Shown piece by piece: positions 1 through 64,000 of a DNA stretch of 64,000 nucleotides. Location: assembly GCA_903822005.1 (NCBI GenBank), contig CAIJNL010000008.1, positions 1 to 64,000 on the forward strand, in the 5' to 3' direction. Below the pieces are notes generated by a model. That model saw nothing but the letters and a program-made list of their open reading frames with translations. It did not search any database and was not told the DNA's origin. The translations under genes were made by a program, and so were the position numbers. Source of the stretch: an uncultured Nitrospiraceae bacterium. Lineage in GTDB: Bacteria; Nitrospirota; Thermodesulfovibrionia; Thermodesulfovibrionales; Dissulfurispiraceae. The first letter of the stretch is position 1; every line of letters starts with the position of its first letter.

Positions 1-76
1 GGTTTCCACTATCAGCATCTCCTTTCATCTGCTCCTCTCTCTGTTTGGCTACAGAGAGAATAGAGGATATGCCGAG

Positions 77-138
77 GTGGGTCAATTTTGGACGCCGATT
101 ATGGCCTCAAGTGGGTCAATTTTGCACGCCGATTAACA
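77..138. mobile_element. Terminal remnant of an IS21-like element
   Basis: Two 24-bp direct repeats, 77-100 and 111-134, share the pattern gtgggtcaatttt-g/c-acgccgatt, differ at one base and are 34 bp apart. Multiple short repeats of this kind next to a terminal CA are typical of IS21-family ends; here the likely terminus is the CA at 137-138. No transposase gene (istA/istB) lies in the window; the rest of the element, if present, is to the left. A weak hairpin (arms 36-43 and 52-59) lies inside. Host sequence resumes at about 139 inside a broken receiver gene. The family assignment is from memory of IS21 ends. Confidence 0.55.
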
Positions 139-145
139 CCCGAGG

Positions 146-307
146 ATGGCAGGCATGTCGCTTATACGCAGGCTGCACGAGGAAGGCTCTATTCTGCCGT
201 CTTTCATAATCTCGGGCGCCGACAAGAAATTCATGATCAACATGCTGAACAGGGGTAACACCTATTTTATAGAGCAGGTATTCAACCGGGATTATAAGAC
301 CGGATAA
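146..307 (+). pseudogene. Truncated response-regulator receiver domain (3' half)
   Basis: The 53 codons from ATG 146 encode the second half of a CheY-like receiver. MAGMSLIRRL corresponds to the loop after the phospho-acceptor Asp (usual MPxMDGxxLI), LPSFIISG to beta4 with its Ser/Thr, and NTYFIEQVF to beta5, where the conserved Lys of KPF is replaced by Gln-Val. The first half, with the acidic pocket and the phospho-Asp, is missing because the IS21-like end abuts at about 138. The frame is open for only two codons upstream of the ATG before reaching element sequence with a TAA. I read this as a gene broken by transposition; expression is unlikely to give a working receiver. Confidence 0.6.
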
Positions 308-341
308 AGGCAATTCGGAATGCGGGGAGAGATAAGGGCAA

Positions 342-1505
342 ATGAAAAACATTACTAAATCCGCAACAGCAGTGAGTTGCATACCTCTTTTAACAGTATT
401 GACCATTTTACTGCCTGATCCGTTCATGCGCGCGGCATCGACTCTTGTCGTATCCGCGGCCGCATCAATCATTATTTTCACTTTCATAAGACGAAAACTT
501 GCGGACTGCTCAGCCGAATATATAAAGCTCGAAACAAAGCGGCTTGACGAAATGGACAGAGTGATAATGCCGGTCGGAGCCATGCTCGAAGAACGCGCAA
601 AGATCATCCAGGTGCTGGTGGGCCAGCTGCGCGAGGTGATTGAGCAGACCGAGACGGCCGCCCTCGACATGGGCGAGAAATTCATGAACATCGTGCAAAG
701 GGCGCAGGCGCAGGCAACGAAGGCGTCCGGGGCAGTGAGCGGATTTACCGGCGGTACTGACGGCAACAGTGACGCTCTGATAAGTATCAGCAAGCAGGTA
801 CTGCTCGATATCATCACAAGGCTCGGCCAGATAGTCTCGACCGAAGAAAAGACATTGAACGATATCAGGCAGATCATGAAAGATGTAACCGATATCAAAA
901 TGAGCATGAACGAGATTGAATATATAGCGGACCAGACCAACCTCCTGAGCCTGAATGCGGCCATAGAGGCGGCACGCGCGGGTGAGCATGGCAGGGGCTT
1001 TGCGGTAGTCGCGGACGAGGTGAGGAAGCTCGCGGACCGGTCCAACACCACCGCCGTAAAGGTAAAGAAGCTGATCGTAAGCATCGAGGTGGACATCAAG
1101 GACATTTATGAGAGGACAGAGCAGAACACGACAGAGAGCGCAAAGCGCACGATTAGGGCAGAGGAAGAGGTAAGCGTGACCCTGCAGCAGCTGGATGAGG
1201 TGATGAACGAAGCGAAAAGGCAGATGGATGAGCTGACGGAAGATACCAAATCGCTGGCTGGCGACATCAGCGGCATCGTAATGTCCATGCAGTTTCAGGA
1301 CATTACGCGCCAGAGGATAGAGCATGTCATGGACCCGCTCGTGCGATTCAAGGGTGAGTTCGAAGAGATGGGCCGCCAGACACGCGATATGAGCATCTTT
1401 CTGCACGAACAAGGAAACGGGGATACCAAGTGGCTCGAAGGACTCTATACGATGGAAGCGGAGCGCGAAATAATGAGAAAGGCAATGGCCGATACCAAGG
1501 TATGA
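342..1505 (+). CDS. Methyl-accepting chemotaxis-type signalling protein without sensor domain
   Basis: A 387-residue protein. Two hydrophobic helices (about 10-27 and 31-49) form a membrane hairpin with almost no periplasmic loop. A long coiled coil follows, containing the MCP hairpin tip ([20 protein letters not shown], about residues 199-218) and its continuation [18 protein letters not shown]. This tip binds CheA and CheW. There is no ligand-binding domain and no C-terminal CheR-binding pentapeptide. The C-terminal motif [13 protein letters not shown] recurs in MCP-like proteins of this sort. It is the first gene of the chemosensory cluster, 15 bp before cheY. Input could be lipid/redox state or a partner protein; that is inference. 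Confidence 0.88.
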
Positions 1506-1520
1506 AGGGGGTGAGCAATC

Positions 1521-1886
1521 ATGGGTAAGACGATATTAGTAGTTGACGATTCGGCTTCAATGCGCCAGCTTGTGACCTTTGCCCTGACAGGGGCCGGATA
1601 CGAAGTGGTCTCGGCTGTTCACGGAAAAGACGCCCTGGAGAAAATGAAGGCTGCAAAGGTCGAGATGGTGGTGACCGACCTTAATATGCCGGAGATGGAC
1701 GGCATTGAGCTGATAAAAAACGTTCGCAGCAATGCGGCGTCGAAATTCACGCCAATTTTAATGCTTACTACCGAGTCTCAGGAGTCGAGAAAGCTGGAGG
1801 GGAAGCAGGCAGGGGCGAGCGGGTGGCTCGTTAAGCCTTTTAAGCCGGAAGAGCTGGTCGGGCTCGTACAGAAATTCGTCAAATAA
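1521..1886 (+). CDS. cheY: CheY-like single-domain response regulator
   Basis: A 121-residue stand-alone receiver. Seen: acidic pair Asp9/Asp10, phospho-acceptor Asp53 in VTDLNMPEMDG, Thr83/Thr84 at the beta4 switch and Lys105 in VKPF. No output domain. It should be phosphorylated by the CheA encoded two genes downstream. Placement between an MCP and a STAS gene is common in chemosensory operons of deep-branching and delta-type bacteria. Whether it binds a flagellar switch or another target cannot be told from the sequence. Confidence 0.93.
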   Translation: MGKTILVVDDSASMRQLVTFALTGAGYEVVSAVHGKDALEKMKAAKVEMVVTDLNMPEMDGIELIKNVRSNAASKFTPILMLTTESQESRKLEGKQAGASGWLVKPFKPEELVGLVQKFVK

Positions 1887-1903
1887 GAGGGCGGGGGAAG
1901 GGC

Positions 1904-2245
1904 ATGGTCAATCTCAAGTTCGAAAAGAAGGGTTCCGTAGGATTATTGAAGCTGAAGGGCGAAGTAAATATTACTGAGGCAGGTGATCTGAAGGAGGCGC
2001 TGCTTAAGGCTATGGGACGGGCCGATAAGGTATATCTTGACGCGGCAGAAGTGACTTGTGTGGACATTTCATGCCTGCAGCTGCTCTGCTCGGCGCACCG
2101 GACATCGGTAAGGCTTAAAAAAACGCTTTCCTGGAACAGCGCAATACCGGCCGCTTTTAGCAGGACTTCGAATGAGGCCGGATTTTTGAGACATGTGGGC
2201 TGTGTGCTCGACACCGAGAAGAGCTGTATATGGGTAATGAACTGA
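1904..2245 (+). CDS. STAS-domain protein (anti-sigma-factor-antagonist fold)
   Basis: A 113-residue single STAS domain. The core beta strands, the LKGEVNITEAGDLKEAL start and the loop CVDISCLQLLCSAH match the family; Ser56 in that loop sits where SpoIIAA-type proteins carry the phosphorylatable Ser. Stand-alone STAS proteins with the phrase CLQLLCSAHRTS are typical neighbours of cheA in chemosensory operons. It lies 17 bp after cheY and 57 bp before cheA. The partner is unknown; no cognate anti-sigma kinase is in the window, so a role inside the signalling array or with CheA is more likely than sigma-factor control. Confidence 0.8.
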   Translation: MVNLKFEKKGSVGLLKLKGEVNITEAGDLKEALLKAMGRADKVYLDAAEVTCVDISCLQLLCSAHRTSVRLKKTLSWNSAIPAAFSRTSNEAGFLRHVGCVLDTEKSCIWVMN

Positions 2246-2302
2246 ACAGAGAAATATTTCCGGAAAACTAAATCTTGACAGATCGAATGGAGCGCAAACT
2301 AT

Positions 2303-4420
2303 ATGGCGGCGATAGATAAACACAAAGATATGTTCAGGGACGAGGCGCAGGAACTGCTGGCCGAGCTCGAGGTATCGCTGCTCGAACTCGAAGAGAGTCC
2401 GGACGATAAGAATATCATTGGCAAGGTCTTCAGGGCGATGCATACGATTAAGGGCTCCGGCGGGATGTTCGGCTTTGACGACATTGTTGCTTTTACCCAC
2501 GGGATAGAAACTGCCTACGATCTTATTCGCAACGGCAAGCTCGCTGTTACAAAAGATATTATCGACCTGACCCTTCGCGCAAGGGACTGCATCCGGGAGA
2601 TGCTCGAAGAGTCTGCCTCAATGGACAGGAAAGCTGCAGACGAGATATCAGCAGCATTCAAAGCGATGGCTGAGCAGGACGGAGGCAAATCTGCCGTAAA
2701 GAAAGCTGCCGCTCCTAAAAAGACTGCGTCTGCTGCGCCGCAAGAAAAGAATGCCGAAGTGACATATAGGATCAGTTTTAGGCCCCCGAAGGACATCTTC
2801 CTGAGGGGTATCGACCCGCTGAACATGGTGCGGGAACTTACAGGTCTCGGCTGGGGCAAGGTAGTCGCCCAGATCTCAGATATACCATTTCTTGAAGACT
2901 TCGATGCTGATGCCTGCTATACGTACTGGGACATTATTCTTACCACGGATAAGGGATTAGATGCCATAAAGGACGTTTTTATATTCATAGAAGACGATTC
3001 GCAGATAAAGATTGACATAATCCATACCGAAGGCGATCCGGAGCATAACGCGGAAAAAAAGATTGGCGAGATTCTTATAGAACGCGGTTTTTTGAGCCAT
3101 GAGACACTGCAACAGGTATTAGGCGAAAAGAAACTAATCGGACAGATCCTGATAGACGAAGGCATTGTTCCGAGGGAGCAGGTCCAGTCAGCTCTTATTG
3201 AGCAGCAACATCTGAAGGAACTGCAGGACAAGAAAAAGAATGAAGATTCGGCAAGCAGCATAAGGGTATCTTCAGACAAGCTCGACAAGTTGGTGAATCT
3301 TGTGGGCGAGCTAGTGACTGTACAGTCCAGGCTGAGCCAGACGGCAGCCATAGAGAACAATATAATCTTCAGCGCCATCTCGGAAGAGGTAGAGAGGCTG
3401 ACTACCGACCTCAGGGACACCACCATGAATATAAGGATGCTGGCGATAGGTTCAACCTTTACGAAATTCCGCAGGCTTGTCCGCGACCTTTCAAATGACC
3501 TCGGCAAAGAGATCGAGATCGAGACCGAAGGAGCGGAAACTGAACTCGACAAGACCGTGATAGAGAAGCTTAATGATCCCCTGGTGCACCTGATAAGAAA
3601 CAGCATTGACCACGGGATAGAAATGCCCCAGGAGCGCGTGGCGGCAGGCAAGCCCGGAAAGGGCACTATCCATCTGTCCGCACAGCACTCCGGCGCGTAT
3701 GTGCTTATACGCATAAAAGATGACGGTGGCGGTCTCAACACAGCGGCGATACGCGCCAAGGCAGTTGAAAAAGGGCTTGTAACAGAAGGGCAGGAATTAA
3801 GCGACAAGGAGATATTCGCACTCATACTCGCCCCCGGATTTTCGACCGCTCAGAGGGTGACCAATGTTTCGGGCCGCGGCGTAGGTATGGATGTGGTCAA
3901 GCAGGCTATAGATGCCCTGCGGGGCACCATTGAAATAGACAGTGTGCCCGGCACGGGGACGACCATTACGCTGAGGCTGCCTCTTACGCTCGCCATTATA
4001 GACGGCTTCCTGATAAAGGTGGGCGCCGAATTCTTCGTAATCCCGCTCTCCAGCGTGGCTGAATGCATGGAGCTTACCTGCAATCAGGCCTCGCAGGCGC
4101 ATGGCCGCAACATCGTGAATCTGCGGGGAACTGTCGTGCCGTTCATCCGCCTGCGAGACGTCTTCCGCATAGAGGGTGAAAGTCCTGCTATTGAGCACCT
4201 TGTCATTACAGAGACTGAAGGCGGCAGGATAGGCATAGTCGCGGACAACATCATCGGCGAGCACCAGACAGTGATAAAGAACCTCGGGACCATGTACAGG
4301 GGCGTCAACTGCCTGTCGGGCGCGACCATACTCGGTGACGGCACAGTGGCGCTGATAATAGATGTACAGCAGATTTCTGGCGAAGAGATAAGAAAAGAAC
4401 AAATGGTTACGAGGAACTGA
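2303..4420 (+). CDS. cheA: Chemotaxis histidine kinase CheA
   Basis: A 705-residue CheA. Domains in order: HPt/P1 with phospho-His47 in AMHTIKGSGGMFGF; an Ala/Lys-rich linker (about 130-150); an alpha/beta domain (about 150-240); a segment with two GEILIERG/GQILIDEG motifs (about 250-305) resembling the tandem helices of MshEN-type domains; P3 dimerisation; HATPase with N-box HLIRNSIDHG, DDGGGLN and GRGVGMDVV; and a CheW-like P5 to the end. It autophosphorylates under receptor control and passes phosphate to CheY, CheB and probably the other receivers here. The Shine-Dalgarno is weak (tggag). The middle segment replaces the usual CheY/CheB-docking P2 of enteric CheA. Confidence 0.95.
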   Translation: MAAIDKHKDMFRDEAQELLAELEVSLLELEESPDDKNIIGKVFRAMHTIKGSGGMFGFDDIVAFTHGIETAYDLIRNGKLAVTKDIIDLTLRARDCIREMLEESASMDRKAADEISAAFKAMAEQDGGKSAVKKAAAPKKTASAAPQEKNAEVTYRISFRPPKDIFLRGIDPLNMVRELTGLGWGKVVAQISDIPFLEDFDADACYTYWDIILTTDKGLDAIKDVFIFIEDDSQIKIDIIHTEGDPEHNAEKKIGEILIERGFLSHETLQQVLGEKKLIGQILIDEGIVPREQVQSALIEQQHLKELQDKKKNEDSASSIRVSSDKLDKLVNLVGELVTVQSRLSQTAAIENNIIFSAISEEVERLTTDLRDTTMNIRMLAIGSTFTKFRRLVRDLSNDLGKEIEIETEGAETELDKTVIEKLNDPLVHLIRNSIDHGIEMPQERVAAGKPGKGTIHLSAQHSGAYVLIRIKDDGGGLNTAAIRAKAVEKGLVTEGQELSDKEIFALILAPGFSTAQRVTNVSGRGVGMDVVKQAIDALRGTIEIDSVPGTGTTITLRLPLTLAIIDGFLIKVGAEFFVIPLSSVAECMELTCNQASQAHGRNIVNLRGTVVPFIRLRDVFRIEGESPAIEHLVITETEGGRIGIVADNIIGEHQTVIKNLGTMYRGVNCLSGATILGDGTVALIIDVQQISGEEIRKEQMVTRN

Positions 4421-4421
4421 T

Positions 4422-5024
4422 ATGGCATTTACATTCTTTTTCAGAGACTTGCCGCCGCTTGAGCATGCTGTGAGGCATGTAGTACCGGCTGTTGCAGGGC
4501 GCAGCAAGATCAAGATCTGGGATGCAGGGGCTGCAATGGGGCAGGAGCCGTATACTCTCGCCATCCTTCTGGCTGAAGCAATGAATCAGTTCGCCTTCAA
4601 AAATCTGAAGATATACACAACCGACATAGAGGAAACCTTCGGACAGCTGATAAAGGACGGCATTTATCCGGAGAATGAGCTTCAGAGGATCCCACGCGAC
4701 CTGTTCGAAAAATACTTTAAAGGGAACTGCAAGGCAGGCCATTTTCAGCTTGATGAGAAGATCCGGGGCACAATCGTGCATCAGCATCATGACCTGCTTT
4801 CACTCCAGGCCATAGGCGCCGACTTCTGTCTCATTGTCTGCAAGAATGTGCTCCTGCATTTTCAGCAGTCCCAGAGGATAGAGGTCATCAAAATGTTTCA
4901 CACGGCCCTATCGCCCGGCGGCTTCATTGTCACTGAGCATACGCAGAAGATGCCCCAGGAATGCGAGCATCTCTTTGAACAGGTAGTACCGGATGCACAG
5001 CTCTTCAGGAAGGTACAGGCATGA
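4422..5024 (+). CDS. CheR-type methyltransferase catalytic domain without N-terminal domain
   Basis: A 200-residue protein that begins at TFFFRD, equivalent to the xxFFRD junction of CheR, so the whole N-terminal helical domain is absent. Seen: SAM-binding motif WDAGAAMGQEPYTLA (CheR usually SAGCSTGEEPYTLA, so Cys and one Glu are changed), TTDIEETFGQLIKDGIY, CKNVLLHF (CheR: CRNVLIYF) and LSPGGFIVTEH. It starts one base after the cheA stop and overlaps the next gene by 4 bp, so it is translated with cheA. A complete CheR is encoded at 11725. This one may methylate the atypical receptors, or may only bind SAM; the altered motif I leaves activity open. Confidence 0.82.
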   Translation: MAFTFFFRDLPPLEHAVRHVVPAVAGRSKIKIWDAGAAMGQEPYTLAILLAEAMNQFAFKNLKIYTTDIEETFGQLIKDGIYPENELQRIPRDLFEKYFKGNCKAGHFQLDEKIRGTIVHQHHDLLSLQAIGADFCLIVCKNVLLHFQQSQRIEVIKMFHTALSPGGFIVTEHTQKMPQECEHLFEQVVPDAQLFRKVQA

Positions 5025-5683
5025 AAGTTATAAAAATCGAGAGAAACGACAACATTTATTCCTGTAACTCTTATCTTGTTCTTGGGGCATGGAACAGGAT
5101 AGGCGACATAAACACCCTCATAGACTCGGGCGTGGACGGCTATGTCGTAAACGCTATAGATAAGATGCATACCGGCCTCGGAAAAAATCCTGTTGACCAG
5201 GTGATATTGACACATACCCATTTTGATCATTGCGGCGGGCTCGATCTGATTGACGAGAGATACAGCGCGGCTGTCTATGCCTATAACCGCCTGAACGAAG
5301 ACATAAGGCCGCTGGCTGACGGGGATATCCTGCCGGTTGCGGACACCTCTTTTGAGGTCATACATACGCCGGGACACTCTAATGATTCGATATGCCTCTA
5401 CTGCGAAGAGGAGCGCGTGCTCTTTTCGGGCGATACCCCGATAAAGATTCGCACTTCAGGAGGTTCGTATACCGAGGCATATGTCAAATCACTCGAAAAT
5501 CTTGTGCGCCGGAAAATAGATATCGTCTACCCCGGGCATGACGTGCCCTTGATCGGCAATGTGAGGGAGATACTTATGAACACCCTTAGAAATGTCAGGC
5601 ACAGCCATGTGGCGCCCGAAAATACATATTTCAGCAGGTCGGGGGAAGAACTGCAGCATCATGGAAGACGGCATGATAGTTAA
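5021..5683 (+). CDS. Metallo-beta-lactamase-fold hydrolase in chemosensory operon
   Basis: A 220-residue MBL-fold protein. Metal ligands are complete: His65-x-His67-x-Asp69-His70 in LTHTHFDHCGG, His119 in TPGHS, Asp138 in SGDTP and His173 in YPGHD. This is the glyoxalase II-like binuclear pattern. The start ATGA overlaps the stop of the CheR-like gene, giving tight coupling. MBL-fold diiron domains act as oxygen sensors in some chemotaxis operons (the ODP proteins of Treponema); here the ligands are the hydrolase set HxHxDH, so a small-molecule hydrolase or a metal/redox sensor are both possible. The substrate is unknown. Confidence 0.8.
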   Translation: MKVIKIERNDNIYSCNSYLVLGAWNRIGDINTLIDSGVDGYVVNAIDKMHTGLGKNPVDQVILTHTHFDHCGGLDLIDERYSAAVYAYNRLNEDIRPLADGDILPVADTSFEVIHTPGHSNDSICLYCEEERVLFSGDTPIKIRTSGGSYTEAYVKSLENLVRRKIDIVYPGHDVPLIGNVREILMNTLRNVRHSHVAPENTYFSRSGEELQHHGRRHDS

Positions 5684-5717
5684 TCGCCGGGCAGCAAGGC
5701 AAGAAGGAGGGGAAAGG

Positions 5718-5843
5718 GTGAATCAGACAAAAAAGATTCTGGAGACGTCAGTCTGCTGCATGGCAGCTGAATATTATTACGCAACGGAGCATGCCCCGGA
5801 TGCTTTAACAGGAGGTGATTATACGGACAATGCTCAACATTAG
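5718..5843 (+). CDS. Possible 41-residue micro-ORF with strong ribosome-binding site
   Basis: GTG 5718 is preceded by aaggagg at about 5704-5710, a near-perfect Shine-Dalgarno with good spacing. The 41-residue product has a Cys-Cys pair and YYYATEH and ends in DNAQH. It resembles nothing I recognise. It starts 34 bp after the MBL gene in the same direction. The spacing and Shine-Dalgarno are the only support, so it may be a real small protein or a translation-coupling leader for the MCP gene. Confidence 0.3.
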   Translation: MNQTKKILETSVCCMAAEYYYATEHAPDALTGGDYTDNAQH

Positions 5844-5934
5844 GAAAAGAAACGAAGCCTGGCAATTGGACGTGAATCACCGGGATGTAAGCGATAAAAG
5901 ATTATTAACGGTAAAACAGGGAGAATGGAGGTAA
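5830..5934 (+). CDS. Possible 34-residue micro-ORF overlapping the RBS of the giant MCP gene
   Basis: ATG 5830 follows ggaggtg (about 5812-5818) and overlaps the preceding micro-ORF by 14 bp in another frame. The 34 codons are rich in charged residues and end TGG AGG TAA, so the stop at 5932-5934 overlaps the Shine-Dalgarno tggaggt of the MCP gene at 5939. That arrangement suits translational coupling. No homology is recognised. Confidence 0.3.
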
Positions 5935-5938
5935 TACC

Positions 5939-8900
5939 ATGTTAGATAGTATGCGTATCAGGGGACAGGTAATGATGGGATTCAGCCTGGCTTGCGGCCT
6001 TATCATAATCACGACCGTAATAGGTGTCCTGGGAATCGGATCAATAATTAGTGCCAAGGATATACAAAGCGCTGCCTCACAGGCGCAAATTTTCATGATG
6101 GCAGCAGCCTTTGTTGGAGTTATCATAACGATTGGCCTTGGCATGGGCATAGCAAGTTCGATAATGTCAAAACTGGGTGAGGACCCTACAGTTGTTACGA
6201 ACCTTGCCCGCAAGATCGCTGCAGGTGATCTTACGATGAATATCAACATGAGCGGCAAGAATGAGAATGGACTGATAGTGGCCATGAGCAGGATTATCGA
6301 TTCGATCAAATTAGTCGTTGCAGATGCCGGTATGCTGAGCAAGGCAGCGGTAGAGGGCAAGCTGGCAACAAGGGCGGACGCATCAAAACATCAGGGCGAG
6401 TTCAGAAAGATAGTCGAAGGCGTCAACTCAACTCTTGATTCCGTGATCGGGCCGCTTAATGTGGCGGCAAACTATGTCGATCGTATATCCAAGGGTGACA
6501 TTCCGCCCAAGATCTCGGATACTTACAATGGTGACTTCAACACAATCAAAAATAATTTGAACAATTGTATAGAAGCCATCAATGCGCTTGTGGCCGACGC
6601 AGGCATGCTAGCAAAGGCAGCGGTTGAGGGCAAGCTTGCAACAAGGGCGGATGCAACTAAGCAGCAGGGAGATTACAGGAAGATCGTTGAAGGCGTAAAC
6701 GCCACACTAGACTCGGTTATAGGCCCGTTGAATGTAGCAGCCGAATATGTAGACCGGATAGCTAAGGGAGATATACCGCCCAAGATCACCGACAGCTACA
6801 ACGGCGACTTCAACGAGATCAAGAACAACCTGAATGTGGCCATTGATGCTGTCAATGCAATGGTTGCTGATGCTGCAACACTCGAAAAGGCAGCCCTTGA
6901 AGGCAAACTGGCGACAAGGGCGGATGCAACCAAGCACCAGGGCGACTTCAGGAAGATAGTGCAGGGTGTAAACAACACACTCGATTCCGTAATTGGACCG
7001 TTGAATGTGGCCGCCGAGTATGTAGACAGGATATCAAAGGGTGATATCCCGCCTATGATAACGGACAGCTATAACGGCGACTTCAATGAGATCAAGAACA
7101 ACCTGAACGCAGTCGTCAAGATGATGAACGAATTGCTGGCTGAGACTGACAAGGTCATCAAGGCGGCGGCAGACGGTCAGCTGGACCAGAGGGCCAATGC
7201 AGACCTGTTTGTTGGTGGCTGGAAGAAGCTCGTGGCAGGAGTCAATGAAACGATCACCAATATCGTGAACCCGCTGATGGTGACTGCGGACTATGTGGAC
7301 AAAGTAGCCAAAGGAGTGATTCCGCCGACCATAACTCAGGAGTACAAGGGGCAGTACAACATCATCAAGAACAACCTGAACGCGGTGGTCAAAATGATGA
7401 ATGAGCTGCTTGCGGAAACGGACAAGATCATCAGGGCGGCCGCGGACGGTCAGCTGGATCAGCGTTCGAATGCAGACCTCTTTGCAGGCGGCTGGAACAA
7501 GCTGGTGGCTGGAGTTAACGATACGATCACCAATATCGTGAATCCGCTGATGGTGACTGCTGACTATGTAGACAAGGTGTCAAAGGGAGTTATACCTCCG
7601 ACTATCACTCAGGAGTACAAAGGGCAGTACAACATCATCAAGAATAATCTGAACGCGGTTGTGAAGATGATGAATGAACTGCTGGCAGAAACGGACAAGG
7701 TCATTAAGGCGGCGGCAGACGGTCAGCTGGACCAGAGGGCGAACGCAGACCTTTTTGCAGGCGGATGGAACAAGCTGGTGGCAGGAGTTAACGATACAAT
7801 TACCAATATCGTGAATCCGCTTATGGTTACGGCAGAGTATGTGGACCGTATTTCAAAAGGTGACATCCCGCCGGTTATCACTCAGGAATACAGGGGTCAA
7901 TACAATCTCATCAAGACAAACCTTAATAACTGTATAACAGCAATTAATGGCCTTACCGCTGATGCTGGAATGTTGGCGAAAGCTGCCATTGAAGGCAAGC
8001 TTGCAACAAGGGCGGATGCAACGAAGCAGCAGGGTGACTATCGCAAGATTGTTGAGGGCGTGAATAATACGCTCGACGCGGTAATCGGGCCTTTGAATGT
8101 GGCGGCAGAGTATGTGGATCGTATTGCGAAGGGTGATATCCCTCCGAAGATCACCGATACATACAACGGCGATTTTAACGAGATCAAGAACAACCTTAAC
8201 GTGGCCATTGATGCGGTCAATGCCATGACAGCAGACGCCAAGATGCTTGCGAAGGCAGCGGTAGAAGGCAAGCTGGCTACGAGAGCAGATGCTACAAAGC
8301 ACCAGGGTGACTTCAGGAACATCGTAGAAGGTGTAAACAATACACTTGATGCGGTAATCGGCCCGTTGAATGTGGCGGCAGAGTATGTGGATCGTATTGC
8401 GAAGGGTGATATCCCTCCGAAGATCACCGATACATACAACGGGGATTTTAACGAGATCAAGAACAACCTTAACGTGGCCATTGATGCGGTCAATGCCATG
8501 ACAGCCGATGCGAAGATGCTTGCGAAGGCAGCGGTAGAAGGCAAGCTGGCTACGAGAGCAGATGCTACAAAGCACCAGGGTGACTTCAGGAACATCGTAG
8601 AAGGTGTAAACAATACACTTGATGCGGTAATCGGCCCGTTGAATGTGGCTGCAGAGTATGTGGACCGTATAGCCAAAGGCGACATACCGCCCAAAATTAC
8701 CGACAGCTATAATGGCGACTTCAATGAGATTAAGAACAACCTGAACGTGGCTATCGATGCTGTCAACGCGCTGGTTGCCGATGCCAAGCTTCTTGCGAAG
8801 GCGGCGGTAGAAGGCAAGCTCGCAACGCGTGCGGATGCCACGAAGCATCAGGGCGATTTCAGGAACATCGTAGAAGGTGTAAACAATACACTTGACGCGG

Positions 8901-11155
8901 TAATCGGGCCGTTGAATGTGGCGGCAGAGTATGTGGATCGTATTGCGAAGGGTGATATCCCTCCGAAGATCACCGATACATACAACGGCGATTTTAACGA
9001 GATCAAGAACAACCTGAATGTGGCCATTGATGCTGTTAATGCAATGGTAGCGGATGCTGCAAACCTCGAAAAAGCCGCTATTGAAGGCAAGCTTGCAACA
9101 AGGGCTGATGCCACGAAACATCAGGGCGACTTCAGAAAAATAGTGCAGGGTGTAAATAACACACTCGATTCCGTAATTGGACCGTTGAATGTAGCTGCTG
9201 AGTATGTTGACAGAATTTCAAAGGGGGATATTCCTCCGATAATCAGCGACAGTTACAACGGCGACTTCAACGAGATCAAGAACAACCTGAATGCAGTAGT
9301 CAGGATGATGAACGAGCTGCTGGCAGAGACAGACAAGGTAATCAGGGCGGCGGCGGATGGTCAGCTTGATCAGCGTGCAAATGCAGATCTTTTTGTTGGC
9401 GGCTGGAACAAGCTGGTTGCCGGAGTGAATGAAACAATCACCAATATTGTGAATCCGCTAATGGTAACTGCAGACTATGTGGACAAGGTGTCAAATGGAG
9501 TGATACCGCCGACTATTACGCAGGAGTACAAGGGCCAGTACAATATCATCAAGAACAATCTGAACTCGGTAGTGAAAATGATGAATGAACTGCTGGCAGA
9601 AACAGACAAGGTCATCAAGGCGGCAGCGGATGGTCAGCTGGACCAGAGGGCGAATGCGGACCTGTTTGCAGGCGGATGGAACAAGCTGGTATCCGGAGTA
9701 AACGATACGATCACCAACATCGTGAATCCTCTCATGGTGACGGCAGACTATGTTGAGAAGGTATCCAAGGGAGTAATACCTCCGACGATCACGCAGGAGT
9801 ACAAGGGGCAGTACAACATCATCAAGAACAACCTGAACGCGGTTGTGAAGATGATGAACGAACTGCTGGCAGAAACAGACAAGATCATCAGGGCGGCAGC
9901 TGAGGGTCAGCTTGATCAAAGAGCGAATGCGGACCTGTTTGCAGGCGGCTGGAACAAGCTGGTGTCAGGCGTAAATGACACGATTACCAATATCGTGAAT
10001 CCGCTAATGGTAACTGCAGATTATGTAGACCGGATATCGAAAGGCGACATGCCGCCGATAATTACGCAGGAGTACAAGGGCCAGTATAACATCATCAAAA
10101 GCAACCTGAATATGCTGATCGAGGCATTGAATGGTATTACAAAGGCGGCCCAGGAAATTGCAGAGGGCAACCTTTTGGTCAAGGTCAATGAACGGTCAGC
10201 AAAGGACGAATTGATGAAGGCGCTAATACTGATGGTCAAGAAACTGACCGAGATTGCCGGTGATATCCAGTCAGCAACAGACAATGTTGCATCCGGCAGC
10301 CAGCAGATGAGCTCAAACTCCCAGCAGATGTCGCAGGGAGCAACCGAGCAGGCAGCATCGGTAGAAGAAGTTTCATCGTCAATGGAGCAGATGACCTCCA
10401 ATATCCGCCAGAACGCCGACAACGCCCAGCAGACCGAAAAAATAGCTGCGAAGGCAGCGGATGACGCTACCGAAGGAGGCAAGGCTGTTTCCGAGACGGT
10501 CAATGCGATGAAGGAGATCGCGGGCAAGATCTCGATAATCGAAGAGATTGCGCGCCAGACCAACATGCTGGCCCTTAACGCGGCCATCGAGGCAGCCCGC
10601 GCAGGAGAGCATGGTAAAGGCTTCGCAGTCGTTGCGGCAGAGGTCAGGAAACTTGCCGAGAGGAGCCAGCTTGCTGCCGGCGAGATAAGTCAGCTCTCCG
10701 AAACGAGTGTCGAGATCGCAGAAAAGGCGGGGACAATGCTGACGCAGATCGTACCTGCGATTCAAAAGACTGCGGATCTTGTTCAGGAGATCAGTGCTGC
10801 GAGCAAGGAGCAGGATGCCGGTGCCGAGCAGATCAGCAAGGCCATCCAGGAGCTCGACAAGGTCGTGCAGCAGAATGCTGCAGCGTCTGAAGAACTCGCA
10901 TCTACAGCCATAGAACTGACATCGCAGGCAGACGCGATGCAGGGCACCATCTCGTTCTTCAAACTCGGAGAGAATGGCAGGACCAAAAGCAGGTCCCAGG
11001 CGCGCGTTGCCGGTTCCATCCCGCATATGGCCATGAGTACAGGATCTGCCACGGCCGTGCTGGAGCATCCGAATCCGAAGAAAAAGGCAAAGGGTGTAGC
11101 CATTGACATCGGAAATGGCGGCGATAAACATGATGATGATTTTGAGAAGTTCTAG
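5939..11155 (+). CDS. Giant poly-HAMP methyl-accepting chemotaxis protein
   Basis: A 1738-residue receptor, several times the usual 500-700. Two TM helices (about 13-37 and 50-72) are separated by a very short periplasmic loop, so there is no periplasmic sensor. A canonical HAMP-like segment (about 80-125) is followed by 14 tandem units of exactly 91 residues (126-1399), a final HAMP-like stretch with [10 protein letters not shown], and an MCP signalling hairpin with tip [20 protein letters not shown] (about 1538-1557). The C-terminus is a flexible, basic then acidic linker ending in DFEKF, a fit to the CheR-docking pentapeptide x-aromatic-x-x-aromatic. Poly-HAMP arrays are known in fungal Nik1-type kinases and bacterial receptors; this one is very long. 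It is the main receptor of the cluster, directly before cheW. Confidence 0.93.
6314..10135 (+). repeat. Fourteen in-frame 273-bp tandem repeats (91-residue HAMP-like units)
   Basis: Units start at 6314, 6587, 6860, 7133, 7406, 7679, 7952, 8225, 8498, 8771, 9044, 9317, 9590 and 9863, with no indels. Type A units contain [10 protein letters not shown] and [12 protein letters not shown]; type B units contain [12 protein letters not shown] and [12 protein letters not shown]. The order is A3-B3-A5-B3. Units 8 and 9 share a 137-nt identical stretch (8240-8376 and 8513-8649), and units 7, 8 and 10 share another block of over 100 nt, so copies have been exchanged or duplicated recently. Confidence 0.95.
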
Positions 11156-11164
11156 GAGGGGGAT

Positions 11165-11653
11165 ATGAGCGTAGCCGGAATAACAGAGACTACTCAATAC
11201 CTTACCTTCAAGCTCGACGACGAGGTCTTCGCGCTCGATGTGGCCAAGGTGAGGGAGATACTCGACTTTACTACCGTAACCAAGGTCCCGCAGACTCCTG
11301 ATTTCATGCGCGGGGTAATCAACCTTCGCGGCAGCGTAGTGCCAGTGATAGACATGCGGCTCAAGTTTGGCATGAGCATGACCGAGAATACCGTAAACAC
11401 TTGTATAGTGGTAGTCGAGATAAATCTTGGCAATGAGACCACCATACTCGGTGCGCTGGCTGACTCAGTGCAGGAAGTGGTGGACATGGAGCCCGACCAG
11501 ATTGAGCCTGCCCCGAAGATCGGTACAAAACTGAACACCGATTTTATCAGGGGCATGGGCAAGAGGGAAGGGAAGTTCGTGATGATCCTCGATATCGACA
11601 AGGTATTCACGACCGAAGAATTGATGATCGCTCAGGGTATAAGCAAGACATAG
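11165..11653 (+). CDS. cheW: Chemotaxis coupling protein CheW
   Basis: A 162-residue single CheW domain. Seen: YLTFKLDDEVFALDVAKVREIL at the start, the hallmark NLRGSVVPVIDMRLKFG (about 55-71) and a closing FVMILDIDKVF. It bridges the MCP tip to the CheA P5 domain. It follows the giant MCP gene by 9 bp with an aggaggg Shine-Dalgarno, so the two are probably made together. No unusual changes are seen. Confidence 0.95.
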   Translation: MSVAGITETTQYLTFKLDDEVFALDVAKVREILDFTTVTKVPQTPDFMRGVINLRGSVVPVIDMRLKFGMSMTENTVNTCIVVVEINLGNETTILGALADSVQEVVDMEPDQIEPAPKIGTKLNTDFIRGMGKREGKFVMILDIDKVFTTEELMIAQGISKT

Positions 11654-11663
11654 CTTCAGGCTT

Positions 11664-11695
11664 ACTGACGGCAGTCTGCAGAGGCTGCCGTCAGT
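11664..11695 (+). other. Strong hairpin between cheW and cheR
   Basis: Perfect 11-bp inverted repeat, arms 11664-11674 (actgacggcag) and 11685-11695, with a 10-nt loop. There is no T-run after it, so it is not a classic intrinsic terminator. It may stabilise the upstream mRNA end or tune cheR level relative to the receptor genes. Confidence 0.6.
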
Positions 11696-11724
11696 CACCA
11701 ACGAAAATTCAGGGAGATGAAATA

Positions 11725-12606
11725 ATGATTGCGGATGAAATTAACAGGCGAAACAGGACAGGCGCATCTCCCGGCTTAATGTCCACAGCTGATTTCAACC
11801 GGCTCAGCAAATATATTCATGAGACGTGCGGCATCAAACTGACAGCCGAGAAGAAGGTGATGATAGAATCAAGGCTCGGCAAGAGGGTCAAAGAACTGAA
11901 CCTTGATGATTATCATGACTACTGCAATTACGTGCTAGACGGTTCGCCGGACAAAGAAGAGCTGCGGCATATGATAGATGTTGTAACTACCAACAAGACC
12001 GATTTTTTTCGGGAACCGGCCCACTTTCAGTTTTTGACAAGCAGAGCGCTGCCGGAACTCAGGCAGATGAGAGGCGTCGGTGAGGGCAAACCATTAAGGG
12101 TATGGAGCGCGGGATGCTCAACCGGAGAGGAGCCTTACACACTTGCAATGGTCTTGAGCGAATATGCGCTCCAGAACAGGCCTTTCCGGTTTGAGATTAT
12201 GGCTACCGATATTTCAGTGCGTGTGCTTCAGTCGGCAAAACTTGCTATTTATGATATTGAACGGGTTGCTCCGGTGCCGGACGCAATGAAGCGCAAGTAT
12301 CTGCTAAAGAGCCGCGATAACTCAAAAAAAGTAGTGCGCATAGTGCCGGAGCTGAGGGAACTGGTCCAATTCAGACATCTGAATTTTATGGATGCTGATT
12401 TCGGAATCAGGGAACCGCTCGACATGATATTCTGCAGAAACGTGATCATCTATTTTGACCGTGAGACGCAGGAAAGACTGTTGAGAAAGTTTTGCAGCCA
12501 TCTGGCCCCCGGCGGTTACGTTTATATGGGCCACTCAGAAACTCTGAACGGAATGAATCTGCCTCTTACTTCGGTGGCGCCGACAACATACAGGAAAAAA
12601 ATATGA
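11725..12606 (+). CDS. cheR: Chemoreceptor glutamate methyltransferase CheR
   Basis: A complete 293-residue CheR. The N-terminal helical domain (about 20-95) ends in TNKTDFFREP; the SAM domain has WSAGCSTGEEPYTLAMVL, MATDISVRVLQSAKLAIY, FCRNVIIYFDRETQERLL and LAPGGYVYMGHSE. It transfers methyl groups from S-adenosylmethionine to receptor glutamates. The beta-subdomain region after ATDIS, which binds receptor pentapeptides in tethering CheRs, is present, which fits the DFEKF tail on the giant MCP. The Shine-Dalgarno is agggag, 7 bp upstream. The stop overlaps the cheD start (ATGA). Confidence 0.95.
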   Translation: MIADEINRRNRTGASPGLMSTADFNRLSKYIHETCGIKLTAEKKVMIESRLGKRVKELNLDDYHDYCNYVLDGSPDKEELRHMIDVVTTNKTDFFREPAHFQFLTSRALPELRQMRGVGEGKPLRVWSAGCSTGEEPYTLAMVLSEYALQNRPFRFEIMATDISVRVLQSAKLAIYDIERVAPVPDAMKRKYLLKSRDNSKKVVRIVPELRELVQFRHLNFMDADFGIREPLDMIFCRNVIIYFDRETQERLLRKFCSHLAPGGYVYMGHSETLNGMNLPLTSVAPTTYRKKI

Positions 12607-13121
12607 ATATAGAACAGGCAATAAGCGGGTTTACACCGGCCATATTGAAGCCTGGAGAGATTCTGTCTTCGGGAAAACCGTCGGTGGTGACGACTGTTCT
12701 GGGCTCGTGCGTATCCGTCACCATGCACCACACTGCTTCCGTATTCGGCGCGATCTGTCACTGCATGCTGCCTAAATGTGCAGAGAGGAAAAAATGTGTA
12801 AAAGAGCCGGAATGCAGGGAATGGCCCAAATATGTTGAATGTACTATCAGGCATATGATTAAGAAGCTTGACGAGCTCAATATACTGCGCAGCGAAGTGG
12901 TGGTAAAACTTTTTGGCGGGGCCGAGATGCTCGACAGGACCGGGCCGAACAACGGGCATACAAAGACCGTAGGTGCCGAGAATGTGAGAGTTGCAAAAAA
13001 AATACTCGCGAAAGAAGGACTCGGGATTGCCGTTGCCGATACCGGAGGAATCATAGGCAGGAAAATCTTTTTTCTGACGCACACGGGAGAGATATATCTG
13101 AAGAGGCTCGGCAATGAATAA
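12603..13121 (+). CDS. cheD: Chemoreceptor glutamine deamidase CheD
   Basis: A 172-residue CheD. Start ATG 12603 is chosen because it overlaps the cheR stop by 4 bp and begins just before the conserved core; the longer open frame runs back into cheR. Seen: catalytic Cys in [10 protein letters not shown], His in ICHCMLP (usually HFxLP, here HC), and KLFGGAEML. CheD deamidates receptor Gln residues to Glu and in some species is modulated by CheC, for which no gene lies here. A Cys-rich insertion (about residues 56-77: [17 protein letters not shown]) is seen also in other large-receptor clusters. It overlaps cheB by 8 bp. Confidence 0.92.
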
Positions 13122-14178
13122 AAAGATAAAGGTGCTGATCATCGATGATTCGGCGATTGTAAGGCAGACGCTGTCAGAACTCCTTTCGTCGGATCCGCAG
13201 ATAGAGATCATGGCCACCGCGGCTGACCCTCTTATTGCCATAGAGCGGCTAAAGGTAGAGGTGCCTGACGTAATCACACTGGATGTCGAGATGCCGCGGA
13301 TGGACGGCATTACTTTTTTAAAGAAATTGATGTCTCAGCATCCTATACCGGTCGTTATGTGCTCTAGCCTGACCGGCTCAGGTTCCGAGACCGCTCTCAG
13401 GGCCCTGGAATACGGGGCAGTTGATATCATAGAAAAACCGCGCATAGGGACCAAACAGTTTTTAGAGGACGCTAAAGTTGCTATCTGCGACGCGGTAAAA
13501 GCTGCCGCAATGTCCCGTACAAGAAAACTGAATATAAAAGAGACCGTCATTGAGCCGAAACTGACCGCTGATGCGGTCATAGAAAAGCCGCTGTCAAGGG
13601 CCATGATCCAGACTACCGACAAAGTGTTTGTAGTAGGGGCATCCACAGGCGGAACTGAGGCGCTAAGGGTCTTTCTGGAAAGCATGCCGCTGGATGCGCC
13701 AGGCATAGTTATCGTGCAGCACATGCCAGAAAAATTTACAGAGGCATTCGCCCGGAGGCTGGACAGCCTCTGCGGCATATCGGTCAAGGAGGCAGCAAAT
13801 GACGACAGCGTCATAAGGGGAAGGGCACTTATCGCTCCGGGCAATCGCCACATGCTGCTTAAACGCAGCGGCGCGCGTTACTACGTTGAGGTAAAAGACG
13901 GCCCACTCGTATGCAGGCACCGCCCTTCGGTTGATGTCCTGTTCAGGTCAGCCGCCAGATACGCGGGGAAAAATGCGATAGGGGTCATCATGACCGGCAT
14001 GGGCGACGACGGCGCCCGCGGTATGCTCGAGATGAAAGAAGCCGGCTCATTTAATGTGGCACAGGACGAGGCGTCCTGCGTGGTATGGGGTATGCCCAAA
14101 AAGGCCATGGAATGCGGGGCAGTGCATAAGGTGGCCCCGCTTGAGCGCATTTCATCGATTATACTCGAAAAGGCTTAA
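13114..14178 (+). CDS. cheB: Protein-glutamate methylesterase/response regulator CheB
   Basis: A 354-residue CheB. The N-terminal receiver has phospho-Asp57 in [11 protein letters not shown], then a linker (about 128-165), then the methylesterase domain with the catalytic triad Ser177 (VGASTGG), His203 (VQHMPEKFT) and Asp299 (MGDDGARG). It removes receptor methyl groups when phosphorylated by CheA, opposing CheR. It overlaps cheD by 8 bp. All catalytic residues are intact. Confidence 0.96.
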
Positions 14179-14204
14179 ATATTTGATTCAGGAAGGGGCT
14201 GCTT

Positions 14205-15272
14205 ATGCTTCAGGCAAACGCTGATACTTTACTTATAATAGACGATGATCCGGCAGTGCTGCGGAGTCTCGAAAAAATACTCGGCTCACAATACGATGTT
14301 GTGGCCTGCAGCAGCGGCAAAGAGGCCTTGAGCAAATTCAGCACAGAGCATTTTGTGGCAGTGCTGTCGGATGTAAAGATGCCTGGCATGACCGGCATCG
14401 AGGTACTGGACAATATACACAACATTGAGCCGGAGCTTCCGGTAATTCTCATGACCGCGTATGCGGAGATAGACATAGCGGTGAGCGCGGTAAAAAAGAG
14501 CGCGTTCGATTTTATCATCAAGCCGTTCCAGGTGGATGCCCTGTTTGAAACTGTAAACAGGGCCATAAAAAAGCACAGGCATGATCAGCTCCGGCACATG
14601 ACGCACATCAGGCTCAGGGAGGCGGTGCGCCAGAAGTCGTCTGAGCTTTCCAGGGCGATGGCGATGGTGAAGGACCTGAATGTCGACCTGATAAAGCGGC
14701 TTACGAACGCGGCTGAATGCAGGGATGAGGACACAGGAGCGCATATTCTACGCATAGGAGAGTATGCGGCAGCTGTCGCGAGGGAAGTGGGCATGAACGA
14801 CGATTATGTTCAGCAGATCAGCCTGGCGGGCCAGATACATGACATAGGCAAGATCGGTATAAGCGATACCATATTGCTGAAGCCCGGCCGCCTGACAGCA
14901 GAGGAATTCGAAACAATGAAGACCCACACCATCATTGGCGAACGGATACTTAGCGGGTCGAATGCCCCTGTTATGAGCATGGCCGCTGTAATAGCCCATA
15001 CTCACCATGAAAGGTGGGACGGAACCGGATATCCGCGGGGCCTCAAGGGCGAGGATATACCGCTTGCAGGAAGGATAGTCTTTATCTGTGACCAGTACGA
15101 TGCCCTCAGGAGCCGGAGACCTTATAAAGAGCCGCTCACTCATGATGCGGTCAGGGACATTTTCAGCAAAGGCGATGGCAGGACCATACCGGGGCATTTT
15201 GATCCATGGATATTTGAGACTTTCTGGAAGACAGATCACATATTCGAGATAATTTTTGACCGTCACCAATAA
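14205..15272 (+). CDS. Response regulator with HD-GYP domain (predicted c-di-GMP phosphodiesterase)
   Basis: A 355-residue protein. The receiver (1-125) has Asp56 and Lys107. The HD-GYP domain (about 160-350) has HDIGKIGI (His212-Asp213), HTIIGERIL, HTHHERWDGTGYPRGL (267-280) with an intact GYP, and DQYDAL. HD-GYP proteins hydrolyse cyclic di-GMP. It lies 26 bp after cheB, so signals from this array may lower c-di-GMP and affect adhesion or motility choice. The Shine-Dalgarno is aggaaggggc. The link to CheA is inferred from context. Confidence 0.92.
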   Translation: MLQANADTLLIIDDDPAVLRSLEKILGSQYDVVACSSGKEALSKFSTEHFVAVLSDVKMPGMTGIEVLDNIHNIEPELPVILMTAYAEIDIAVSAVKKSAFDFIIKPFQVDALFETVNRAIKKHRHDQLRHMTHIRLREAVRQKSSELSRAMAMVKDLNVDLIKRLTNAAECRDEDTGAHILRIGEYAAAVAREVGMNDDYVQQISLAGQIHDIGKIGISDTILLKPGRLTAEEFETMKTHTIIGERILSGSNAPVMSMAAVIAHTHHERWDGTGYPRGLKGEDIPLAGRIVFICDQYDALRSRRPYKEPLTHDAVRDIFSKGDGRTIPGHFDPWIFETFWKTDHIFEIIFDRHQ

Positions 15273-15292
15273 CCGTTGCAATAGGAGCATAA

Positions 15293-16525
15293 ATGCCTGA
15301 CAGCAAGTGCGGACGAGTTCTGCTCGTGGATGATGATCCGAATGTGCTCAAGAGTCTGAGCAAGCTTCTCGAGAGTGAAGGCTATTCGGCAAGGTCATGC
15401 CCTGACGCCTTCGCGGCCCTCGAATTTGCCGAGTCTGAACGTTTTGATGTAGTGCTTAGCGACGTGAAGATGCCTGCAGTTTCGGGACTTGAGCTGCTGG
15501 ATCATATACACAGGCTTGATCCGGATATCCCTGTGGTTCTTATGACCGGATATTCTGAAACCGGAACGGCCATAGAAGCATTGAAGCGTCATGCCTTTGA
15601 TTTCATCTTGAAGCCGATCCAGCCCGAGATGCTTGTTTCGATCCTTGCGAGGGCCCTTAATTACCGACGACTCAGGGAGGCGGAGCGCGGATATGCAGGA
15701 CTCCTGAAGTCTACTGTCTTGAAAAATACTGAAGAACTGAAGCAGCATATCGAAGAGCTCAAGATAGCCCGTGATGCTGCCGAGGAATCGTCAAAGCTCA
15801 AGTCTGAGTTCATGGCCAATATAAGCCACGAGATAAGGACGCCGCTCAACGGCATGGTCGGGCTTATTGAACTTCTTACAAGCCTTGACCACACAGCCGA
15901 GCAGGACAAATATTATGCCATGCTCCAGTCCTCTACAAGTCGCCTGTCTTACCTGCTGAATAACCTGATTGAGTTTTCGAAGATGGCATCGGGCTCGTTT
16001 GAATTGACAGAAACGGAGTTCAGCCTCGGAGATCTTCTTGTCCCGCTTGTCAGGTCTTATTCGGACAAGGCGGCCGCAAAAAATCTGATCATGTCGTACA
16101 TACCGGATACGGACCTGCCGGACAGACTGTTCGGTGATGAAGTCCGGCTGCGGCATGTCCTGCATCATATTCTCGAAAACAGCATCAAATTTACAAATGA
16201 GGGTCGCATTGAGTTCAGGATAGACACTCTGGAAAAAGCCGATCACGGAGGGTCTAAAACGGTCATGCGGCGTTTCACGGTGTCCGACACAGGCATAGGG
16301 ATCGAGCCCGAGAAAATAAAGACGATATTCGATGGGTTCAGGCAGGCTGACGGGTCGGCCACGCGGAAACATGAAGGCGCGGGGCTGGGCCTCGCAATCG
16401 CAAGGAAGACAATCCAGAGCATGGGGGGTGAGATCTGGGTCGAAAGTTCACCTGGCAAGGGGAGTACATTCTATTTCACTTTACCTGTAAAGGGACGGAG
16501 GGACAATGAAACTGCTGATTGTTGA
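15293..16525 (+). CDS. Receiver-histidine kinase hybrid
   Basis: A 410-residue soluble protein with an N-terminal receiver (phospho-Asp57, DVKMPAVSG), a coiled linker (about 125-172), HisKA with phospho-His179 in NISHEIRTPLNGMVGL, and HATPase_c with N-box HHILENSIKF, G1 VSDTGIGIEP and G2 GAGLGLAIA. There is no TM or PAS domain, so its input must come through the receiver, probably phosphate from CheA or another kinase. Its first 110 residues resemble the receiver of the preceding HD-GYP gene. It overlaps the next receiver gene by 20 bp, which suggests that protein is its substrate. Confidence 0.9.
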   Translation: MPDSKCGRVLLVDDDPNVLKSLSKLLESEGYSARSCPDAFAALEFAESERFDVVLSDVKMPAVSGLELLDHIHRLDPDIPVVLMTGYSETGTAIEALKRHAFDFILKPIQPEMLVSILARALNYRRLREAERGYAGLLKSTVLKNTEELKQHIEELKIARDAAEESSKLKSEFMANISHEIRTPLNGMVGLIELLTSLDHTAEQDKYYAMLQSSTSRLSYLLNNLIEFSKMASGSFELTETEFSLGDLLVPLVRSYSDKAAAKNLIMSYIPDTDLPDRLFGDEVRLRHVLHHILENSIKFTNEGRIEFRIDTLEKADHGGSKTVMRRFTVSDTGIGIEPEKIKTIFDGFRQADGSATRKHEGAGLGLAIARKTIQSMGGEIWVESSPGKGSTFYFTLPVKGRRDNETADC

Positions 16526-16901
16526 AGACGATTTTATCGCTAGGCATGTGCTGAAGGACATGCTGGCTGAGTACGGACAGTGCGATGTTGTGGTTGACGG
16601 CGCGGAAGCAGTGCAGGCTTTCAAGATGGCGTTTGACGATAAGAAGCCATATGATGTTATTTTTCTGGATATAATGATGCCTAATGTAAACGGGCTGGAG
16701 GCGCTGAATATGATGCGGGAATTTGAAAAGGAATCGGGTGTCATGCCTCCCAAAGAAGTAAAGGTCATAATGACAACCGCACTGGACGACCCTAAAACGG
16801 TTGTAGGCGCCTATTATCGCGGAGGCGCCGATTCCTATCTCGTGAAACCTATCACAAAAGCCATGATAGCAGAGGAGATGCGGAAGCTCAAGCTGATCTG
16901 A
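16506..16901 (+). CDS. Single-domain response regulator
   Basis: A 131-residue receiver with Glu7/Asp8/Asp9, phospho-Asp55 (LDIMMPNVNG), Thr90/Thr91 and Lys114 (VKPI). The start ATG 16506 is inside the kinase gene (20-bp overlap, different frame), so the two are translationally coupled and very likely partners. It has no output domain. It is the last gene of the chemosensory cluster. Confidence 0.9.
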   Translation: MKLLIVEDDFIARHVLKDMLAEYGQCDVVVDGAEAVQAFKMAFDDKKPYDVIFLDIMMPNVNGLEALNMMREFEKESGVMPPKEVKVIMTTALDDPKTVVGAYYRGGADSYLVKPITKAMIAEEMRKLKLI

Positions 16902-17230
16902 TCATACAAGGATTTTCGGTGCTGCCACAGGCACGGGCACTCCTGTTTTCACGAATGCGTCAGGTGCAATCACCTCATGCCTTACAAAACTTTAGCGGGC
17001 AATCCCAAACGCCTGCTAAAAAACCTTATCACTCAGTCATCAACCGACACCGTTGTATACCGGCCCCATCACCTTCATTCCTGTCAGCATATTGCCTACA
17101 AAAAAAAGAGAGAAATACCTATATAATTCGCCCTCTTTTCCGGGTATTTATTTACTATAGTCCTTTCAATGGGATGTGAGGAAAACAATAAGACCGGCAT
17201 AGCCGGCGAAAGAAAGCGTGGTGACAAAAG
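16902..17230. other. 329-bp non-coding gap with one hairpin
   Basis: A 10-bp stem with one G-U pair (arms 16991-17000 and 17011-17020, 10-nt loop) lies in the first half; A rather than T follows it on the plus strand, so it is a poor terminator. Near the right end a 5-bp GC hairpin (17194-17206) precedes the cytochrome gene. An 86-codon open frame at 16919-17179 has no Shine-Dalgarno and reads as noise. Confidence 0.5.
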
Positions 17231-17617
17231 ATGAAGCATCTGAAGACAGCGGTGATATCGTTAATGGCAGTTGCATTGATGTTCACGGCAGCCTACGGCG
17301 CAACCAGTGCTGAAAGGGGCAAGGCCCTTTTCAATGATCCCAAAGCCTTTGGAGCAACGGGGGAGACTTCATGCGCAACCTGCCATCCGAATGGGAAAGG
17401 CCTTGAAGCTTCCGGCAAGTGGCTCAAGAGGTCCTTTGTTACGCCGGGAGCAGTCTGGCTGAAGCTGCAGGACGCAATCAATTTCTGCATTATCATGGCG
17501 AACAAGGGCAAGGCCATAGATCCCAGGTCACAGGATATGAAAGACGTTGTTTCCTATATCAGGCAGGTGAGCAGGGAGAACACGGAGCCCCCGGCTGGAT
17601 ACGACTTTAACGAGTAA
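17231..17617 (+). CDS. Monoheme c-type cytochrome, periplasmic
   Basis: A 128-residue protein. The signal peptide (about 1-23: Lys start, hydrophobic core, AAYG-A) is followed by a small cytochrome c domain with the heme site Cys48-Ala-Thr-Cys51-His52. Met89 in CIIMANKGKAI is a possible distal ligand. DMKDVVSYIRQVS near the end is the usual last helix of class I cytochromes. It is probably a periplasmic electron carrier. It is a single-gene unit closed by a terminator; the partner is unknown. Confidence 0.85.
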   Translation: MKHLKTAVISLMAVALMFTAAYGATSAERGKALFNDPKAFGATGETSCATCHPNGKGLEASGKWLKRSFVTPGAVWLKLQDAINFCIIMANKGKAIDPRSQDMKDVVSYIRQVSRENTEPPAGYDFNE

Positions 17618-17654
17618 GTGTAAATGCCGGCGTTTATGAGGCAGCTGATTCAAA

Positions 17655-17694
17655 AAGGGGAGAGCAACAATGACTGCTGTTCTCCCCTTATTTT
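17655..17694. terminator. Bidirectional intrinsic terminator
   Basis: Stem aaggggaga (17655-17663) with tctcccctt (17681-17689), followed by a T-rich tail on the plus strand and AAAAA before it, which is TTTTT on the minus strand. It sits between the convergent cytochrome gene and FRG gene and can end both transcripts. Confidence 0.85.
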
Positions 17695-17703
17695 ATGCCA
17701 GGC

Positions 17704-18501
17704 TTAATTTCTTTTTGGGCTGTAATGTCTCTTCAGCCAGGTCGCCATTCCATCCAGTCCGGGGAACAGTACCCGTTCGGTTATGTTGGCCTGATCAAGC
17801 TTGTCCCTGACCTCACTCTTGATCTCTTTTGGAATGATGATGCGCTTGCAGACACCCATGCGGGAATCAAGCCATGAATCGATTGAAATGCGAGGATCGG
17901 ACATAGCAGAAAAAAGGGCGAACTGGTTCACTATACGGTCGCTCATCGAGGGAGGCTCAAAAAAGACAGCAAAAGGGTCTTCAGCCAGGGCATCGAAATC
18001 GTGAATTCTTTTAGCGACCGTGTCAAGCATGCCGACGGTGAAGGCGTTGGACTTGGCGCGGATCTGCTGTTCCTTCAATATATCCGGGATTTCATCATGG
18101 ACCTTCATAAAGTCTACGCACCATACGACACCGTCCGTGTGGCTGTGCTGCAGATTGGCAGTTGCAAAATGGAGCGCAACAAACGGAGAATATGTCCAGT
18201 CTAGCAGTCTGGTCGGCAGCCCATGCTGCTGTCCAAGGGTGAGCCATTTCCAGTCAGAGTAATGGCGGTCGGCATCGCCGAGTTCGGAATATTTTGAGAA
18301 GTTCCTCAAGAGGGGGCCTTCAAGCTCCCAAAACGAGCCGCCCAGCCTGGTTAGACTGGTTTTTAGGTCGTAACCCTGGTCTGACAGACCCCGAAACACG
18401 AAATTTGACCGGTAACGCTGAAGGTCCTGCTGCCAGGAATTTTCATATAGCAGTTCTATCGCATTGGCCCAGCTTGTTGCTTTTTTGTCAACAATAGACA
18501 T
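17704..18501 (-). CDS. FRG-domain protein
   Basis: 265 residues from the chosen start ATG at 18501 (MSIVDKKATSW), which has gaggcaagg just upstream; the open frame runs 47 codons further but without a better site. FRG hallmark motifs: NFVFRGLSDQGYDLKTSLTR near the N-terminus and LGQQHGLPTRLLDWTYSPFVALHFA in the middle. The family is named for its Phe-Arg-Gly motif; its biochemical role is not settled and it turns up in accessory and defence-related loci. It has no defence genes beside it here, only kdsA divergent and a cytochrome convergent, which suggests a solitary acquired gene. Confidence 0.8.
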   Translation of the reverse strand: MSIVDKKATSWANAIELLYENSWQQDLQRYRSNFVFRGLSDQGYDLKTSLTRLGGSFWELEGPLLRNFSKYSELGDADRHYSDWKWLTLGQQHGLPTRLLDWTYSPFVALHFATANLQHSHTDGVVWCVDFMKVHDEIPDILKEQQIRAKSNAFTVGMLDTVAKRIHDFDALAEDPFAVFFEPPSMSDRIVNQFALFSAMSDPRISIDSWLDSRMGVCKRIIIPKEIKSEVRDKLDQANITERVLFPGLDGMATWLKRHYSPKRN

Positions 18502-18674
18502 GCCTTGCCTCAATCTTTCTTTATTCTGTAAATTAACATTTATTATTCGCTTTATGCCATGAAGCGGCTTCTGATAGCGCATTGCGGCCAAAGTGCTCCA
18601 TGCCATTTTGGATGCAGAATTCAGTTGTAAGCGGCTTATCAAGGGCTGCGCAATATTTTAAGCAAGACAGCATG

Positions 18675-18703
18675 TTGACGAACCCGGCCAAAATCGGGAC
18701 AAT
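18675..18703 (+). promoter_or_regulatory. Possible sigma70 promoter of kdsA
   Basis: TTGACG (18675-18680), 17-bp spacer, GACAAT (18698-18703, 4 of 6 matches). It is about 55 bp upstream of the kdsA start in the divergent region between kdsA and the FRG gene. Confidence 0.4.
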
Positions 18704-18758
18704 ACTATTAGTTTGGGTATTATGCGCGTTTGTTTTAAATCCTTTTTAAGGGGTCATT

Positions 18759-19580
18759 TTGAAAGAGATCAAAATAAGGGACTTCGCGGTCGGCGGCAAC
18801 AATCTCCCGCTGATTATCGCAGGGCCCTGCGTGATTGAAAATGAGGCGATCACATTTGATACAGCGGCAAGGCTGAAAGAGATATGCGCATCTGTCGGGC
18901 TTCCATTCATCTTCAAATGTTCGTTTGACAAGGCCAACCGCACGTCCGTGACTTCGTTCAGGGGCCCCGGGCTCAAGGCCGGGCTCAAGGTCCTGTCCGA
19001 TGTGGGCGCCAGACTCGGGATACCTGTAATATCGGATATCCATTCGATAGAACAGATAGCGCCTGCCGCAGATGTACTCGACATGATCCAGATCCCGGCG
19101 TTTCTATGCCGGCAGACGGACCTGCTTGTCGCTGCTTCAAAAACGGGCAAACCGGTCAATATCAAAAAAGGCCAGTTTCTTGCGCCCTGGGACGTGCAGA
19201 ATATAATAGAAAAGTTTGTCTCAGCGGGCAATGAAAACCTTACGCTTACCGAGCGCGGTACGACATTCGGATATAACAATCTGGTTGTCGACTTCAGGTC
19301 TTTTCCGATCCTGCGCTCTTACGGCTATCCTGTTATTTTTGATGTTACACACAGCCTGCAGTTGCCGGGCGGACAGGGCGGATGCTCGGGAGGGCAGAGC
19401 GAGTATTCGGGCCATCTGGCAAGGGCCGCTGCAGCCGCGGGGGTGGACGGGTTTTTTATGGAAGTCCATCCCGACCCTTCGAAGGCATTGTGTGACGGGC
19501 CTAATATGATTGGACTCGCCGATGTAGAAAAACTGCTTCTCGATATTAAAAAGATCAGCTCACTGGTAAGGACTTTATAA
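18759..19580 (+). CDS. kdsA: 3-deoxy-8-phosphooctulonate (KDO-8-P) synthase
   Basis: A 273-residue enzyme that condenses phosphoenolpyruvate with arabinose 5-phosphate to give KDO-8-P for LPS core; it implies a diderm cell. Seen: IIAGPCVIE near the N-terminus, FKCSFDKANRTS, RQTDLLVAASKTGKPVNIKKGQF, TERGTTFGYNNLVVDFR, FDVTHSLQLPGG and FMEVHPDP. Cys24 in AGPC is the metal-ligand Cys of the metal-dependent class; metal-independent enzymes carry Asn there. The start is TTG 18759 with aagggg 6-7 bp upstream. No other LPS gene is adjacent. Confidence 0.94.
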   Translation: MKEIKIRDFAVGGNNLPLIIAGPCVIENEAITFDTAARLKEICASVGLPFIFKCSFDKANRTSVTSFRGPGLKAGLKVLSDVGARLGIPVISDIHSIEQIAPAADVLDMIQIPAFLCRQTDLLVAASKTGKPVNIKKGQFLAPWDVQNIIEKFVSAGNENLTLTERGTTFGYNNLVVDFRSFPILRSYGYPVIFDVTHSLQLPGGQGGCSGGQSEYSGHLARAAAAAGVDGFFMEVHPDPSKALCDGPNMIGLADVEKLLLDIKKISSLVRTL

Positions 19581-19699
19581 ATAGTCAGAACTGGCGACCA
19601 GAAATCTGCCCGTAAGCCGTAAACGCCCCATTATTTCCACTCAGCCGGTCCTTCACGCTTTCATTCAAGGCTTATTAATAAATTGTTGATATTATGATA

Positions 19700-19724
19700 T
19701 ATAATAAGACTATTACATAATAGT
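19700..19724 (+). promoter_or_regulatory. TATAAT box and start-site palindrome upstream of ftsE
   Basis: A perfect TATAAT (19700-19705) lacks a clear -35 box. A 16-bp palindrome, actattacataatagt (19709-19724), lies where transcription should begin and could be an operator. The gap 19581-19744 shows nothing else. Confidence 0.4.
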
Positions 19725-19744
19725 ATGGGAGAGGAAAATCTTAA

Positions 19745-20407
19745 ATGATAACCTTCAGGAACGTTTCAAAATATTATGAAGACGAGCCTGTACTCAAAAA
19801 TATCGACCTCGCCATAGGCAAGGGAGAGATGGTTTTTCTGACCGGCCCGACCGGCGCCGGCAAATCCACGCTGCTGAAGCTTCTGTATGCTGCAGAGCTT
19901 CCGGATGGCGGAGAAATCCTGCTTGGCGACTTTAATGTGGGACAACTCTCGCACGCCGAGGTGCCTCTTTTGCGCCGGAGCATAGGGGTAGTATTTCAGG
20001 ACTTCAAGCTCCTCGAAAATCTGACGGTGTATGACAATGTGGCCCTTGCCCTCAGGATACGCGGGAGGAAGGAAAAGGAGATAAAAGGTATCGTGCTCGA
20101 GGCATTAAAAGATATTCATCTGAGACACAAGGTAGAAAGCTATCCGCCTACTCTTTCGGGCGGAGAGCAGCAGAGGGTTGTTATTGCGAGGGCCATGGTT
20201 TCTGAGCCCTCGGTCCTGCTGGCCGACGAGCCGACCGGCAACCTTGATCCGGATACTTCCAAGTATGTAGCAAGACTTTTCCACGAAGCGAACATTCACG
20301 GCACTACCATACTTATTGCCACGCACAACAGGGAACTTTATAAGAATACCGGCAAAAGGGTGATACGGCTCGACAACGGTGTTATCATCGGAGAGGAGAT
20401 AGGGTAA
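19745..20407 (+). CDS. ftsE: Cell-division ABC transporter ATPase FtsE
   Basis: A 220-residue ABC ATPase. Walker A GPTGAGKST (about 34-42), Q-loop VFQDFKLLENLTVYDNV, signature LSGGEQQRV, Walker B VLLADEPTGNLDPDTS and H-loop IATHNREL are all intact. With FtsX it drives wall hydrolase activation at the septum. It is the first gene of ftsE-ftsX-envC-ctpA-exonuclease; it overlaps ftsX by one base. Confidence 0.95.
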   Translation: MITFRNVSKYYEDEPVLKNIDLAIGKGEMVFLTGPTGAGKSTLLKLLYAAELPDGGEILLGDFNVGQLSHAEVPLLRRSIGVVFQDFKLLENLTVYDNVALALRIRGRKEKEIKGIVLEALKDIHLRHKVESYPPTLSGGEQQRVVIARAMVSEPSVLLADEPTGNLDPDTSKYVARLFHEANIHGTTILIATHNRELYKNTGKRVIRLDNGVIIGEEIG

Positions 20408-21282
20408 TGGAACTGTCCTATTCCACCAAGACGGCGCTGCAGAGCCTGATGAAGGAAAAATGGATCAACCTGCTGTCGAGTGTTACCGTTGCGGCCAGCC
20501 TCCTTGTCAGCGCGGTTGCCATACTCCTTATATACAATTTCGATATATTCACCCGGTCGCTGCCCGAAAAATTCACGATGATCGTCTATCTTAAGGACAA
20601 GATAGAGCAGCCGGAAGTCCAGAAACTGGTCGCAATCCTTAAAAGCAGGGAATATGTGGCGGGGACCAAATACATCTCAAGCGAGCAGGCACTGGCAGAA
20701 ATGAAGCGCTCACTCAGGGAAGTCAGCAATGTCTTCGAGGGGCTGGAAGAAAACCCGCTCTCTTCGGCCATCGAGGTGAAGCTAAAGCGTGAAACGGTTT
20801 CCGCCGTGTCCGTAAAGCAGATCTCGGATGAGATCAAAAAGATGCCGGGAGTAGAGGATGTGAATTATGAGGAAAAGATTGCAGAAACGGTATATCTCAT
20901 AAAGACCTCGGTTGAGAACCTCAGTCTCTTCATCCTCGGCGTGATAATATTTATTGTGCTGTTTGTGATATCCAGCACTGTAAAGATACTCTTCTACCGA
21001 CGAAAGAACGAGATAGAGATAATAAAACTGCTCGGGGCCACAGGCGGCTTTATAAGGGCGCCTTTTCTGATCGAGGGCGGGGCGCTGGGTCTGCTTGGCG
21101 GCATCTTCGCCATAATCGGAGCCTCCGGCTTCTATTATCTGACTACAGAAGTCTTCAGCGCGTTTATGCCCATACTCGGGAAAATGGTAATGCCTCTCGA
21201 GATATTGGTCTTTATCCCTGTTGTCGGGCTTTTGATGGGACTGGCGGGATCGCTCATATCTGTGGGCAAGCTTAAACTCTGA
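20407..21282 (+). CDS. ftsX: Cell-division membrane protein FtsX
   Basis: A 291-residue protein with four TM helices (about 22-45, 175-197, 220-243, 262-285) and a large extracytoplasmic loop between TM1 and TM2 that in other species contacts EnvC. The C-terminal half is the FtsX-like permease fold, with EIEIIKLLGATGGFIRAPFLIEG. The start ATG shares its first base with the ftsE stop. Confidence 0.93.
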   Translation: MELSYSTKTALQSLMKEKWINLLSSVTVAASLLVSAVAILLIYNFDIFTRSLPEKFTMIVYLKDKIEQPEVQKLVAILKSREYVAGTKYISSEQALAEMKRSLREVSNVFEGLEENPLSSAIEVKLKRETVSAVSVKQISDEIKKMPGVEDVNYEEKIAETVYLIKTSVENLSLFILGVIIFIVLFVISSTVKILFYRRKNEIEIIKLLGATGGFIRAPFLIEGGALGLLGGIFAIIGASGFYYLTTEVFSAFMPILGKMVMPLEILVFIPVVGLLMGLAGSLISVGKLKL

Positions 21283-21287
21283 AAGCA

Positions 21288-22508
21288 ATGCTAAAAAATA
21301 ATGCCTCATTCTTTTTCACCATAGCCATTCTCGTTCTTTTCAGCGGGGCGCTGCTGCCCGGCCAGCCCGGAGACGCATTTGCGGCAAGTACGCGCGACGA
21401 ATACCAGAAGCTTCAAAAAGATATCAGAAAGCATAAAAAGAAGCTGGCCGATGCCACCCGTACTGAAAAGTCTGTTGTGATCGACCTGAGACGGGTCGAT
21501 TCCCAGATTGGCGATATCGGAGACCAGGTGGCGGCCACCAAGAAACAGATAAACACGATACGCGGCAGCATATCTGTGCTCGAAGGACAGATCTCGGCAG
21601 GCGCAGGCCGTCTTGAAGCACAGCGCATACGTCTGGCCAAAAGACTCAGGACCCTGCAGAGGATCAATGACTCAAAAGAAGTGATGCTTATGCTTATAAG
21701 CAATGAAGAGCCTTCGACCTTATTAAGGATTTCGCGCTCTCTTGGCGAGATATCCAGGCGCTATAATGAATCAATAGCGAAATATCGGACCGAGCTGATC
21801 GGACTCGGCGCACAGAAGAAGAAGCTGGACGGTCTTGTCGGCAACCTCAGGTCCGAAGAGCAGAACCTGTCCAGGCTTGAGGACTCTCTCAAGGTGAAGA
21901 AAAAGGACAAAGAGACGCTGCTCGTAAGCGTCAGGAAAGAAAAAGACACATATCAGCGGATGATTAATGAATTAAAGGACAACTCTGAGCGTATGCAGAG
22001 GATTATCCGCGAGGCAGAGAGGCGTGAGAAAGCTCCGAAGAAGAAGACGGTCAAGGGCAGGCAGCCGGAACCCGAGAGCCTGCCGGCAGACAGCGCCTTT
22101 ACCAGGATGAAGGGAAAGCTTGCCTGGCCGGTGCATGGCAAACTCGCTATCCGATACGGTTCGCAGACAGACCCCATATTTAACCTGCCTGTATTCAGGA
22201 GCGGTATTCATATCAAGAGCGAGTCCGGGTCGGCTGTCAGTGCGGTCTGGGGGGGCAAAGTGGTCTACGCCGCTGAATTCAAGGGATACGGCAAGATGGT
22301 CGTTATAAGCCATGGCGCGGGATACCATTCACTGTACGGCAACCTTTCCAGGATTTTTTTGAAAAATGACGCTATAATAAAAGAGAACGATCAGGTGGGC
22401 GAGGTTGGAGATTCTGCGGCGATAGGGAGTACGGGCCTCTACTTTGAAATACGTTATAAAGGAAAACCGCTTGATCCACAGCAATGGCTGAGAAAGTCCG
22501 GAGGGTAA
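21288..22508 (+). CDS. envC: EnvC-like murein hydrolase activator
   Basis: A 406-residue periplasmic protein. The N-terminal signal (about 1-33) is followed by a long coiled coil (about 35-255) and a degenerate LytM/M23 domain (about 280-405). Zn ligands of active M23 enzymes are lost: GIHIKSE replaces HxGxD and GLYFEIRY replaces the HxH motif, as expected of EnvC, which activates amidases rather than cutting peptidoglycan. It lies 5 bp after ftsX, so an FtsEX-EnvC activating complex is likely. Confidence 0.9.
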   Translation: MLKNNASFFFTIAILVLFSGALLPGQPGDAFAASTRDEYQKLQKDIRKHKKKLADATRTEKSVVIDLRRVDSQIGDIGDQVAATKKQINTIRGSISVLEGQISAGAGRLEAQRIRLAKRLRTLQRINDSKEVMLMLISNEEPSTLLRISRSLGEISRRYNESIAKYRTELIGLGAQKKKLDGLVGNLRSEEQNLSRLEDSLKVKKKDKETLLVSVRKEKDTYQRMINELKDNSERMQRIIREAERREKAPKKKTVKGRQPEPESLPADSAFTRMKGKLAWPVHGKLAIRYGSQTDPIFNLPVFRSGIHIKSESGSAVSAVWGGKVVYAAEFKGYGKMVVISHGAGYHSLYGNLSRIFLKNDAIIKENDQVGEVGDSAAIGSTGLYFEIRYKGKPLDPQQWLRKSGG

Positions 22509-22512
22509 ATAA

Positions 22513-23811
22513 ATGGGTCTAAAAAGAAAGATGTTTATAGTATCGGTAGCTCTGGCCGGGGTCCTTTTCGGCGCCCTGGTCGTAGGCGGTGTAAACGCCA
22601 GGCTTGTGGATGCCCAGGGCAGTTATGAAGAGCTGCGGACCTTTGTTGATGTGCTGAATGTCATCAAAAAGAATTATGTTGATGATGTGAAGACAAAAGA
22701 CCTCCTGACAGGCGCTATAAAAGGTATGCTGGCAGCATTGGATCCGCATTCAGGATATATGACGCCGGAGGCATACAAGGATTTTCAGGTAGAAACAAAA
22801 GGGGAGTTCGGAGGGCTTGGCATACAGATAGGCATCAAGGACAACGTCCTTACTGTTATCGCTCCGATTGAGGACACCCCGGCGTTTAAAGCTGGACTGA
22901 AGGCAGGCGACAGGATCCTGAAAATCGCTGGCGAATCCACAAAAAATATGGCCATCCACGATGCGGTCTCAAAGATGCGTGGCCCCAAGGGCAAGTCCAT
23001 AACCCTTAGTGTGCACAGGGAGGGCTGGCCGCAGCCGAAGGACATAGTTATAGTTAGGGACATCATCAAGATAAAGAGTGTAAAGTCCAGGATGCTTAAG
23101 GACGATATCGGCTATGTTAAGCTTACCCAGTTCCAGGAGATGTCTGCCGATGATCTTTCAAAGGCCCTCAAGGCCCTGAAAGAGAAAGGCATGAAGTCCA
23201 TAATCCTCGACCTGAGGAATGACCCCGGAGGTCTTCTTAACATAGCGGTAGATGTTGCCGGGCAGTTCCTGCCGCCTAAGAAACTGGTCGTTTATATCAA
23301 GGGTCGCAGCGGCGACAAGGTGGAGTATTTTACTGACGGCAGCATGACGGCCTATACGGACCTCCCAATGGTTGTATTGGTCAACCAGGGAAGTGCCAGT
23401 GCCTCGGAGATTGTGGCCGGCGCGCTTAAGGACTGGAACAGGGCGGTACTGATCGGAGTTCAGACGTTCGGCAAGGGCTCAGTCCAGACATTAATCCCCC
23501 TGAGCGACGGTTCGGGGCTGCGCCTTACCACCGCCAAATATTACACCCCCAGCGGTGTAAGCATCCAGAATGTGGGTATAGCACCGGACATCACAGTAAA
23601 GCTGGAAGCCAAGGACGGAAAGGGTATGCCGGTAATCAGGGAGAAAGATTTGCAGGGCCATCTGGAAAATGAGAACAACCTTGAGGCCCCCGCCGCGCAG
23701 GAGCAGGTGCCTTTTGAAGTGGAAGAGAAAGACGACCTGCAGCTGCAGCGGGCGATCGATGCGCTGAAGACCTGGGAAGTAATCGACAGGCTGAATAAAA
23801 AGGCCGCGTAG
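22513..23811 (+). CDS. ctpA: C-terminal processing peptidase (S41 family)
   Basis: A 432-residue protein with an N-terminal membrane anchor or signal (about 7-28), a PDZ domain (about 95-180, GEFGGLGIQIGIKDNVLTVIAP), and an S41 protease domain with nucleophile Ser in GSASASEIVAGAL and Lys in FGKGSVQT. It degrades or trims periplasmic proteins. It follows envC by 4 bp; Ctp proteases often control wall hydrolases, which fits this operon. It ends in a charged tail. Confidence 0.94.
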   Translation: MGLKRKMFIVSVALAGVLFGALVVGGVNARLVDAQGSYEELRTFVDVLNVIKKNYVDDVKTKDLLTGAIKGMLAALDPHSGYMTPEAYKDFQVETKGEFGGLGIQIGIKDNVLTVIAPIEDTPAFKAGLKAGDRILKIAGESTKNMAIHDAVSKMRGPKGKSITLSVHREGWPQPKDIVIVRDIIKIKSVKSRMLKDDIGYVKLTQFQEMSADDLSKALKALKEKGMKSIILDLRNDPGGLLNIAVDVAGQFLPPKKLVVYIKGRSGDKVEYFTDGSMTAYTDLPMVVLVNQGSASASEIVAGALKDWNRAVLIGVQTFGKGSVQTLIPLSDGSGLRLTTAKYYTPSGVSIQNVGIAPDITVKLEAKDGKGMPVIREKDLQGHLENENNLEAPAAQEQVPFEVEEKDDLQLQRAIDALKTWEVIDRLNKKAA

Positions 23812-24485
23812 TGGGGAGGGTCATCTTCGACATCGAGACGGTCGGAGCTGACTTTGATACCCTTGAGCCGGCTGTTCAGGATTATCTTATAAAATGGGCT
23901 GAAAATGACGATGAAAAGGAGAGGATCAAAGAGAGCCTCTCCTTTTATCCCCTTACCGGCGAAATAGTAGCAATCGGCATGCTGAATCCGGACACAAACA
24001 AAGGCGCGGTATATTTCCAGGCGCCTGGTGTCAGGATAGAGCCTTTTGAGGAAGACGGGGTACGTTACGAATGCGGCGCCGAAAAGGACATTCTCGAAAA
24101 ATTCTGGCAGGCAGTCAGGGCTTACGATCAAATCGTGACTTTTAACGGCAGGGCCTTTGACTGCCCGTTCATCGCGGTCCGCTCGGCTGTACATCGCATC
24201 AAACCTGCCCGTAACCTTATACCCTACCGCTATTCGGACAAAGACCATATAGACCTTTTTGATCAGCTCAGTTTCTACGGGGCAACAAAGCGAAGATTCC
24301 CGCTGGATATGTGGTGCAGGGTTTTCGGTATCAAAAGTCCGAAGGAAGAAGGTATCACAGGATACGACGTGAAAAACCTTTTTCAGGCCGGTCGGTACAC
24401 TGACATCGCACGGTATTGCGCTGGAGACCTTACTGCCACGAAGGAAGTCCTGTCCGTTTGGGAAAACTATATCAGGTTTCCATAA
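23811..24485 (+). CDS. DEDD-type 3'-5' exonuclease (PolB-exonuclease-like)
   Basis: A 224-residue ribonuclease-H-like protein. VIFDIETVGAD at the start carries the first Asp-Glu pair, VTFNGRAFDCPFI the second Asp, and YCAGDLTATKEV the last Asp. It matches predicted 3'-5' exonucleases related to the proofreading domain of PolB. The GTG start shares one base with the ctpA stop. Nucleic-acid substrate is unknown; it may process DNA or RNA. It is the last gene of the ftsE operon. Confidence 0.82.
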   Translation: MGRVIFDIETVGADFDTLEPAVQDYLIKWAENDDEKERIKESLSFYPLTGEIVAIGMLNPDTNKGAVYFQAPGVRIEPFEEDGVRYECGAEKDILEKFWQAVRAYDQIVTFNGRAFDCPFIAVRSAVHRIKPARNLIPYRYSDKDHIDLFDQLSFYGATKRRFPLDMWCRVFGIKSPKEEGITGYDVKNLFQAGRYTDIARYCAGDLTATKEVLSVWENYIRFP

Positions 24486-24643
24486 AACCTGCTGACCTGA
24501 TGGTCTGAGTTCTCCTTATTTGACCGACTGAATCAATTCCTGCAAAAAAAGAGAATAAATATGCCTTTTTTACTTAAAGTAGATGTAATTTGGCAGGTTC
24601 AAGACAACCTTTTTTTGTCAAATGCCCACCCCCAAAAAACCCC

Positions 24644-24672
24644 TTGACAAGTTCCCAAGGAAGCTGTAAGAT
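24644..24672 (+). promoter_or_regulatory. Sigma70 promoter of the CDC48-like gene
   Basis: TTGACA (24644-24649), exactly 17 bp, TAAGAT (24667-24672). Transcription should start at about 24679. A diverged copy of this segment stands in front of nuoA at 43049. The gap 24486-24643 holds no other clear signal. Confidence 0.7.
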
Positions 24673-24683
24673 AGATCATCAGG

Positions 24684-24694
24684 TTGTCAGACCA
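24684..24694 (+). promoter_or_regulatory. FadR/GntR-type operator, copy 1
   Basis: ttgtcagacca fits the FadR-subfamily GntR consensus T-N-G-T-N3-A-C-N-A exactly. It lies 12 bp downstream of the -10 box, at the transcription start, a position suited to repression. The GntR gene of this subfamily is second in the same operon (26871), so autoregulation is likely. An identical site precedes nuoA (43095). Confidence 0.6.
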
Positions 24695-24735
24695 ACGCTT
24701 TTTGGTTCAAATTATGTTTTGTGCGGGGGGTTTTG

Positions 24736-26859
24736 ATGTCTGCTGAGATAGAATTAAAAGTAGCTGAAACAACCATTGATGATGTGGGGCAGGGGATAGC
24801 GCGGATCGCACCGGAAGACGGCCTTAACCTCAAAGTAGTGCCAGGCGACCTGCTCGAGATAAGGGGCAAAAATGTCACAGTTGCCAGAGTAGCTGCCGGT
24901 TTTCCCGAGAATAACGAAAAGAAACTTATCCAGATAGATGATCTCACCCGGAAAAATGCCCAGATAAATATAGGCGAGATAGCAAAAGTCAAAAAAGTAC
25001 GCCGCGAAACCGCAACAAATGTAGTACTCCTTCCGATTGACGCAGACGCACCGCTCCCGAGTGAGAGAGATATAGAGCAGTTCGCCAAGATACTCCAGGG
25101 AACTGCCATGATGGCCGACGACACCATAAACATGCCATATTTTGGCGGCAAGGACCGCCTCTTTAAAGTTGTTGCAACATCCCCCCAGTGTGCCGTAATC
25201 ATAAACCTGAATACGAAAATGGTTGTACAGACCCCTGATTATATAGTCGATGATGCAATCCGCATCTCTTATGAAATGATCGGGGGCCTCGAAAAGGAAC
25301 TCAAACTGGTCAGGGAGATGGTGGAACTCCCTCTGCGCCATGAGGAATTATTTTCGAGGCTCGGAATAGAGGCCCCGAAAGGCGTGCTTCTTTATGGACC
25401 TCCCGGCACCGGAAAAACCCTCATAGCACGCGCAATAGCAGCCGAATCAAAACTTCACTTCATCAAGATCAACGGACCAGAAATTATACATAAATATTAT
25501 GGCGAGAGCGAGGCGCGGCTGCGTGAGATATTCGAGGACGCCATTCGCAAGGCCCCGAGCGTTATCTTCATAGATGAGATAGATGCCATAGCGCCCAAGC
25601 GCGCCAATGTGCTCGGCGATGTTGAAAAACGCGTCGTTGCCCAGCTGCTGGCCCTTATGGACGGCATGGTTCGCCGCGGCCGCGTTGTTGTAATCGGCGC
25701 GACCAATATCCCTGAGATGATCGACCCAGCCCTGCGCCGCCCGGGCCGCTTTGACCGCGAAATCGTGATCCCGGTCCCGAATGCACAAGGACGTCTCACT
25801 ATCCTGAAAATCCATAGCCGGCGTATGCCGCTGACTCCTGATGTTGATCTTAACCATCTTGCCGAGATCACCTACGGGTTTGTCGGCGCCGATATCGAGG
25901 CCCTTTGTAAAGAAGCGGGTATGGTTACGTTAAGGCGGCATGTCGAGCTTTACTCCAAAGACCGGGTCGAAGACATAATATTGCAGGATACCGACAATAT
26001 GAAGGTCACAATGGATGACTTTATGGATGCACTTCTGGAAGTGGAACCTTCCGCGACACGCGAATTCTTTACAGAGCGCTCTACCCTGCGGTGGGAGAAT
26101 GTCGGAGGACTCGAAAAGATCAAAGAGACGCTAATGTCTGTTGTTGACTGGCCTTATAAATACCCGGAACTTTTTGCTGCCGGCAAATTGGCCCCACCCA
26201 GGGGCATCATATTCAGCGGTCCGTCCGGCACTGGAAAGACACTCATGGCAAAGGCCCTTGCAGGCGAAACAGGCCTGAATTTCATTTCGATCAGCGGACC
26301 TATCCTCTTCTCGAAATGGCTGGGTGAGTCAGAAAAAACGCTTCATGAGATTTTCAAAAAAGCGAAACAGTCTGCTCCCTGCATACTCTTTTTTGACGAA
26401 ATCGACGCACTAATCCCGAAACGCGGCGACTTCAGCGAAGGCGGGATCTCTGAGCGCATGGTAAGCCAGTTCTTCAGTGAACTGGACAACCTGAGCGACC
26501 ATTCCCAGGTCCTGATACTTGCTGCCACAAACCGGGTAGACTGCATCGACCCTACACTGCTGCGCGCAGGACGCCTCGACTTCCATCTCGAGTTCCCTGT
26601 GCCGAACTGGAAAGACCGGGTCACTATTTTTAAAGTTCATACCAAAGAGAAGCCTTTGGCACCTGATGTAGACTTTGCCGAACTGGCAAATGAGACTGAC
26701 GGCATGGTCGGTTCGGAGATAGCATTAATCTGCAGGCGGGCGACCATGACTGCAATTACCGAGTTGATCCATGCCAAGACGGAAGATGCCTCAAAGAAGC
26801 TGTTATTGACACGCGCCCATTTTGTGACGGCAACAGAAAAAATCCGTGAAAGCGAGTAA
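24736..26859 (+). CDS. CDC48/VAT-like AAA+ ATPase
   Basis: 707 residues from ATG 24736 (MSAEIELKV); a GTG five codons earlier is in frame but the duplicated copy at 43145 confirms the ATG. The CDC48 N-domain (about 1-85) has IDDVGQGIARI; D1 has GPPGTGKT and VIFIDEIDAIAPKR; D2 has GPSGTGKT and ILFFDEIDALIPKR, each with its arginine-finger region (ATNIPEMIDPALRRPGRFD; ATNRVDCIDPTLLRAGRLD). It unfolds or extracts proteins by ATP hydrolysis as a hexamer. CDC48 is usual in archaea and eukaryotes and patchy in bacteria, so ancient transfer is plausible. The second Walker A has Ser for the usual Pro. GntR follows 11 bp later. Confidence 0.9.
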   Translation: MSAEIELKVAETTIDDVGQGIARIAPEDGLNLKVVPGDLLEIRGKNVTVARVAAGFPENNEKKLIQIDDLTRKNAQINIGEIAKVKKVRRETATNVVLLPIDADAPLPSERDIEQFAKILQGTAMMADDTINMPYFGGKDRLFKVVATSPQCAVIINLNTKMVVQTPDYIVDDAIRISYEMIGGLEKELKLVREMVELPLRHEELFSRLGIEAPKGVLLYGPPGTGKTLIARAIAAESKLHFIKINGPEIIHKYYGESEARLREIFEDAIRKAPSVIFIDEIDAIAPKRANVLGDVEKRVVAQLLALMDGMVRRGRVVVIGATNIPEMIDPALRRPGRFDREIVIPVPNAQGRLTILKIHSRRMPLTPDVDLNHLAEITYGFVGADIEALCKEAGMVTLRRHVELYSKDRVEDIILQDTDNMKVTMDDFMDALLEVEPSATREFFTERSTLRWENVGGLEKIKETLMSVVDWPYKYPELFAAGKLAPPRGIIFSGPSGTGKTLMAKALAGETGLNFISISGPILFSKWLGESEKTLHEIFKKAKQSAPCILFFDEIDALIPKRGDFSEGGISERMVSQFFSELDNLSDHSQVLILAATNRVDCIDPTLLRAGRLDFHLEFPVPNWKDRVTIFKVHTKEKPLAPDVDFAELANETDGMVGSEIALICRRATMTAITELIHAKTEDASKKLLLTRAHFVTATEKIRESE

Positions 26860-26870
26860 AAAGCAGCGTC

Positions 26871-27590
26871 ATGCTTAAAGAGATCAAAGCAGTAGAGAAA
26901 CGGCGCGCATATGAGGATGTAGTTTCCCAGATACGCGCGCTCATCGAAGAGGGGCGGCTTAAGCAGGGCGACCAGCTTCCGACCGAGCGCGATCTGAGCG
27001 AGACCTTCAAGGTATCGCGGGCAACGATCCGGGAGGCCATCCGCACGCTCGAATCGCATAAACTGGTCCAGAGCCGGCAGGGTGAAGGCACCTATGTGCT
27101 GGCATCGAGCGAGGAGATCCTGGTGCATCCGCTGGCAGCTGCGCTTTTCAGCGAAAAAGACAACATACAGGATATCTTTTATGTGCGCAAGATCATCGAA
27201 CCTCATATTGCGGAGCTTGCGGCAGAGAATGGGACGCCTGAAGAAATTGAGGAACTTGCCGCAATTATCAATGAGCGTGAAAGGTCCGGCACTAATGGCA
27301 CAGGCAGTGCAAAATACGACGCCGGATTTCATGCGCTTCTGGCCCGGATGTCTAAGAATCCGGTATTGGAGCGTCTGCTGGCGGCTCTTGCAGATCCTTT
27401 GGAGCAGACACGTAACGAGTACCTTCAGGACGAAGAGCGTTCAAAACAATCTTTCGTAGGCCATCACGAAGTCTTTGCAGCCGTCAAGGCCGGGGACAGC
27501 ACCGCCGCCCGACGGGCAATGCGCCGGCATCTGGAGGAAGTGGAGACTATAGTGATGGGCAAAAAGAGAAGGGGGGGTGATAAGCAATAA
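26871..27590 (+). CDS. FadR-subfamily GntR transcriptional regulator
   Basis: A 239-residue protein with a winged helix (about 10-75: LKQGDQLPTERDLSETFKVSRATIREAIRTLESHKLVQSRQGEGTYV spans the family signature, in pieces) and an all-helical FCD ligand domain (about 95-230). FCD-type regulators usually sense small carboxylates such as lactate, pyruvate or glycolate. It sits between the CDC48-like gene and the 2-oxoacid oxidoreductase operon. The probable sites are ttgtcagacca at 24684 and 43095. Ligand is inferred from context only. Confidence 0.9.
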   Translation: MLKEIKAVEKRRAYEDVVSQIRALIEEGRLKQGDQLPTERDLSETFKVSRATIREAIRTLESHKLVQSRQGEGTYVLASSEEILVHPLAAALFSEKDNIQDIFYVRKIIEPHIAELAAENGTPEEIEELAAIINERERSGTNGTGSAKYDAGFHALLARMSKNPVLERLLAALADPLEQTRNEYLQDEERSKQSFVGHHEVFAAVKAGDSTAARRAMRRHLEEVETIVMGKKRRGGDKQ

Positions 27591-27627
27591 CATTTGTTTT
27601 TTGAAGGTGAAGAGGGTTTTACAATCC

Positions 27628-27644
27628 GTTCAATTTATTTGAAC
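27628..27644. promoter_or_regulatory. Palindrome upstream of the oxidoreductase operon
   Basis: gttcaatttatttgaac: 6-bp perfect arms with a 5-bp AT centre, 22 bp before the start codon. It does not match the FadR-type consensus, so a different regulator, or a weak hairpin in the leader, is more likely. Confidence 0.45.
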
Positions 27645-27665
27645 AACACTTTTGGAGGTGTGTGC

Positions 27666-28307
27666 ATGGCTAAAGTTAATGAAATAACTGTCTGGGCGCG
27701 TGGAGTGCTCCAGGACAAAGAGGGCCGGGACGTCATCAATGCCTTTGGCGCAGCCCTCATCAAGGAAGGAAAATTCGCACAGGCGTTCGACAACTATGAA
27801 GATCTTCCGGATCGCGTGCTTGTTCCGCTCAGGAAATATGTGCGTTACAGCGACGAAGAGATCGAGCACAAGTATGTTTACACAAATGATGTGCCGAACA
27901 TAGTAGTTATCATTGAGGAAGCAATCGTCAAGGGCATGAATATCCTTAAGGGTATGCCTGAGGGCGGAATCCTCATCGTCAACACAAAGAGGTCCGTTGA
28001 AGAGATTCTCAAGTTCATCCCCAACGCAGACATTCTCGGCGGAATGGGAACAGTTGATGCCACCGGTATTTCCGGTATTCATACCATCGACTTTTCAGGA
28101 TCCGAGGGCGGCATAGACGCTACCTCTCTCGCAGCCGGCATAGCAGCTCCTGTTCTTGGCGCAATGGCCCGCATAACCGAACTGGTCAAGAAAGAGACCC
28201 TGGCCGGAATCGTAAAAGACGTTGCAGGCATGGAGCGCGGTTACAACGAGTGTACGTTCCAGAAGTTCAAGAAATTCCGCCTGCCTTCGGGTCAGTTCGG
28301 CGGATAA
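27666..28307 (+). CDS. porC: 2-oxoacid:ferredoxin oxidoreductase, gamma subunit
   Basis: 213 residues from ATG 27666, chosen for its ggaggtg site 5-11 bp upstream. Gamma-subunit features: ITVWARGVLQDKEGRDVINAFGAAL at the start (usually GRGGQG in pyruvate enzymes, here degenerate), VIIEEAIVKGMNIL, and DATGISGIHTIDFSGSEG. It is the core structural partner of alpha in the four-subunit enzyme that oxidises a 2-oxoacid to acyl-CoA or CO2 and reduces ferredoxin. It starts the order gamma-delta-alpha-beta typical of this enzyme class. Confidence 0.85.
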   Translation: MAKVNEITVWARGVLQDKEGRDVINAFGAALIKEGKFAQAFDNYEDLPDRVLVPLRKYVRYSDEEIEHKYVYTNDVPNIVVIIEEAIVKGMNILKGMPEGGILIVNTKRSVEEILKFIPNADILGGMGTVDATGISGIHTIDFSGSEGGIDATSLAAGIAAPVLGAMARITELVKKETLAGIVKDVAGMERGYNECTFQKFKKFRLPSGQFGG

Positions 28308-28363
28308 AAAGCATTCGGGCAATAAACCCGTTTTTAATAACGGAGTTTTTCAAGGAGGATGAC

Positions 28364-28717
28364 ATGGCAAAGCAGTTACCGAAGTTCTCAACATTTAACA
28401 TTCCGAAAGACAGAGAAGTGCCCTTTGGGGCCATTACACCTGCTCCGGTCAACACACAGCAGGCGTTTATCACCTCGAACTGGCGTATAGTTCGCCCGGT
28501 TATTGACTTCGCAAAGTGCACGCGTTGCCTGACCTGTTACATGGCTTGTCCTGATGCTTGCTGGATCTACAATGAAAAGACCGACAAGCTTGACTGGGTA
28601 GCAGATTTTTGCAAGGGTTGTCAGATCTGCATCCACGACTGCCCGGTAAACGCGATTAGTGCTGAGCCGGAACTCAATTTCCCGGACGGCGTGGTCCGTT
28701 TGGAAAAACCTTTCTAA
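28364..28717 (+). CDS. porD: 2-oxoacid:ferredoxin oxidoreductase, delta (ferredoxin) subunit
   Basis: 117 residues from ATG 28364, preceded by aaggagg. Two [4Fe-4S] sites are seen: CTRCLTCYMACP with an extra Cys, and CKGCQICIHDCP. An N-terminal extension (about 1-45) precedes the ferredoxin fold. It carries electrons from the TPP site cluster to free ferredoxin. The gap to the gamma gene is 56 bp. Confidence 0.92.
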   Translation: MAKQLPKFSTFNIPKDREVPFGAITPAPVNTQQAFITSNWRIVRPVIDFAKCTRCLTCYMACPDACWIYNEKTDKLDWVADFCKGCQICIHDCPVNAISAEPELNFPDGVVRLEKPF

Positions 28718-28743
28718 ACAAGGTCTATAAGGAGGAACATACA

Positions 28744-30932
<2,189 letters not shown>

Positions 30933-30984
30933 TAGTCAGGGGAATTTTTCCTTGATGAAAAAGCAGTAAGATAGTTAGTAAAAG

Positions 30985-31029
30985 GTACTACCCCCTCATT
31001 TCCATCATCAGGAGGTGAGGGGGTGGTAT
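30985..31029 (+). other. Long hairpin between porB and the transporter gene
   Basis: Core arms accccctca (30990-30998) and tgagggggt (31016-31024), extended by about five more pairs with two wobbles. No T-run follows. It probably protects the por mRNA end or lowers transporter expression. Confidence 0.6.
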
Positions 31030-31094
31030 AACGACCACCCATCAAGGAGGAGTTCATCTCTGAGCAGGTTTCAAAAATAAATGGGAGGAAATAC

Positions 31095-32384
31095 ATGGAA
31101 CAAGTGAAAAGCTTAGATCCAAAAGTAGTATACGGACCCATTATTGGCAACCGCTGGATTCAGCTCGCTTCTGCAGTTCTGGGCATGATCATGATTGCCA
31201 ACTGTCAATATGCATGGACATTGTTTGTGCCGGCACTACAGGGCGCCTTTGGCTGGTCTCTTGGTGCAGTTCAGCTCGGCTTTACCATGTTTATAGCCTT
31301 TGAAACATATACCATGCCTGTCGAAGGGTATCTGCTGGACCGATTCGGACCGAGAATGCTGTTTACGGCAGCAGGCTTTATGGTCGGCATTGGATGGACC
31401 GCATTAGGATTTATAACATCCCTTCCCGGCCTCTATTTCTTCTACGGACTTGCCGGCGCAGGCGCAGGTATTATATATAGCGGCAGTATAGCAGTCGCAA
31501 TCAGGTGGTTTTCGGACAGGAGAGGTCTGGCGTCGGGCATCATCGCTGCCGGCTTCGGTGCAGGCTCTGCCCCCTTTATTCCTTTTATCGGATGGCTCCT
31601 TAGCGCCTATGGCTATGAGCAGGCATTTCTGGTGACAGGTATTATGCAGGGAGTAATCATCCTTGGTGTTGCCCAGATCCTCAAATACCCGCCCGGAGAC
31701 ACAGGTGCCCATGCTGTTGCCGCTGCAAAAGCAGATCCGAACAGGGGTTTTTCACCTCTTGAAATGCTCAAGACCCCTCAGTTTTACCTTATCTACATGA
31801 TGTTCATATGTATGGTCACCAGCGGACTCCTTATAACAGCGCAGACAAAGCCGTTTGCTAAAGATATCGGCATCGCTGCATATGTTGTTATAATCGCAGT
31901 TACTGTTGACCGTGTTTCCAACGGACTGGGCCGCATCGTTGTCGGAGGAATATCTGACAAGCTGGGCCGCGAAAATACAATGTTTGTGGATTTCGTGCTC
32001 TGCGGAATATTCACGGCTCTGATGCCCATAGTCGGGACAACTTCAGTAACGTTCATTGCGTTACTGTTCCTTATGATGCTCACATGGGGACCTCTATTCT
32101 CACTGTTCCCGTCACTGACAGCTGACAGATACGGAACGACTTATGCCGCTACAAACTACGGAATCGTCTATACTGCCAAGGGATTCGGCGGTATCTTCGG
32201 CGGAGTCGTAGCGGGATATCTGGTCACCACCGCAGGATGGACAGCAATTTTCATGACTGCAGGTTTCACCTGTGTTCTGGCAGGACTTGGTGCTCTTATC
32301 CTCAAGCGCATACCCAAGCCCGTACGCAAAAGCTTTACAGACGAGTGTCCTGTCTGTGAACTTGGAGATCAAAAGTCAAAATAG
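31095..32384 (+). CDS. OFA-family MFS carboxylate transporter
   Basis: A 429-residue protein with 12 TM helices. The N-terminal signature NRWIQLASAVLGMIMIANCQYAWTLF, GYLLDRFGPRML (loop 2-3 MFS motif), YGLAGAGAGIIYSGSIAVAIRWF and SDKLGREN mark the oxalate/formate antiporter family. Family members move oxalate, formate, lactate or related acids. It is 162 bp after porB in the same direction, with its own aggagg site; the association suggests it supplies or exports the substrate or product of the oxidoreductase. The specific substrate is not readable from sequence. Confidence 0.88.
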   Translation: MEQVKSLDPKVVYGPIIGNRWIQLASAVLGMIMIANCQYAWTLFVPALQGAFGWSLGAVQLGFTMFIAFETYTMPVEGYLLDRFGPRMLFTAAGFMVGIGWTALGFITSLPGLYFFYGLAGAGAGIIYSGSIAVAIRWFSDRRGLASGIIAAGFGAGSAPFIPFIGWLLSAYGYEQAFLVTGIMQGVIILGVAQILKYPPGDTGAHAVAAAKADPNRGFSPLEMLKTPQFYLIYMMFICMVTSGLLITAQTKPFAKDIGIAAYVVIIAVTVDRVSNGLGRIVVGGISDKLGRENTMFVDFVLCGIFTALMPIVGTTSVTFIALLFLMMLTWGPLFSLFPSLTADRYGTTYAATNYGIVYTAKGFGGIFGGVVAGYLVTTAGWTAIFMTAGFTCVLAGLGALILKRIPKPVRKSFTDECPVCELGDQKSK

Positions 32385-32404
32385 CATTATTAGCTGGTGA
32401 GTTT

Positions 32405-32458
32405 GAGGGGCTGAGAAACGGAGATTATTTCCGCGATCAGCCCCTCTCCTAAAAGGGG
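32405..32458 (+). other. Two mutually exclusive hairpins before the epimerase gene
   Basis: Stem 1 pairs gaggggctga (32405-32414) with tcagcccctc (32437-32446), 10 bp perfect. The cccct of its right arm can instead pair with agggg (about 32454-32458), the Shine-Dalgarno of the next gene. That could switch translation. There is no T-run for a terminator and no known riboswitch core. Confidence 0.45.
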
Positions 32459-32464
32459 AAAGAG

Positions 32465-33391
32465 ATGCAGATCCTTATTGTGGGGGGCGCGGGAGATGTC
32501 GGAAGGCATCTGATCAGGGATTATACCCGGAAGGGTCATTCCCTGAGGATACTGGATCTTGCGACCGTGACCGCCGAATTGGAGGCCAACCCGGATCTGA
32601 CCTATCTTCAGGGCGATCTTACTGACAAGGCGCTGGTCCAAAATGCTGTAAAAGGCTGCGATGCAGTCATCAATCTGGCCTGGAGTTTTTCAGATGATCC
32701 GCATGTGATTTTCGGCTCCGACATTACCGGCACCGCAAATCTGCTGGATGCGGCCCTGTCATCGGGTGTTCGCAGTTTCATATATGCGAGCACGGCTGTT
32801 GTTTACGGAAGGGCTGTGCATCATCCTGTAACCGAGGAACATCCCTGCCTTATAGAGGAAGCGCGTAAGCCCTTTTACGCATTGGGAAAATATTCTGCCG
32901 AAAAGCTCTGCTTATTATTTTACAAAGAGCGCGGTCTTGCAGTATCGGTTCTCCGTTTCTGGTGGGCTTACGGTAAAAGTATAGGAGGCCGGCATCTCAG
33001 GGATATTATCAAAACTTCGATCGAAAACCGGCCTATTTCAATGGTACGAGGAGCCGGGGGGGCCTTTATAACAATGAGCGACCTGGCCCAGGCTGTAAGC
33101 CTGATGATGGAAAGTCCGGCAGCTGCGGGGCAGACTTACAACGCCGGAAGTCTTTTCCTGACGTGGGAAGAAATAGGTTCAATGATCATCGAACTGACCA
33201 ACTCTTCATCGCCCTTACAGCTGGTACAGCCGGCCGAGTGGCAGGGCCCGGCTTTTTTAAATGAAGTATGGGATCTCAGCTGGGACAAGGCTGCCGCTGC
33301 ACTGGGATATCAGCCGCAATTTAACGCTCCGGAGGCAAGGGTCCGTTTCAGGGAAGCACTCAGGGATTGCGTTGATCAATTGAAACAATAA
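32465..33391 (+). CDS. NAD-dependent epimerase/dehydratase family protein
   Basis: A 308-residue extended SDR. Rossmann motif GGAGDVGRHL near the N-terminus, ASTAVVYG with the catalytic Ser/Thr, and YALGKYSAEK with Tyr-x3-Lys (about 139-143) are intact. Substrates are usually nucleotide sugars. It stands alone between the OFA transporter and thiC. Exact reaction is unknown. Confidence 0.83.
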   Translation: MQILIVGGAGDVGRHLIRDYTRKGHSLRILDLATVTAELEANPDLTYLQGDLTDKALVQNAVKGCDAVINLAWSFSDDPHVIFGSDITGTANLLDAALSSGVRSFIYASTAVVYGRAVHHPVTEEHPCLIEEARKPFYALGKYSAEKLCLLFYKERGLAVSVLRFWWAYGKSIGGRHLRDIIKTSIENRPISMVRGAGGAFITMSDLAQAVSLMMESPAAAGQTYNAGSLFLTWEEIGSMIIELTNSSSPLQLVQPAEWQGPAFLNEVWDLSWDKAAAALGYQPQFNAPEARVRFREALRDCVDQLKQ

Positions 33392-33590
33392 TGGACTCTC
33401 CCGCAAAAGGTCGGCATTGTAGCCGGCATGCCACGACGCGTCTGCGCCGTCGGCAAAGGGGGACAAGTTGAATTTTGGTATTGCTAAGAGGGATAATTAT
33501 AGCACTGCTTTTATGCCAAGCGACTGAGGCAGTGAATTCAGATACAAGTAACAGTTATGAAAAATTAATATCAGGATATCGAGGTGAAAC

Positions 33591-34895
33591 ATGACACAGA
33601 TTATTCAGGCACGAAAAGGCAATGTCACTCCGGAGATGGAGTTTGCGGCAAAGGACGAGGGAGTGAGCATTGATCATATTGTTGACGGCATAGCCCAGGG
33701 CACAATTGTAATATGCAGGAACGTGCGGCATAAGTCCATAAAACCCCTTGCAGTCGGCAAAGGGCTCCGCACCAAGATCAATGCCAATATAGGCACTTCG
33801 AAAGACCGCATGTCAATAGAGGGCGAGATAGAGAAGCTTAAGGTCGCGATTGAAGCCGGGGCGGACGCTGTTATGGACCTCTCAACCGGCGGGCCTATTA
33901 TCGGAATACGCAATGAGATCCTCAAACATTCCACTGTTGCTATTGGCACTGTTCCCATTTATCAGGCCGCTGTAGAGACTGTCGGGCAGAAGAAGGCAAT
34001 TGTTGAGATGGACCCCGATCTGCTTTTCCGGGTAATTGAGGAACAGGCGGAGGAGGGAGTCGATTTCATCACTGTGCATTGCGGGATTACCAAGTCGAGC
34101 GTTGAGCGCCTCAAGCGGCAGGGCAGGATAATGGATGTAGTCAGCCGCGGCGGGGCCTTTCACCTCGAATGGATATTATACAGCGACATGGAAAACCCGC
34201 TTTATACGCAATATGACAGGCTGATAGAGATCTGCAAAAAGTATGATATGTGTCTTTCCCTTGGGGACGGAATGCGTCCGGGCTGTCTGGCGGATGCAAC
34301 AGACCGCGCCCAGATCGAAGAGTTGATTATCCTCGGCGAACTTCGCGATGTGGCCCACGAGGCTGGTGTGCAGGTAATGATCGAGGGGCCGGGGCATGTC
34401 CCGATTAACCAGGTCGAGACCAACATAAAGATTCAGAAAGCAATCTGCAAGGGCGCTCCATTCTATGTTCTCGGGCCGTTGGTGACTGACGTGGCGCCGG
34501 GATATGATCATATTACGTCGGCTATAGGCGGCGCGATAGCCGGTGCGGCCGGCGCTGACTTCCTCTGCTACGTAACACCGTCAGAACATTTACGTCTGCC
34601 TGACCTTGAGGATGTGCGCGAAGGCGTTATGGCTTCACGCATTGCCGCGCATGCTGCTGATATCGCGAAAGGCGTAAAGGGCGCAATCGAATGGGACAAA
34701 GAAATGGCCAGACGGCGCAAGGCGCTTGACTGGAAAGGCCAGATAGAGCTTTCCATCAATCCTGAACGCGCGAGGAAGCTGCGTGAGTCAAGTATGCCTG
34801 AAGAGTCTGATGTATGCTCCATGTGCGGGGAATTTTGCTCGATGAAGGGAGTCAGCAAGTACCTGAAAAAAGACGGGGTCCAGGCGAGAGGATAG
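33591..34895 (+). CDS. thiC: Phosphomethylpyrimidine synthase ThiC
   Basis: A 434-residue radical SAM enzyme that turns aminoimidazole ribotide into the HMP-P moiety of thiamine. Seen: NANIGTS, MDLSTGG, TVHCGITK, SRGGAFHLEW, LSLGDGMRPG, MIEGPGHVP, GPLVTDVAPGYDHITSAIGGA, and the C-terminal cluster motif CSMCGEFCSMK. Length matches the short form. Shine-Dalgarno gaggtg lies 6 bp upstream. The 199-bp upstream gap has small GC hairpins around 33415-33465 but no TPP riboswitch core. It supports TPP supply for the oxidoreductase. Confidence 0.95.
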   Translation: MTQIIQARKGNVTPEMEFAAKDEGVSIDHIVDGIAQGTIVICRNVRHKSIKPLAVGKGLRTKINANIGTSKDRMSIEGEIEKLKVAIEAGADAVMDLSTGGPIIGIRNEILKHSTVAIGTVPIYQAAVETVGQKKAIVEMDPDLLFRVIEEQAEEGVDFITVHCGITKSSVERLKRQGRIMDVVSRGGAFHLEWILYSDMENPLYTQYDRLIEICKKYDMCLSLGDGMRPGCLADATDRAQIEELIILGELRDVAHEAGVQVMIEGPGHVPINQVETNIKIQKAICKGAPFYVLGPLVTDVAPGYDHITSAIGGAIAGAAGADFLCYVTPSEHLRLPDLEDVREGVMASRIAAHAADIAKGVKGAIEWDKEMARRRKALDWKGQIELSINPERARKLRESSMPEESDVCSMCGEFCSMKGVSKYLKKDGVQARG

Positions 34896-34936
34896 ATCCG
34901 AATCGGTAAAGGCATCGCTGTAAGTGAGGTGGACGG

Positions 34937-35317
34937 ATGGCAAAAATACTGATTGTTGACGACAGCCAGACTGATATACAGTATATTAAATCAGTTCTGC
35001 AACCACTCGGGCACACCCTGGCGGTCGCCATGGACGGCGAGGAGGGTGAGCAGATGATCAGGGCTGAACCCTACGACCTTATCATCCTTGATGTGGTTAT
35101 GCCAAAAAAGAACGGATTTCAGCTCTGCCGGGAGATAAAGAAAGATGACGCGCTGAAGCACATTCCTGTCCTTATTCTTACTTCAAAGGACCAGGACAGT
35201 GATAAGCTCTGGGGAGAAAAACAGGGTGCTGATGCCTTTCTGAAAAAGACCGGAGATAATATGGAGCTGCTGATAGCCATTCGGAAGCTCCTGGGCCGAA
35301 GGGAAGCAAAAGGCTGA
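34937..35317 (+). CDS. CheY/PilH-like single-domain response regulator
   Basis: A 126-residue receiver with Asp9/Asp10 (IVDDSQTD), phospho-Asp53 (LDVVMPKKNG), Thr83 and the beta5 Lys in FLKKTG, where the usual KP is KK. It resembles PilH-type regulators of twitching systems. It opens a three-gene group with the DUF4388-like protein and the dCache receptor. No kinase is nearby, so its donor is unknown; the CheA at 2303 is one candidate. Confidence 0.88.
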   Translation: MAKILIVDDSQTDIQYIKSVLQPLGHTLAVAMDGEEGEQMIRAEPYDLIILDVVMPKKNGFQLCREIKKDDALKHIPVLILTSKDQDSDKLWGEKQGADAFLKKTGDNMELLIAIRKLLGRREAKG

Positions 35318-35427
35318 GTCTGCGAAAGGAAAAACGGCAGATACTATAACGGTTATATTCGCACGGGAAATCTTCATTAGCGCCGACGATTCGCGTGAAG
35401 CGTACGAATCAAGGGTTGGGGGTGAGC

Positions 35428-35991
35428 ATGAACATACTGTTAGCGAAGATTGTTGCGGACATCAACGAAGGCAGAAGAACAGGGGTATTGACTGTATTGG
35501 TAAAAGGCACGAATCACCTCCTGAAGCTTTTTTTCAAGGATGGGAACGTGTATCATATTACCTGCGGCAGCCTGAGGGACAACGAATGCTTCGCGAGCAT
35601 TAATACCATGGAATTCGGTGACTGCATGTTTCTTCCGGACGTTAAGCTGGATGCAAAGGCCGGTGCAGTCCCGCCTACAGCAGAATTGATTCAACAGCTC
35701 AAGGTTTGGTCAAAAATGGTGGAATCCAGGCTCGGCTCCGAGGGTTCCGGGTCAATAGGCAGCGAAGATTCGGGGGATGTTAAGCAGCTGGAAGAGATAA
35801 AGGTCGCACTGATCAGACAGATAGGGCCGGCGGGGGCCAAGGTAATGTCGCGCATTATTGCAGAAAAATGGCATGCCTCAATGCCATTTACCAGGGAAGA
35901 TATTGAGACATTGATAAACCTCCTGCAGGTCGAAATTGATGATCAGGACGGCAGGAAGGCATTTATAAAAGAAGCCAACAAAGGCCGCTGA
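35428..35991 (+). CDS. DUF4388-like (PatA N-terminal-like) protein
   Basis: 187 residues from ATG 35428, with gggggtgag just upstream; a GTG at 35395 is in frame but has no site. The N-terminal half (RRTGVLTVLVKGTNHLLKLFFKDGNVYHI) matches the DUF4388/PatA-like fold seen in two-component and gliding systems. A Ser/Gly-rich linker (about 105-120) leads to a helical C-terminal domain. Such proteins connect response regulators to surface behaviour, but the function here is unproved. Confidence 0.65.
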   Translation: MNILLAKIVADINEGRRTGVLTVLVKGTNHLLKLFFKDGNVYHITCGSLRDNECFASINTMEFGDCMFLPDVKLDAKAGAVPPTAELIQQLKVWSKMVESRLGSEGSGSIGSEDSGDVKQLEEIKVALIRQIGPAGAKVMSRIIAEKWHASMPFTREDIETLINLLQVEIDDQDGRKAFIKEANKGR

Positions 35992-36005
35992 AAGGAGATC
36001 GAACT

Positions 36006-37151
36006 ATGCAAATGAACCTGCAGACCAGGACCATCATTCCGGTGATAACGATTCTGGTTGTCATCATGATTGGACTGGCAGTTTACAACTATGAGGCACA
36101 GGTCTCGGTGCTTGAGGATAATGCCGAAGCGACTTTGAAGAGCGCCCTGAATACCGCTCAGCAGTCGCTGGACAGCAACCTGAATGCTTATCAGCAGTTG
36201 GCCATTATTGTGGCCGCAAGCCCCACTGCCGAGGCGGCCTTTGCAAAGGGAGACCGTGCGGGGCTTTTGAGGGAATACGGGCCGGCCTACAAGCTGCTGA
36301 AAGAAAGATTCGGGCTGCCTTCCATCAAATTCGACTATCCCCCCGCCACAAATTTTGTGCGTATTCACCAGCCCGGAACCTATGGAGATGACCAGTCCGA
36401 GTTTCGATATACCCTGGTTACGGCCAACAAAAAATTTATTAGTGTGCGCGGTATTGAAGTCGGACGTGTCGGAATAGCGCTTCGCGGCGTTGAACCGGTT
36501 TCGTTCAAGGGAAAGCATATAGGATCAATCGAGTTTGGCGGCGATCTGGGCCCTGCCCTGGAATCGACGCGCGCTATTTTCAATGCGGAAGTCGGAGTTC
36601 TAATCGGGAAAAAGACGGCTGATATGGCGAAAATATTTGATGAACTGAAAGGCAAGATGAACGCGATCGGCGAAACATACCTGCTGACTAACGCCACCAA
36701 TCCCGAACTTATACAGAAGCTCCTTACTCCGGGAATCCTGGCAGAGGCGGACCGCCGCCTGAAGGACGAGACCGGATATTTCGTTACGCGTACTAATTAT
36801 GGAGATCAGGATTATTTTGTCGGATTGAGACCGCTGAAAGATTTTTCAGGGGCAACGATTGGCTATCTTACGGTCCTGATGAACCAGACCGCAGTCGTAA
36901 GCAAGATCAGGCTGACGCTATTCATCAATATGCTGATCTACGCCGCGCTGCTGATACTTATTTCGGTTGCCATCAATTTCAGCCTTAAAAAAACAGTTAT
37001 TGGTCCGGTTGTCAACCTGACCAAGGTTGCCGATGATATCTCGATGGGCAAGCTTTCGGAGAAGATCGAGGTCTCGTCAAATGATGAAATCGCTACACTC
37101 GCCAAATCTATTGACCGGCTGCGTCTTAGCGTAAAAAAGCTGCTGGAATAA
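36006..37151 (+). CDS. dCache-HAMP membrane receptor lacking an output domain
   Basis: A 381-residue protein: TM1 (about 10-27), a periplasmic double-Cache domain of the dCache_3 type (about 30-295; motifs FDYPPATNFVRIHQPGTYGDDQ, GIEVGRVGIALRG, IGSIEFGGDLG), TM2 (about 305-328), and a HAMP domain to the end. The coding region stops right after HAMP with a clean stop and terminator, so the usual MCP, kinase or cyclase domain is absent. It may signal through a partner or be a shortened receptor. It is 14 bp after the DUF4388-like gene. Confidence 0.85.
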   Translation: MQMNLQTRTIIPVITILVVIMIGLAVYNYEAQVSVLEDNAEATLKSALNTAQQSLDSNLNAYQQLAIIVAASPTAEAAFAKGDRAGLLREYGPAYKLLKERFGLPSIKFDYPPATNFVRIHQPGTYGDDQSEFRYTLVTANKKFISVRGIEVGRVGIALRGVEPVSFKGKHIGSIEFGGDLGPALESTRAIFNAEVGVLIGKKTADMAKIFDELKGKMNAIGETYLLTNATNPELIQKLLTPGILAEADRRLKDETGYFVTRTNYGDQDYFVGLRPLKDFSGATIGYLTVLMNQTAVVSKIRLTLFINMLIYAALLILISVAINFSLKKTVIGPVVNLTKVADDISMGKLSEKIEVSSNDEIATLAKSIDRLRLSVKKLLE

Positions 37152-37171
37152 TGTGCGGCACGCTTTACCAT

Positions 37172-37198
37172 GGGGAGGCCTTGTGCCTCCCCTTTTAT
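37172..37198 (+). terminator. Intrinsic terminator
   Basis: ggggaggc (37172-37179), 5-nt loop, gcctcccc (37185-37192), then TTTTATT. It ends the CheY-DUF4388-receptor unit. Confidence 0.92.
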
Positions 37199-37259
37199 TC
37201 GTATTACAGATTTCGGGAAGTTTGAGCATCTAATTTGATAAAAGACGGGATGGTCGTAA

Positions 37260-38225
37260 ATGTTAATAACAGATAACAGTGTGAAGGCAGCTGGGGCAGC
37301 AGACAGTAAGATAGTGACACGGCATTACAATGCCTTCGGACAGCATATGAAGGACCTGTATCATACGCAGGTCTACAAGGTGAATGTCGATGCGGGGTTT
37401 ACCTGTCCCAACCGTGACGGAACGGTTGCCACTGGCGGCTGCATATACTGCAATAATGACAGCTTCCGGCCTGTGGCATGCACCAGCGCGCATTCTGTAC
37501 GCAAGCAGATCGAGAAAGGCATACCGTATCTGAAGACGCGATATGGCGCCGGGAAGTTTATTGTCTATTTCCAGCCCTATACCAACACCTATGCAAAGGT
37601 AGAAACACTTGAGAAGCTCTATCTCGAAGCCCTGGACCACCCGGATGTGGTCGGTCTTGCTATCGGCACGCGGCCGGACTGTGTTGATGAAGAAAAAATT
37701 GCGCTTCTCGAGGGGCTTGCCAAGGATAATTTTATACTCGTGGAGTATGGGCTCCAATCGATATATGACAAGACTTTGAACTTCATCAACCGCGGCCATC
37801 CCTATGAGTGCTTTCAGAAGGCCCTCGCCATGACAGCTGGAAGGGGGATACGGATCGGGGCCCACCTCATACTCGGTTTTCCGACAGAAACCAGGGATGA
37901 GATGCTGAGTATGGCGGGAGAAATGTCGGGCCTGCCGGTTGAGTTTCTCAAGGTGCATCAGCTGCAGGTCGTCAAAGGCACGGCACTGGCCGATATTTAT
38001 GCTGCGAACCCCTTTCCCATGTTCGGTTATCAGGAATGGATAGAGATGCTGGCAGATTTTCTGGAGCTCCTCTCTCCCGATATTGTATTGCAGCGCCTGT
38101 TTGCCGCAGCGCCTGATTCCATACTGATCGCCCCGGTCTGGAACAAAACCCGCAGCGAACTCCTCAGGGACCTGGATGACTATATGGACAGACGGGGAAG
38201 TTATCAGGGCAGACTTCGGATATAA
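37260..38225 (+). CDS. TIGR01212-family radical SAM protein (YhcC-like)
   Basis: A 321-residue protein. HYNAFGQHMKDLYHTQVYKVNVDAGFTCPNRDG followed by GGCIYCNNDSF gives the family start and a spread radical-SAM Cys set (C-x13-C-x2-C), as in this family. LGFPTETRDEMLSM is also typical. The reaction is not known for the family. The Shine-Dalgarno is poor. Confidence 0.87.
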   Translation: MLITDNSVKAAGAADSKIVTRHYNAFGQHMKDLYHTQVYKVNVDAGFTCPNRDGTVATGGCIYCNNDSFRPVACTSAHSVRKQIEKGIPYLKTRYGAGKFIVYFQPYTNTYAKVETLEKLYLEALDHPDVVGLAIGTRPDCVDEEKIALLEGLAKDNFILVEYGLQSIYDKTLNFINRGHPYECFQKALAMTAGRGIRIGAHLILGFPTETRDEMLSMAGEMSGLPVEFLKVHQLQVVKGTALADIYAANPFPMFGYQEWIEMLADFLELLSPDIVLQRLFAAAPDSILIAPVWNKTRSELLRDLDDYMDRRGSYQGRLRI

Positions 38226-38290
38226 GAGGATCAATGCACAGGGAGTCGGTCAGACAATATGCTTTCCGGGCCTTAGCGTTGCTATAACCC

Positions 38291-39649
38291 ATGAAAAGAA
38301 GGGCTGTTGAGAGTTCAATTTTGTTTGTAAGCGTGGTCAAGTGGGTTTTTCTCGCTGCTTGCATAGGGATAATTGTGGGGCTTTCGACAACATTGTTCCT
38401 TAAGGCGCTCAACTTCAGTATATCTCTTGCTGCTCTATATCCCTATTATTATCTCCTGTTGCCCCTGGCGCTTTTTGCAAGCGCAGCAATCGTAAAATAT
38501 CTGGCCCCAGAGGCGGAAGGGCATGGCACAGAGAAGATAATCGGGGCTGTACACAAGAATGACGGCAAGATAAATCCCATGGTTGTCCCTATTAAACTTG
38601 CCGCCACGGTCATCACAATTGGAATGGGAGGTTCGGCAGGCAAGGAAGGGCCTGCCGCACAGATTGGCGCAGCCTTGGCTTCAATTTTCTCAGATCTGCT
38701 CCGGTTTGACGGGAACGACCGCAAGAAACTGGTTATCTGTGGTATAAGCGCCGGATTCTCGACAGTTTTTGGTACTCCTATTGCGGGGGCGCTATTCGGA
38801 ATTGAGGTGCTGTTCGTGGGAAGTATGATGTACGAGGTGCTCCTGCCCTCCTTTGTGGCCGGTATTGTTGGATTTCAGGTTTCGTCCTCTCTCGGACTCA
38901 CTTATTTTTATTCGCCGCTTAAATTTATACCAGCCTTCAGCAGTCTCTTTTTCCTGAAGGTCTGCGCGGCAGGCATATTCTTCGGTCTAGTTTCGCTCGT
39001 CATGATCGAGGTGCTTCACCTGTTTGACAGGATGGGCAGCAGGATCAATATCTGGAGTCCCTTGAAAGGCCTTCTTGGCGGCTCCGCACTGGTAATACTT
39101 ACATTCATGTTTTCGACCCGGTATCTCGGGCTCGGAATAGAGACCATTGAAGGGGCCCTCAAGGGAGACACTGTTCCGTCCGGGGCCTTTCTGATCAAAA
39201 TATTATATACTGCAATAACTCTTAACTTCGGCGGCACAGGGGGCAGCATTACCCCTCTGTTTTTTGTCGGTGCCACAGCCGGCAGTACGTTTGGTTCCCT
39301 CTTTGGACTGGATTTGGGCACCTTTGCGGCCATAGGCATGGTAAGCGTGCTGGCAGGCACATCAAACACGCCTATCTCTGCCAGTATAATGTCTATCGAG
39401 CTGTTCGGGCCCGAGGTGGCCCCTTACGCTGCTGTCGCATGTATCATCAGTTTCCTTATGACAGGGCATCGCAGCATTAATCCGACACAGGTTTTGGTAA
39501 TTTCAAAATCGTCCCAACTTGCAGTGCCGCACGGAAAGGAAGTCGGAGGTTCATGCCGCGTTGAGTACCGCCCGAGACCTAAGAGCGTTATCGGCAGGAT
39601 CTCGGGGGCAATGAAAAAAAGGGCTGGAAAGGGAAAGAGGGGCCAGTAA
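38291..39649 (+). CDS. ClC-family chloride channel or transporter
   Basis: A 452-residue protein with about ten or more TM segments. MGGSAGKEGPAAQIG is the ClC GKEGP motif, GGTGGSITPLFFVGATAGS the GxFxP region (here SITP), and GISAGFSTVFGTPIAGALFGIEV the third motif. The first selectivity motif is altered (the usual GSGIP is not seen). There are no CBS domains. It may be a Cl- or other anion (fluoride, nitrate) carrier. It runs convergent with the FTR gene only 5 bp away. Confidence 0.88.
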   Translation: MKRRAVESSILFVSVVKWVFLAACIGIIVGLSTTLFLKALNFSISLAALYPYYYLLLPLALFASAAIVKYLAPEAEGHGTEKIIGAVHKNDGKINPMVVPIKLAATVITIGMGGSAGKEGPAAQIGAALASIFSDLLRFDGNDRKKLVICGISAGFSTVFGTPIAGALFGIEVLFVGSMMYEVLLPSFVAGIVGFQVSSSLGLTYFYSPLKFIPAFSSLFFLKVCAAGIFFGLVSLVMIEVLHLFDRMGSRINIWSPLKGLLGGSALVILTFMFSTRYLGLGIETIEGALKGDTVPSGAFLIKILYTAITLNFGGTGGSITPLFFVGATAGSTFGSLFGLDLGTFAAIGMVSVLAGTSNTPISASIMSIELFGPEVAPYAAVACIISFLMTGHRSINPTQVLVISKSSQLAVPHGKEVGGSCRVEYRPRPKSVIGRISGAMKKRAGKGKRGQ

Positions 39650-39654
39650 ATTGT

Positions 39655-39987
39655 CTATAGCTGCCGTTTTTCAATGGGCCTGCGTTCCGGCACCTGTCTG
39701 TGTTCAACCCGCCCTTCATTCCAGGCTTCAGACACATAGAGCGCACAGTAGCAGCTCCCGAATTCCTCGATGTCGGGGTTGCAATATAAACAGGGGCAGA
39801 TAATATCCTTGTCAGCTTCTTTTATGCCGCTCGCCAGACGGCAGGGGCAGGACCTGTAACCGTAACGGGATTCATTAGTGAGCAGGCCCCTGAGGATGTC
39901 CATTACAAAAGGCTTGTCCTTGTTAAGGCGCCTTCCCTGAGATTCAGCGTATCCGGCCAGCAGATCGTAGAGCTTTTCGGGCGTCAT
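39655..39987 (-). CDS. Ferredoxin:thioredoxin reductase catalytic-subunit-like protein
   Basis: A 110-residue protein with the FTR-beta cysteine pattern: CPC (about 47-49), CPC (64-66) and CYC (about 78-80; the usual third motif is CHC), with YRSCPCRL and DIICPCLYCNPDIEEFGSCYC. These ligate the [4Fe-4S] cluster and form the active disulfide. It passes electrons from ferredoxin to a disulfide carrier; the partner is probably the glutaredoxin-like protein whose gene overlaps it by 4 bp. Confidence 0.87.
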   Translation of the reverse strand: MTPEKLYDLLAGYAESQGRRLNKDKPFVMDILRGLLTNESRYGYRSCPCRLASGIKEADKDIICPCLYCNPDIEEFGSCYCALYVSEAWNEGRVEHRQVPERRPIEKRQL

Positions 39988-40247
39988 GGCAGGTTTAAGG
40001 CCTTGCGAACGTTGTCTTCGTTAAAGCCGGCGAGAACTGTCTCATCGATGCATATAGTCGGAAATGTGGCATCGGGGTTCAGTCTGCGGACTTCTTCCAT
40101 TACGAGCTTACGTTCCTCTCCGGTAAGCAGGTCAACGTCCTTGCACTCTGTTTCGATGCCGTTATCCTTAAAGAACTGTTTTGCCCGCATGCAATGTGAG
40201 CAGGTGCTGAGGGTGTACAGCTTTATTTTTTGTTTAGATGTGTTCAT
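39984..40247 (-). CDS. Glutaredoxin/NrdH-like redox protein
   Basis: An 87-residue thioredoxin-fold protein with active site Cys-Ser-His-Cys (LSTCSHCMRAKQFF) and the cis-Pro segment ATFPTICID. Its stop overlaps the start of the FTR gene (ATGA), so the pair probably works as a ferredoxin-driven dithiol system. Confidence 0.87.
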   Translation of the reverse strand: MNTSKQKIKLYTLSTCSHCMRAKQFFKDNGIETECKDVDLLTGEERKLVMEEVRRLNPDATFPTICIDETVLAGFNEDNVRKALNLP

Positions 40248-40470
40248 ATACGTCTCCCTTCAGATGCTTTTTACAAAGTATAGCACGGCAGACTTCTGCA
40301 TGCAAGGCAGAAAAATCGCCACTTATCTAAAGTAAAATCATTCACCCAAAATCAATAAGCTATGTAATAATTACACAGTTTATGTAATTCCCTCTTAATT
40401 TTGCAGGATAGGGGTCTGCACGCCCATCAATAAAATCCAATTAAATCAATTAATTAAATAAAAAGCTGTT

Positions 40471-40487
40471 TTGGCATTCATCTTGCA
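40471..40487 (+). promoter_or_regulatory. Sigma54-type promoter
   Basis: TTGGCA (40471-40476) and TTGCA (40483-40487) give GG-N10-GC, the exact -24/-12 spacing. An AT-rich stretch (40430-40465) upstream suits IHF-type bending. Expected start about 40498, 11 nt before the three-way-junction element. Confidence 0.55.
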
Positions 40488-40508
40488 ATACTTCAATGAT
40501 GTTTTCCC

Positions 40509-40575
40509 AGGTTTCAGGGGACTGGCTTCCCGGCCAATAAGCTGCCCCCTCCTAAAACAGCTTCCCCTGAAACCT
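40509..40575 (+). ncRNA. Candidate three-way-junction RNA
   Basis: A perfect 12-bp outer stem (40509-40520 with 40564-40575) encloses two hairpins: tggc/gcca (40523-40526 with 40533-40536, 6-nt loop) and aagctg/cagctt (40539-40544 with 40558-40563), whose 13-nt loop contains ccccctcct, complementary to a Shine-Dalgarno. Junction linkers are 2, 2 and 0 nt. A C-rich run follows (40576-40584), with no T-run. It could be a small RNA from the sigma54 promoter or a leader for the hydrolase gene. I match it to no known class. The rest of the gap 40248-40470 shows only AT-rich DNA. Confidence 0.5.
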
Positions 40576-40633
40576 CTCCCCCCCTAATTTGTAGCAATTC
40601 CAATATCGCGCCTGTTATAGTAATTTGTATCTT

Positions 40634-41401
40634 ATGAATTTCGAGGCGATATCACTCCAATCAGGCAGCAACGGAAACTGCATCTATGTCGAAACAGAAA
40701 GCGCCCGTCTGATTTTTGATGCCGGCCTGAGCTGCGCAGAGACTGAGCGCCGTCTGTCCGCCAAGGGCAGGGACATCAGAAAAGTTGACGCCGTAATAAT
40801 TTCGCATGACCATGCTGATCATATCCGGTATGCAGGAGCCATGCATCGTAAATACGGGATACCGCTATATATAACGAAAGATACCCTCGATGTCGCACTA
40901 ATGCGCCACAGGCTTGGTTGTCTGACTGATGTACGGCATTTCAGGGCCGGTGAGGCGATTCAGTTGGGGGAGGTCATTGTACGGACTATCCCGACGCCGC
41001 ATGACAGTGCGGATGGCGCTGTTTTTATTGTAGAGAGCGGCGGCAGGAGCCTTGGCATCATGACTGATCTGGGCCATGTCTTTAAGGAACTCGGGGACGA
41101 GATATCCTGCCTTGACGCAATCTTTCTCGAGAGCAATTATGATCCCGAAATGCTTATGAACGGTCCTTATCCGGCTTTCCTTAAGCGCAGGGTGGAGGGG
41201 CCGGGCGGACATATCTCTAACCGCGAGTCCGCCGAACTCCTGCTGTCCGGCGGACGGCTGCGATGGGCCTGTCTGGCACATCTGTCACAGCATAATAACT
41301 ATCCAGCTCTCGCGCTCAAGACACACCGGAAAATTGTCCCGCAGACGCTGACTCTGCATATAGCGGGGCGCAATGACTCAACTCAAGTCTTTAAAGTCTA
41401 G
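40634..41401 (+). CDS. YycJ/WalJ-like metallo-beta-lactamase-fold hydrolase
   Basis: 255 residues from ATG 40634. SLQSGSNGNCIYVE at the start and SHDHADHI (HxHxDH) are YycJ-like; TPHDS and the closing SQHNN also fit the family. The in-frame TTG at 40625 is only three codons earlier. No Shine-Dalgarno is seen; a TATAGT box (40616-40621) 12 bp upstream suggests a nearly leaderless mRNA. It is thought to act as a nuclease or phosphodiesterase; substrate unknown. Confidence 0.85.
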   Translation: MNFEAISLQSGSNGNCIYVETESARLIFDAGLSCAETERRLSAKGRDIRKVDAVIISHDHADHIRYAGAMHRKYGIPLYITKDTLDVALMRHRLGCLTDVRHFRAGEAIQLGEVIVRTIPTPHDSADGAVFIVESGGRSLGIMTDLGHVFKELGDEISCLDAIFLESNYDPEMLMNGPYPAFLKRRVEGPGGHISNRESAELLLSGGRLRWACLAHLSQHNNYPALALKTHRKIVPQTLTLHIAGRNDSTQVFKV

Positions 41402-41515
41402 ACTCCAGACCAGCCTGAATAAGTTACAAGTTTCCGAAAAATTCGTGAAGGCCAAATGATCAGGTAATAATCGGTGACCCTATATTAAATTTTGCGTTGA
41501 CACGCACATCTTCTT

Positions 41516-41521
41516 TATAAT
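41516..41521 (+). promoter_or_regulatory. -10 box giving a leaderless xseA mRNA
   Basis: Perfect TATAAT, 6 bp before the GTG start of xseA. TTGACA at 41497-41502 is only 13 bp away, too short a spacer. No Shine-Dalgarno precedes the gene, so the mRNA may begin at the start codon. Confidence 0.45.
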
Positions 41522-41527
41522 GATCTC

Positions 41528-42808
41528 GTGGAACAACTCTCCTTACATAAACCCGCGCTGTCGCTTTCTGAACTCAACTCGCTTATTCATGCCGCAATCG
41601 CGAACGCGCTGCCGGACCTTTACTGGGTAATCGCAGAGATAGCAGAATGCAAATGCAACCAGAAGGGCCACTGTTATCTCGATCTTGTAGAGAAAGAAGA
41701 GCACAAGACTGTCGCCCAGATCAGGGCGACTATCTGGTCCTATGAATACCGGACCCTCAGCAGGAAATTCGAGGCAGCTGCAAAAACAGAACTTAAACAG
41801 GGAATAAAGGTATTGTTGCTGGCAGCGGTAAACTTTCACGAAATTTATGGCCTGAGTCTCAATATAAAGGACATTGATCCGGCATATACTGCAGGAGAGA
41901 TGGCGATCAGGAAAAGGGAGATTATCGAACGCCTGCGCAGGGAGGGTATCATTGATCTGAACAAGGACCTGAATCTCCCTCTCGTTCCTCAAAGGGTGGC
42001 GGTAATATCCTCACCCACGGCAGCAGGATATGGTGATTTCACCGGCCAGCTCGAAAAAAATCAGCATGGTTACAGGTTCTATCACACAATCTTTCCTGCC
42101 CTTATGCAGGGAGAGGGTGCCGAAAAATCAGTGTTGGCTGCATTAGACAGCATATCTGCACAAAAAGAGAGATTTGATGTCGCTGTGATTATAAGGGGCG
42201 GGGGCTCGGTGGCTGACCTGAGCTGCTTTGACAACTATGCGATTGCGGCGCGGATAGCGCGCTTGGCCTTGCCTGTCATTACGGGTATCGGACATGACAA
42301 GGATGACACGGTAGTGGACATGGTCGCACATACAAAATTGAAAACCCCCACCGCTGTTGCCGAGTTTCTGATATCCGGAGTCAGGAGTTTCGATGAAAGG
42401 CTCTCCGGCATAGAAAGCGGCATCGGTCTTTATGCAGAGAGGCTTTTAAGCGGGGCATCCAGTTCACTTAATGCGCTCATTCACAGGCTTTTGCTTTCGG
42501 CTTCACATATAATTACGGCCCCACAAAGCCGGCTTGATGCGCTCGGAAAGAGTCTGACAGGCTGTCTGAAGCAATACTTTCAGCTTGGTGAAAAAAGACT
42601 CTCAGCAGCAGAACAGGCAGTGCGGCTGCTCGATCCTGAAAATGTGCTAAAGAGGGGCTATAGTATAACGCGTTATAACGGTAAATCAGTGAAAGACGCG
42701 TCTATATTATCGAATGGTGATATAATCATGACTGAGCTGCACAGTGGCTTTATCAGCAGTACGGTTGACAGGCAGGGGGAGGACAATGGCACGAAGCAAA
42801 GAACTTAG
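41528..42808 (+). CDS. xseA: Exodeoxyribonuclease VII large subunit
   Basis: A 426-residue XseA. The OB-fold N-domain (about 8-105, NALPDLYWVIAEIAECKCNQKGHCYLDL) precedes the catalytic domain with VAVISSPTAAGYGDF, IRGGGSVADLSCFDNYAIAARIA, VITGIGHDKDDTVVDMVAHTKLKTPTAVAEF, then coiled coil and the terminal RGYSITR segment. It makes single-stranded DNA breaks with XseB. Start GTG. Overlaps xseB by 23 bp. Confidence 0.95.
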   Translation: MEQLSLHKPALSLSELNSLIHAAIANALPDLYWVIAEIAECKCNQKGHCYLDLVEKEEHKTVAQIRATIWSYEYRTLSRKFEAAAKTELKQGIKVLLLAAVNFHEIYGLSLNIKDIDPAYTAGEMAIRKREIIERLRREGIIDLNKDLNLPLVPQRVAVISSPTAAGYGDFTGQLEKNQHGYRFYHTIFPALMQGEGAEKSVLAALDSISAQKERFDVAVIIRGGGSVADLSCFDNYAIAARIARLALPVITGIGHDKDDTVVDMVAHTKLKTPTAVAEFLISGVRSFDERLSGIESGIGLYAERLLSGASSSLNALIHRLLLSASHIITAPQSRLDALGKSLTGCLKQYFQLGEKRLSAAEQAVRLLDPENVLKRGYSITRYNGKSVKDASILSNGDIIMTELHSGFISSTVDRQGEDNGTKQRT

Positions 42809-42986
42809 TTACGGCGCTGCGCTCGCCGAGCTTGAAGAGATCATCGGGAGTATAGAATCAGATGCGGTAGACGTCGATACCCTGGCAGAAAAAGTCAAGA
42901 GGGCGGCACTCCTTATCAGCTTTTGCAAAGAGAGGCTGAAGGGCGCTGAAGAAGAGGTAAAAAAAATCGTTTCAGAGATTGAATAG
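42786..42986 (+). CDS. xseB: Exodeoxyribonuclease VII small subunit
   Basis: 66 residues from ATG 42786, preceded by gggggagga. The two-helix coiled-coil fold is seen: LSYGAALAELEEIIGSIES and CKERLKGAEEEVKKIVSEIE. Length is usual. Translationally coupled to xseA. Confidence 0.92.
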   Translation: MARSKELSYGAALAELEEIIGSIESDAVDVDTLAEKVKRAALLISFCKERLKGAEEEVKKIVSEIE

Positions 42987-43048
42987 CCAAGTCCGCCGTC
43001 TTGCTTGAAAGGTGACAATCGAGGGTTAAAATTGATGCCAAAAAAACC

Positions 43049-43077
43049 TTGACAAGCCTTGACGGATTCGTTATTCT
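43049..43077 (+). promoter_or_regulatory. Promoter of the nuo operon (copied from the CDC48-like promoter)
   Basis: TTGACA (43049-43054), 17 bp, TATTCT (43072-43077). The -35 context aaaaaacc-ttgacaag matches that at 24644. About 95 bp separate the -35 from the first ATG in both places. Confidence 0.6.
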
Positions 43078-43094
43078 AATGCTTGGTCGTCAGG

Positions 43095-43105
43095 TTGTCA
43101 GACCA
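43095..43105 (+). promoter_or_regulatory. FadR/GntR-type operator, copy 2
   Basis: ttgtcagacca, identical to 24684-24694, within the longer shared string gtcaggttgtcagaccaa. It lies 18 bp after the -10 and 50 bp before ATG 43145. Repression or activation of nuo by the GntR protein at 26871 is likely. Confidence 0.6.
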
Positions 43106-43144
43106 AACTTATTTGGGGTTTATTACTGTTTACCGGAGGCTTTT

Positions 43145-43234
43145 ATGTCTGCCGAGATAGAATTAAACGTAGCAGAAGCAATCGTTGACACAGGTAATAG
43201 GCTGACTGCGAGATCAGCCACAATGAGGTTATAA
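43145..43234 (+). pseudogene. 29-codon remnant of a CDC48-like gene start, now a nuo leader ORF
   Basis: MSAEIELNVAEAIVD aligns with MSAEIELKVAETTID at the start of the CDC48-like gene, with matching codons; after about 15 residues the similarity ends and a TAA follows. The ATG has a ggagg site (43134-43138). The stop lies 5 bp before the nuoA GTG, and the nuoA Shine-Dalgarno tgagg (about 43225-43229) lies inside this ORF, so its translation could couple to nuoA. Confidence 0.6.
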
Positions 43235-43238
43235 ATAA

Positions 43239-43637
43239 GTGACACCAGGCAATTACCTTCCTACCGAATATCTCCCCGTTTTAATCATGATGATAGTAGC
43301 GGCCATTTTTGGCGCAGGCATTATTCTCGTTGGCGGTCTGGTCAGGCTGCGCAGACCCTATAAGGACAAGTTAATTCCGTATGAGTCCGGCATAACTCCG
43401 GTAGGAGAGCCCGGCATCCGTTTCAGGATCAGTTTTTACATTGTTGCCATGCTATTTGTAATCTTCGATGTGGAAGCAGTATTCCTTTATCCCTGGGCAA
43501 TCGTTTATAACAAGATCGGACTTTATGCCCTGATAGAGATGCTGCTGTTTATCGTCATATTGCTGGTCGGTTATATATACGCCTGGAAGAAAGGCGCATT
43601 CGTCTGGGACTCAAGAGGAGGCAGTGACGCTTTATGA
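43239..43637 (+). CDS. nuoA: NADH-quinone oxidoreductase subunit A
   Basis: A 132-residue membrane subunit with three TM helices. [40 protein letters not shown] is (in pieces) the NuoA signature. GTG start 43239, distant tgagg. It overlaps nuoB by 4 bp. First of eleven complex I genes. Confidence 0.93.
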
Positions 43638-44149
43638 CAGATAAAGTGGAAATGGTGGAGATCGCTGAAGGAGTCAGGACCGTTCCCAACTCCAACATCT
43701 TCATCACCTCAATTGACAAGCTGGTTAACTGGGGCCGCCAGTCGTCCATGTGGCCGATGTCTTTCGGACTGGCCTGCTGCGCCATAGAGATGATGGCGAC
43801 CGGAGCAGCGCATAATGATCTGGACAGGTTCGGCATAATCTTCAGGGGTTCGCCGAGGCAGTCCGATCTGATGATTATTGCGGGGACCCTTTCAAAGAAA
43901 ATGGCGCCGGTTGCGCGGAGAGTATATGACCAGATGCCTGAACCGAGGTATGTGGTCGCAATGGGAAGCTGCGCTTGCACAGGCGGTATTTTCAATACCT
44001 ACAGTGTAGTGCAGGGGGTGGAAAAAATAATGCCGGTCGATGTTTATATCCCGGGGTGTCCGCCAAGGCCAGAGGCATTGATGGAAGGCCTGATGATGCT
44101 GCAGGAAAAGATCAAGAAAGAGCACGCCAAATGGGGCGGCTGGAGATAG
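43634..44149 (+). CDS. nuoB: NADH-quinone oxidoreductase subunit B
   Basis: A 171-residue subunit carrying cluster N2. Ligands seen: tandem Cys in [10 protein letters not shown], Cys in GSCACTGG and Cys in GCPPRPEAL. It passes electrons to quinone at the B/D interface. Starts within the nuoA stop. Confidence 0.95.
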
Positions 44150-44151
44150 GC

Positions 44152-44688
44152 ATGGGACCGAAAGAAGCTGCTGAAGCGTTAGCAAAAGCCTTTCCGTCAG
44201 AGATAAAAGAGACTGCGGAATTTCAGGGACAGGTGAGCGTAACGGTATCCAAAGACAGGATCAGGGACATGATGCGTTTTCTGCATGACGATCCGGCACT
44301 TGAATTTCATTTCCTTTCCGATATATGCGGGGTAGATTATCTCGACAAAAAGGAGCCGAGATTCGAGGTTGTTTATAATCTCTTTTCTCTTCCGAACAAA
44401 ACTTCCCTCAGGATCAAGGCCCAGGTGGCTGCAGAAGATCTTAAGATCGACAGCGTTGTCAGCGTTTGGGCAGGCGCCAATTGGCGCGAGAGGGAATGCT
44501 TTGACATGTTCGGCATCAGGTTCAGCGGTCATCCTGATCTCAGGAGGCTTCTGATGCCTGAGGACTGGGACGGTTATCCCCTCTGCAAGGATTACCCGCT
44601 TCAGAGCGATCTTGGCGACAAAGAGTGGCAGGGATACAAGGATGTTATCGATACTGCCGAGAGTAACAAAAAGTACGGGGTGCGGTAA
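44152..44688 (+). CDS. nuoC: NADH-quinone oxidoreductase subunit C
   Basis: 178 residues from ATG 44152, 2 bp after the nuoB stop with ggag just upstream; a longer in-frame opening inside nuoB is unlikely. Signature WREREVFDMFGI (here NWRERECFDMFGIRFSGHPDLRRLLMPEDW, in pieces) and GYPLCKDYPL. It is separate from nuoD, not fused. Confidence 0.93.
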   Translation: MGPKEAAEALAKAFPSEIKETAEFQGQVSVTVSKDRIRDMMRFLHDDPALEFHFLSDICGVDYLDKKEPRFEVVYNLFSLPNKTSLRIKAQVAAEDLKIDSVVSVWAGANWRERECFDMFGIRFSGHPDLRRLLMPEDWDGYPLCKDYPLQSDLGDKEWQGYKDVIDTAESNKKYGVR

Positions 44689-45882
44689 ATGCAATCAGAG
44701 AAAGAGATCACGACAAAGTATCTGACTCTGAACATGGGTCCGCAGCATCCGGCTACGCATGGCGTATTGCGGCTGGTTCTTGATCTCGACGGCGAGACGG
44801 TGGTGAAATGTACGCCGCACATAGGCTACCTGCACAGGGGCATGGAGAAGTGGTCGGAGAGCAGGACTTACCCGACAGCCATGCCGCTTATGAACCGGCT
44901 TGATTATGTGGCAGCTGTTGCGAACGAAATAGGTTACTGCGTTGCGGTCGAAAGGCTGCTTGGAGTAGAGGTCCCTGAAAGGGCCAAATACATCAGGACT
45001 ATGACTGCGGAGATGGTGAGGATATGCAGTCATATCATCTGGCTTGCAGCGCATGCGATAGATATCGGCGCAATGACGGTCTTCCTTTATTCGATGAGAG
45101 ACAGGGAAACGCTACTTGATCTTTTCGAGATGTTATGCGGGGCGAGGCTTCTGCATATCTATCCGCGCATAGGCGGAGTGCGTTGTGATGTCAGCCAGGA
45201 GTTTCTCGATGGCGTCTATAAATTTACAGACAAGTTCCCCAAGCTGATTGAAGAGTACGAGACCCTTATTGACCAGAACAGGATATGGTTCCAGAGGACA
45301 AAAGGGATTGGTGTTATCGGGGCGGAAGAGGCCATAAATCTCGGGTTAACCGGTCCCACCTTGAGAGGCTCCGGAGTAGCCTATGATATCAGGAAGGTCT
45401 CACCGTACGACGCGTACGACAAGGTTGAATTTGATGTGCCGGTAGGAAAAAACTGCGATGTGTACGACCGGTACAGATGCAGGATGGATGAGTTCAGGCA
45501 GTCTAACAGGATCATAAGGCAGTGCGTAGAAAAGCTGCCTGATGGCCTTGTGCTGAACCCGGATGCCCCCGGATTGGACATGCTGCCGGGTCCCATAAAG
45601 AAGGCAGCTCCTGTTCCTGCCCCTGAAGCAGATGCCGTGCCTGTGATGTCGCCTGCCGGTCCTGCTTTTACCGAAATATACAGCGCAACAGAAGTCCCCA
45701 AGGGCGAACTCGGTTATTACATTGTAAGCGACGGCACAGGAAAGCCTTACAGGATGCGGATAAGGACCCCTTCCTTTATGCATATATCCGCGCTGCCCAG
45801 ATTCTGCGAAGGGAATCTTGTAGCGGACGTCATCGCCCTTATTGGGACAATAGATATCGTTCTCGGCGAATGCGACAGGTGA
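44689..45882 (+). CDS. nuoD: NADH-quinone oxidoreductase subunit D
   Basis: A 397-residue quinone-pocket subunit related to [NiFe]-hydrogenase large subunits. [32 protein letters not shown], the Tyr-bearing [10 protein letters not shown] and the end [13 protein letters not shown] are intact; the NiFe cysteines are absent, as in true NuoD. An Ala/Pro-rich insertion lies at 304-325 before the final beta region. Starts right at the nuoC stop. Confidence 0.94.
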
Positions 45883-45890
45883 GGTGAGCA

Positions 45891-46949
45891 TTGGATAATT
45901 ACGCAATATACGACGGATTGTACGCCATACTCGGCATTCCCCGGGACTGCAGTCTGCTGCTTCAGTTTATAGCCATTATGATTAATATTGTGCTGGTGAT
46001 AGCGGTCGTCATGCTGCACGTTGCCTACGCTACCTATTTTGAACGAAAGGTCATCGGCCATATGCAGGTCAGACTCGGCCCCATGAGGGTAGGCTGGCAC
46101 GGTCTTCTCCAGCCAATAGCGGACGGCCTGAAGCTTTTCTTCAAAGAGGACATTGTTCCGGCAACGGATTTCAAGGCAGTCTTCAAACTTGCACCGATTT
46201 TTGTGGTCTTTGCTGCCTTGAGCTCCCTGGCAGTTATCCCGTTTTTCAGCACATTCTATATTGCCAATATTAATATAGGCATTCTTTATATCCTTGCCAT
46301 ATCAGCAGTCAGCACCTACGGAATAATAATGGCCGGCTGGGCCTCGAATTCGAAATATGCCTTTCTCGGCAGCCTGCGCTCAGCGGCGCAGCTGATCAGT
46401 TATGAAGTAGCCATGGGATTGAGTCTCGTGGGCATAATGATCATGGCCGGCTCCCTTAATCTTAAAGAGATCGTCAGCGCGCAGCAGCAGCAGTGGTACG
46501 GCATGTATCTTTTCCCGCAGTTCCTCGGATTTTTCGTCTTTACCGTTGCGGCATTTGCCGAGACCAACAGGGTGCCCTTTGACCTGCCCGAGGCCGAGAC
46601 CGAGCTTGTCGCGGGTTATTTCGCGGAATACAGCGGAATGCGTTTCTCGCTCTTTTTCCTCGGGGAATATATCGCGATGATAGTCATGTCGAGCATGTCG
46701 GTATTATGCTTCTGGGGCGGCTGGACATTGCCTCCGGTAATAACCAACGCAATCCCCCAGCTTAATATGGTCCCGGGAATCGTGTGGTTCGTCCTGAAGG
46801 TGTATGGCCATATATTCGTATTTTACTGGGTCAGGGCAACGCTTCCGAGGTACAGGTACGATTACCTGATGAGACTGGGCTGGAAGGTATTGATCCCTCT
46901 GGCTCTGGCAAATATTGTAATTACATCTATTGTGAAATATCTGGCATAG
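45891..46949 (+). CDS. nuoH: NADH-quinone oxidoreductase subunit H
   Basis: A 352-residue membrane subunit, eight or nine TM helices, joining the quinone site to the pumps. ERKVIGHMQVRLGPMRVGWHGLLQPIADGLKL, AETNRVPFDLPEAETELVAGY and RYRYDYLMRLGWK are the family motifs (in pieces). TTG start 45891 with gaggtg upstream. Confidence 0.94.
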   Translation: MDNYAIYDGLYAILGIPRDCSLLLQFIAIMINIVLVIAVVMLHVAYATYFERKVIGHMQVRLGPMRVGWHGLLQPIADGLKLFFKEDIVPATDFKAVFKLAPIFVVFAALSSLAVIPFFSTFYIANINIGILYILAISAVSTYGIIMAGWASNSKYAFLGSLRSAAQLISYEVAMGLSLVGIMIMAGSLNLKEIVSAQQQQWYGMYLFPQFLGFFVFTVAAFAETNRVPFDLPEAETELVAGYFAEYSGMRFSLFFLGEYIAMIVMSSMSVLCFWGGWTLPPVITNAIPQLNMVPGIVWFVLKVYGHIFVFYWVRATLPRYRYDYLMRLGWKVLIPLALANIVITSIVKYLA

Positions 46950-46956
46950 CAGGGGC

Positions 46957-47577
46957 ATGCATACAATGACATTAAAACAGTTCATAAAGAGAATTTTTCT
47001 GATAGAGATAATGCAGGGTATGGCGCTAACCCTTAAGATGATGTTCACGCATGCGGTCACCCGTCAGTTTCCTGAAGAGAGAAGGGACCCTATTCCGGGT
47101 TTCAGGGGGAGGCACGCTTTTGTCAGAGACAGCAAGACAGGGAAAGAAAAATGCATCATGTGCATGAAATGCTCCACGGTATGCCCGTCGCAATGCATTT
47201 ACATCTCGAAACAGAAACGGGAAGAGGACGGCAAATTCTATCTTGCACAATTCGATATCGAGGCATTGAGATGCATTTTCTGCGGATACTGCGTAGAGGT
47301 CTGCCCGGTATGCGCACTGGTCCTCACTGAAGAATTCGAGTATTCGGCATATACGAAGGAAGAGATCTATTTCACGAGGGAAAAACTTTTGGCGAACTGG
47401 GATGAGTTTGCGGCAAAACAGAAAGTAGAGACATATTTCAACAAATTCTGGAGACCGGAAGGACTGGATACTTCAAAAATGACCAAGTTTAAGCGGGAGC
47501 AGGGGCCGGTGCTTCTGAAACCGGGTGCAGCAACACCCGAGGCCGCACAGGTCCCCGCAGAAAAGGAGACAGCGTGA
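46957..47577 (+). CDS. nuoI: NADH-quinone oxidoreductase subunit I
   Basis: A 206-residue ferredoxin-like subunit with two [4Fe-4S] sites: CIMCMKCSTVCP and CIFCGYCVEVCP. With no NuoEFG encoded here it may be the entry point for electrons from ferredoxin. A C-terminal Ala/Pro/Glu-rich tail (about 180-206) extends past the usual end. ATG 46966 is an alternative start. Confidence 0.93.
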   Translation: MHTMTLKQFIKRIFLIEIMQGMALTLKMMFTHAVTRQFPEERRDPIPGFRGRHAFVRDSKTGKEKCIMCMKCSTVCPSQCIYISKQKREEDGKFYLAQFDIEALRCIFCGYCVEVCPVCALVLTEEFEYSAYTKEEIYFTREKLLANWDEFAAKQKVETYFNKFWRPEGLDTSKMTKFKREQGPVLLKPGAATPEAAQVPAEKETA

Positions 47578-48086
47578 TTACGGTACCCCAGCTATTTTTC
47601 GCTTATTTTGCCGTTGCCATGACAGTGCTGTCTTTGCTGGTCATAACAGCAAAGAATCCGGTTAACAGCGTGCTATGGATGCTGGCGCTCTTCTTTCACA
47701 TTGCCGGGCTCTATCTTTTTCTCAACGCGGAATTTCTTGCTGCAGTTCAGCTCATCCTTTATGCAGGCGCCATACTGGTCCTGTTCCTGTTCGTAATCAT
47801 GATGCTGAATGTAAAGGACGAAATAATAGGAAAGAGATTTATCAAAGGCTGGCCGGTCGGCATCGCACTGGTCATGTCGATACTGGCAGTCATTTATTTC
47901 CCGATAAGCAGGCTGATTCAGGGGCCTGCCGGACAGTATACGATTGAGGCCATCAGGGCAGAGACGAATTCAAAGGTACTGGGCAGGGTCCTCTACACGG
48001 ATTATCTTTTCCCCTTTGAAGTAGCATCCCTGATTCTGCTGATCGCAATCGTTGGGGCCATGGTGTTGGCCAAGAGAAGGGCGTAA
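47574..48086 (+). CDS. nuoJ: NADH-quinone oxidoreductase subunit J
   Basis: A 170-residue, five-TM membrane subunit. [52 protein letters not shown] is (in pieces) the NuoJ core. GTG start overlaps the nuoI stop by 4 bp. Confidence 0.93.
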
Positions 48087-48094
48087 GGAGGCAC

Positions 48095-48397
48095 ATGGTA
48101 CCTTTAAACTGGTATATCATACTTAGCGCTATAATATTTTTGATCGGTGTCGCCGGCTTTCTGACAAGAAGGAACGTATTCATAATGCTGATGTCCATCG
48201 AACTCATGCTGAATGCAGTCAATATCAGCCTTGTGGCATTCAGCCATTACCTGCAGGACATGAGAGGACAGATATTCGTCATTTTCATAATAACGGTTGC
48301 GGCAGCAGAAGCTGCCATAGGACTGGCGATCATCGTCTCCCTCTTCAGGAACAAGCAGAAGATGCATGCCGATGAAATAGCGGAGATGAGGGGATAA
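48095..48397 (+). CDS. nuoK: NADH-quinone oxidoreductase subunit K
   Basis: A 100-residue, three-TM subunit. [21 protein letters not shown] with the channel Glu and [17 protein letters not shown] with the second are intact. Shine-Dalgarno aaggagg. Confidence 0.94.
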
Positions 48398-48400
48398 GCG

Positions 48401-50326
48401 ATGATTAACTATATTCTCATACCGGTCCTGCCGCTCGCGGCCTTTGTCATAAATATTATATTCGGAAAATTCTTTTTCAAGGAGAAATCCCACTGGATAG
48501 CGATCCTGGCCGTTTTCGGCTCGTTCGTCCTTTCGGTCATCACATTCGCCGAGGTTGCCGCTGGTAAAACAATCAACTACGATGCCTTCAGCTGGATCGT
48601 TTCGGGCAGCTTCAATGTTAGTTTTGGACTCCTTATAGATCAGCTTACCGCGATCATGCTGATCGTGGTAACGAGTGTGAGCCTGCTTGTTCATGTCTAT
48701 TCAGTCGGTTATATGCATGGCGACAAAGGCTATTACCGCTTTTTCTCTTACCTCAGTCTTTTTACATTTTCTATGCTCATGCTGGTTACCGCAAACAATC
48801 TCCTGCAGCTCTATTTCGGCTGGGAGGCAGTCGGTCTCTGTTCCTATTTCCTGATCGGGTTCTGGTACGAGAAGAAGAGCGCGGCTGACGCTGGCAAGAA
48901 GGCCTTTATCGTGAACCGCTTCGGAGACTTCGGCTTCGGCCTTGGCGTGATCATGATTTTCCTCTTCATCGGAGCAATCAATTACACCGATATTTTCGCT
49001 AACATATCTACGCTTCAGGGCAAGACCATAACGATGCTCGGCCATGATTTTGACCTGATTACAGTCATAGCCCTGCTGCTGTTCTGCGGCGCGGTCGGCA
49101 AATCAGCGCAGATTCCGCTGCATGTCTGGCTGCCTGATGCCATGGAAGGCCCCACACCGGTAAGCGCCCTCATCCACGCAGCTACAATGGTCACTGCGGG
49201 TGTGTTTATGGTGGCGCGCTTTAATCCCGTGTTCAGCCTTTCGGAAGTTGCCATGAATACAGTTGCCATTACCGGCGCGGTCACCAGCCTTTTTGCTGCA
49301 ACGATAGCGCTTGTACAGAACGATATAAAGAGGATCATCGCATATTCGACAGTGAGTCAGCTCGGCTACATGTTTCTCGCCTGCGGCGTAGGAGCATACG
49401 GCGCGGGAGTCTTTCATCTTTTTACACATGCCTATTTCAAGGCCCTCCTGTTCCTCGGTGCGGGAAGTGTAATGCATGCAATGGGCGGGGAGCTGGATAT
49501 TCAGAAGATGGGCGGCCTGAGGAAATATATGCCGGTCACTTTCTGGACATTCCTGATTGCCTCACTGAGTATCGCGGGAGTCCCCGGGCTGGCAGGCTTC
49601 TTCAGCAAGGATGAAATCCTCTGGCTTGCATACAACGGAGGCGCTGTCGGCAAGACAGTCTGGCTGATGGGAACTCTTGTCGCAGGGCTGACAGCATTTT
49701 ACAGTTTCAGGATCATTTATCTGGCTTTCTTCGGAAAGTTCAGGGGAACGCATGAGCAGGAGCACCATCTGCATGAATCGCCGACCTCAATGACCCTTCC
49801 GCTTGTAGTGCTTGCTATTGGAGCACTGGCTGCGGGATGGATCGGCATACCGGCCCTCCTCGGCGGCAATAACTGGGTAGGACATTTCTTTGAGCCGGTA
49901 CTGGGTCATCCTCATGTACATGGAACTCATGCAGAGGAATGGATGGTTGTCGGGATATCCATTGCAGTCGCCTTTACCGGGATCCTGATCTCGACTATCT
50001 TCTATCTCTGGAAACCGCAGATACCGGTTCTGATCGGCGAGAAGTTCAAGGGAGTATACACTACGCTCTGGAATAAATATTATGTTGACGAGTTCTATGA
50101 CCGGATAATAGTCCAGCCCGCATTCTGGATAGCGAAAAATGTTCTGGTAGGTATCACGGACGCAAAGATCATCGAAGGCATTGTAAACGGGGTGCCGAAG
50201 CTGATCGGCAGCTTTGGAGAAAAGTTAAGGAAGTTACAGACAGGCTATGTGCAGCATTATGCATTGAGCATGGCAATCGGGCTTTTTGTAATACTCACCC
50301 TGGTATTGATAGCAGGAACAAGATAG
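48401..50326 (+). CDS. nuoL: NADH-quinone oxidoreductase subunit L
   Basis: A 641-residue antiporter-like pump with about 16 TM helices and the long lateral C-terminal helix. YFGWEAVGLCSYFLIGFW, KSAQIPLHVWLPDAMEGPTPVSALIHAATMVTAGVF and KRIIAYSTVSQLGYM carry the proton-path residues. His-rich loop (HEQEHHLHESP, about 450) is usual. 3 bp after nuoK. Confidence 0.95.
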   Translation: MINYILIPVLPLAAFVINIIFGKFFFKEKSHWIAILAVFGSFVLSVITFAEVAAGKTINYDAFSWIVSGSFNVSFGLLIDQLTAIMLIVVTSVSLLVHVYSVGYMHGDKGYYRFFSYLSLFTFSMLMLVTANNLLQLYFGWEAVGLCSYFLIGFWYEKKSAADAGKKAFIVNRFGDFGFGLGVIMIFLFIGAINYTDIFANISTLQGKTITMLGHDFDLITVIALLLFCGAVGKSAQIPLHVWLPDAMEGPTPVSALIHAATMVTAGVFMVARFNPVFSLSEVAMNTVAITGAVTSLFAATIALVQNDIKRIIAYSTVSQLGYMFLACGVGAYGAGVFHLFTHAYFKALLFLGAGSVMHAMGGELDIQKMGGLRKYMPVTFWTFLIASLSIAGVPGLAGFFSKDEILWLAYNGGAVGKTVWLMGTLVAGLTAFYSFRIIYLAFFGKFRGTHEQEHHLHESPTSMTLPLVVLAIGALAAGWIGIPALLGGNNWVGHFFEPVLGHPHVHGTHAEEWMVVGISIAVAFTGILISTIFYLWKPQIPVLIGEKFKGVYTTLWNKYYVDEFYDRIIVQPAFWIAKNVLVGITDAKIIEGIVNGVPKLIGSFGEKLRKLQTGYVQHYALSMAIGLFVILTLVLIAGTR

Positions 50327-50360
50327 GCCGCGCGGCATTATTATACAGGAGGATTCGGGA

Positions 50361-52001
50361 ATGCAAACGGGGCATGATGCACATATAAGCACCCCAGTAG
50401 AGAATACGGGCAGTTCGCCGCTGCTGCGGTCGCTCTTGCTTGTGCCTGTTATAGGCCTGGTTTTTTATTTAGGGGCGCTGGCTGTCGGGGTGATTAAATA
50501 TCCGGTCCTGAGCTGGGTCATCTTTCTGCCGATCGTGGGCGCAATAGCTCTCCTTTTTATTCCGCGCAAGAATGAGAAACTGATAAAGATGACCGCCTTT
50601 GTACTCAGTGTTGTCGTCTTTCTGATGTGTATCCCTCTCTTTACCAATTTCGACAAGACCACCTCGAACATGCAGTTCGTAGAGAAATATGCCTGGGTAC
50701 CCGCGTTTAACATCAATTACGCGGTAGGCATCGACGGTATCAGTATGCTGTTTGTTCTTCTCTCTGCCCTGCTCACGATCCTGTGCGTGACGGTCTCATG
50801 GAATGCGATAACCGACAAGGTCAAGGAATTTTATGCGTCCCTGCTTCTCCTGGAGGGCGCAATGATAGGCGTATTCTGCAGCCTCGACCTTTTCCTTTTC
50901 TATATCTTCTGGGAAGCCATGCTGATCCCCATGTTTATAATGATCGGGGTCTGGGGTGGTCCCAACAGGGTCTATGCCGCGATCAAGTTCTTCCTCTACA
51001 CCCTGATCGGAAGCCTGCTGATGCTGATCGGCATAATCGTGCTTTTCTTCTATAATGGGCGCTCATTCGATATCCTCCAGATGATGACAACGAATTATCC
51101 GTATGATATGCAGTTGATACTCTTCTGGGCCTTCTTTTCTGCCTTTGCGGTCAAGGTCCCGATGTTCCCGGTCCATACCTGGCTGCCGGATGCGCATACT
51201 GAAGCCCCGACGGCGGGCAGTGTAATACTTGCCGGAATACTCATCAAGATGGGCGCATACGGTTTTCTGAGATTTAATATGCCTTTCTTTCCGCAGGCAA
51301 CTGTAGCCATGGCTCCTGCCATGATGGTGCTGTCGGTAATCGCGATCATCTATGGCGCTGTCATCTGCCTTGGACAGACAGACCTCAAGAGGCTGATCGC
51401 CTATAGTTCGGTAAGTCATATGGGGTTCGTTACCTTAGGCATTTTTGCCCTGAACTTTCAGGGCATACAGGGCGGGATCCTGCAGATGATCAATCATGGA
51501 ATTGTGACCGGCGCGCTCTTCCTTTGCGTAGGAATGGTGTATGAGCGGACTCATACCAGGGCCATAGCGGATTACGGCGGGGCAGCAGCTCCCCTGCCGG
51601 TATATGCCGGACTCTTTATGATCTTTACTCTCGCAGCGGTCGGATTGCCCGGAACGAACGGTTTTGTCGGCGAATTCCTCATACTGGTCGGCGGCTTTAC
51701 AGCCTCCAAGCTGCTCGGCGCGCTCGCGGCAACCGGTATTATTATCGGCGCGGCATACATGCTCTGGCTCTACCAGAATATGTTTTTTGTACGCACGAAT
51801 CCGAAGCTATTGGGACTGACTGATATAAATGAGAGGGAAATCCTGACCCTGCTGCCCCTGGTAATACTCGTATTCTGGATCGGTTTTTATCCGAATACGT
51901 TTCTCAGCTTTATGGACGCATCAGTACAGCATCTGATCGAGCGAATCAGTACGGCGGGACAGCTGCAGTTATCACAGCATTTAGGAGCGATTCCAAGATG
52001 A
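50361..52001 (+). CDS. nuoM: NADH-quinone oxidoreductase subunit M
   Basis: A 546-residue antiporter-like pump. FYIFWEAMLIPMFIMIGVWGG, KVPMFPVHTWLPDAHTEAPTAGSVILAGILIKMGAYGFLR and KRLIAYSSVSHMGFV are intact. Slightly longer than usual at the N-terminus (about 40 residues). Shine-Dalgarno aggagg; 34 bp after nuoL. Confidence 0.95.
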   Translation: MQTGHDAHISTPVENTGSSPLLRSLLLVPVIGLVFYLGALAVGVIKYPVLSWVIFLPIVGAIALLFIPRKNEKLIKMTAFVLSVVVFLMCIPLFTNFDKTTSNMQFVEKYAWVPAFNINYAVGIDGISMLFVLLSALLTILCVTVSWNAITDKVKEFYASLLLLEGAMIGVFCSLDLFLFYIFWEAMLIPMFIMIGVWGGPNRVYAAIKFFLYTLIGSLLMLIGIIVLFFYNGRSFDILQMMTTNYPYDMQLILFWAFFSAFAVKVPMFPVHTWLPDAHTEAPTAGSVILAGILIKMGAYGFLRFNMPFFPQATVAMAPAMMVLSVIAIIYGAVICLGQTDLKRLIAYSSVSHMGFVTLGIFALNFQGIQGGILQMINHGIVTGALFLCVGMVYERTHTRAIADYGGAAAPLPVYAGLFMIFTLAAVGLPGTNGFVGEFLILVGGFTASKLLGALAATGIIIGAAYMLWLYQNMFFVRTNPKLLGLTDINEREILTLLPLVILVFWIGFYPNTFLSFMDASVQHLIERISTAGQLQLSQHLGAIPR

Positions 52002-53380
52002 ATATTCCATTTCCAGACCTGACCCCTGTCATACCAGAAATCATTCTCACGGTTTTCGCATCGATATTCCTTATTATTGAGATCTTTACTGAGCGGAAAT
52101 CAGTACTTGGTTACCTGAGTATTCTGGCGGCCGGCGTTGGCCTCTATGTGCTTCCGATGAGTCAGGGTGAGACCTTCGGCGGGATGTTCATCAGCGACAG
52201 CTTCAGCACCTATTTCAAGGTGATCTTCCTTATCAATGTAATCCTTACTGTTCTGATTTCCCTGAAGTATCTCAGGAAGGAGAACACGGAGCACGGAGAA
52301 TACTACAGCCTGATCCTCTTTTCGACCGTGGGAATGATGCTGATGGCATCGGCCAAGGACATGATTGTCCTTTATCTTGGACTCGAACTGATGGCGCTCA
52401 GTACGTATATTCTTGCCGGGTTCAAGAGGCAGGACATCAAATCAAATGAAGCGGCCATAAAGTACTTTTTACTGGGGGCATTTTCTTCGGCTTTATTGCT
52501 CTTCGGTATCTCCCTGCTTTATGGCATGACGGCAACTACTGATATTTATCAGATAGCAGCTTTTTTGAAAAAGAGCGGGACCACGCCCGTGCTTATGGTG
52601 AGCATGGTCCTTATAATAGTCGCCTTTTCGTTCAAGATAGCTGCCGCGCCGTTTCACATGTGGGCCCCGGATGTATATGAAGGTGCGCCTACTTCTGTGA
52701 CCGCTTTTATGTCAGTTGGACCAAAGGCTGCGGGTTTTGCGGTCATCGGCAGGGTATTCTTTGAGGCCTTTGGAAGCGTGCAGGCAGACTGGACAGTGAT
52801 ACTCATCGGGATATGCATACTTACCATGGCGGTCGGAAATATCGTCGCCCTCGTGCAGACCAACATCAAAAGGATGCTCGCTTATTCCTCTATCGCCCAT
52901 GCCGGTTATGCCCTTCTGGGCATTATTGTCGGCACGCCTGCAGGCATGGAAGCGGTGAAGGTTTATCTCTTAATCTATGCTTTTATGAATATCGGGGCGT
53001 TCGCAATTGTGATTCTGCTCGATAAAGGCGAGGAGATAAGTGATTATGCCGGCTTGGCAAAAAGCCATCCTCTTGTTGCCGCCATTATGCTTGTTTTCAT
53101 GTTCTCGCTCACCGGCATTCCGCCCACAGCCGGCTTTATCGGAAAGTTTAATCTCTTTGCCATAGCGGTCAATGCTGATTATACCTGGCTCGTAGTTGTT
53201 GCGGTTATTTTCAGTGCCATCTCGGCGTATTATTATTTGCGGGTAGTTATGAATATGTATATGAAAACTTCTACAGGTGATGCTTCTATTACAATTTCAC
53301 CAAGCCTCGGCATAGCCCTGTTTGTAACGGTCGCTGCCATGTTTGCAATAGGAATATTTCCGTCCCTCGTGATACCGTGA
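51998..53380 (+). CDS. nuoN: NADH-quinone oxidoreductase subunit N
   Basis: A 460-residue antiporter-like pump. YLGLELMALSTYILAGF, KIAAAPFHMWAPDVYEGAPTSVTAFMSVGPKAAGFA and KRMLAYSSIAHAGYALLG are intact. Overlaps the nuoM stop by 4 bp. Last gene of the eleven-gene set A-B-C-D-H-I-J-K-L-M-N. Confidence 0.95.
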   Translation: MNIPFPDLTPVIPEIILTVFASIFLIIEIFTERKSVLGYLSILAAGVGLYVLPMSQGETFGGMFISDSFSTYFKVIFLINVILTVLISLKYLRKENTEHGEYYSLILFSTVGMMLMASAKDMIVLYLGLELMALSTYILAGFKRQDIKSNEAAIKYFLLGAFSSALLLFGISLLYGMTATTDIYQIAAFLKKSGTTPVLMVSMVLIIVAFSFKIAAAPFHMWAPDVYEGAPTSVTAFMSVGPKAAGFAVIGRVFFEAFGSVQADWTVILIGICILTMAVGNIVALVQTNIKRMLAYSSIAHAGYALLGIIVGTPAGMEAVKVYLLIYAFMNIGAFAIVILLDKGEEISDYAGLAKSHPLVAAIMLVFMFSLTGIPPTAGFIGKFNLFAIAVNADYTWLVVVAVIFSAISAYYYLRVVMNMYMKTSTGDASITISPSLGIALFVTVAAMFAIGIFPSLVIP

Positions 53381-53503
53381 TTCCGGAAGCATTCTGTTTT
53401 AAAGGCGCGGACTTGTAAATACATTGAAGTATCCATTAAAATTTAGGGTTTGGCGGGCATAAGGATTTAACAAATAGATTTGACAGCTGGCTGTAATATT
53501 GGA

Positions 53504-53520
53504 ATCTAATGTTGTTAGAT
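53504..53520. promoter_or_regulatory. Palindrome upstream of the ech operon
   Basis: atctaatgttgttagat, 6-bp perfect arms and a 5-bp centre, 28 bp before the start codon. TTGACA (53490-53495) stands 14 bp earlier, with no good -10 at 17 bp. It is a candidate operator for hydrogenase control; the FadR-type site is absent here. Confidence 0.45.
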
Positions 53521-53547
53521 GAATACATTATCTGAAAGGAGTAGATT

Positions 53548-55524
53548 GTGGAAGGGTACGTATTGGCTCTATTGGCGCTAGCCACGCTATTACCTGCCTT
53601 CTGTGCTGCGATCTGTTACGTAATAAAAAACAGAGCAGTACGCAATTTTGTGGTGGTCGTGAATACCCTGGTCCTGTTTTTTATAACCTGGGAATTTGTA
53701 CGGCTGCTGATGGGATCCAACGGCAGCATCAGGATCAACGAAGGGTCCCTGCCGGCGCATCTTGGCGAAGTCATCAAGTATCTGGATGTTCTGCTGCTCG
53801 GATTTATCGGGTATCAGGGACTGAAGCTGAAAAAGCCCCTGATTGTTGCGCTCACCCTGGCGCAGCTGGTACCGGTAATATTCTTTGAGTTTTTCATGGG
53901 TGTCCATGAGCCGACAGCCGCATTTGTAATCGACTACCTGTCGGTCGTCCTAATCCTTCTCATTTCTCTCGTAGGACCTATCATAGCGATTTTTGCGATA
54001 GGTTATATGGAAGAACATGAACATCACCTGCACCTCGCAAAAACAAAGCAGCCCGCATTCTTTATGGTGATTATCGGTTTCCTCGGCGCCATGAATGCGC
54101 TGGTCATGACGAACAATCTTTCCTGGATGTATTTTTTCTGGGAAGTGACCACCCTCTGTTCTTTCCTCCTGATCAAGCACGATGAAAACGAAATTTCGAT
54201 CACCAATGCTGTCAGGGCATTATGGATGAACCTAACCGGAGGAGTGGCTTTCATCGCAGCTATCATCATCATCTATCAGGTGAAGGGAACGCTTTCCGTT
54301 GAAGATATCGCCGTAGCTCCTGTAGCCGGCGCGTTTACGGGGCTCTTCCCGATAGCTCTCGGCCTGCTCTGTATCGCAGGTTTTACAAAATCGGCGCAGT
54401 TCCCGTTCCAGAGCTGGCTGCTCGGCGCGATGGTTGCACCGACCCCGGTCTCGGCCCTGCTGCATTCCAGCACAATGGTAAAGGCGGGTGTCTATCTGGT
54501 TGTCAGGATCGCCCCGGCTTTTATAGGCACCATCCTTGGTGATATGGTGGCCATTGCCGGAGCGTTCACATTTATGGCTGCATCGGCAGTTGCCATCAGC
54601 CAGAGCAACGCAAAGCGGGTGCTCGCATATTCTACGATTGCCAACCTGGGCCTGATAATATGCTGCGCCGGTATCGGCAACTATGTCGCCCTTGCCGCCG
54701 CAATCCTGCTTATCGTCTTCCATGGCGTTTCGAAAGGCCTGCTCTTCCTCTGCGTCGGCACAATTGAACAGGGCATCGGAAGCCGTAATATCGAAGATAT
54801 GCAGGGTGTTATGAAGATAATGCCGGTTACGACAATCATTATGGTCATAGGCATGATCTCGATGCTGCTCCCGCCTTTCGGCGTTCTGATCACAAAGTGG
54901 CTTGCGATAGAGGCAGCCGTATCAATGCCTCTGGTATTGCTGCTGATCGTTCTGGGCAGCGCCTGCACCGTTGTGTTCTGGTCGAAGTGGATCGGCACAG
55001 TGCTTACCATGTCATATAAACCGAAATATGCGATAGAGAACATACCTACATCGATAAAGGCCGCGCTGGGAATACTAATCCTGGCGGTTTTCGTAGTTTG
55101 CGTCGGCATAGCGCCTATGTATAACGCTCTTATAGACCCCCAGCTGAAGGCATTCCATCTTACGGACAAGATCCAGCTTATAGGAAGCCAGGGAGGTCTG
55201 TGGCTGACCGGCGGTTCGAATGTTGCAATCGGCGGATTTGCCGTTCTGGCCGTATTTACCATAATATTGGCCTTGTTCATAGCGATACCATACTACCTGC
55301 ACAAGGGCAAGTCGGCTGATTTAAGGGCGCCGTACCTGTGCGGTGAGAACATCGATTCAGACCTCCGTGGAGCGGAGTTTATGGGCCCTGGCGAGAAACC
55401 TGCAGGCACCCTGGTTCGCAACTATTATCTAACAGGGGCTTTTGGCGAAGAAAAGCTTACTCATGTGCTGAACCTGATTGCAGGGGCGATAATCATGTTA
55501 ATGCTCGGGATGGTGATAAGATGA
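53548..55524 (+). CDS. echA: Ech-type hydrogenase membrane subunit EchA (NuoL-like)
   Basis: A 658-residue antiporter-like subunit with about 16 TM helices. YFFWEVTTLCSFLLIKHDENEIS, KSAQFPFQSWLLGAMVAPTPVSALLHSSTMVKAGVYLVVR and KRVLAYSTIANLGLI are the pump motifs. The C-terminal loop PYLCGENIDSDLRGAEFMGPGE is typical of hydrogenase-linked members. GTG start with aaaggag. Ion translocation partner of the hydrogenase. Confidence 0.9.
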   Translation: MEGYVLALLALATLLPAFCAAICYVIKNRAVRNFVVVVNTLVLFFITWEFVRLLMGSNGSIRINEGSLPAHLGEVIKYLDVLLLGFIGYQGLKLKKPLIVALTLAQLVPVIFFEFFMGVHEPTAAFVIDYLSVVLILLISLVGPIIAIFAIGYMEEHEHHLHLAKTKQPAFFMVIIGFLGAMNALVMTNNLSWMYFFWEVTTLCSFLLIKHDENEISITNAVRALWMNLTGGVAFIAAIIIIYQVKGTLSVEDIAVAPVAGAFTGLFPIALGLLCIAGFTKSAQFPFQSWLLGAMVAPTPVSALLHSSTMVKAGVYLVVRIAPAFIGTILGDMVAIAGAFTFMAASAVAISQSNAKRVLAYSTIANLGLIICCAGIGNYVALAAAILLIVFHGVSKGLLFLCVGTIEQGIGSRNIEDMQGVMKIMPVTTIIMVIGMISMLLPPFGVLITKWLAIEAAVSMPLVLLLIVLGSACTVVFWSKWIGTVLTMSYKPKYAIENIPTSIKAALGILILAVFVVCVGIAPMYNALIDPQLKAFHLTDKIQLIGSQGGLWLTGGSNVAIGGFAVLAVFTIILALFIAIPYYLHKGKSADLRAPYLCGENIDSDLRGAEFMGPGEKPAGTLVRNYYLTGAFGEEKLTHVLNLIAGAIIMLMLGMVIR

Positions 55525-56375
55525 TAGACAATCTAATAATCTCATTAATAGCGATAGTTGGAGCACCGATTATAGGCGGTCTTCTGTTCGGCATTGACAG
55601 GCGGATAACCGCCCGTTTGCAGAACAGGTTCGGTCCCCCCATACTGCAGCCTTTTTATGATTTCTTCAAGCTGCTCGGAAAGGAAAGCATTGCAGTCAAC
55701 CAGATACAGATGATGTATGTTCTGTCCCATCTGTTCTTTGCGATTGCGGCCCTGCTGATGCTGGTGCTGAGGCAGGACCTGCTGATGCTGATGTTCATAT
55801 TCGCTTTTTCTACCATATCCCTCATTATCGGCGCCATGAGCGTACGTTCACCATACAGCAAAATCGGCGCACAGAGGGAAATAATGCAGATGCTGGCCTA
55901 TGAGCCGGTACTGCTGCTGATGGTATTCGGGGTATACAAAGTGACCGGAAGTTTTATGATCCAGAGCATACTCGACTACCCGATGCCGCTGATTTACTCT
56001 CTGCCCCTCGTATTTTTTGCGTTCCTGTATGTCCTCACCATCAAGCTGCGCAAGTCGCCGTTTGATTTTTCGACTTCCCATCACGGACACCAGGAATTGA
56101 TCAAGGGTTTGACCACGGAATTTTCGGGCACCCAGCTGGCGTTGATAGAACTGACCCACTGGTACGATCTGATGATCCTGCTGGGGCTTATCGCGCTCTT
56201 CTTCGCGCAGCCCCTGTGGGTGGGCATCCTGATAGCTCTTGGGGCCTATTTCCTTGAGATGGTCATCGACAATATTTGCGCCCGCGTAACGTGGCCGTGG
56301 ATGATTAAGGCAACCTGGCTGATCGGCGTCGGCACTGCCTTGGTCAACATCATCGGGCTCTATTTGAGACCATAA
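55521..56375 (+). CDS. echB: Ech-type hydrogenase membrane subunit EchB (NuoH-like)
   Basis: A 284-residue, eight-TM NuoH homologue. GIDRRITARLQNRFGPPILQPFYDFFKLLGKES and FDFSTSHHGHQELIKGLTTEFSG match EchB/HycD. It anchors the soluble hydrogenase module. ATGA overlap with echA. Confidence 0.9.
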   Translation: MIDNLIISLIAIVGAPIIGGLLFGIDRRITARLQNRFGPPILQPFYDFFKLLGKESIAVNQIQMMYVLSHLFFAIAALLMLVLRQDLLMLMFIFAFSTISLIIGAMSVRSPYSKIGAQREIMQMLAYEPVLLLMVFGVYKVTGSFMIQSILDYPMPLIYSLPLVFFAFLYVLTIKLRKSPFDFSTSHHGHQELIKGLTTEFSGTQLALIELTHWYDLMILLGLIALFFAQPLWVGILIALGAYFLEMVIDNICARVTWPWMIKATWLIGVGTALVNIIGLYLRP

Positions 56376-56390
56376 GGACGGTGGATAGAT

Positions 56391-56870
56391 ATGGGATTAA
56401 TGAATACATCAAGAATGAAGTCTCCCTGGATAATACATGTTAACTGTACTGCGTGCAACGGGTGCGATATCGAGGTGGTTGCAGCCCTGACCCCTATGTT
56501 TGACGTAGAACGCTTCGGCATTGTGAACGTGGGAAACCCTAAACATGCTGATGTTATGGTAGTTACCGGATGCGTGAATCCGAAGACCGCGAGGGTCCTG
56601 AAAAACATCTATGACCAGATGCCGGAACCGAAGCTTGTCCTTGCAATTGGCGCCTGCGGCGGCACCGGCGGTATCTTTGCAGAGTGCTACAACGTGCTTG
56701 GCGGTCCTGACAAGGTAATCCCGGTAGATGCCTATGTACCAGGCTGCCCGCCGAGACCGGAAGCGATTATTGACGGCGCCGTGGCTGCCCTCGGTCTGTT
56801 TGAGGCAAAGGCAAAGGCGATGAAAGAAAAGGCCAAGAAAGCAGCTGAAAAAGCAAAGGCCGAAGCCTAA
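56391..56870 (+). CDS. echC: Ech-type hydrogenase small subunit EchC (NuoB-like)
   Basis: A 159-residue subunit with one [4Fe-4S] cluster: Cys pair in NCTACNGCDIEVV, Cys in GACGGTGG and GCPPRPEAI. It lies next to the NiFe site. A Lys/Ala-rich helix tail (about 138-159) follows the core. Confidence 0.92.
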   Translation: MGLMNTSRMKSPWIIHVNCTACNGCDIEVVAALTPMFDVERFGIVNVGNPKHADVMVVTGCVNPKTARVLKNIYDQMPEPKLVLAIGACGGTGGIFAECYNVLGGPDKVIPVDAYVPGCPPRPEAIIDGAVAALGLFEAKAKAMKEKAKKAAEKAKAEA

Positions 56871-56885
56871 AGGAATGGAGGAGTT

Positions 56886-57257
56886 ATGATCGAAAATATA
56901 GCGGAAATAACAAAAGACCAGCTCCTTGGAGAGACACAGAAGATGTCCGGCCAGAACTATAGGTTTGTGACAACATCCTGTGTCGACCTGGGAGACGGCA
57001 ATCTTGACGTGCTGTATCATTTTGACAAGGACGCCAAGCTCCAGAATCTTCGCATAAAGGCAAAGAGGGGCGAGGAAGTGCCGAGCATATCGAAGATATA
57101 CCTTTGCGCGGTGCTCGTCGAAAATGAGATGAAGGAATTATTCGGGCTGAATGTTACGGGCATGGCCATTGATTACGGCGGGCATATGCTTCTTACGCCC
57201 GAGGCGCTGAAGAATCCTCAGTCCAAGATCACAATTGAACAGAGGGGTGAAAAATAA
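56886..57257 (+). CDS. echD: Ech-type hydrogenase subunit EchD (NuoC-like)
   Basis: A 123-residue NuoC-like protein. LYHFDKD, PSISKIYLCAVLVENEMKELFGLNVTGM is the 30-kDa-subunit region in short form. Shine-Dalgarno ggagg; it ends 1 bp before the echE start. Confidence 0.85.
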   Translation: MIENIAEITKDQLLGETQKMSGQNYRFVTTSCVDLGDGNLDVLYHFDKDAKLQNLRIKAKRGEEVPSISKIYLCAVLVENEMKELFGLNVTGMAIDYGGHMLLTPEALKNPQSKITIEQRGEK

Positions 57258-57258
57258 C

Positions 57259-58335
57259 ATGATTAAAACAACTATACCATTTGGACCGCAACACCCTGTT
57301 TTGCCAGAACCCCTTCATCTGAAGCTTGTGATGGAGGATGAGAAGATCGTAGAGGCGATCCCGGCTATAGGTTATGTGCACAGGGGACTCGAAAAACTGG
57401 CTGAAGTCAAGGATTTTCACCAGAACGTGTTCCTCGTCGAAAGAATCTGCGGTATCTGCAGTGTTCAGCATGCCATGGCATATGTTCAGGGCATAGAGAC
57501 GATGATGAACATCGAGATACCCGACAGGGCAAAATACCTGAGGGTAATTTGGGCAGAGCTCCACAGGATTCACAGCCATCTGCTCTGGCTGGGACTCTTC
57601 GCCGATGCCTTCGGTTTCGAGGCGCTGTTTATGCAGTGCTGGCGCGACCGTGAAAAGGTAATGGACATCATGGAAGCGACCTCAGGCGCCAGGGTTGTCG
57701 TTTCGGTCAATGTTGTCGGAGGCACAAAAAGAGATATATCAAGCGAGCATCTGGCTGAAATTATCCGGGTCGTTGACCAGGTCAAAGAAGACATGAAAAA
57801 CATGGAAAACGCCTTCCTGAATGACTATACCGTCAAGCACAGGACTGTAGGCGTGGGACATCTGACCAAAGAGCAGGCATACAGCCTTGGAGCCGTCGGT
57901 CCGATGGCACGTGCAAGCGGAGTGGCGCAGGACCTCAGGACCCTGGGATACGCCGCATACAATGATCTTTGTTTCGATATGGTTGTTGAGACGGCCGGAG
58001 ACTGCTGGGCAAGAACAGCGGTCAGGCTCAAAGAGGTGTACGAGTGCGTTCGCCTGATTAAAGCGGCGATAGACAAATTGCCGAAGGGCGACTTCGCTGT
58101 TCCGGTAAAGGGAAATCCGACCGGTGAAGTCATATCAAGGGTTGAGCAGCCGAGAGGCGAAGTTCTGTACTATATCAAAGGCAACGGCACCAAGAACCTC
58201 GACAGGTTGAGGGTCAGAACGCCAACCTTTGCGAACATCCCGACACTTCTGGTCATGCTTCCGGGCAGCCAGCTCGCGGACGTTCCGGTACTGTTACTAA
58301 CTATCGACCCATGCATAAGCTGCACCGAAAGGTAG
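57259..58335 (+). CDS. echE: Ech-type [NiFe] hydrogenase large subunit EchE
   Basis: 358 residues from ATG 57259; the longer in-frame opening overlaps echD and is rejected. PFGPQHPVLPEP at the start, ERICGICSVQHA (RxCGxC) and the C-terminal DPCISCTER (DPCxxC) keep all four Ni ligands, so this is a true hydrogenase, not a NuoD. It stops three residues after the last Cys, with no tail for protease removal. Group 4 Ech enzymes couple ferredoxin oxidation to H2 formation or the reverse, with ion movement. Confidence 0.94.
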   Translation: MIKTTIPFGPQHPVLPEPLHLKLVMEDEKIVEAIPAIGYVHRGLEKLAEVKDFHQNVFLVERICGICSVQHAMAYVQGIETMMNIEIPDRAKYLRVIWAELHRIHSHLLWLGLFADAFGFEALFMQCWRDREKVMDIMEATSGARVVVSVNVVGGTKRDISSEHLAEIIRVVDQVKEDMKNMENAFLNDYTVKHRTVGVGHLTKEQAYSLGAVGPMARASGVAQDLRTLGYAAYNDLCFDMVVETAGDCWARTAVRLKEVYECVRLIKAAIDKLPKGDFAVPVKGNPTGEVISRVEQPRGEVLYYIKGNGTKNLDRLRVRTPTFANIPTLLVMLPGSQLADVPVLLLTIDPCISCTER

Positions 58336-58345
58336 GAGAATATAT

Positions 58346-58723
58346 ATGTTCGATTTCTTGGGAAGTGTACTGAAAAATGTTATATCGAAACCCGCGACCC
58401 GGATGTACCCGTACGAGACACGGGAGGCTATGGACAAGGCCAGGGGAGCGCTTGGAGAGATAGAGATCGAGAAGTGCATATTTTGCGGCATATGCGCAAC
58501 TAAATGCCCTTCGATAGCTATCAAGGTCGACAAGGCTGAAAGGTCCTGGGAATTTAACAGGCTCAAGTGCATAGTATGCAACGTTTGCGTGGAGGTATGC
58601 CCTGTAAAATGCCTGCATATGGACAAGGCCCATCTCGGTCCTCTTCTGGCAGTAGAAAAGACCAAGCGTAACGGGCCGCCCAAACCTGCTCCGGCAGCAA
58701 AGGCCGCTGAATCAACAAATTAA
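58346..58723 (+). CDS. echF: Ech-type hydrogenase ferredoxin subunit EchF
   Basis: A 125-residue polyferredoxin with two [4Fe-4S] sites: CIFCGICATKCP and CIVCNVCVEVCP. It takes electrons from soluble ferredoxin. A Pro/Ala-rich tail (about 111-125) follows. Shine-Dalgarno gtaggag. A terminator follows at once. Confidence 0.92.
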   Translation: MFDFLGSVLKNVISKPATRMYPYETREAMDKARGALGEIEIEKCIFCGICATKCPSIAIKVDKAERSWEFNRLKCIVCNVCVEVCPVKCLHMDKAHLGPLLAVEKTKRNGPPKPAPAAKAAESTN

Positions 58724-58735
58724 GTATTAAAGCTG

Positions 58736-58773
58736 ATACAGGCGGGGAATCTCTTCCTCGCCTGTATTTTTTT
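58736..58773 (+). terminator. Intrinsic terminator between echF and hypA
   Basis: atacaggcg (58736-58744) pairs with cgcctgtat (58759-58767), inner ggaa/ttcc, then seven Ts. It should separate structural ech genes from hypAB or limit readthrough. Confidence 0.9.
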
Positions 58774-58786
58774 GAGGATAGATTGA

Positions 58787-59128
58787 ATGCATGAATACGC
58801 AGTGACAGAGGGCCTTCTTAAACTGGTGCTCGATGAGGCCGGGAAGGCCGGGGCCTCTAAAGTGACAGAGATCAAACTTGTTATCGGCGACCTTTCCACT
58901 ATTATTGATGAATCTATACAGATGTATTTTGATCTCATGAGCGAAGGGACTATGGCCCACGGGGCCAGACTTGTTTTCAGGAGGATACCTGCCCGCTTCA
59001 AATGCAAAGACTGCGGGTGCGACTACGAAAAACCCGCAACAGGATATGACTGTCCTCAGTGCGGAGGGCTAGGGATGCCTACCGGTGTTGGGCGGGAATT
59101 CTATGTTGAAAGCATGGATGTAGAGTGA
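58787..59128 (+). CDS. hypA: Hydrogenase nickel-insertion protein HypA
   Basis: A 113-residue protein. MHEYAVTEGLL gives the Ni-binding His2; CKDC (about 73-76) and CPQC (about 88-91) form the Zn site. It delivers Ni to the large subunit with HypB. It starts 14 bp after the terminator, so it relies on readthrough or a promoter I cannot see. Confidence 0.95.
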   Translation: MHEYAVTEGLLKLVLDEAGKAGASKVTEIKLVIGDLSTIIDESIQMYFDLMSEGTMAHGARLVFRRIPARFKCKDCGCDYEKPATGYDCPQCGGLGMPTGVGREFYVESMDVE

Positions 59129-59224
59129 AAGTCAGGGAGCGAAACTGACATTCGAATCAGCAAACATGAATAACCTGTTTAGTATAAAATCAGTTATATT
59201 GTTAATAATAGAGCGGGGACGGAT

Positions 59225-59875
59225 ATGGAAATAAAAATAATGAAAAACATACTCGATGCCAATGACAGGCTTGCGGCAGAAAACAGGGCCTATTTCAGCA
59301 ATAGGCATATAACTGCGGTAAATGTGATGGCCTCCCCGGGGTCTGGCAAGACGAGCGTAATCCTCAAGATCATAGAAGCGTTCGGCAAAGAGACTGGCAT
59401 CAGCGTGATCGAGGGGGACATTGCCTCGAGTATTGACGCGGACACGATAGACAGGCTGGGCATTCCGGTAGTTCAGATAAACACAGGCGGCGGCTGTCAT
59501 CTTGACGCCAACATGATACAGGCAGCTGTCAAGGACCTTGCCCTTAAGGACAATTCCCTGCTCTTTATCGAAAATGTCGGCAATCTGGTATGCCCGTCGG
59601 CCTTTGACGTAGGCGAGACCCTTAGAATGATAATCGCGAGCGTTCCTGAGGGCCATGACAAGCCATATAAATACACCTCGATGTTTGAGGCTGCTGACGT
59701 GATCATACTTAATAAAATGGACCTGATGCCTTACATAGATTTCGACAAAGAGAGTTTCTACAAAGGCATTAAGGCATTGAATACAAAAGCTCCCATATTC
59801 GAGATTTCATGCCGTACCGGATTCGGCCTGAAAGAATTTCTGCAGTGGCTCAAGAACCAGGCGTCCGATAATTGA
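59225..59875 (+). CDS. hypB: Hydrogenase maturation GTPase HypB
   Basis: A 216-residue GTPase. P-loop ASPGSGKTS (about 36-44), EGDIASSIDADTI, NTGGGCHLDA with the metal-site Cys-His, IENVGNLVCPS with the second Cys, and NKMDL are intact. The N-terminal His-rich or CxxCGC Ni store of enteric HypB is absent. Other hyp genes (C, D, E, F) are not in the window. 96-bp gap to hypA. Confidence 0.95.
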   Translation: MEIKIMKNILDANDRLAAENRAYFSNRHITAVNVMASPGSGKTSVILKIIEAFGKETGISVIEGDIASSIDADTIDRLGIPVVQINTGGGCHLDANMIQAAVKDLALKDNSLLFIENVGNLVCPSAFDVGETLRMIIASVPEGHDKPYKYTSMFEAADVIILNKMDLMPYIDFDKESFYKGIKALNTKAPIFEISCRTGFGLKEFLQWLKNQASDN

Positions 59876-59905
59876 TGATGGCTGATGGATTAAGAGGATT
59901 TTTCA

Positions 59906-60367
59906 GTGACAAATAATTACATTTTGCGAAATATCCGTTATGCACTAAATCTGGATGATTCGGAAATGCATGCCATATTCAGTCTGGGCGGGCATGATAT
60001 TGATTCGGCCACCTTGTCCGCTCTACTTAAGAAAGAGGATGAAACCGGCCATATTGCCTGCAGTGATAATATTATCGGGCTGTTTCTGGACGCCCTGATT
60101 GTTCATAAAAGAGGCCGGAAAGAACCAGGACCGGGTAAAATAAAGCCTGCGGCATTAACAAATAATGACATATTAAAAAAGCTCAGGATCGCCCTTGAAC
60201 TGAGAGAAGACGACATGCTCAATATCCTCAAACTGGGAGATGTTGATATTTCAAAATCAGAATTGACGGCCTTATTTAGAAAAAAAGGGCATAAACACTA
60301 CAAGGAATGCGGCGATCAGTTTCTGAGGTACTTTTTCAAAGGGCTTGCCGTTCGCCAACGGAGTTAG
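59906..60367 (+). CDS. DUF1456 (YehS-like) protein
   Basis: A 153-residue protein of two similar halves (about 1-70 and 84-151), each NN-x-ILRxxRxALxLxxxxM followed by a helix pair. This is the DUF1456 duplication. Function unknown in the family. GTG start 59906 with aagagga. Confidence 0.82.
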   Translation: MTNNYILRNIRYALNLDDSEMHAIFSLGGHDIDSATLSALLKKEDETGHIACSDNIIGLFLDALIVHKRGRKEPGPGKIKPAALTNNDILKKLRIALELREDDMLNILKLGDVDISKSELTALFRKKGHKHYKECGDQFLRYFFKGLAVRQRS

Positions 60368-60426
60368 AATCACGGCGATAGATATCTGCTTCCTGGCCGG
60401 AGTCTTTTAGTTTGGTACGCGATAAT

Positions 60427-60458
60427 AAAACAGCCGGCGTTTGAGGGCCGGCTGTTTT
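60427..60458. terminator. Bidirectional intrinsic terminator
   Basis: aaaacagccggc (60427-60438), 8-nt loop, gccggctgtttt (60447-60458): a perfect 12-bp stem, T-tailed both ways, between the convergent DUF1456 and CHRD genes. Confidence 0.92.
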
Positions 60459-60482
60459 ACGTAAAAGTGATAATTTACAACC

Positions 60483-60977
60483 TTATTTCATGCTTATCTG
60501 ACCCCTGATCTCGCCGTCAGGGTACTTTGTGGTATGTACGTTAATATAAGTGTTGCCGCTCTTCATCGCATCAATCAGGTCATTCAGGGTCTTTCCCTTG
60601 TAGGAAAGCATCAATTCCTGAGCTGTAATCTTTCCTTTTGCGAGTGTGCCGTTGAACTTACCCATTTTTGACGCCGTTATTTTGATGAGCGCGATAGGCG
60701 GGCCGGCCTTACCCATTGCTCCGATATGAATATGAGAGGCAGTCACACTCTCAATACCTTTAACTTTTACCCGGTATCTAAGTGACATCCCGTCCTTGCT
60801 GAGAGTAAAGGTGGCCTTTCCGGTTGAATCAGTCATTACTGCCGGAACTTCTTCCCCTCCGGAAAGCGTCGCAACAAAAACCGTCTTTCCTTCCATCGAC
60901 TTATCGTTCATGTCCGCCGCGAAACTCAACGTCGCCAGAGCGATGCAGGCTGCTACAACAAACAAAATCTTTTTCAT
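60483..60977 (-). CDS. Secreted CHRD-domain protein
   Basis: A 164-residue protein with a signal peptide (cleavage near SFA-AD, residues 20-21) and one CHRD domain: LSGGEEVPAV, ASHIHIGAMGKAGPP and the end YINVHTTKYPDGEIRGQI. CHRD proteins are exported; their role in bacteria is unclear. Shine-Dalgarno gggagg on the minus strand. Confidence 0.88.
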   Translation of the reverse strand: MKKILFVVAACIALATLSFAADMNDKSMEGKTVFVATLSGGEEVPAVMTDSTGKATFTLSKDGMSLRYRVKVKGIESVTASHIHIGAMGKAGPPIALIKITASKMGKFNGTLAKGKITAQELMLSYKGKTLNDLIDAMKSGNTYINVHTTKYPDGEIRGQISMK

Positions 60978-61125
60978 GCTTTTCCTCCCTGCTTGATATT
61001 ATGATATTGAGGCGTCTTTTCAGTGCCATGATACCACTTTAAAAAGGATATCAACATATCCCGCCCGATGCAAGGGCCGCCAGTTATTTATCCTGGGTGG
61101 CGTTAAAAAAAGCGGCAGTCGATGA

Positions 61126-61154
61126 TTGACAATAGGCTGACGGCTCTTTATTAT
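61126..61154 (+). promoter_or_regulatory. Sigma70 promoter of the kup riboswitch transcript
   Basis: TTGACA (61126-61131), 17 bp, TATTAT (61149-61154). Start expected near 61161, just before the riboswitch. The gap 60978-61125 holds nothing else clear. Confidence 0.75.
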
Positions 61155-61169
61155 ATATACACAACAAAT

Positions 61170-61335
61170 TTGATGCCGAGACCCATAATGAATATGGGTG
61201 CGGGGGAACCAGAGTTTGGGGCGAATTTCTTTTGGAATAGGGCACTTCCAGGCCCGAGCCCGTCAGCTAACTTCGTAGGCGAGTGGAAGGGAAAACATGA
61301 TAGGGTCAGCTTCCTGCCGGCATGCCGGCATTTTT
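61170..61335 (+). ncRNA. ydaO/yuaA-type c-di-AMP riboswitch with terminator platform
   Basis: Hallmark strings: gcgggggaacca (about 61200-61211), ggggcgaattt and cccgagcccgtcagctaac (about 61253-61271) followed by ttcgtaggcg. An early hairpin, acccata/tatgggt, starts the element. An intrinsic terminator, tgccgg-catg-ccggca with TTTTT (61315-61335), follows and is the likely switch: c-di-AMP bound would end transcription before kup. Such riboswitches often control K+ uptake. Confidence 0.9.
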
Positions 61336-61369
61336 GTCGCAGTATTCGCGCGCAGACGGGAGTGCGCAT

Positions 61370-63184
61370 ATGCAAACCAATAAACTCTCGGTAAAAGAGA
61401 TAGTTAAATCCCTTGGTCTGGTGTTTGGTGATATCGGCACTAGTCCTATTTATACTCTTACGGTTGTATTCCTGCTCACAGAGAAAACGGCTGCCAATGC
61501 GCTCGGGGTCATTTCGCTTATCATATGGACACTTGTCATACTTGTTACGGTGGAGTATGCATGGCTTGCCATGAGCCTGAGTAAAAAGGGCGAGGGCGGC
61601 ACGATTGTTTTAAGGGAAATTCTTGCCCCAAGGCTGAAGACAGTCAGGCAGGTAGCATTTGTGACTTTTCTGTCATTCATCGGAATATCGCTTCTTATAG
61701 GAGACGGGGTCATCACGCCGGCAATCAGTATCCTGTCTGCTGTTGAAGGTATTCTGCTGATACCGGGCCTGGAAGCCACACAGCAGGACATTCTTATCAT
61801 TATTGCCGCAGTCATAGCGGTGCTGTTATTCGCCTTCCAGAGCAAGGGCACCGAAAAAGTATCTGTCGCCTTCGGGCCTATTATGGTTGTATGGTTTGCG
61901 TTTCTGGCAGTCTCGGGCATAATATCCATGACCCAGCATATGTCCATAATTAATGCGCTTAATCCCTATTACGGTCTGCACTTTCTCTATACTAACGGCA
62001 TAGCGGGCTTTTTCGTGCTTTCGGAGGTCATACTTTGCGCAACAGGGGGCGAGGCCCTGTATGCCGATATGGGACATCTTGGAAGACGGCCTATCACTAT
62101 GGCCTGGTACTTTGTTTTTGCGGCCCTGCTGCTGAACTATCTGGGACAGGGCGCGTTTGCCGTATTGCATCCCGACGCAAAAAACATCCTTTTCGAGATG
62201 ATTTTTACTCATCTGAATGTGCTCTATGTGCCGTTTCTTGTCCTGAGTATCCTCGCGACAGTTATCGCTTCGCAGGCCATGATCAGCGGGATGTTCTCCA
62301 TTGTATATCAGGGCATCAGAACGCATGTAATGCCCCTGTTCAAGGTCGAGTATACATCAGAGAGGTTCAGATCGCAGATATACATAGGCGCCATAAACTG
62401 GTTCCTGCTCATCTCGGTCGTCTTTATAATGTATCACTTCAGGGAATCCAGCAAATTAGCGGCAGCATATGGCCTGGCAGTTACTGGAACTATGACGCTT
62501 ACCGGAATAATGATGACCTGGATATTCATACTCAAAAAAAGAAAGCTCCTTGCCGGCGTGTCAATATTTGTAACATTTGTGGATTTAGTTTTCCTGCTCT
62601 CGAATCTGAACAAGATACCGGAAGGCGGATACTGGTCCATCATTATCGCCGCAATACCTTTTTTCACCATATTACTCTTTACGCGAGGGCAGAAGAAGCT
62701 ATATAAAACTCTGAAGCCGATGGAAAGAAAGGAATTTCTGCAAAGATTTGAATGGGCATACAAACATTCGAGCCGCATACGCGGTTCCGCGCTTTTCTTT
62801 GCTCGTGGGATCGACAGGGTACCGCCATATATAGTCAACACCATGTTTCTGAATCATATAATATACGAGGACAATATAGTGGTCTCAATTGTTCTTAAAG
62901 ACGACCCATATGGCGTCACCGGAACGCTAAGGGATGCTCCCACGGAAGGCCTGAGGATATACGAAATCAGAGCGGGTTACATGGAGGTTTTTGATGTGCA
63001 GGCGATGCTTTCAGAAGCCGGGATTGATGAAAATGCCATTTTCTATGGCGTGGAAGATATATCGACCAAGAATATTTTCTGGAAACTTTTTTCTATCATA
63101 AAGAAGCTGAACCCCACATTTGTGCAATTCTACAGACTGCCGCACCAGAAGCTCCATGGCGTTGTTACGAGAGTGGAAATGTAG
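61370..63184 (+). CDS. kup: Potassium transporter Kup
   Basis: 604 residues from ATG 61370, with cgggag upstream; the in-frame ATG at 61322 lies inside the riboswitch terminator and is rejected. GLVFGDIGTSPIYTL is the Kup signature near the start; 12 TM helices follow (about 15-445), then a cytoplasmic C-domain (about 450-604). It is a K+/H+ symporter. Controlled by the c-di-AMP riboswitch. Confidence 0.95.
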   Translation: MQTNKLSVKEIVKSLGLVFGDIGTSPIYTLTVVFLLTEKTAANALGVISLIIWTLVILVTVEYAWLAMSLSKKGEGGTIVLREILAPRLKTVRQVAFVTFLSFIGISLLIGDGVITPAISILSAVEGILLIPGLEATQQDILIIIAAVIAVLLFAFQSKGTEKVSVAFGPIMVVWFAFLAVSGIISMTQHMSIINALNPYYGLHFLYTNGIAGFFVLSEVILCATGGEALYADMGHLGRRPITMAWYFVFAALLLNYLGQGAFAVLHPDAKNILFEMIFTHLNVLYVPFLVLSILATVIASQAMISGMFSIVYQGIRTHVMPLFKVEYTSERFRSQIYIGAINWFLLISVVFIMYHFRESSKLAAAYGLAVTGTMTLTGIMMTWIFILKKRKLLAGVSIFVTFVDLVFLLSNLNKIPEGGYWSIIIAAIPFFTILLFTRGQKKLYKTLKPMERKEFLQRFEWAYKHSSRIRGSALFFARGIDRVPPYIVNTMFLNHIIYEDNIVVSIVLKDDPYGVTGTLRDAPTEGLRIYEIRAGYMEVFDVQAMLSEAGIDENAIFYGVEDISTKNIFWKLFSIIKKLNPTFVQFYRLPHQKLHGVVTRVEM

Positions 63185-63233
63185 GGTATCCTTTTTTATG
63201 AGAGCCGCCGTTCAGTGATTTTAGTGATTACTT

Positions 63234-63242
63234 CTGCTATAA
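63234..63242 (+). promoter_or_regulatory. Extended -10 promoter of the lipoprotein gene
   Basis: tgcTATAAT: TG plus a perfect -10 box, 38 bp before the start codon, with no clear -35. Typical extended -10 form. Confidence 0.55.
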
Positions 63243-63279
63243 TTAGACAAAATGGTGCAGAAAGTCTGGGGGAAACCAT

Positions 63280-63672
63280 ATGAAGTATTGCTCGATACAG
63301 TTAAAAGTAAGTTGTTTTTCAGTCCTGTTGCTTTTCATTTTGTGCGGGTGTGCTAATCAGTCGGTATTTATTGAAGAGCATGGCAATCAATATGTTGCCA
63401 TGCCCATTGACGAGCTTAAGCAGGAGATGGGCCAGCCAGGCTCCTATGCATATAAAGTCAAATGGAAAGAGCTGACATATCCGATGGCCGATGGTTATTA
63501 CGGCTTTGTGGAGCCTATTGGCAAGAATTGCTTTATACATTGGCGGGTTAATCAGAGGAACAAGATTGTCAGCTACGAGCCCAAGGGCGATGGATGCGAT
63601 CTGAGGAAGAGCAGCGATATGGAGCTTATAAACCTCAAGAACACAGGCAGGCAGGCTGACTGGAAAGATTGA
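63280..63672 (+). CDS. Small putative lipoprotein
   Basis: A 130-residue protein. The signal (about 1-22) has hydrophobic VLLLFILCGC, with lipobox L-C-G-Cys24 as the likely lipidated Cys. The mature part has two more Cys (in GKNCFIHW and GDGCDLRK), perhaps a disulfide. No family recognised. Own promoter and terminator, so a single-gene unit. Confidence 0.7.
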   Translation: MKYCSIQLKVSCFSVLLLFILCGCANQSVFIEEHGNQYVAMPIDELKQEMGQPGSYAYKVKWKELTYPMADGYYGFVEPIGKNCFIHWRVNQRNKIVSYEPKGDGCDLRKSSDMELINLKNTGRQADWKD

Positions 63673-63688
63673 TACGGCAGGCATAAAG

Positions 63689-63732
63689 AAAGCTTCAGCC
63701 ATGGTGTTTCAAACCAGACTGGAGCTTTTTTT
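63689..63732 (+). terminator. Intrinsic terminator
   Basis: aaagcttcag (63689-63698) pairs with ctggagcttt (63719-63728, one G-U), then a run of Ts. Ends the lipoprotein transcript. Confidence 0.8.
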
Positions 63733-63892
63733 ATCTGCAGCATCTGTATAAAGATCGACTGGAAATATTTATATTTCGTTCGTTGATAACGTTTCATTGT
63801 ATTGAGCTTTTGTTTGGGAACTGCCGCCTTGCATAGTTGCTTTTACAATGATAAGCTAGAAAAAGAGAAATTTAACAGCAAGGAGGAGAGAT

Positions 63893-64000
63893 ATGCCGGG
63901 AGTAATTGTTGAGCTGGGACCTGATACCTGGGACAAAAACGTAAGCGATGCCAAAGGATTAATAGTAGTCTATTTCTGGGGGCCTGCGTGCGGACATTGC
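63893..64000 (+). CDS. Thioredoxin-like protein (cut by window end)
   Basis: The first 36 residues are seen. VIVELGPDTWDKNV and VVYFWGPACGHC match a thioredoxin start with active site Cys-Gly-His-Cys (usual CGPC) and Gly-Pro-Ala in place of the common Ala-x-Trp before it. Shine-Dalgarno aaggaggag is 6 bp upstream. The rest lies beyond the window. Confidence 0.85.
   Translation, partial: MPGVIVELGPDTWDKNVSDAKGLIVVYFWGPACGHC

Follow-up and report, generated by a model that had tools for sequence, protein, structure and literature searches.

What lies in the gap between two divergently oriented genes of an uncultured Nitrospiraceae bacterium, a glutaredoxin-like gene (39984–40247, minus strand; Pfam Glutaredoxin) and a yycJ-like gene of the metallo-beta-lactamase fold (40634–41401, plus strand; Pfam Lactamase_B_2), and where did it come from? 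Within the 64-kb stretch of DNA that was analysed (the window), a preliminary description had placed here a sigma-54 type promoter followed by a compact three-way-junction RNA with an anti-Shine-Dalgarno loop, and had matched the RNA to no known class.

Promoter and RNA in the glutaredoxin-yycJ gap

The predicted sigma-54 type promoter, TGGCATTCATCTTGCA (40472–40487, plus strand), has its −24 GG at 40473–40474 and its −12 GC at 40485–40486, in a TGGCA/TTGC context. GG and GC are thus placed as the preliminary description had them when it called the match exact, and 11 of 12 consensus letters are matched. Transcription would be expected to start at about 40498 (plus strand), 12 nt downstream of the −12 element and 11 nt ahead of the outer stem of the RNA, and the sequence bears out these positions. 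Farther upstream, tandem TATGTAA boxes (40361–40367 and 40381–40387) spaced 20 bp apart form a candidate enhancer (activator) site (40361–40387, plus strand), and the first of them lies within the palindrome TGTAATAATTACA (40363–40375). The pattern TGTAAN3TTACA occurs at only two places in each of the two genomes of the genus, one of which is upstream of the RNA in each; the pattern was picked after the sequences had been seen, so its rarity is supportive rather than a formal test. Boxes and promoter together are arranged as is typical of enhancer-dependent sigma-54 promoters, with a putative activator-binding site.

The RNA that follows is 67 nt long (40509–40575, plus strand) and is recognised by its folding, by covariation and by a covariance model (below). 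Its outer stem P1 (40509–40520/40564–40575) pairs AGGTTTCAGGGG with CCCCTGAAACCT. This stem had been described as a perfect 12-bp pair, which it is; it can be extended to 13 bp, and it is the sole perfect inverted repeat of at least 12 bp with an interior of 20–70 nt in the window. P1 encloses a short GC hairpin, P2 (40524–40527/40532–40535), and a second hairpin, P3 (40539–40544/40558–40563; both plus strand), whose 13-nt loop L3 (40545–40557, plus strand) reads CCCCCTCCTAAAA, or CCCCCUCCUAAAA as RNA, with CCCCCUCCU as its anti-Shine-Dalgarno sequence. Pairing probabilities leave L3 unpaired in the ensemble. The fold has an energy of −35.6 kcal/mol (z −3.06), equalled by one of 200 shuffled sequences. 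Coordinates and letters agree with those first reported, except that the junction linkers, given there as 2, 2 and 0 nt, become about 3, 3 and 0 nt when the pairs supported by covariation are used. A coding explanation was discarded, as no reading frame of at least 60 codons runs over the RNA in the window.

The closest named relatives of yycJ are found in Nitrospirota bins, and the genome that contains the window is a Nitrospirota genome, probably of Thermodesulfovibrionia. The only other member of the genus compared, the sister species (genome G001, contig PMYY01000160), has a promoter (TGGCATATGTCTTGCA; 12/12 consensus letters) and an RNA of the same build in the same place upstream of yycJ. 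With two genomes of the genus available, conservation is judged from this one comparison, in which identity over the gap is 82% in the RNA, 82% in the −24/−12 site and 61% in the upstream boxes, and falls to 33–43% in the remainder. All 24 letters of P1 are unchanged, and both TATGTAA boxes are kept with their exact 20-bp spacing, about 90–110 bp upstream of the −24 element. Outside the genus no promoter site of similar quality was seen: upstream of 33 other relatives of the RNA there is only one weak 9/12 match, and among 79 yycJ upstream regions none is as strong, with just four matches of 10/12. The conserved −24/−12 element, the conserved tandem boxes and the rpoN gene found in both genomes make the sigma-54 control proposed at the outset a well supported prediction.

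Relationship to int-alpA RNAs

In the literature searched, int-alpA RNA (Rfam RF02996) is mentioned only once, as a tabulated RNA prediction to which no mechanism is assigned. Two covariance models link the window RNA to this class. The first (R1), derived from the two genus copies, picks up weaker relatives in other genera within the bacterial family and scores a mobile-element RNA (L101) at 40.9 bits; several of the element RNAs found in this way exceed the RF02996 gathering threshold of 35.8 bits. The second (R2) was built from nine RNAs of other genera only, which are or resemble Rfam int-alpA RNAs, with both genus copies excluded; under this model the sister copy reaches 58.3 bits, the window copy 50.1 bits (E 1.6e-9 per genome) and a bona fide E. 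coli int-alpA RNA 49.1 bits (64.2 bits by the Rfam model). This homology corrects the earlier description, which had matched the RNA to no known class. The Rfam model itself gives the sister copy 19.5 bits against the threshold of 35.8 and does not list the window RNA even at E up to 10; since it falls under the Rfam cut-off, the window RNA is, on covariance-model evidence, a divergent int-alpA relative and no member by the Rfam criterion. Matches of the window RNA to other Rfam classes were at chance level. A pattern search of a viral collection returned a single contig, in a phage structural region and with a weak score, and no plasmid matched the RNA. Among the other R1 and R2 matches read in the bacterial family, none lies upstream of yycJ.

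The preliminary description had staked its structure on compensatory changes in homologues, and these are present. In an alignment of 36 relatives, 92.6% of cells are paired and double changes occur in 18 of the 20 pairs, more than in any of 500 shuffles (0/500) and far above slid controls; the alignment was fitted to the model, which favours pairing, and one row is an opposite-strand match, and double changes of such number are explained by neither. The compact three-way junction is real. Because the same promoter and RNA stand at the same place in the sister species, and a model built without either copy finds both, the observation of a promoter with an RNA is confirmed as real and beyond chance.

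The window and int-alpA RNAs share the order P1/P2/P3, the three-way junction and a similar core sequence (GGGGAUAGG..GCCGAUAAG in the sister copy), and they are homologous by covariance model in both directions. The window copy differs in lying outside a mobile element, without an integrase/alpA neighbour and without the loop-complementary box X described below, and in having a sigma-54 promoter, a longer P1 and a score under the Rfam cut-off. The feature is thus real and conserved and can be classified, as a solitary RNA of the int-alpA type under sigma-54 control; its sigma-54/int-alpA origin is well supported, and the statement that it is a sigma-54-driven int-alpA relative, taken by itself, is very probably correct.

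Loop pairing in the mobile-element relatives

In other genomes the RNA mostly lies about 20–50 nt ahead of a variable long frame. In those elements that were read further, this frame is followed by a small frame, a CHC2/Toprim primase with an AAA domain (L176), an XRE/HTH_17 regulator and a tyrosine integrase; an HTH_17 excisionase-like gene is present in L178, and integrases occur in the elements. The first and second element genes matched no Pfam or PHROG family where tested. Two of these loci (L176, 5100–12560; L178, 10755–15050) are small Nitrospirota integrative elements of about 4–8 kb with an int-alpA leader, a variable first gene and an integrase. The E. coli copy (L198, 3493–3582) is flanked by a tyrosine integrase gene and by a satellite operon of hypothetical, helix-turn-helix, Ash-family, Icd-like and toprim genes, which is a P4-like layout.

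In the elements a box complementary to L3, here called X, usually begins 5–10 nt past P1. The L3/X pairs track each sequence's own loop (UCUCCA/UGGAGA, CGUCGAG/CUCGACG, CCCGA/UCGGG and CCUCG/CGAGG are examples), and the summed L3-X match of 29 RNAs is 137, against 104.8 ± 6.2 when the loops are redealt (0/3000). The outcome is the same for loops without CUCC, and upstream and coding control stretches give no signal of L3 complementarity. A small hairpin, recognised by eye, follows X and carries the Shine-Dalgarno sequence in its loop; this hairpin is often complementary to L3 too, a modest effect (66/3000). In E. coli, the loop sequence ACCUUA pairs with an X box that reads UAAGGU, and AAAGGU serves as the Shine-Dalgarno-like word. 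The commonest loop core among the relatives is ACUCC(UA). A covarying P3 loop-X pseudoknot followed by a hairpin displaying the Shine-Dalgarno sequence is seen at loci L093, L106, L111, L118 and L119, in other elements and in the E. coli locus, so that the arrangement spans Nitrospirota to E. coli. The anti-Shine-Dalgarno nature first proposed for the loop is supported at the level of the family, in which the mobile-element L3 pairs and covaries with a box beside a Shine-Dalgarno hairpin.

Complementarity of L3 and X as an int-alpA trait is drawn here from the elements and stands outside Rfam's definition, and the nested structure line printed by cmscan for int-alpA shows no pseudoknot. The simplest reading is that the element RNA is a leader in which L3 would move between X and the Shine-Dalgarno hairpin, or else a processed RNA that would act in trans on the same leader, as the P4 CI RNA does. 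The data give the int-alpA class a testable mechanism, in which satellite replication operons begin with a covarying loop-X pseudoknot and an adjoining Shine-Dalgarno hairpin; as a mechanism for these RNAs it may be new. The C4 immunity RNA of P1/P7 is a small leader RNA complementary to sites in its own leader. The P4 CI RNA is a small RNA from the leader of the satellite's early operon, complementary to sites in the same leader (PMC4825925). It is the element relatives that resemble these two RNAs, by role (complementarity to their own leader); the window copy is without cis targets.

Possible roles of the solitary RNA

The stretch between the RNA and yycJ (40576–40633, plus strand) is C-rich, as had been noted for the 3′ flank, and has neither the box X nor the Shine-Dalgarno hairpin of the mobile elements. 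The first 26 nt after P1 hold no L3 complement longer than 3 nt, and neither a Shine-Dalgarno hairpin nor a gene of an element occurs in the 58 nt up to yycJ. The RNA has glutaredoxin and yycJ as its neighbours, not an integrase or alpA gene, and no tRNA insertion site was found in the window. The sister species has a weak box X candidate, GGGA. Its RNA is followed after about 35 nt by an 85-codon frame, which together with about 390 nt separates RNA and yycJ; the frame weakly resembles the beginning of the first protein encoded by one element (3e-4 when compared singly, 0.017 with phmmer) and may be the remnant of an element gene. Since neither another relative of the RNA nor yycJ outside the genus has a comparable sigma-54 site, the genus appears to have retained the RNA at a single site while losing the element, and to have acquired or preserved an enhancer-dependent promoter before its two species diverged.

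This suggests that the cell took over the control RNA of a mobile element for its own regulation. In the ancestral satellite-like integrative element the RNA would have led a replication operon, its P3 loop, which in such elements is usually an anti-Shine-Dalgarno sequence, pairing with an X located 3′ of P1 by the Shine-Dalgarno hairpin of the first operon gene; in the genus X, hairpin and element genes would have been lost, P1 would have grown longer, and the loop would have been left free. Transcription from the sigma-54 promoter would then depend on an enhancer-binding activator, and when that activator is on, the freed loop would pair in trans with ribosome-binding sites of the AGGAGGGGG type. 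That a solitary int-alpA relative was kept by the host, is sigma-54-driven and acts in trans through its freed loop has, as a whole, a little less than an even chance of being right. The widest form of the proposal, in which the host captured a satellite's leader or immunity RNA, severed it from its cis target, put it under an enhancer-dependent sigma-54 promoter and made it a trans regulator of ribosome-binding sites, and in which int-alpA RNAs in general act via a loop-X pseudoknot beside a Shine-Dalgarno hairpin, is put forward more tentatively. An int-alpA-type RNA apparently kept by its host under sigma-54 control would, if true, clearly illustrate how the control RNA of a mobile element can turn into a regulatory RNA of the cell.

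Besides the RNA's own antisense, the genome contains two perfect 10-nt matches to the loop complement, and both are ribosome-binding sites: that of cheW (UAGGAGGGGG; window 11153–11165, plus strand) and that of a gene for a small secreted protein that is cytochrome-like and has a CxxCH motif. The scan of ribosome-binding sites that had been suggested thus yielded two perfect sites and no genome-wide enrichment, in that one-mismatch matches are no more frequent than those of a reversed-pattern control; words that look like a Shine-Dalgarno sequence would be met at ribosome-binding sites in any case. Ten-base matches to the sister loop lie mostly outside ribosome-binding sites in the sister genome, whose homologues of cheW are all distant. 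As a strong, exposed loop that lacks a cis partner, L3 suits action in trans, but its matches are not enriched and are not confirmed in the sister species, and the trans reading is therefore only moderately favoured. Known small RNAs offer partial parallels. The alpha-r14 sRNAs (NfeR1) carry a C-rich anti-Shine-Dalgarno motif, CCUCCUCCC, in an unpaired loop (PMC10746234), as the window RNA does, but they consist of three separate hairpins with the motif in each, and nfeR1 lacks a sigma-54 signature in its promoter. Campylobacter CJnc230 (FlmE) resembles the window RNA in its RpoN-linked expression and putative anti-Shine-Dalgarno word (PMC11187230).

The main rival of action in trans is that the RNA is a sigma-54-controlled 5′ leader of yycJ: the activator would switch on a long yycJ mRNA, which the junction would stabilise or whose translation it would tune, without trans targets. 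In both species the RNA does immediately precede yycJ and points the same way, no intrinsic terminator or terminator-type U run was found after it in the window, so that the transcript could run on into yycJ, and yycJ has no evident Shine-Dalgarno sequence, which makes some leader control conceivable. Such a leader would, however, have to reach across the 85-codon frame and the 390 nt or so in the sister species, outside the genus the 79 regions upstream of yycJ include no promoter site as strong (the four 10/12 matches being the best), and the loop finds no partner within 26 nt after P1; this explanation is rather unlikely. A pyrimidine- and C-rich CTCCCCCCCCTAATTTG-like run past P1 (40576–40600) might be a Rho-loading site that ends the transcript.

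Alternatively, the RNA could be a domesticated immunity device directed at incoming related satellites, with its CUCCU loop binding either X or the Shine-Dalgarno hairpin ahead of their first gene, in the manner of the P4 CI RNA, which sets a precedent (PMC4825925). Element leaders bear X boxes of the AGGAG type, which are complementary to CUCCU, as are their Shine-Dalgarno loops, and related elements occur in the same family of bacteria. Yet no other RNA of the int-alpA kind was found in the window's own genome, the loop has drifted, with its run of CCCCC, from the common element core, and matches of 5–6 bp are unspecific, which leaves immunity improbable. About as improbable is a relic of an inserted element, its RNA and promoter surviving by chance without function. 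The loss of the element genes would fit such a relic, as would the faint sign of a first gene in the sister species; the 82% identity of RNA and −24/−12 site beside DNA that drops to 33–43%, the 24 unchanged letters of P1 and the retained spacing of the tandem boxes speak against it.

At a second place in its genome, flanked by nadB and an OsmC-like gene (L087, 1501–1541; contig C74), the sister species has a 40-nt near copy of the 3′ half of its RNA. The likeness is confined to that half, there is no three-way-junction fold, and nothing similar was seen at nadB in the window's genome. One strand of this partial copy almost perfectly complements the loop, so it may be a fragment copy or an antisense target. 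The only match in the window over an Rfam threshold is a c-di-AMP riboswitch (ydaO/yuaA leader; 61164–61296, plus strand), with 92.1 bits.
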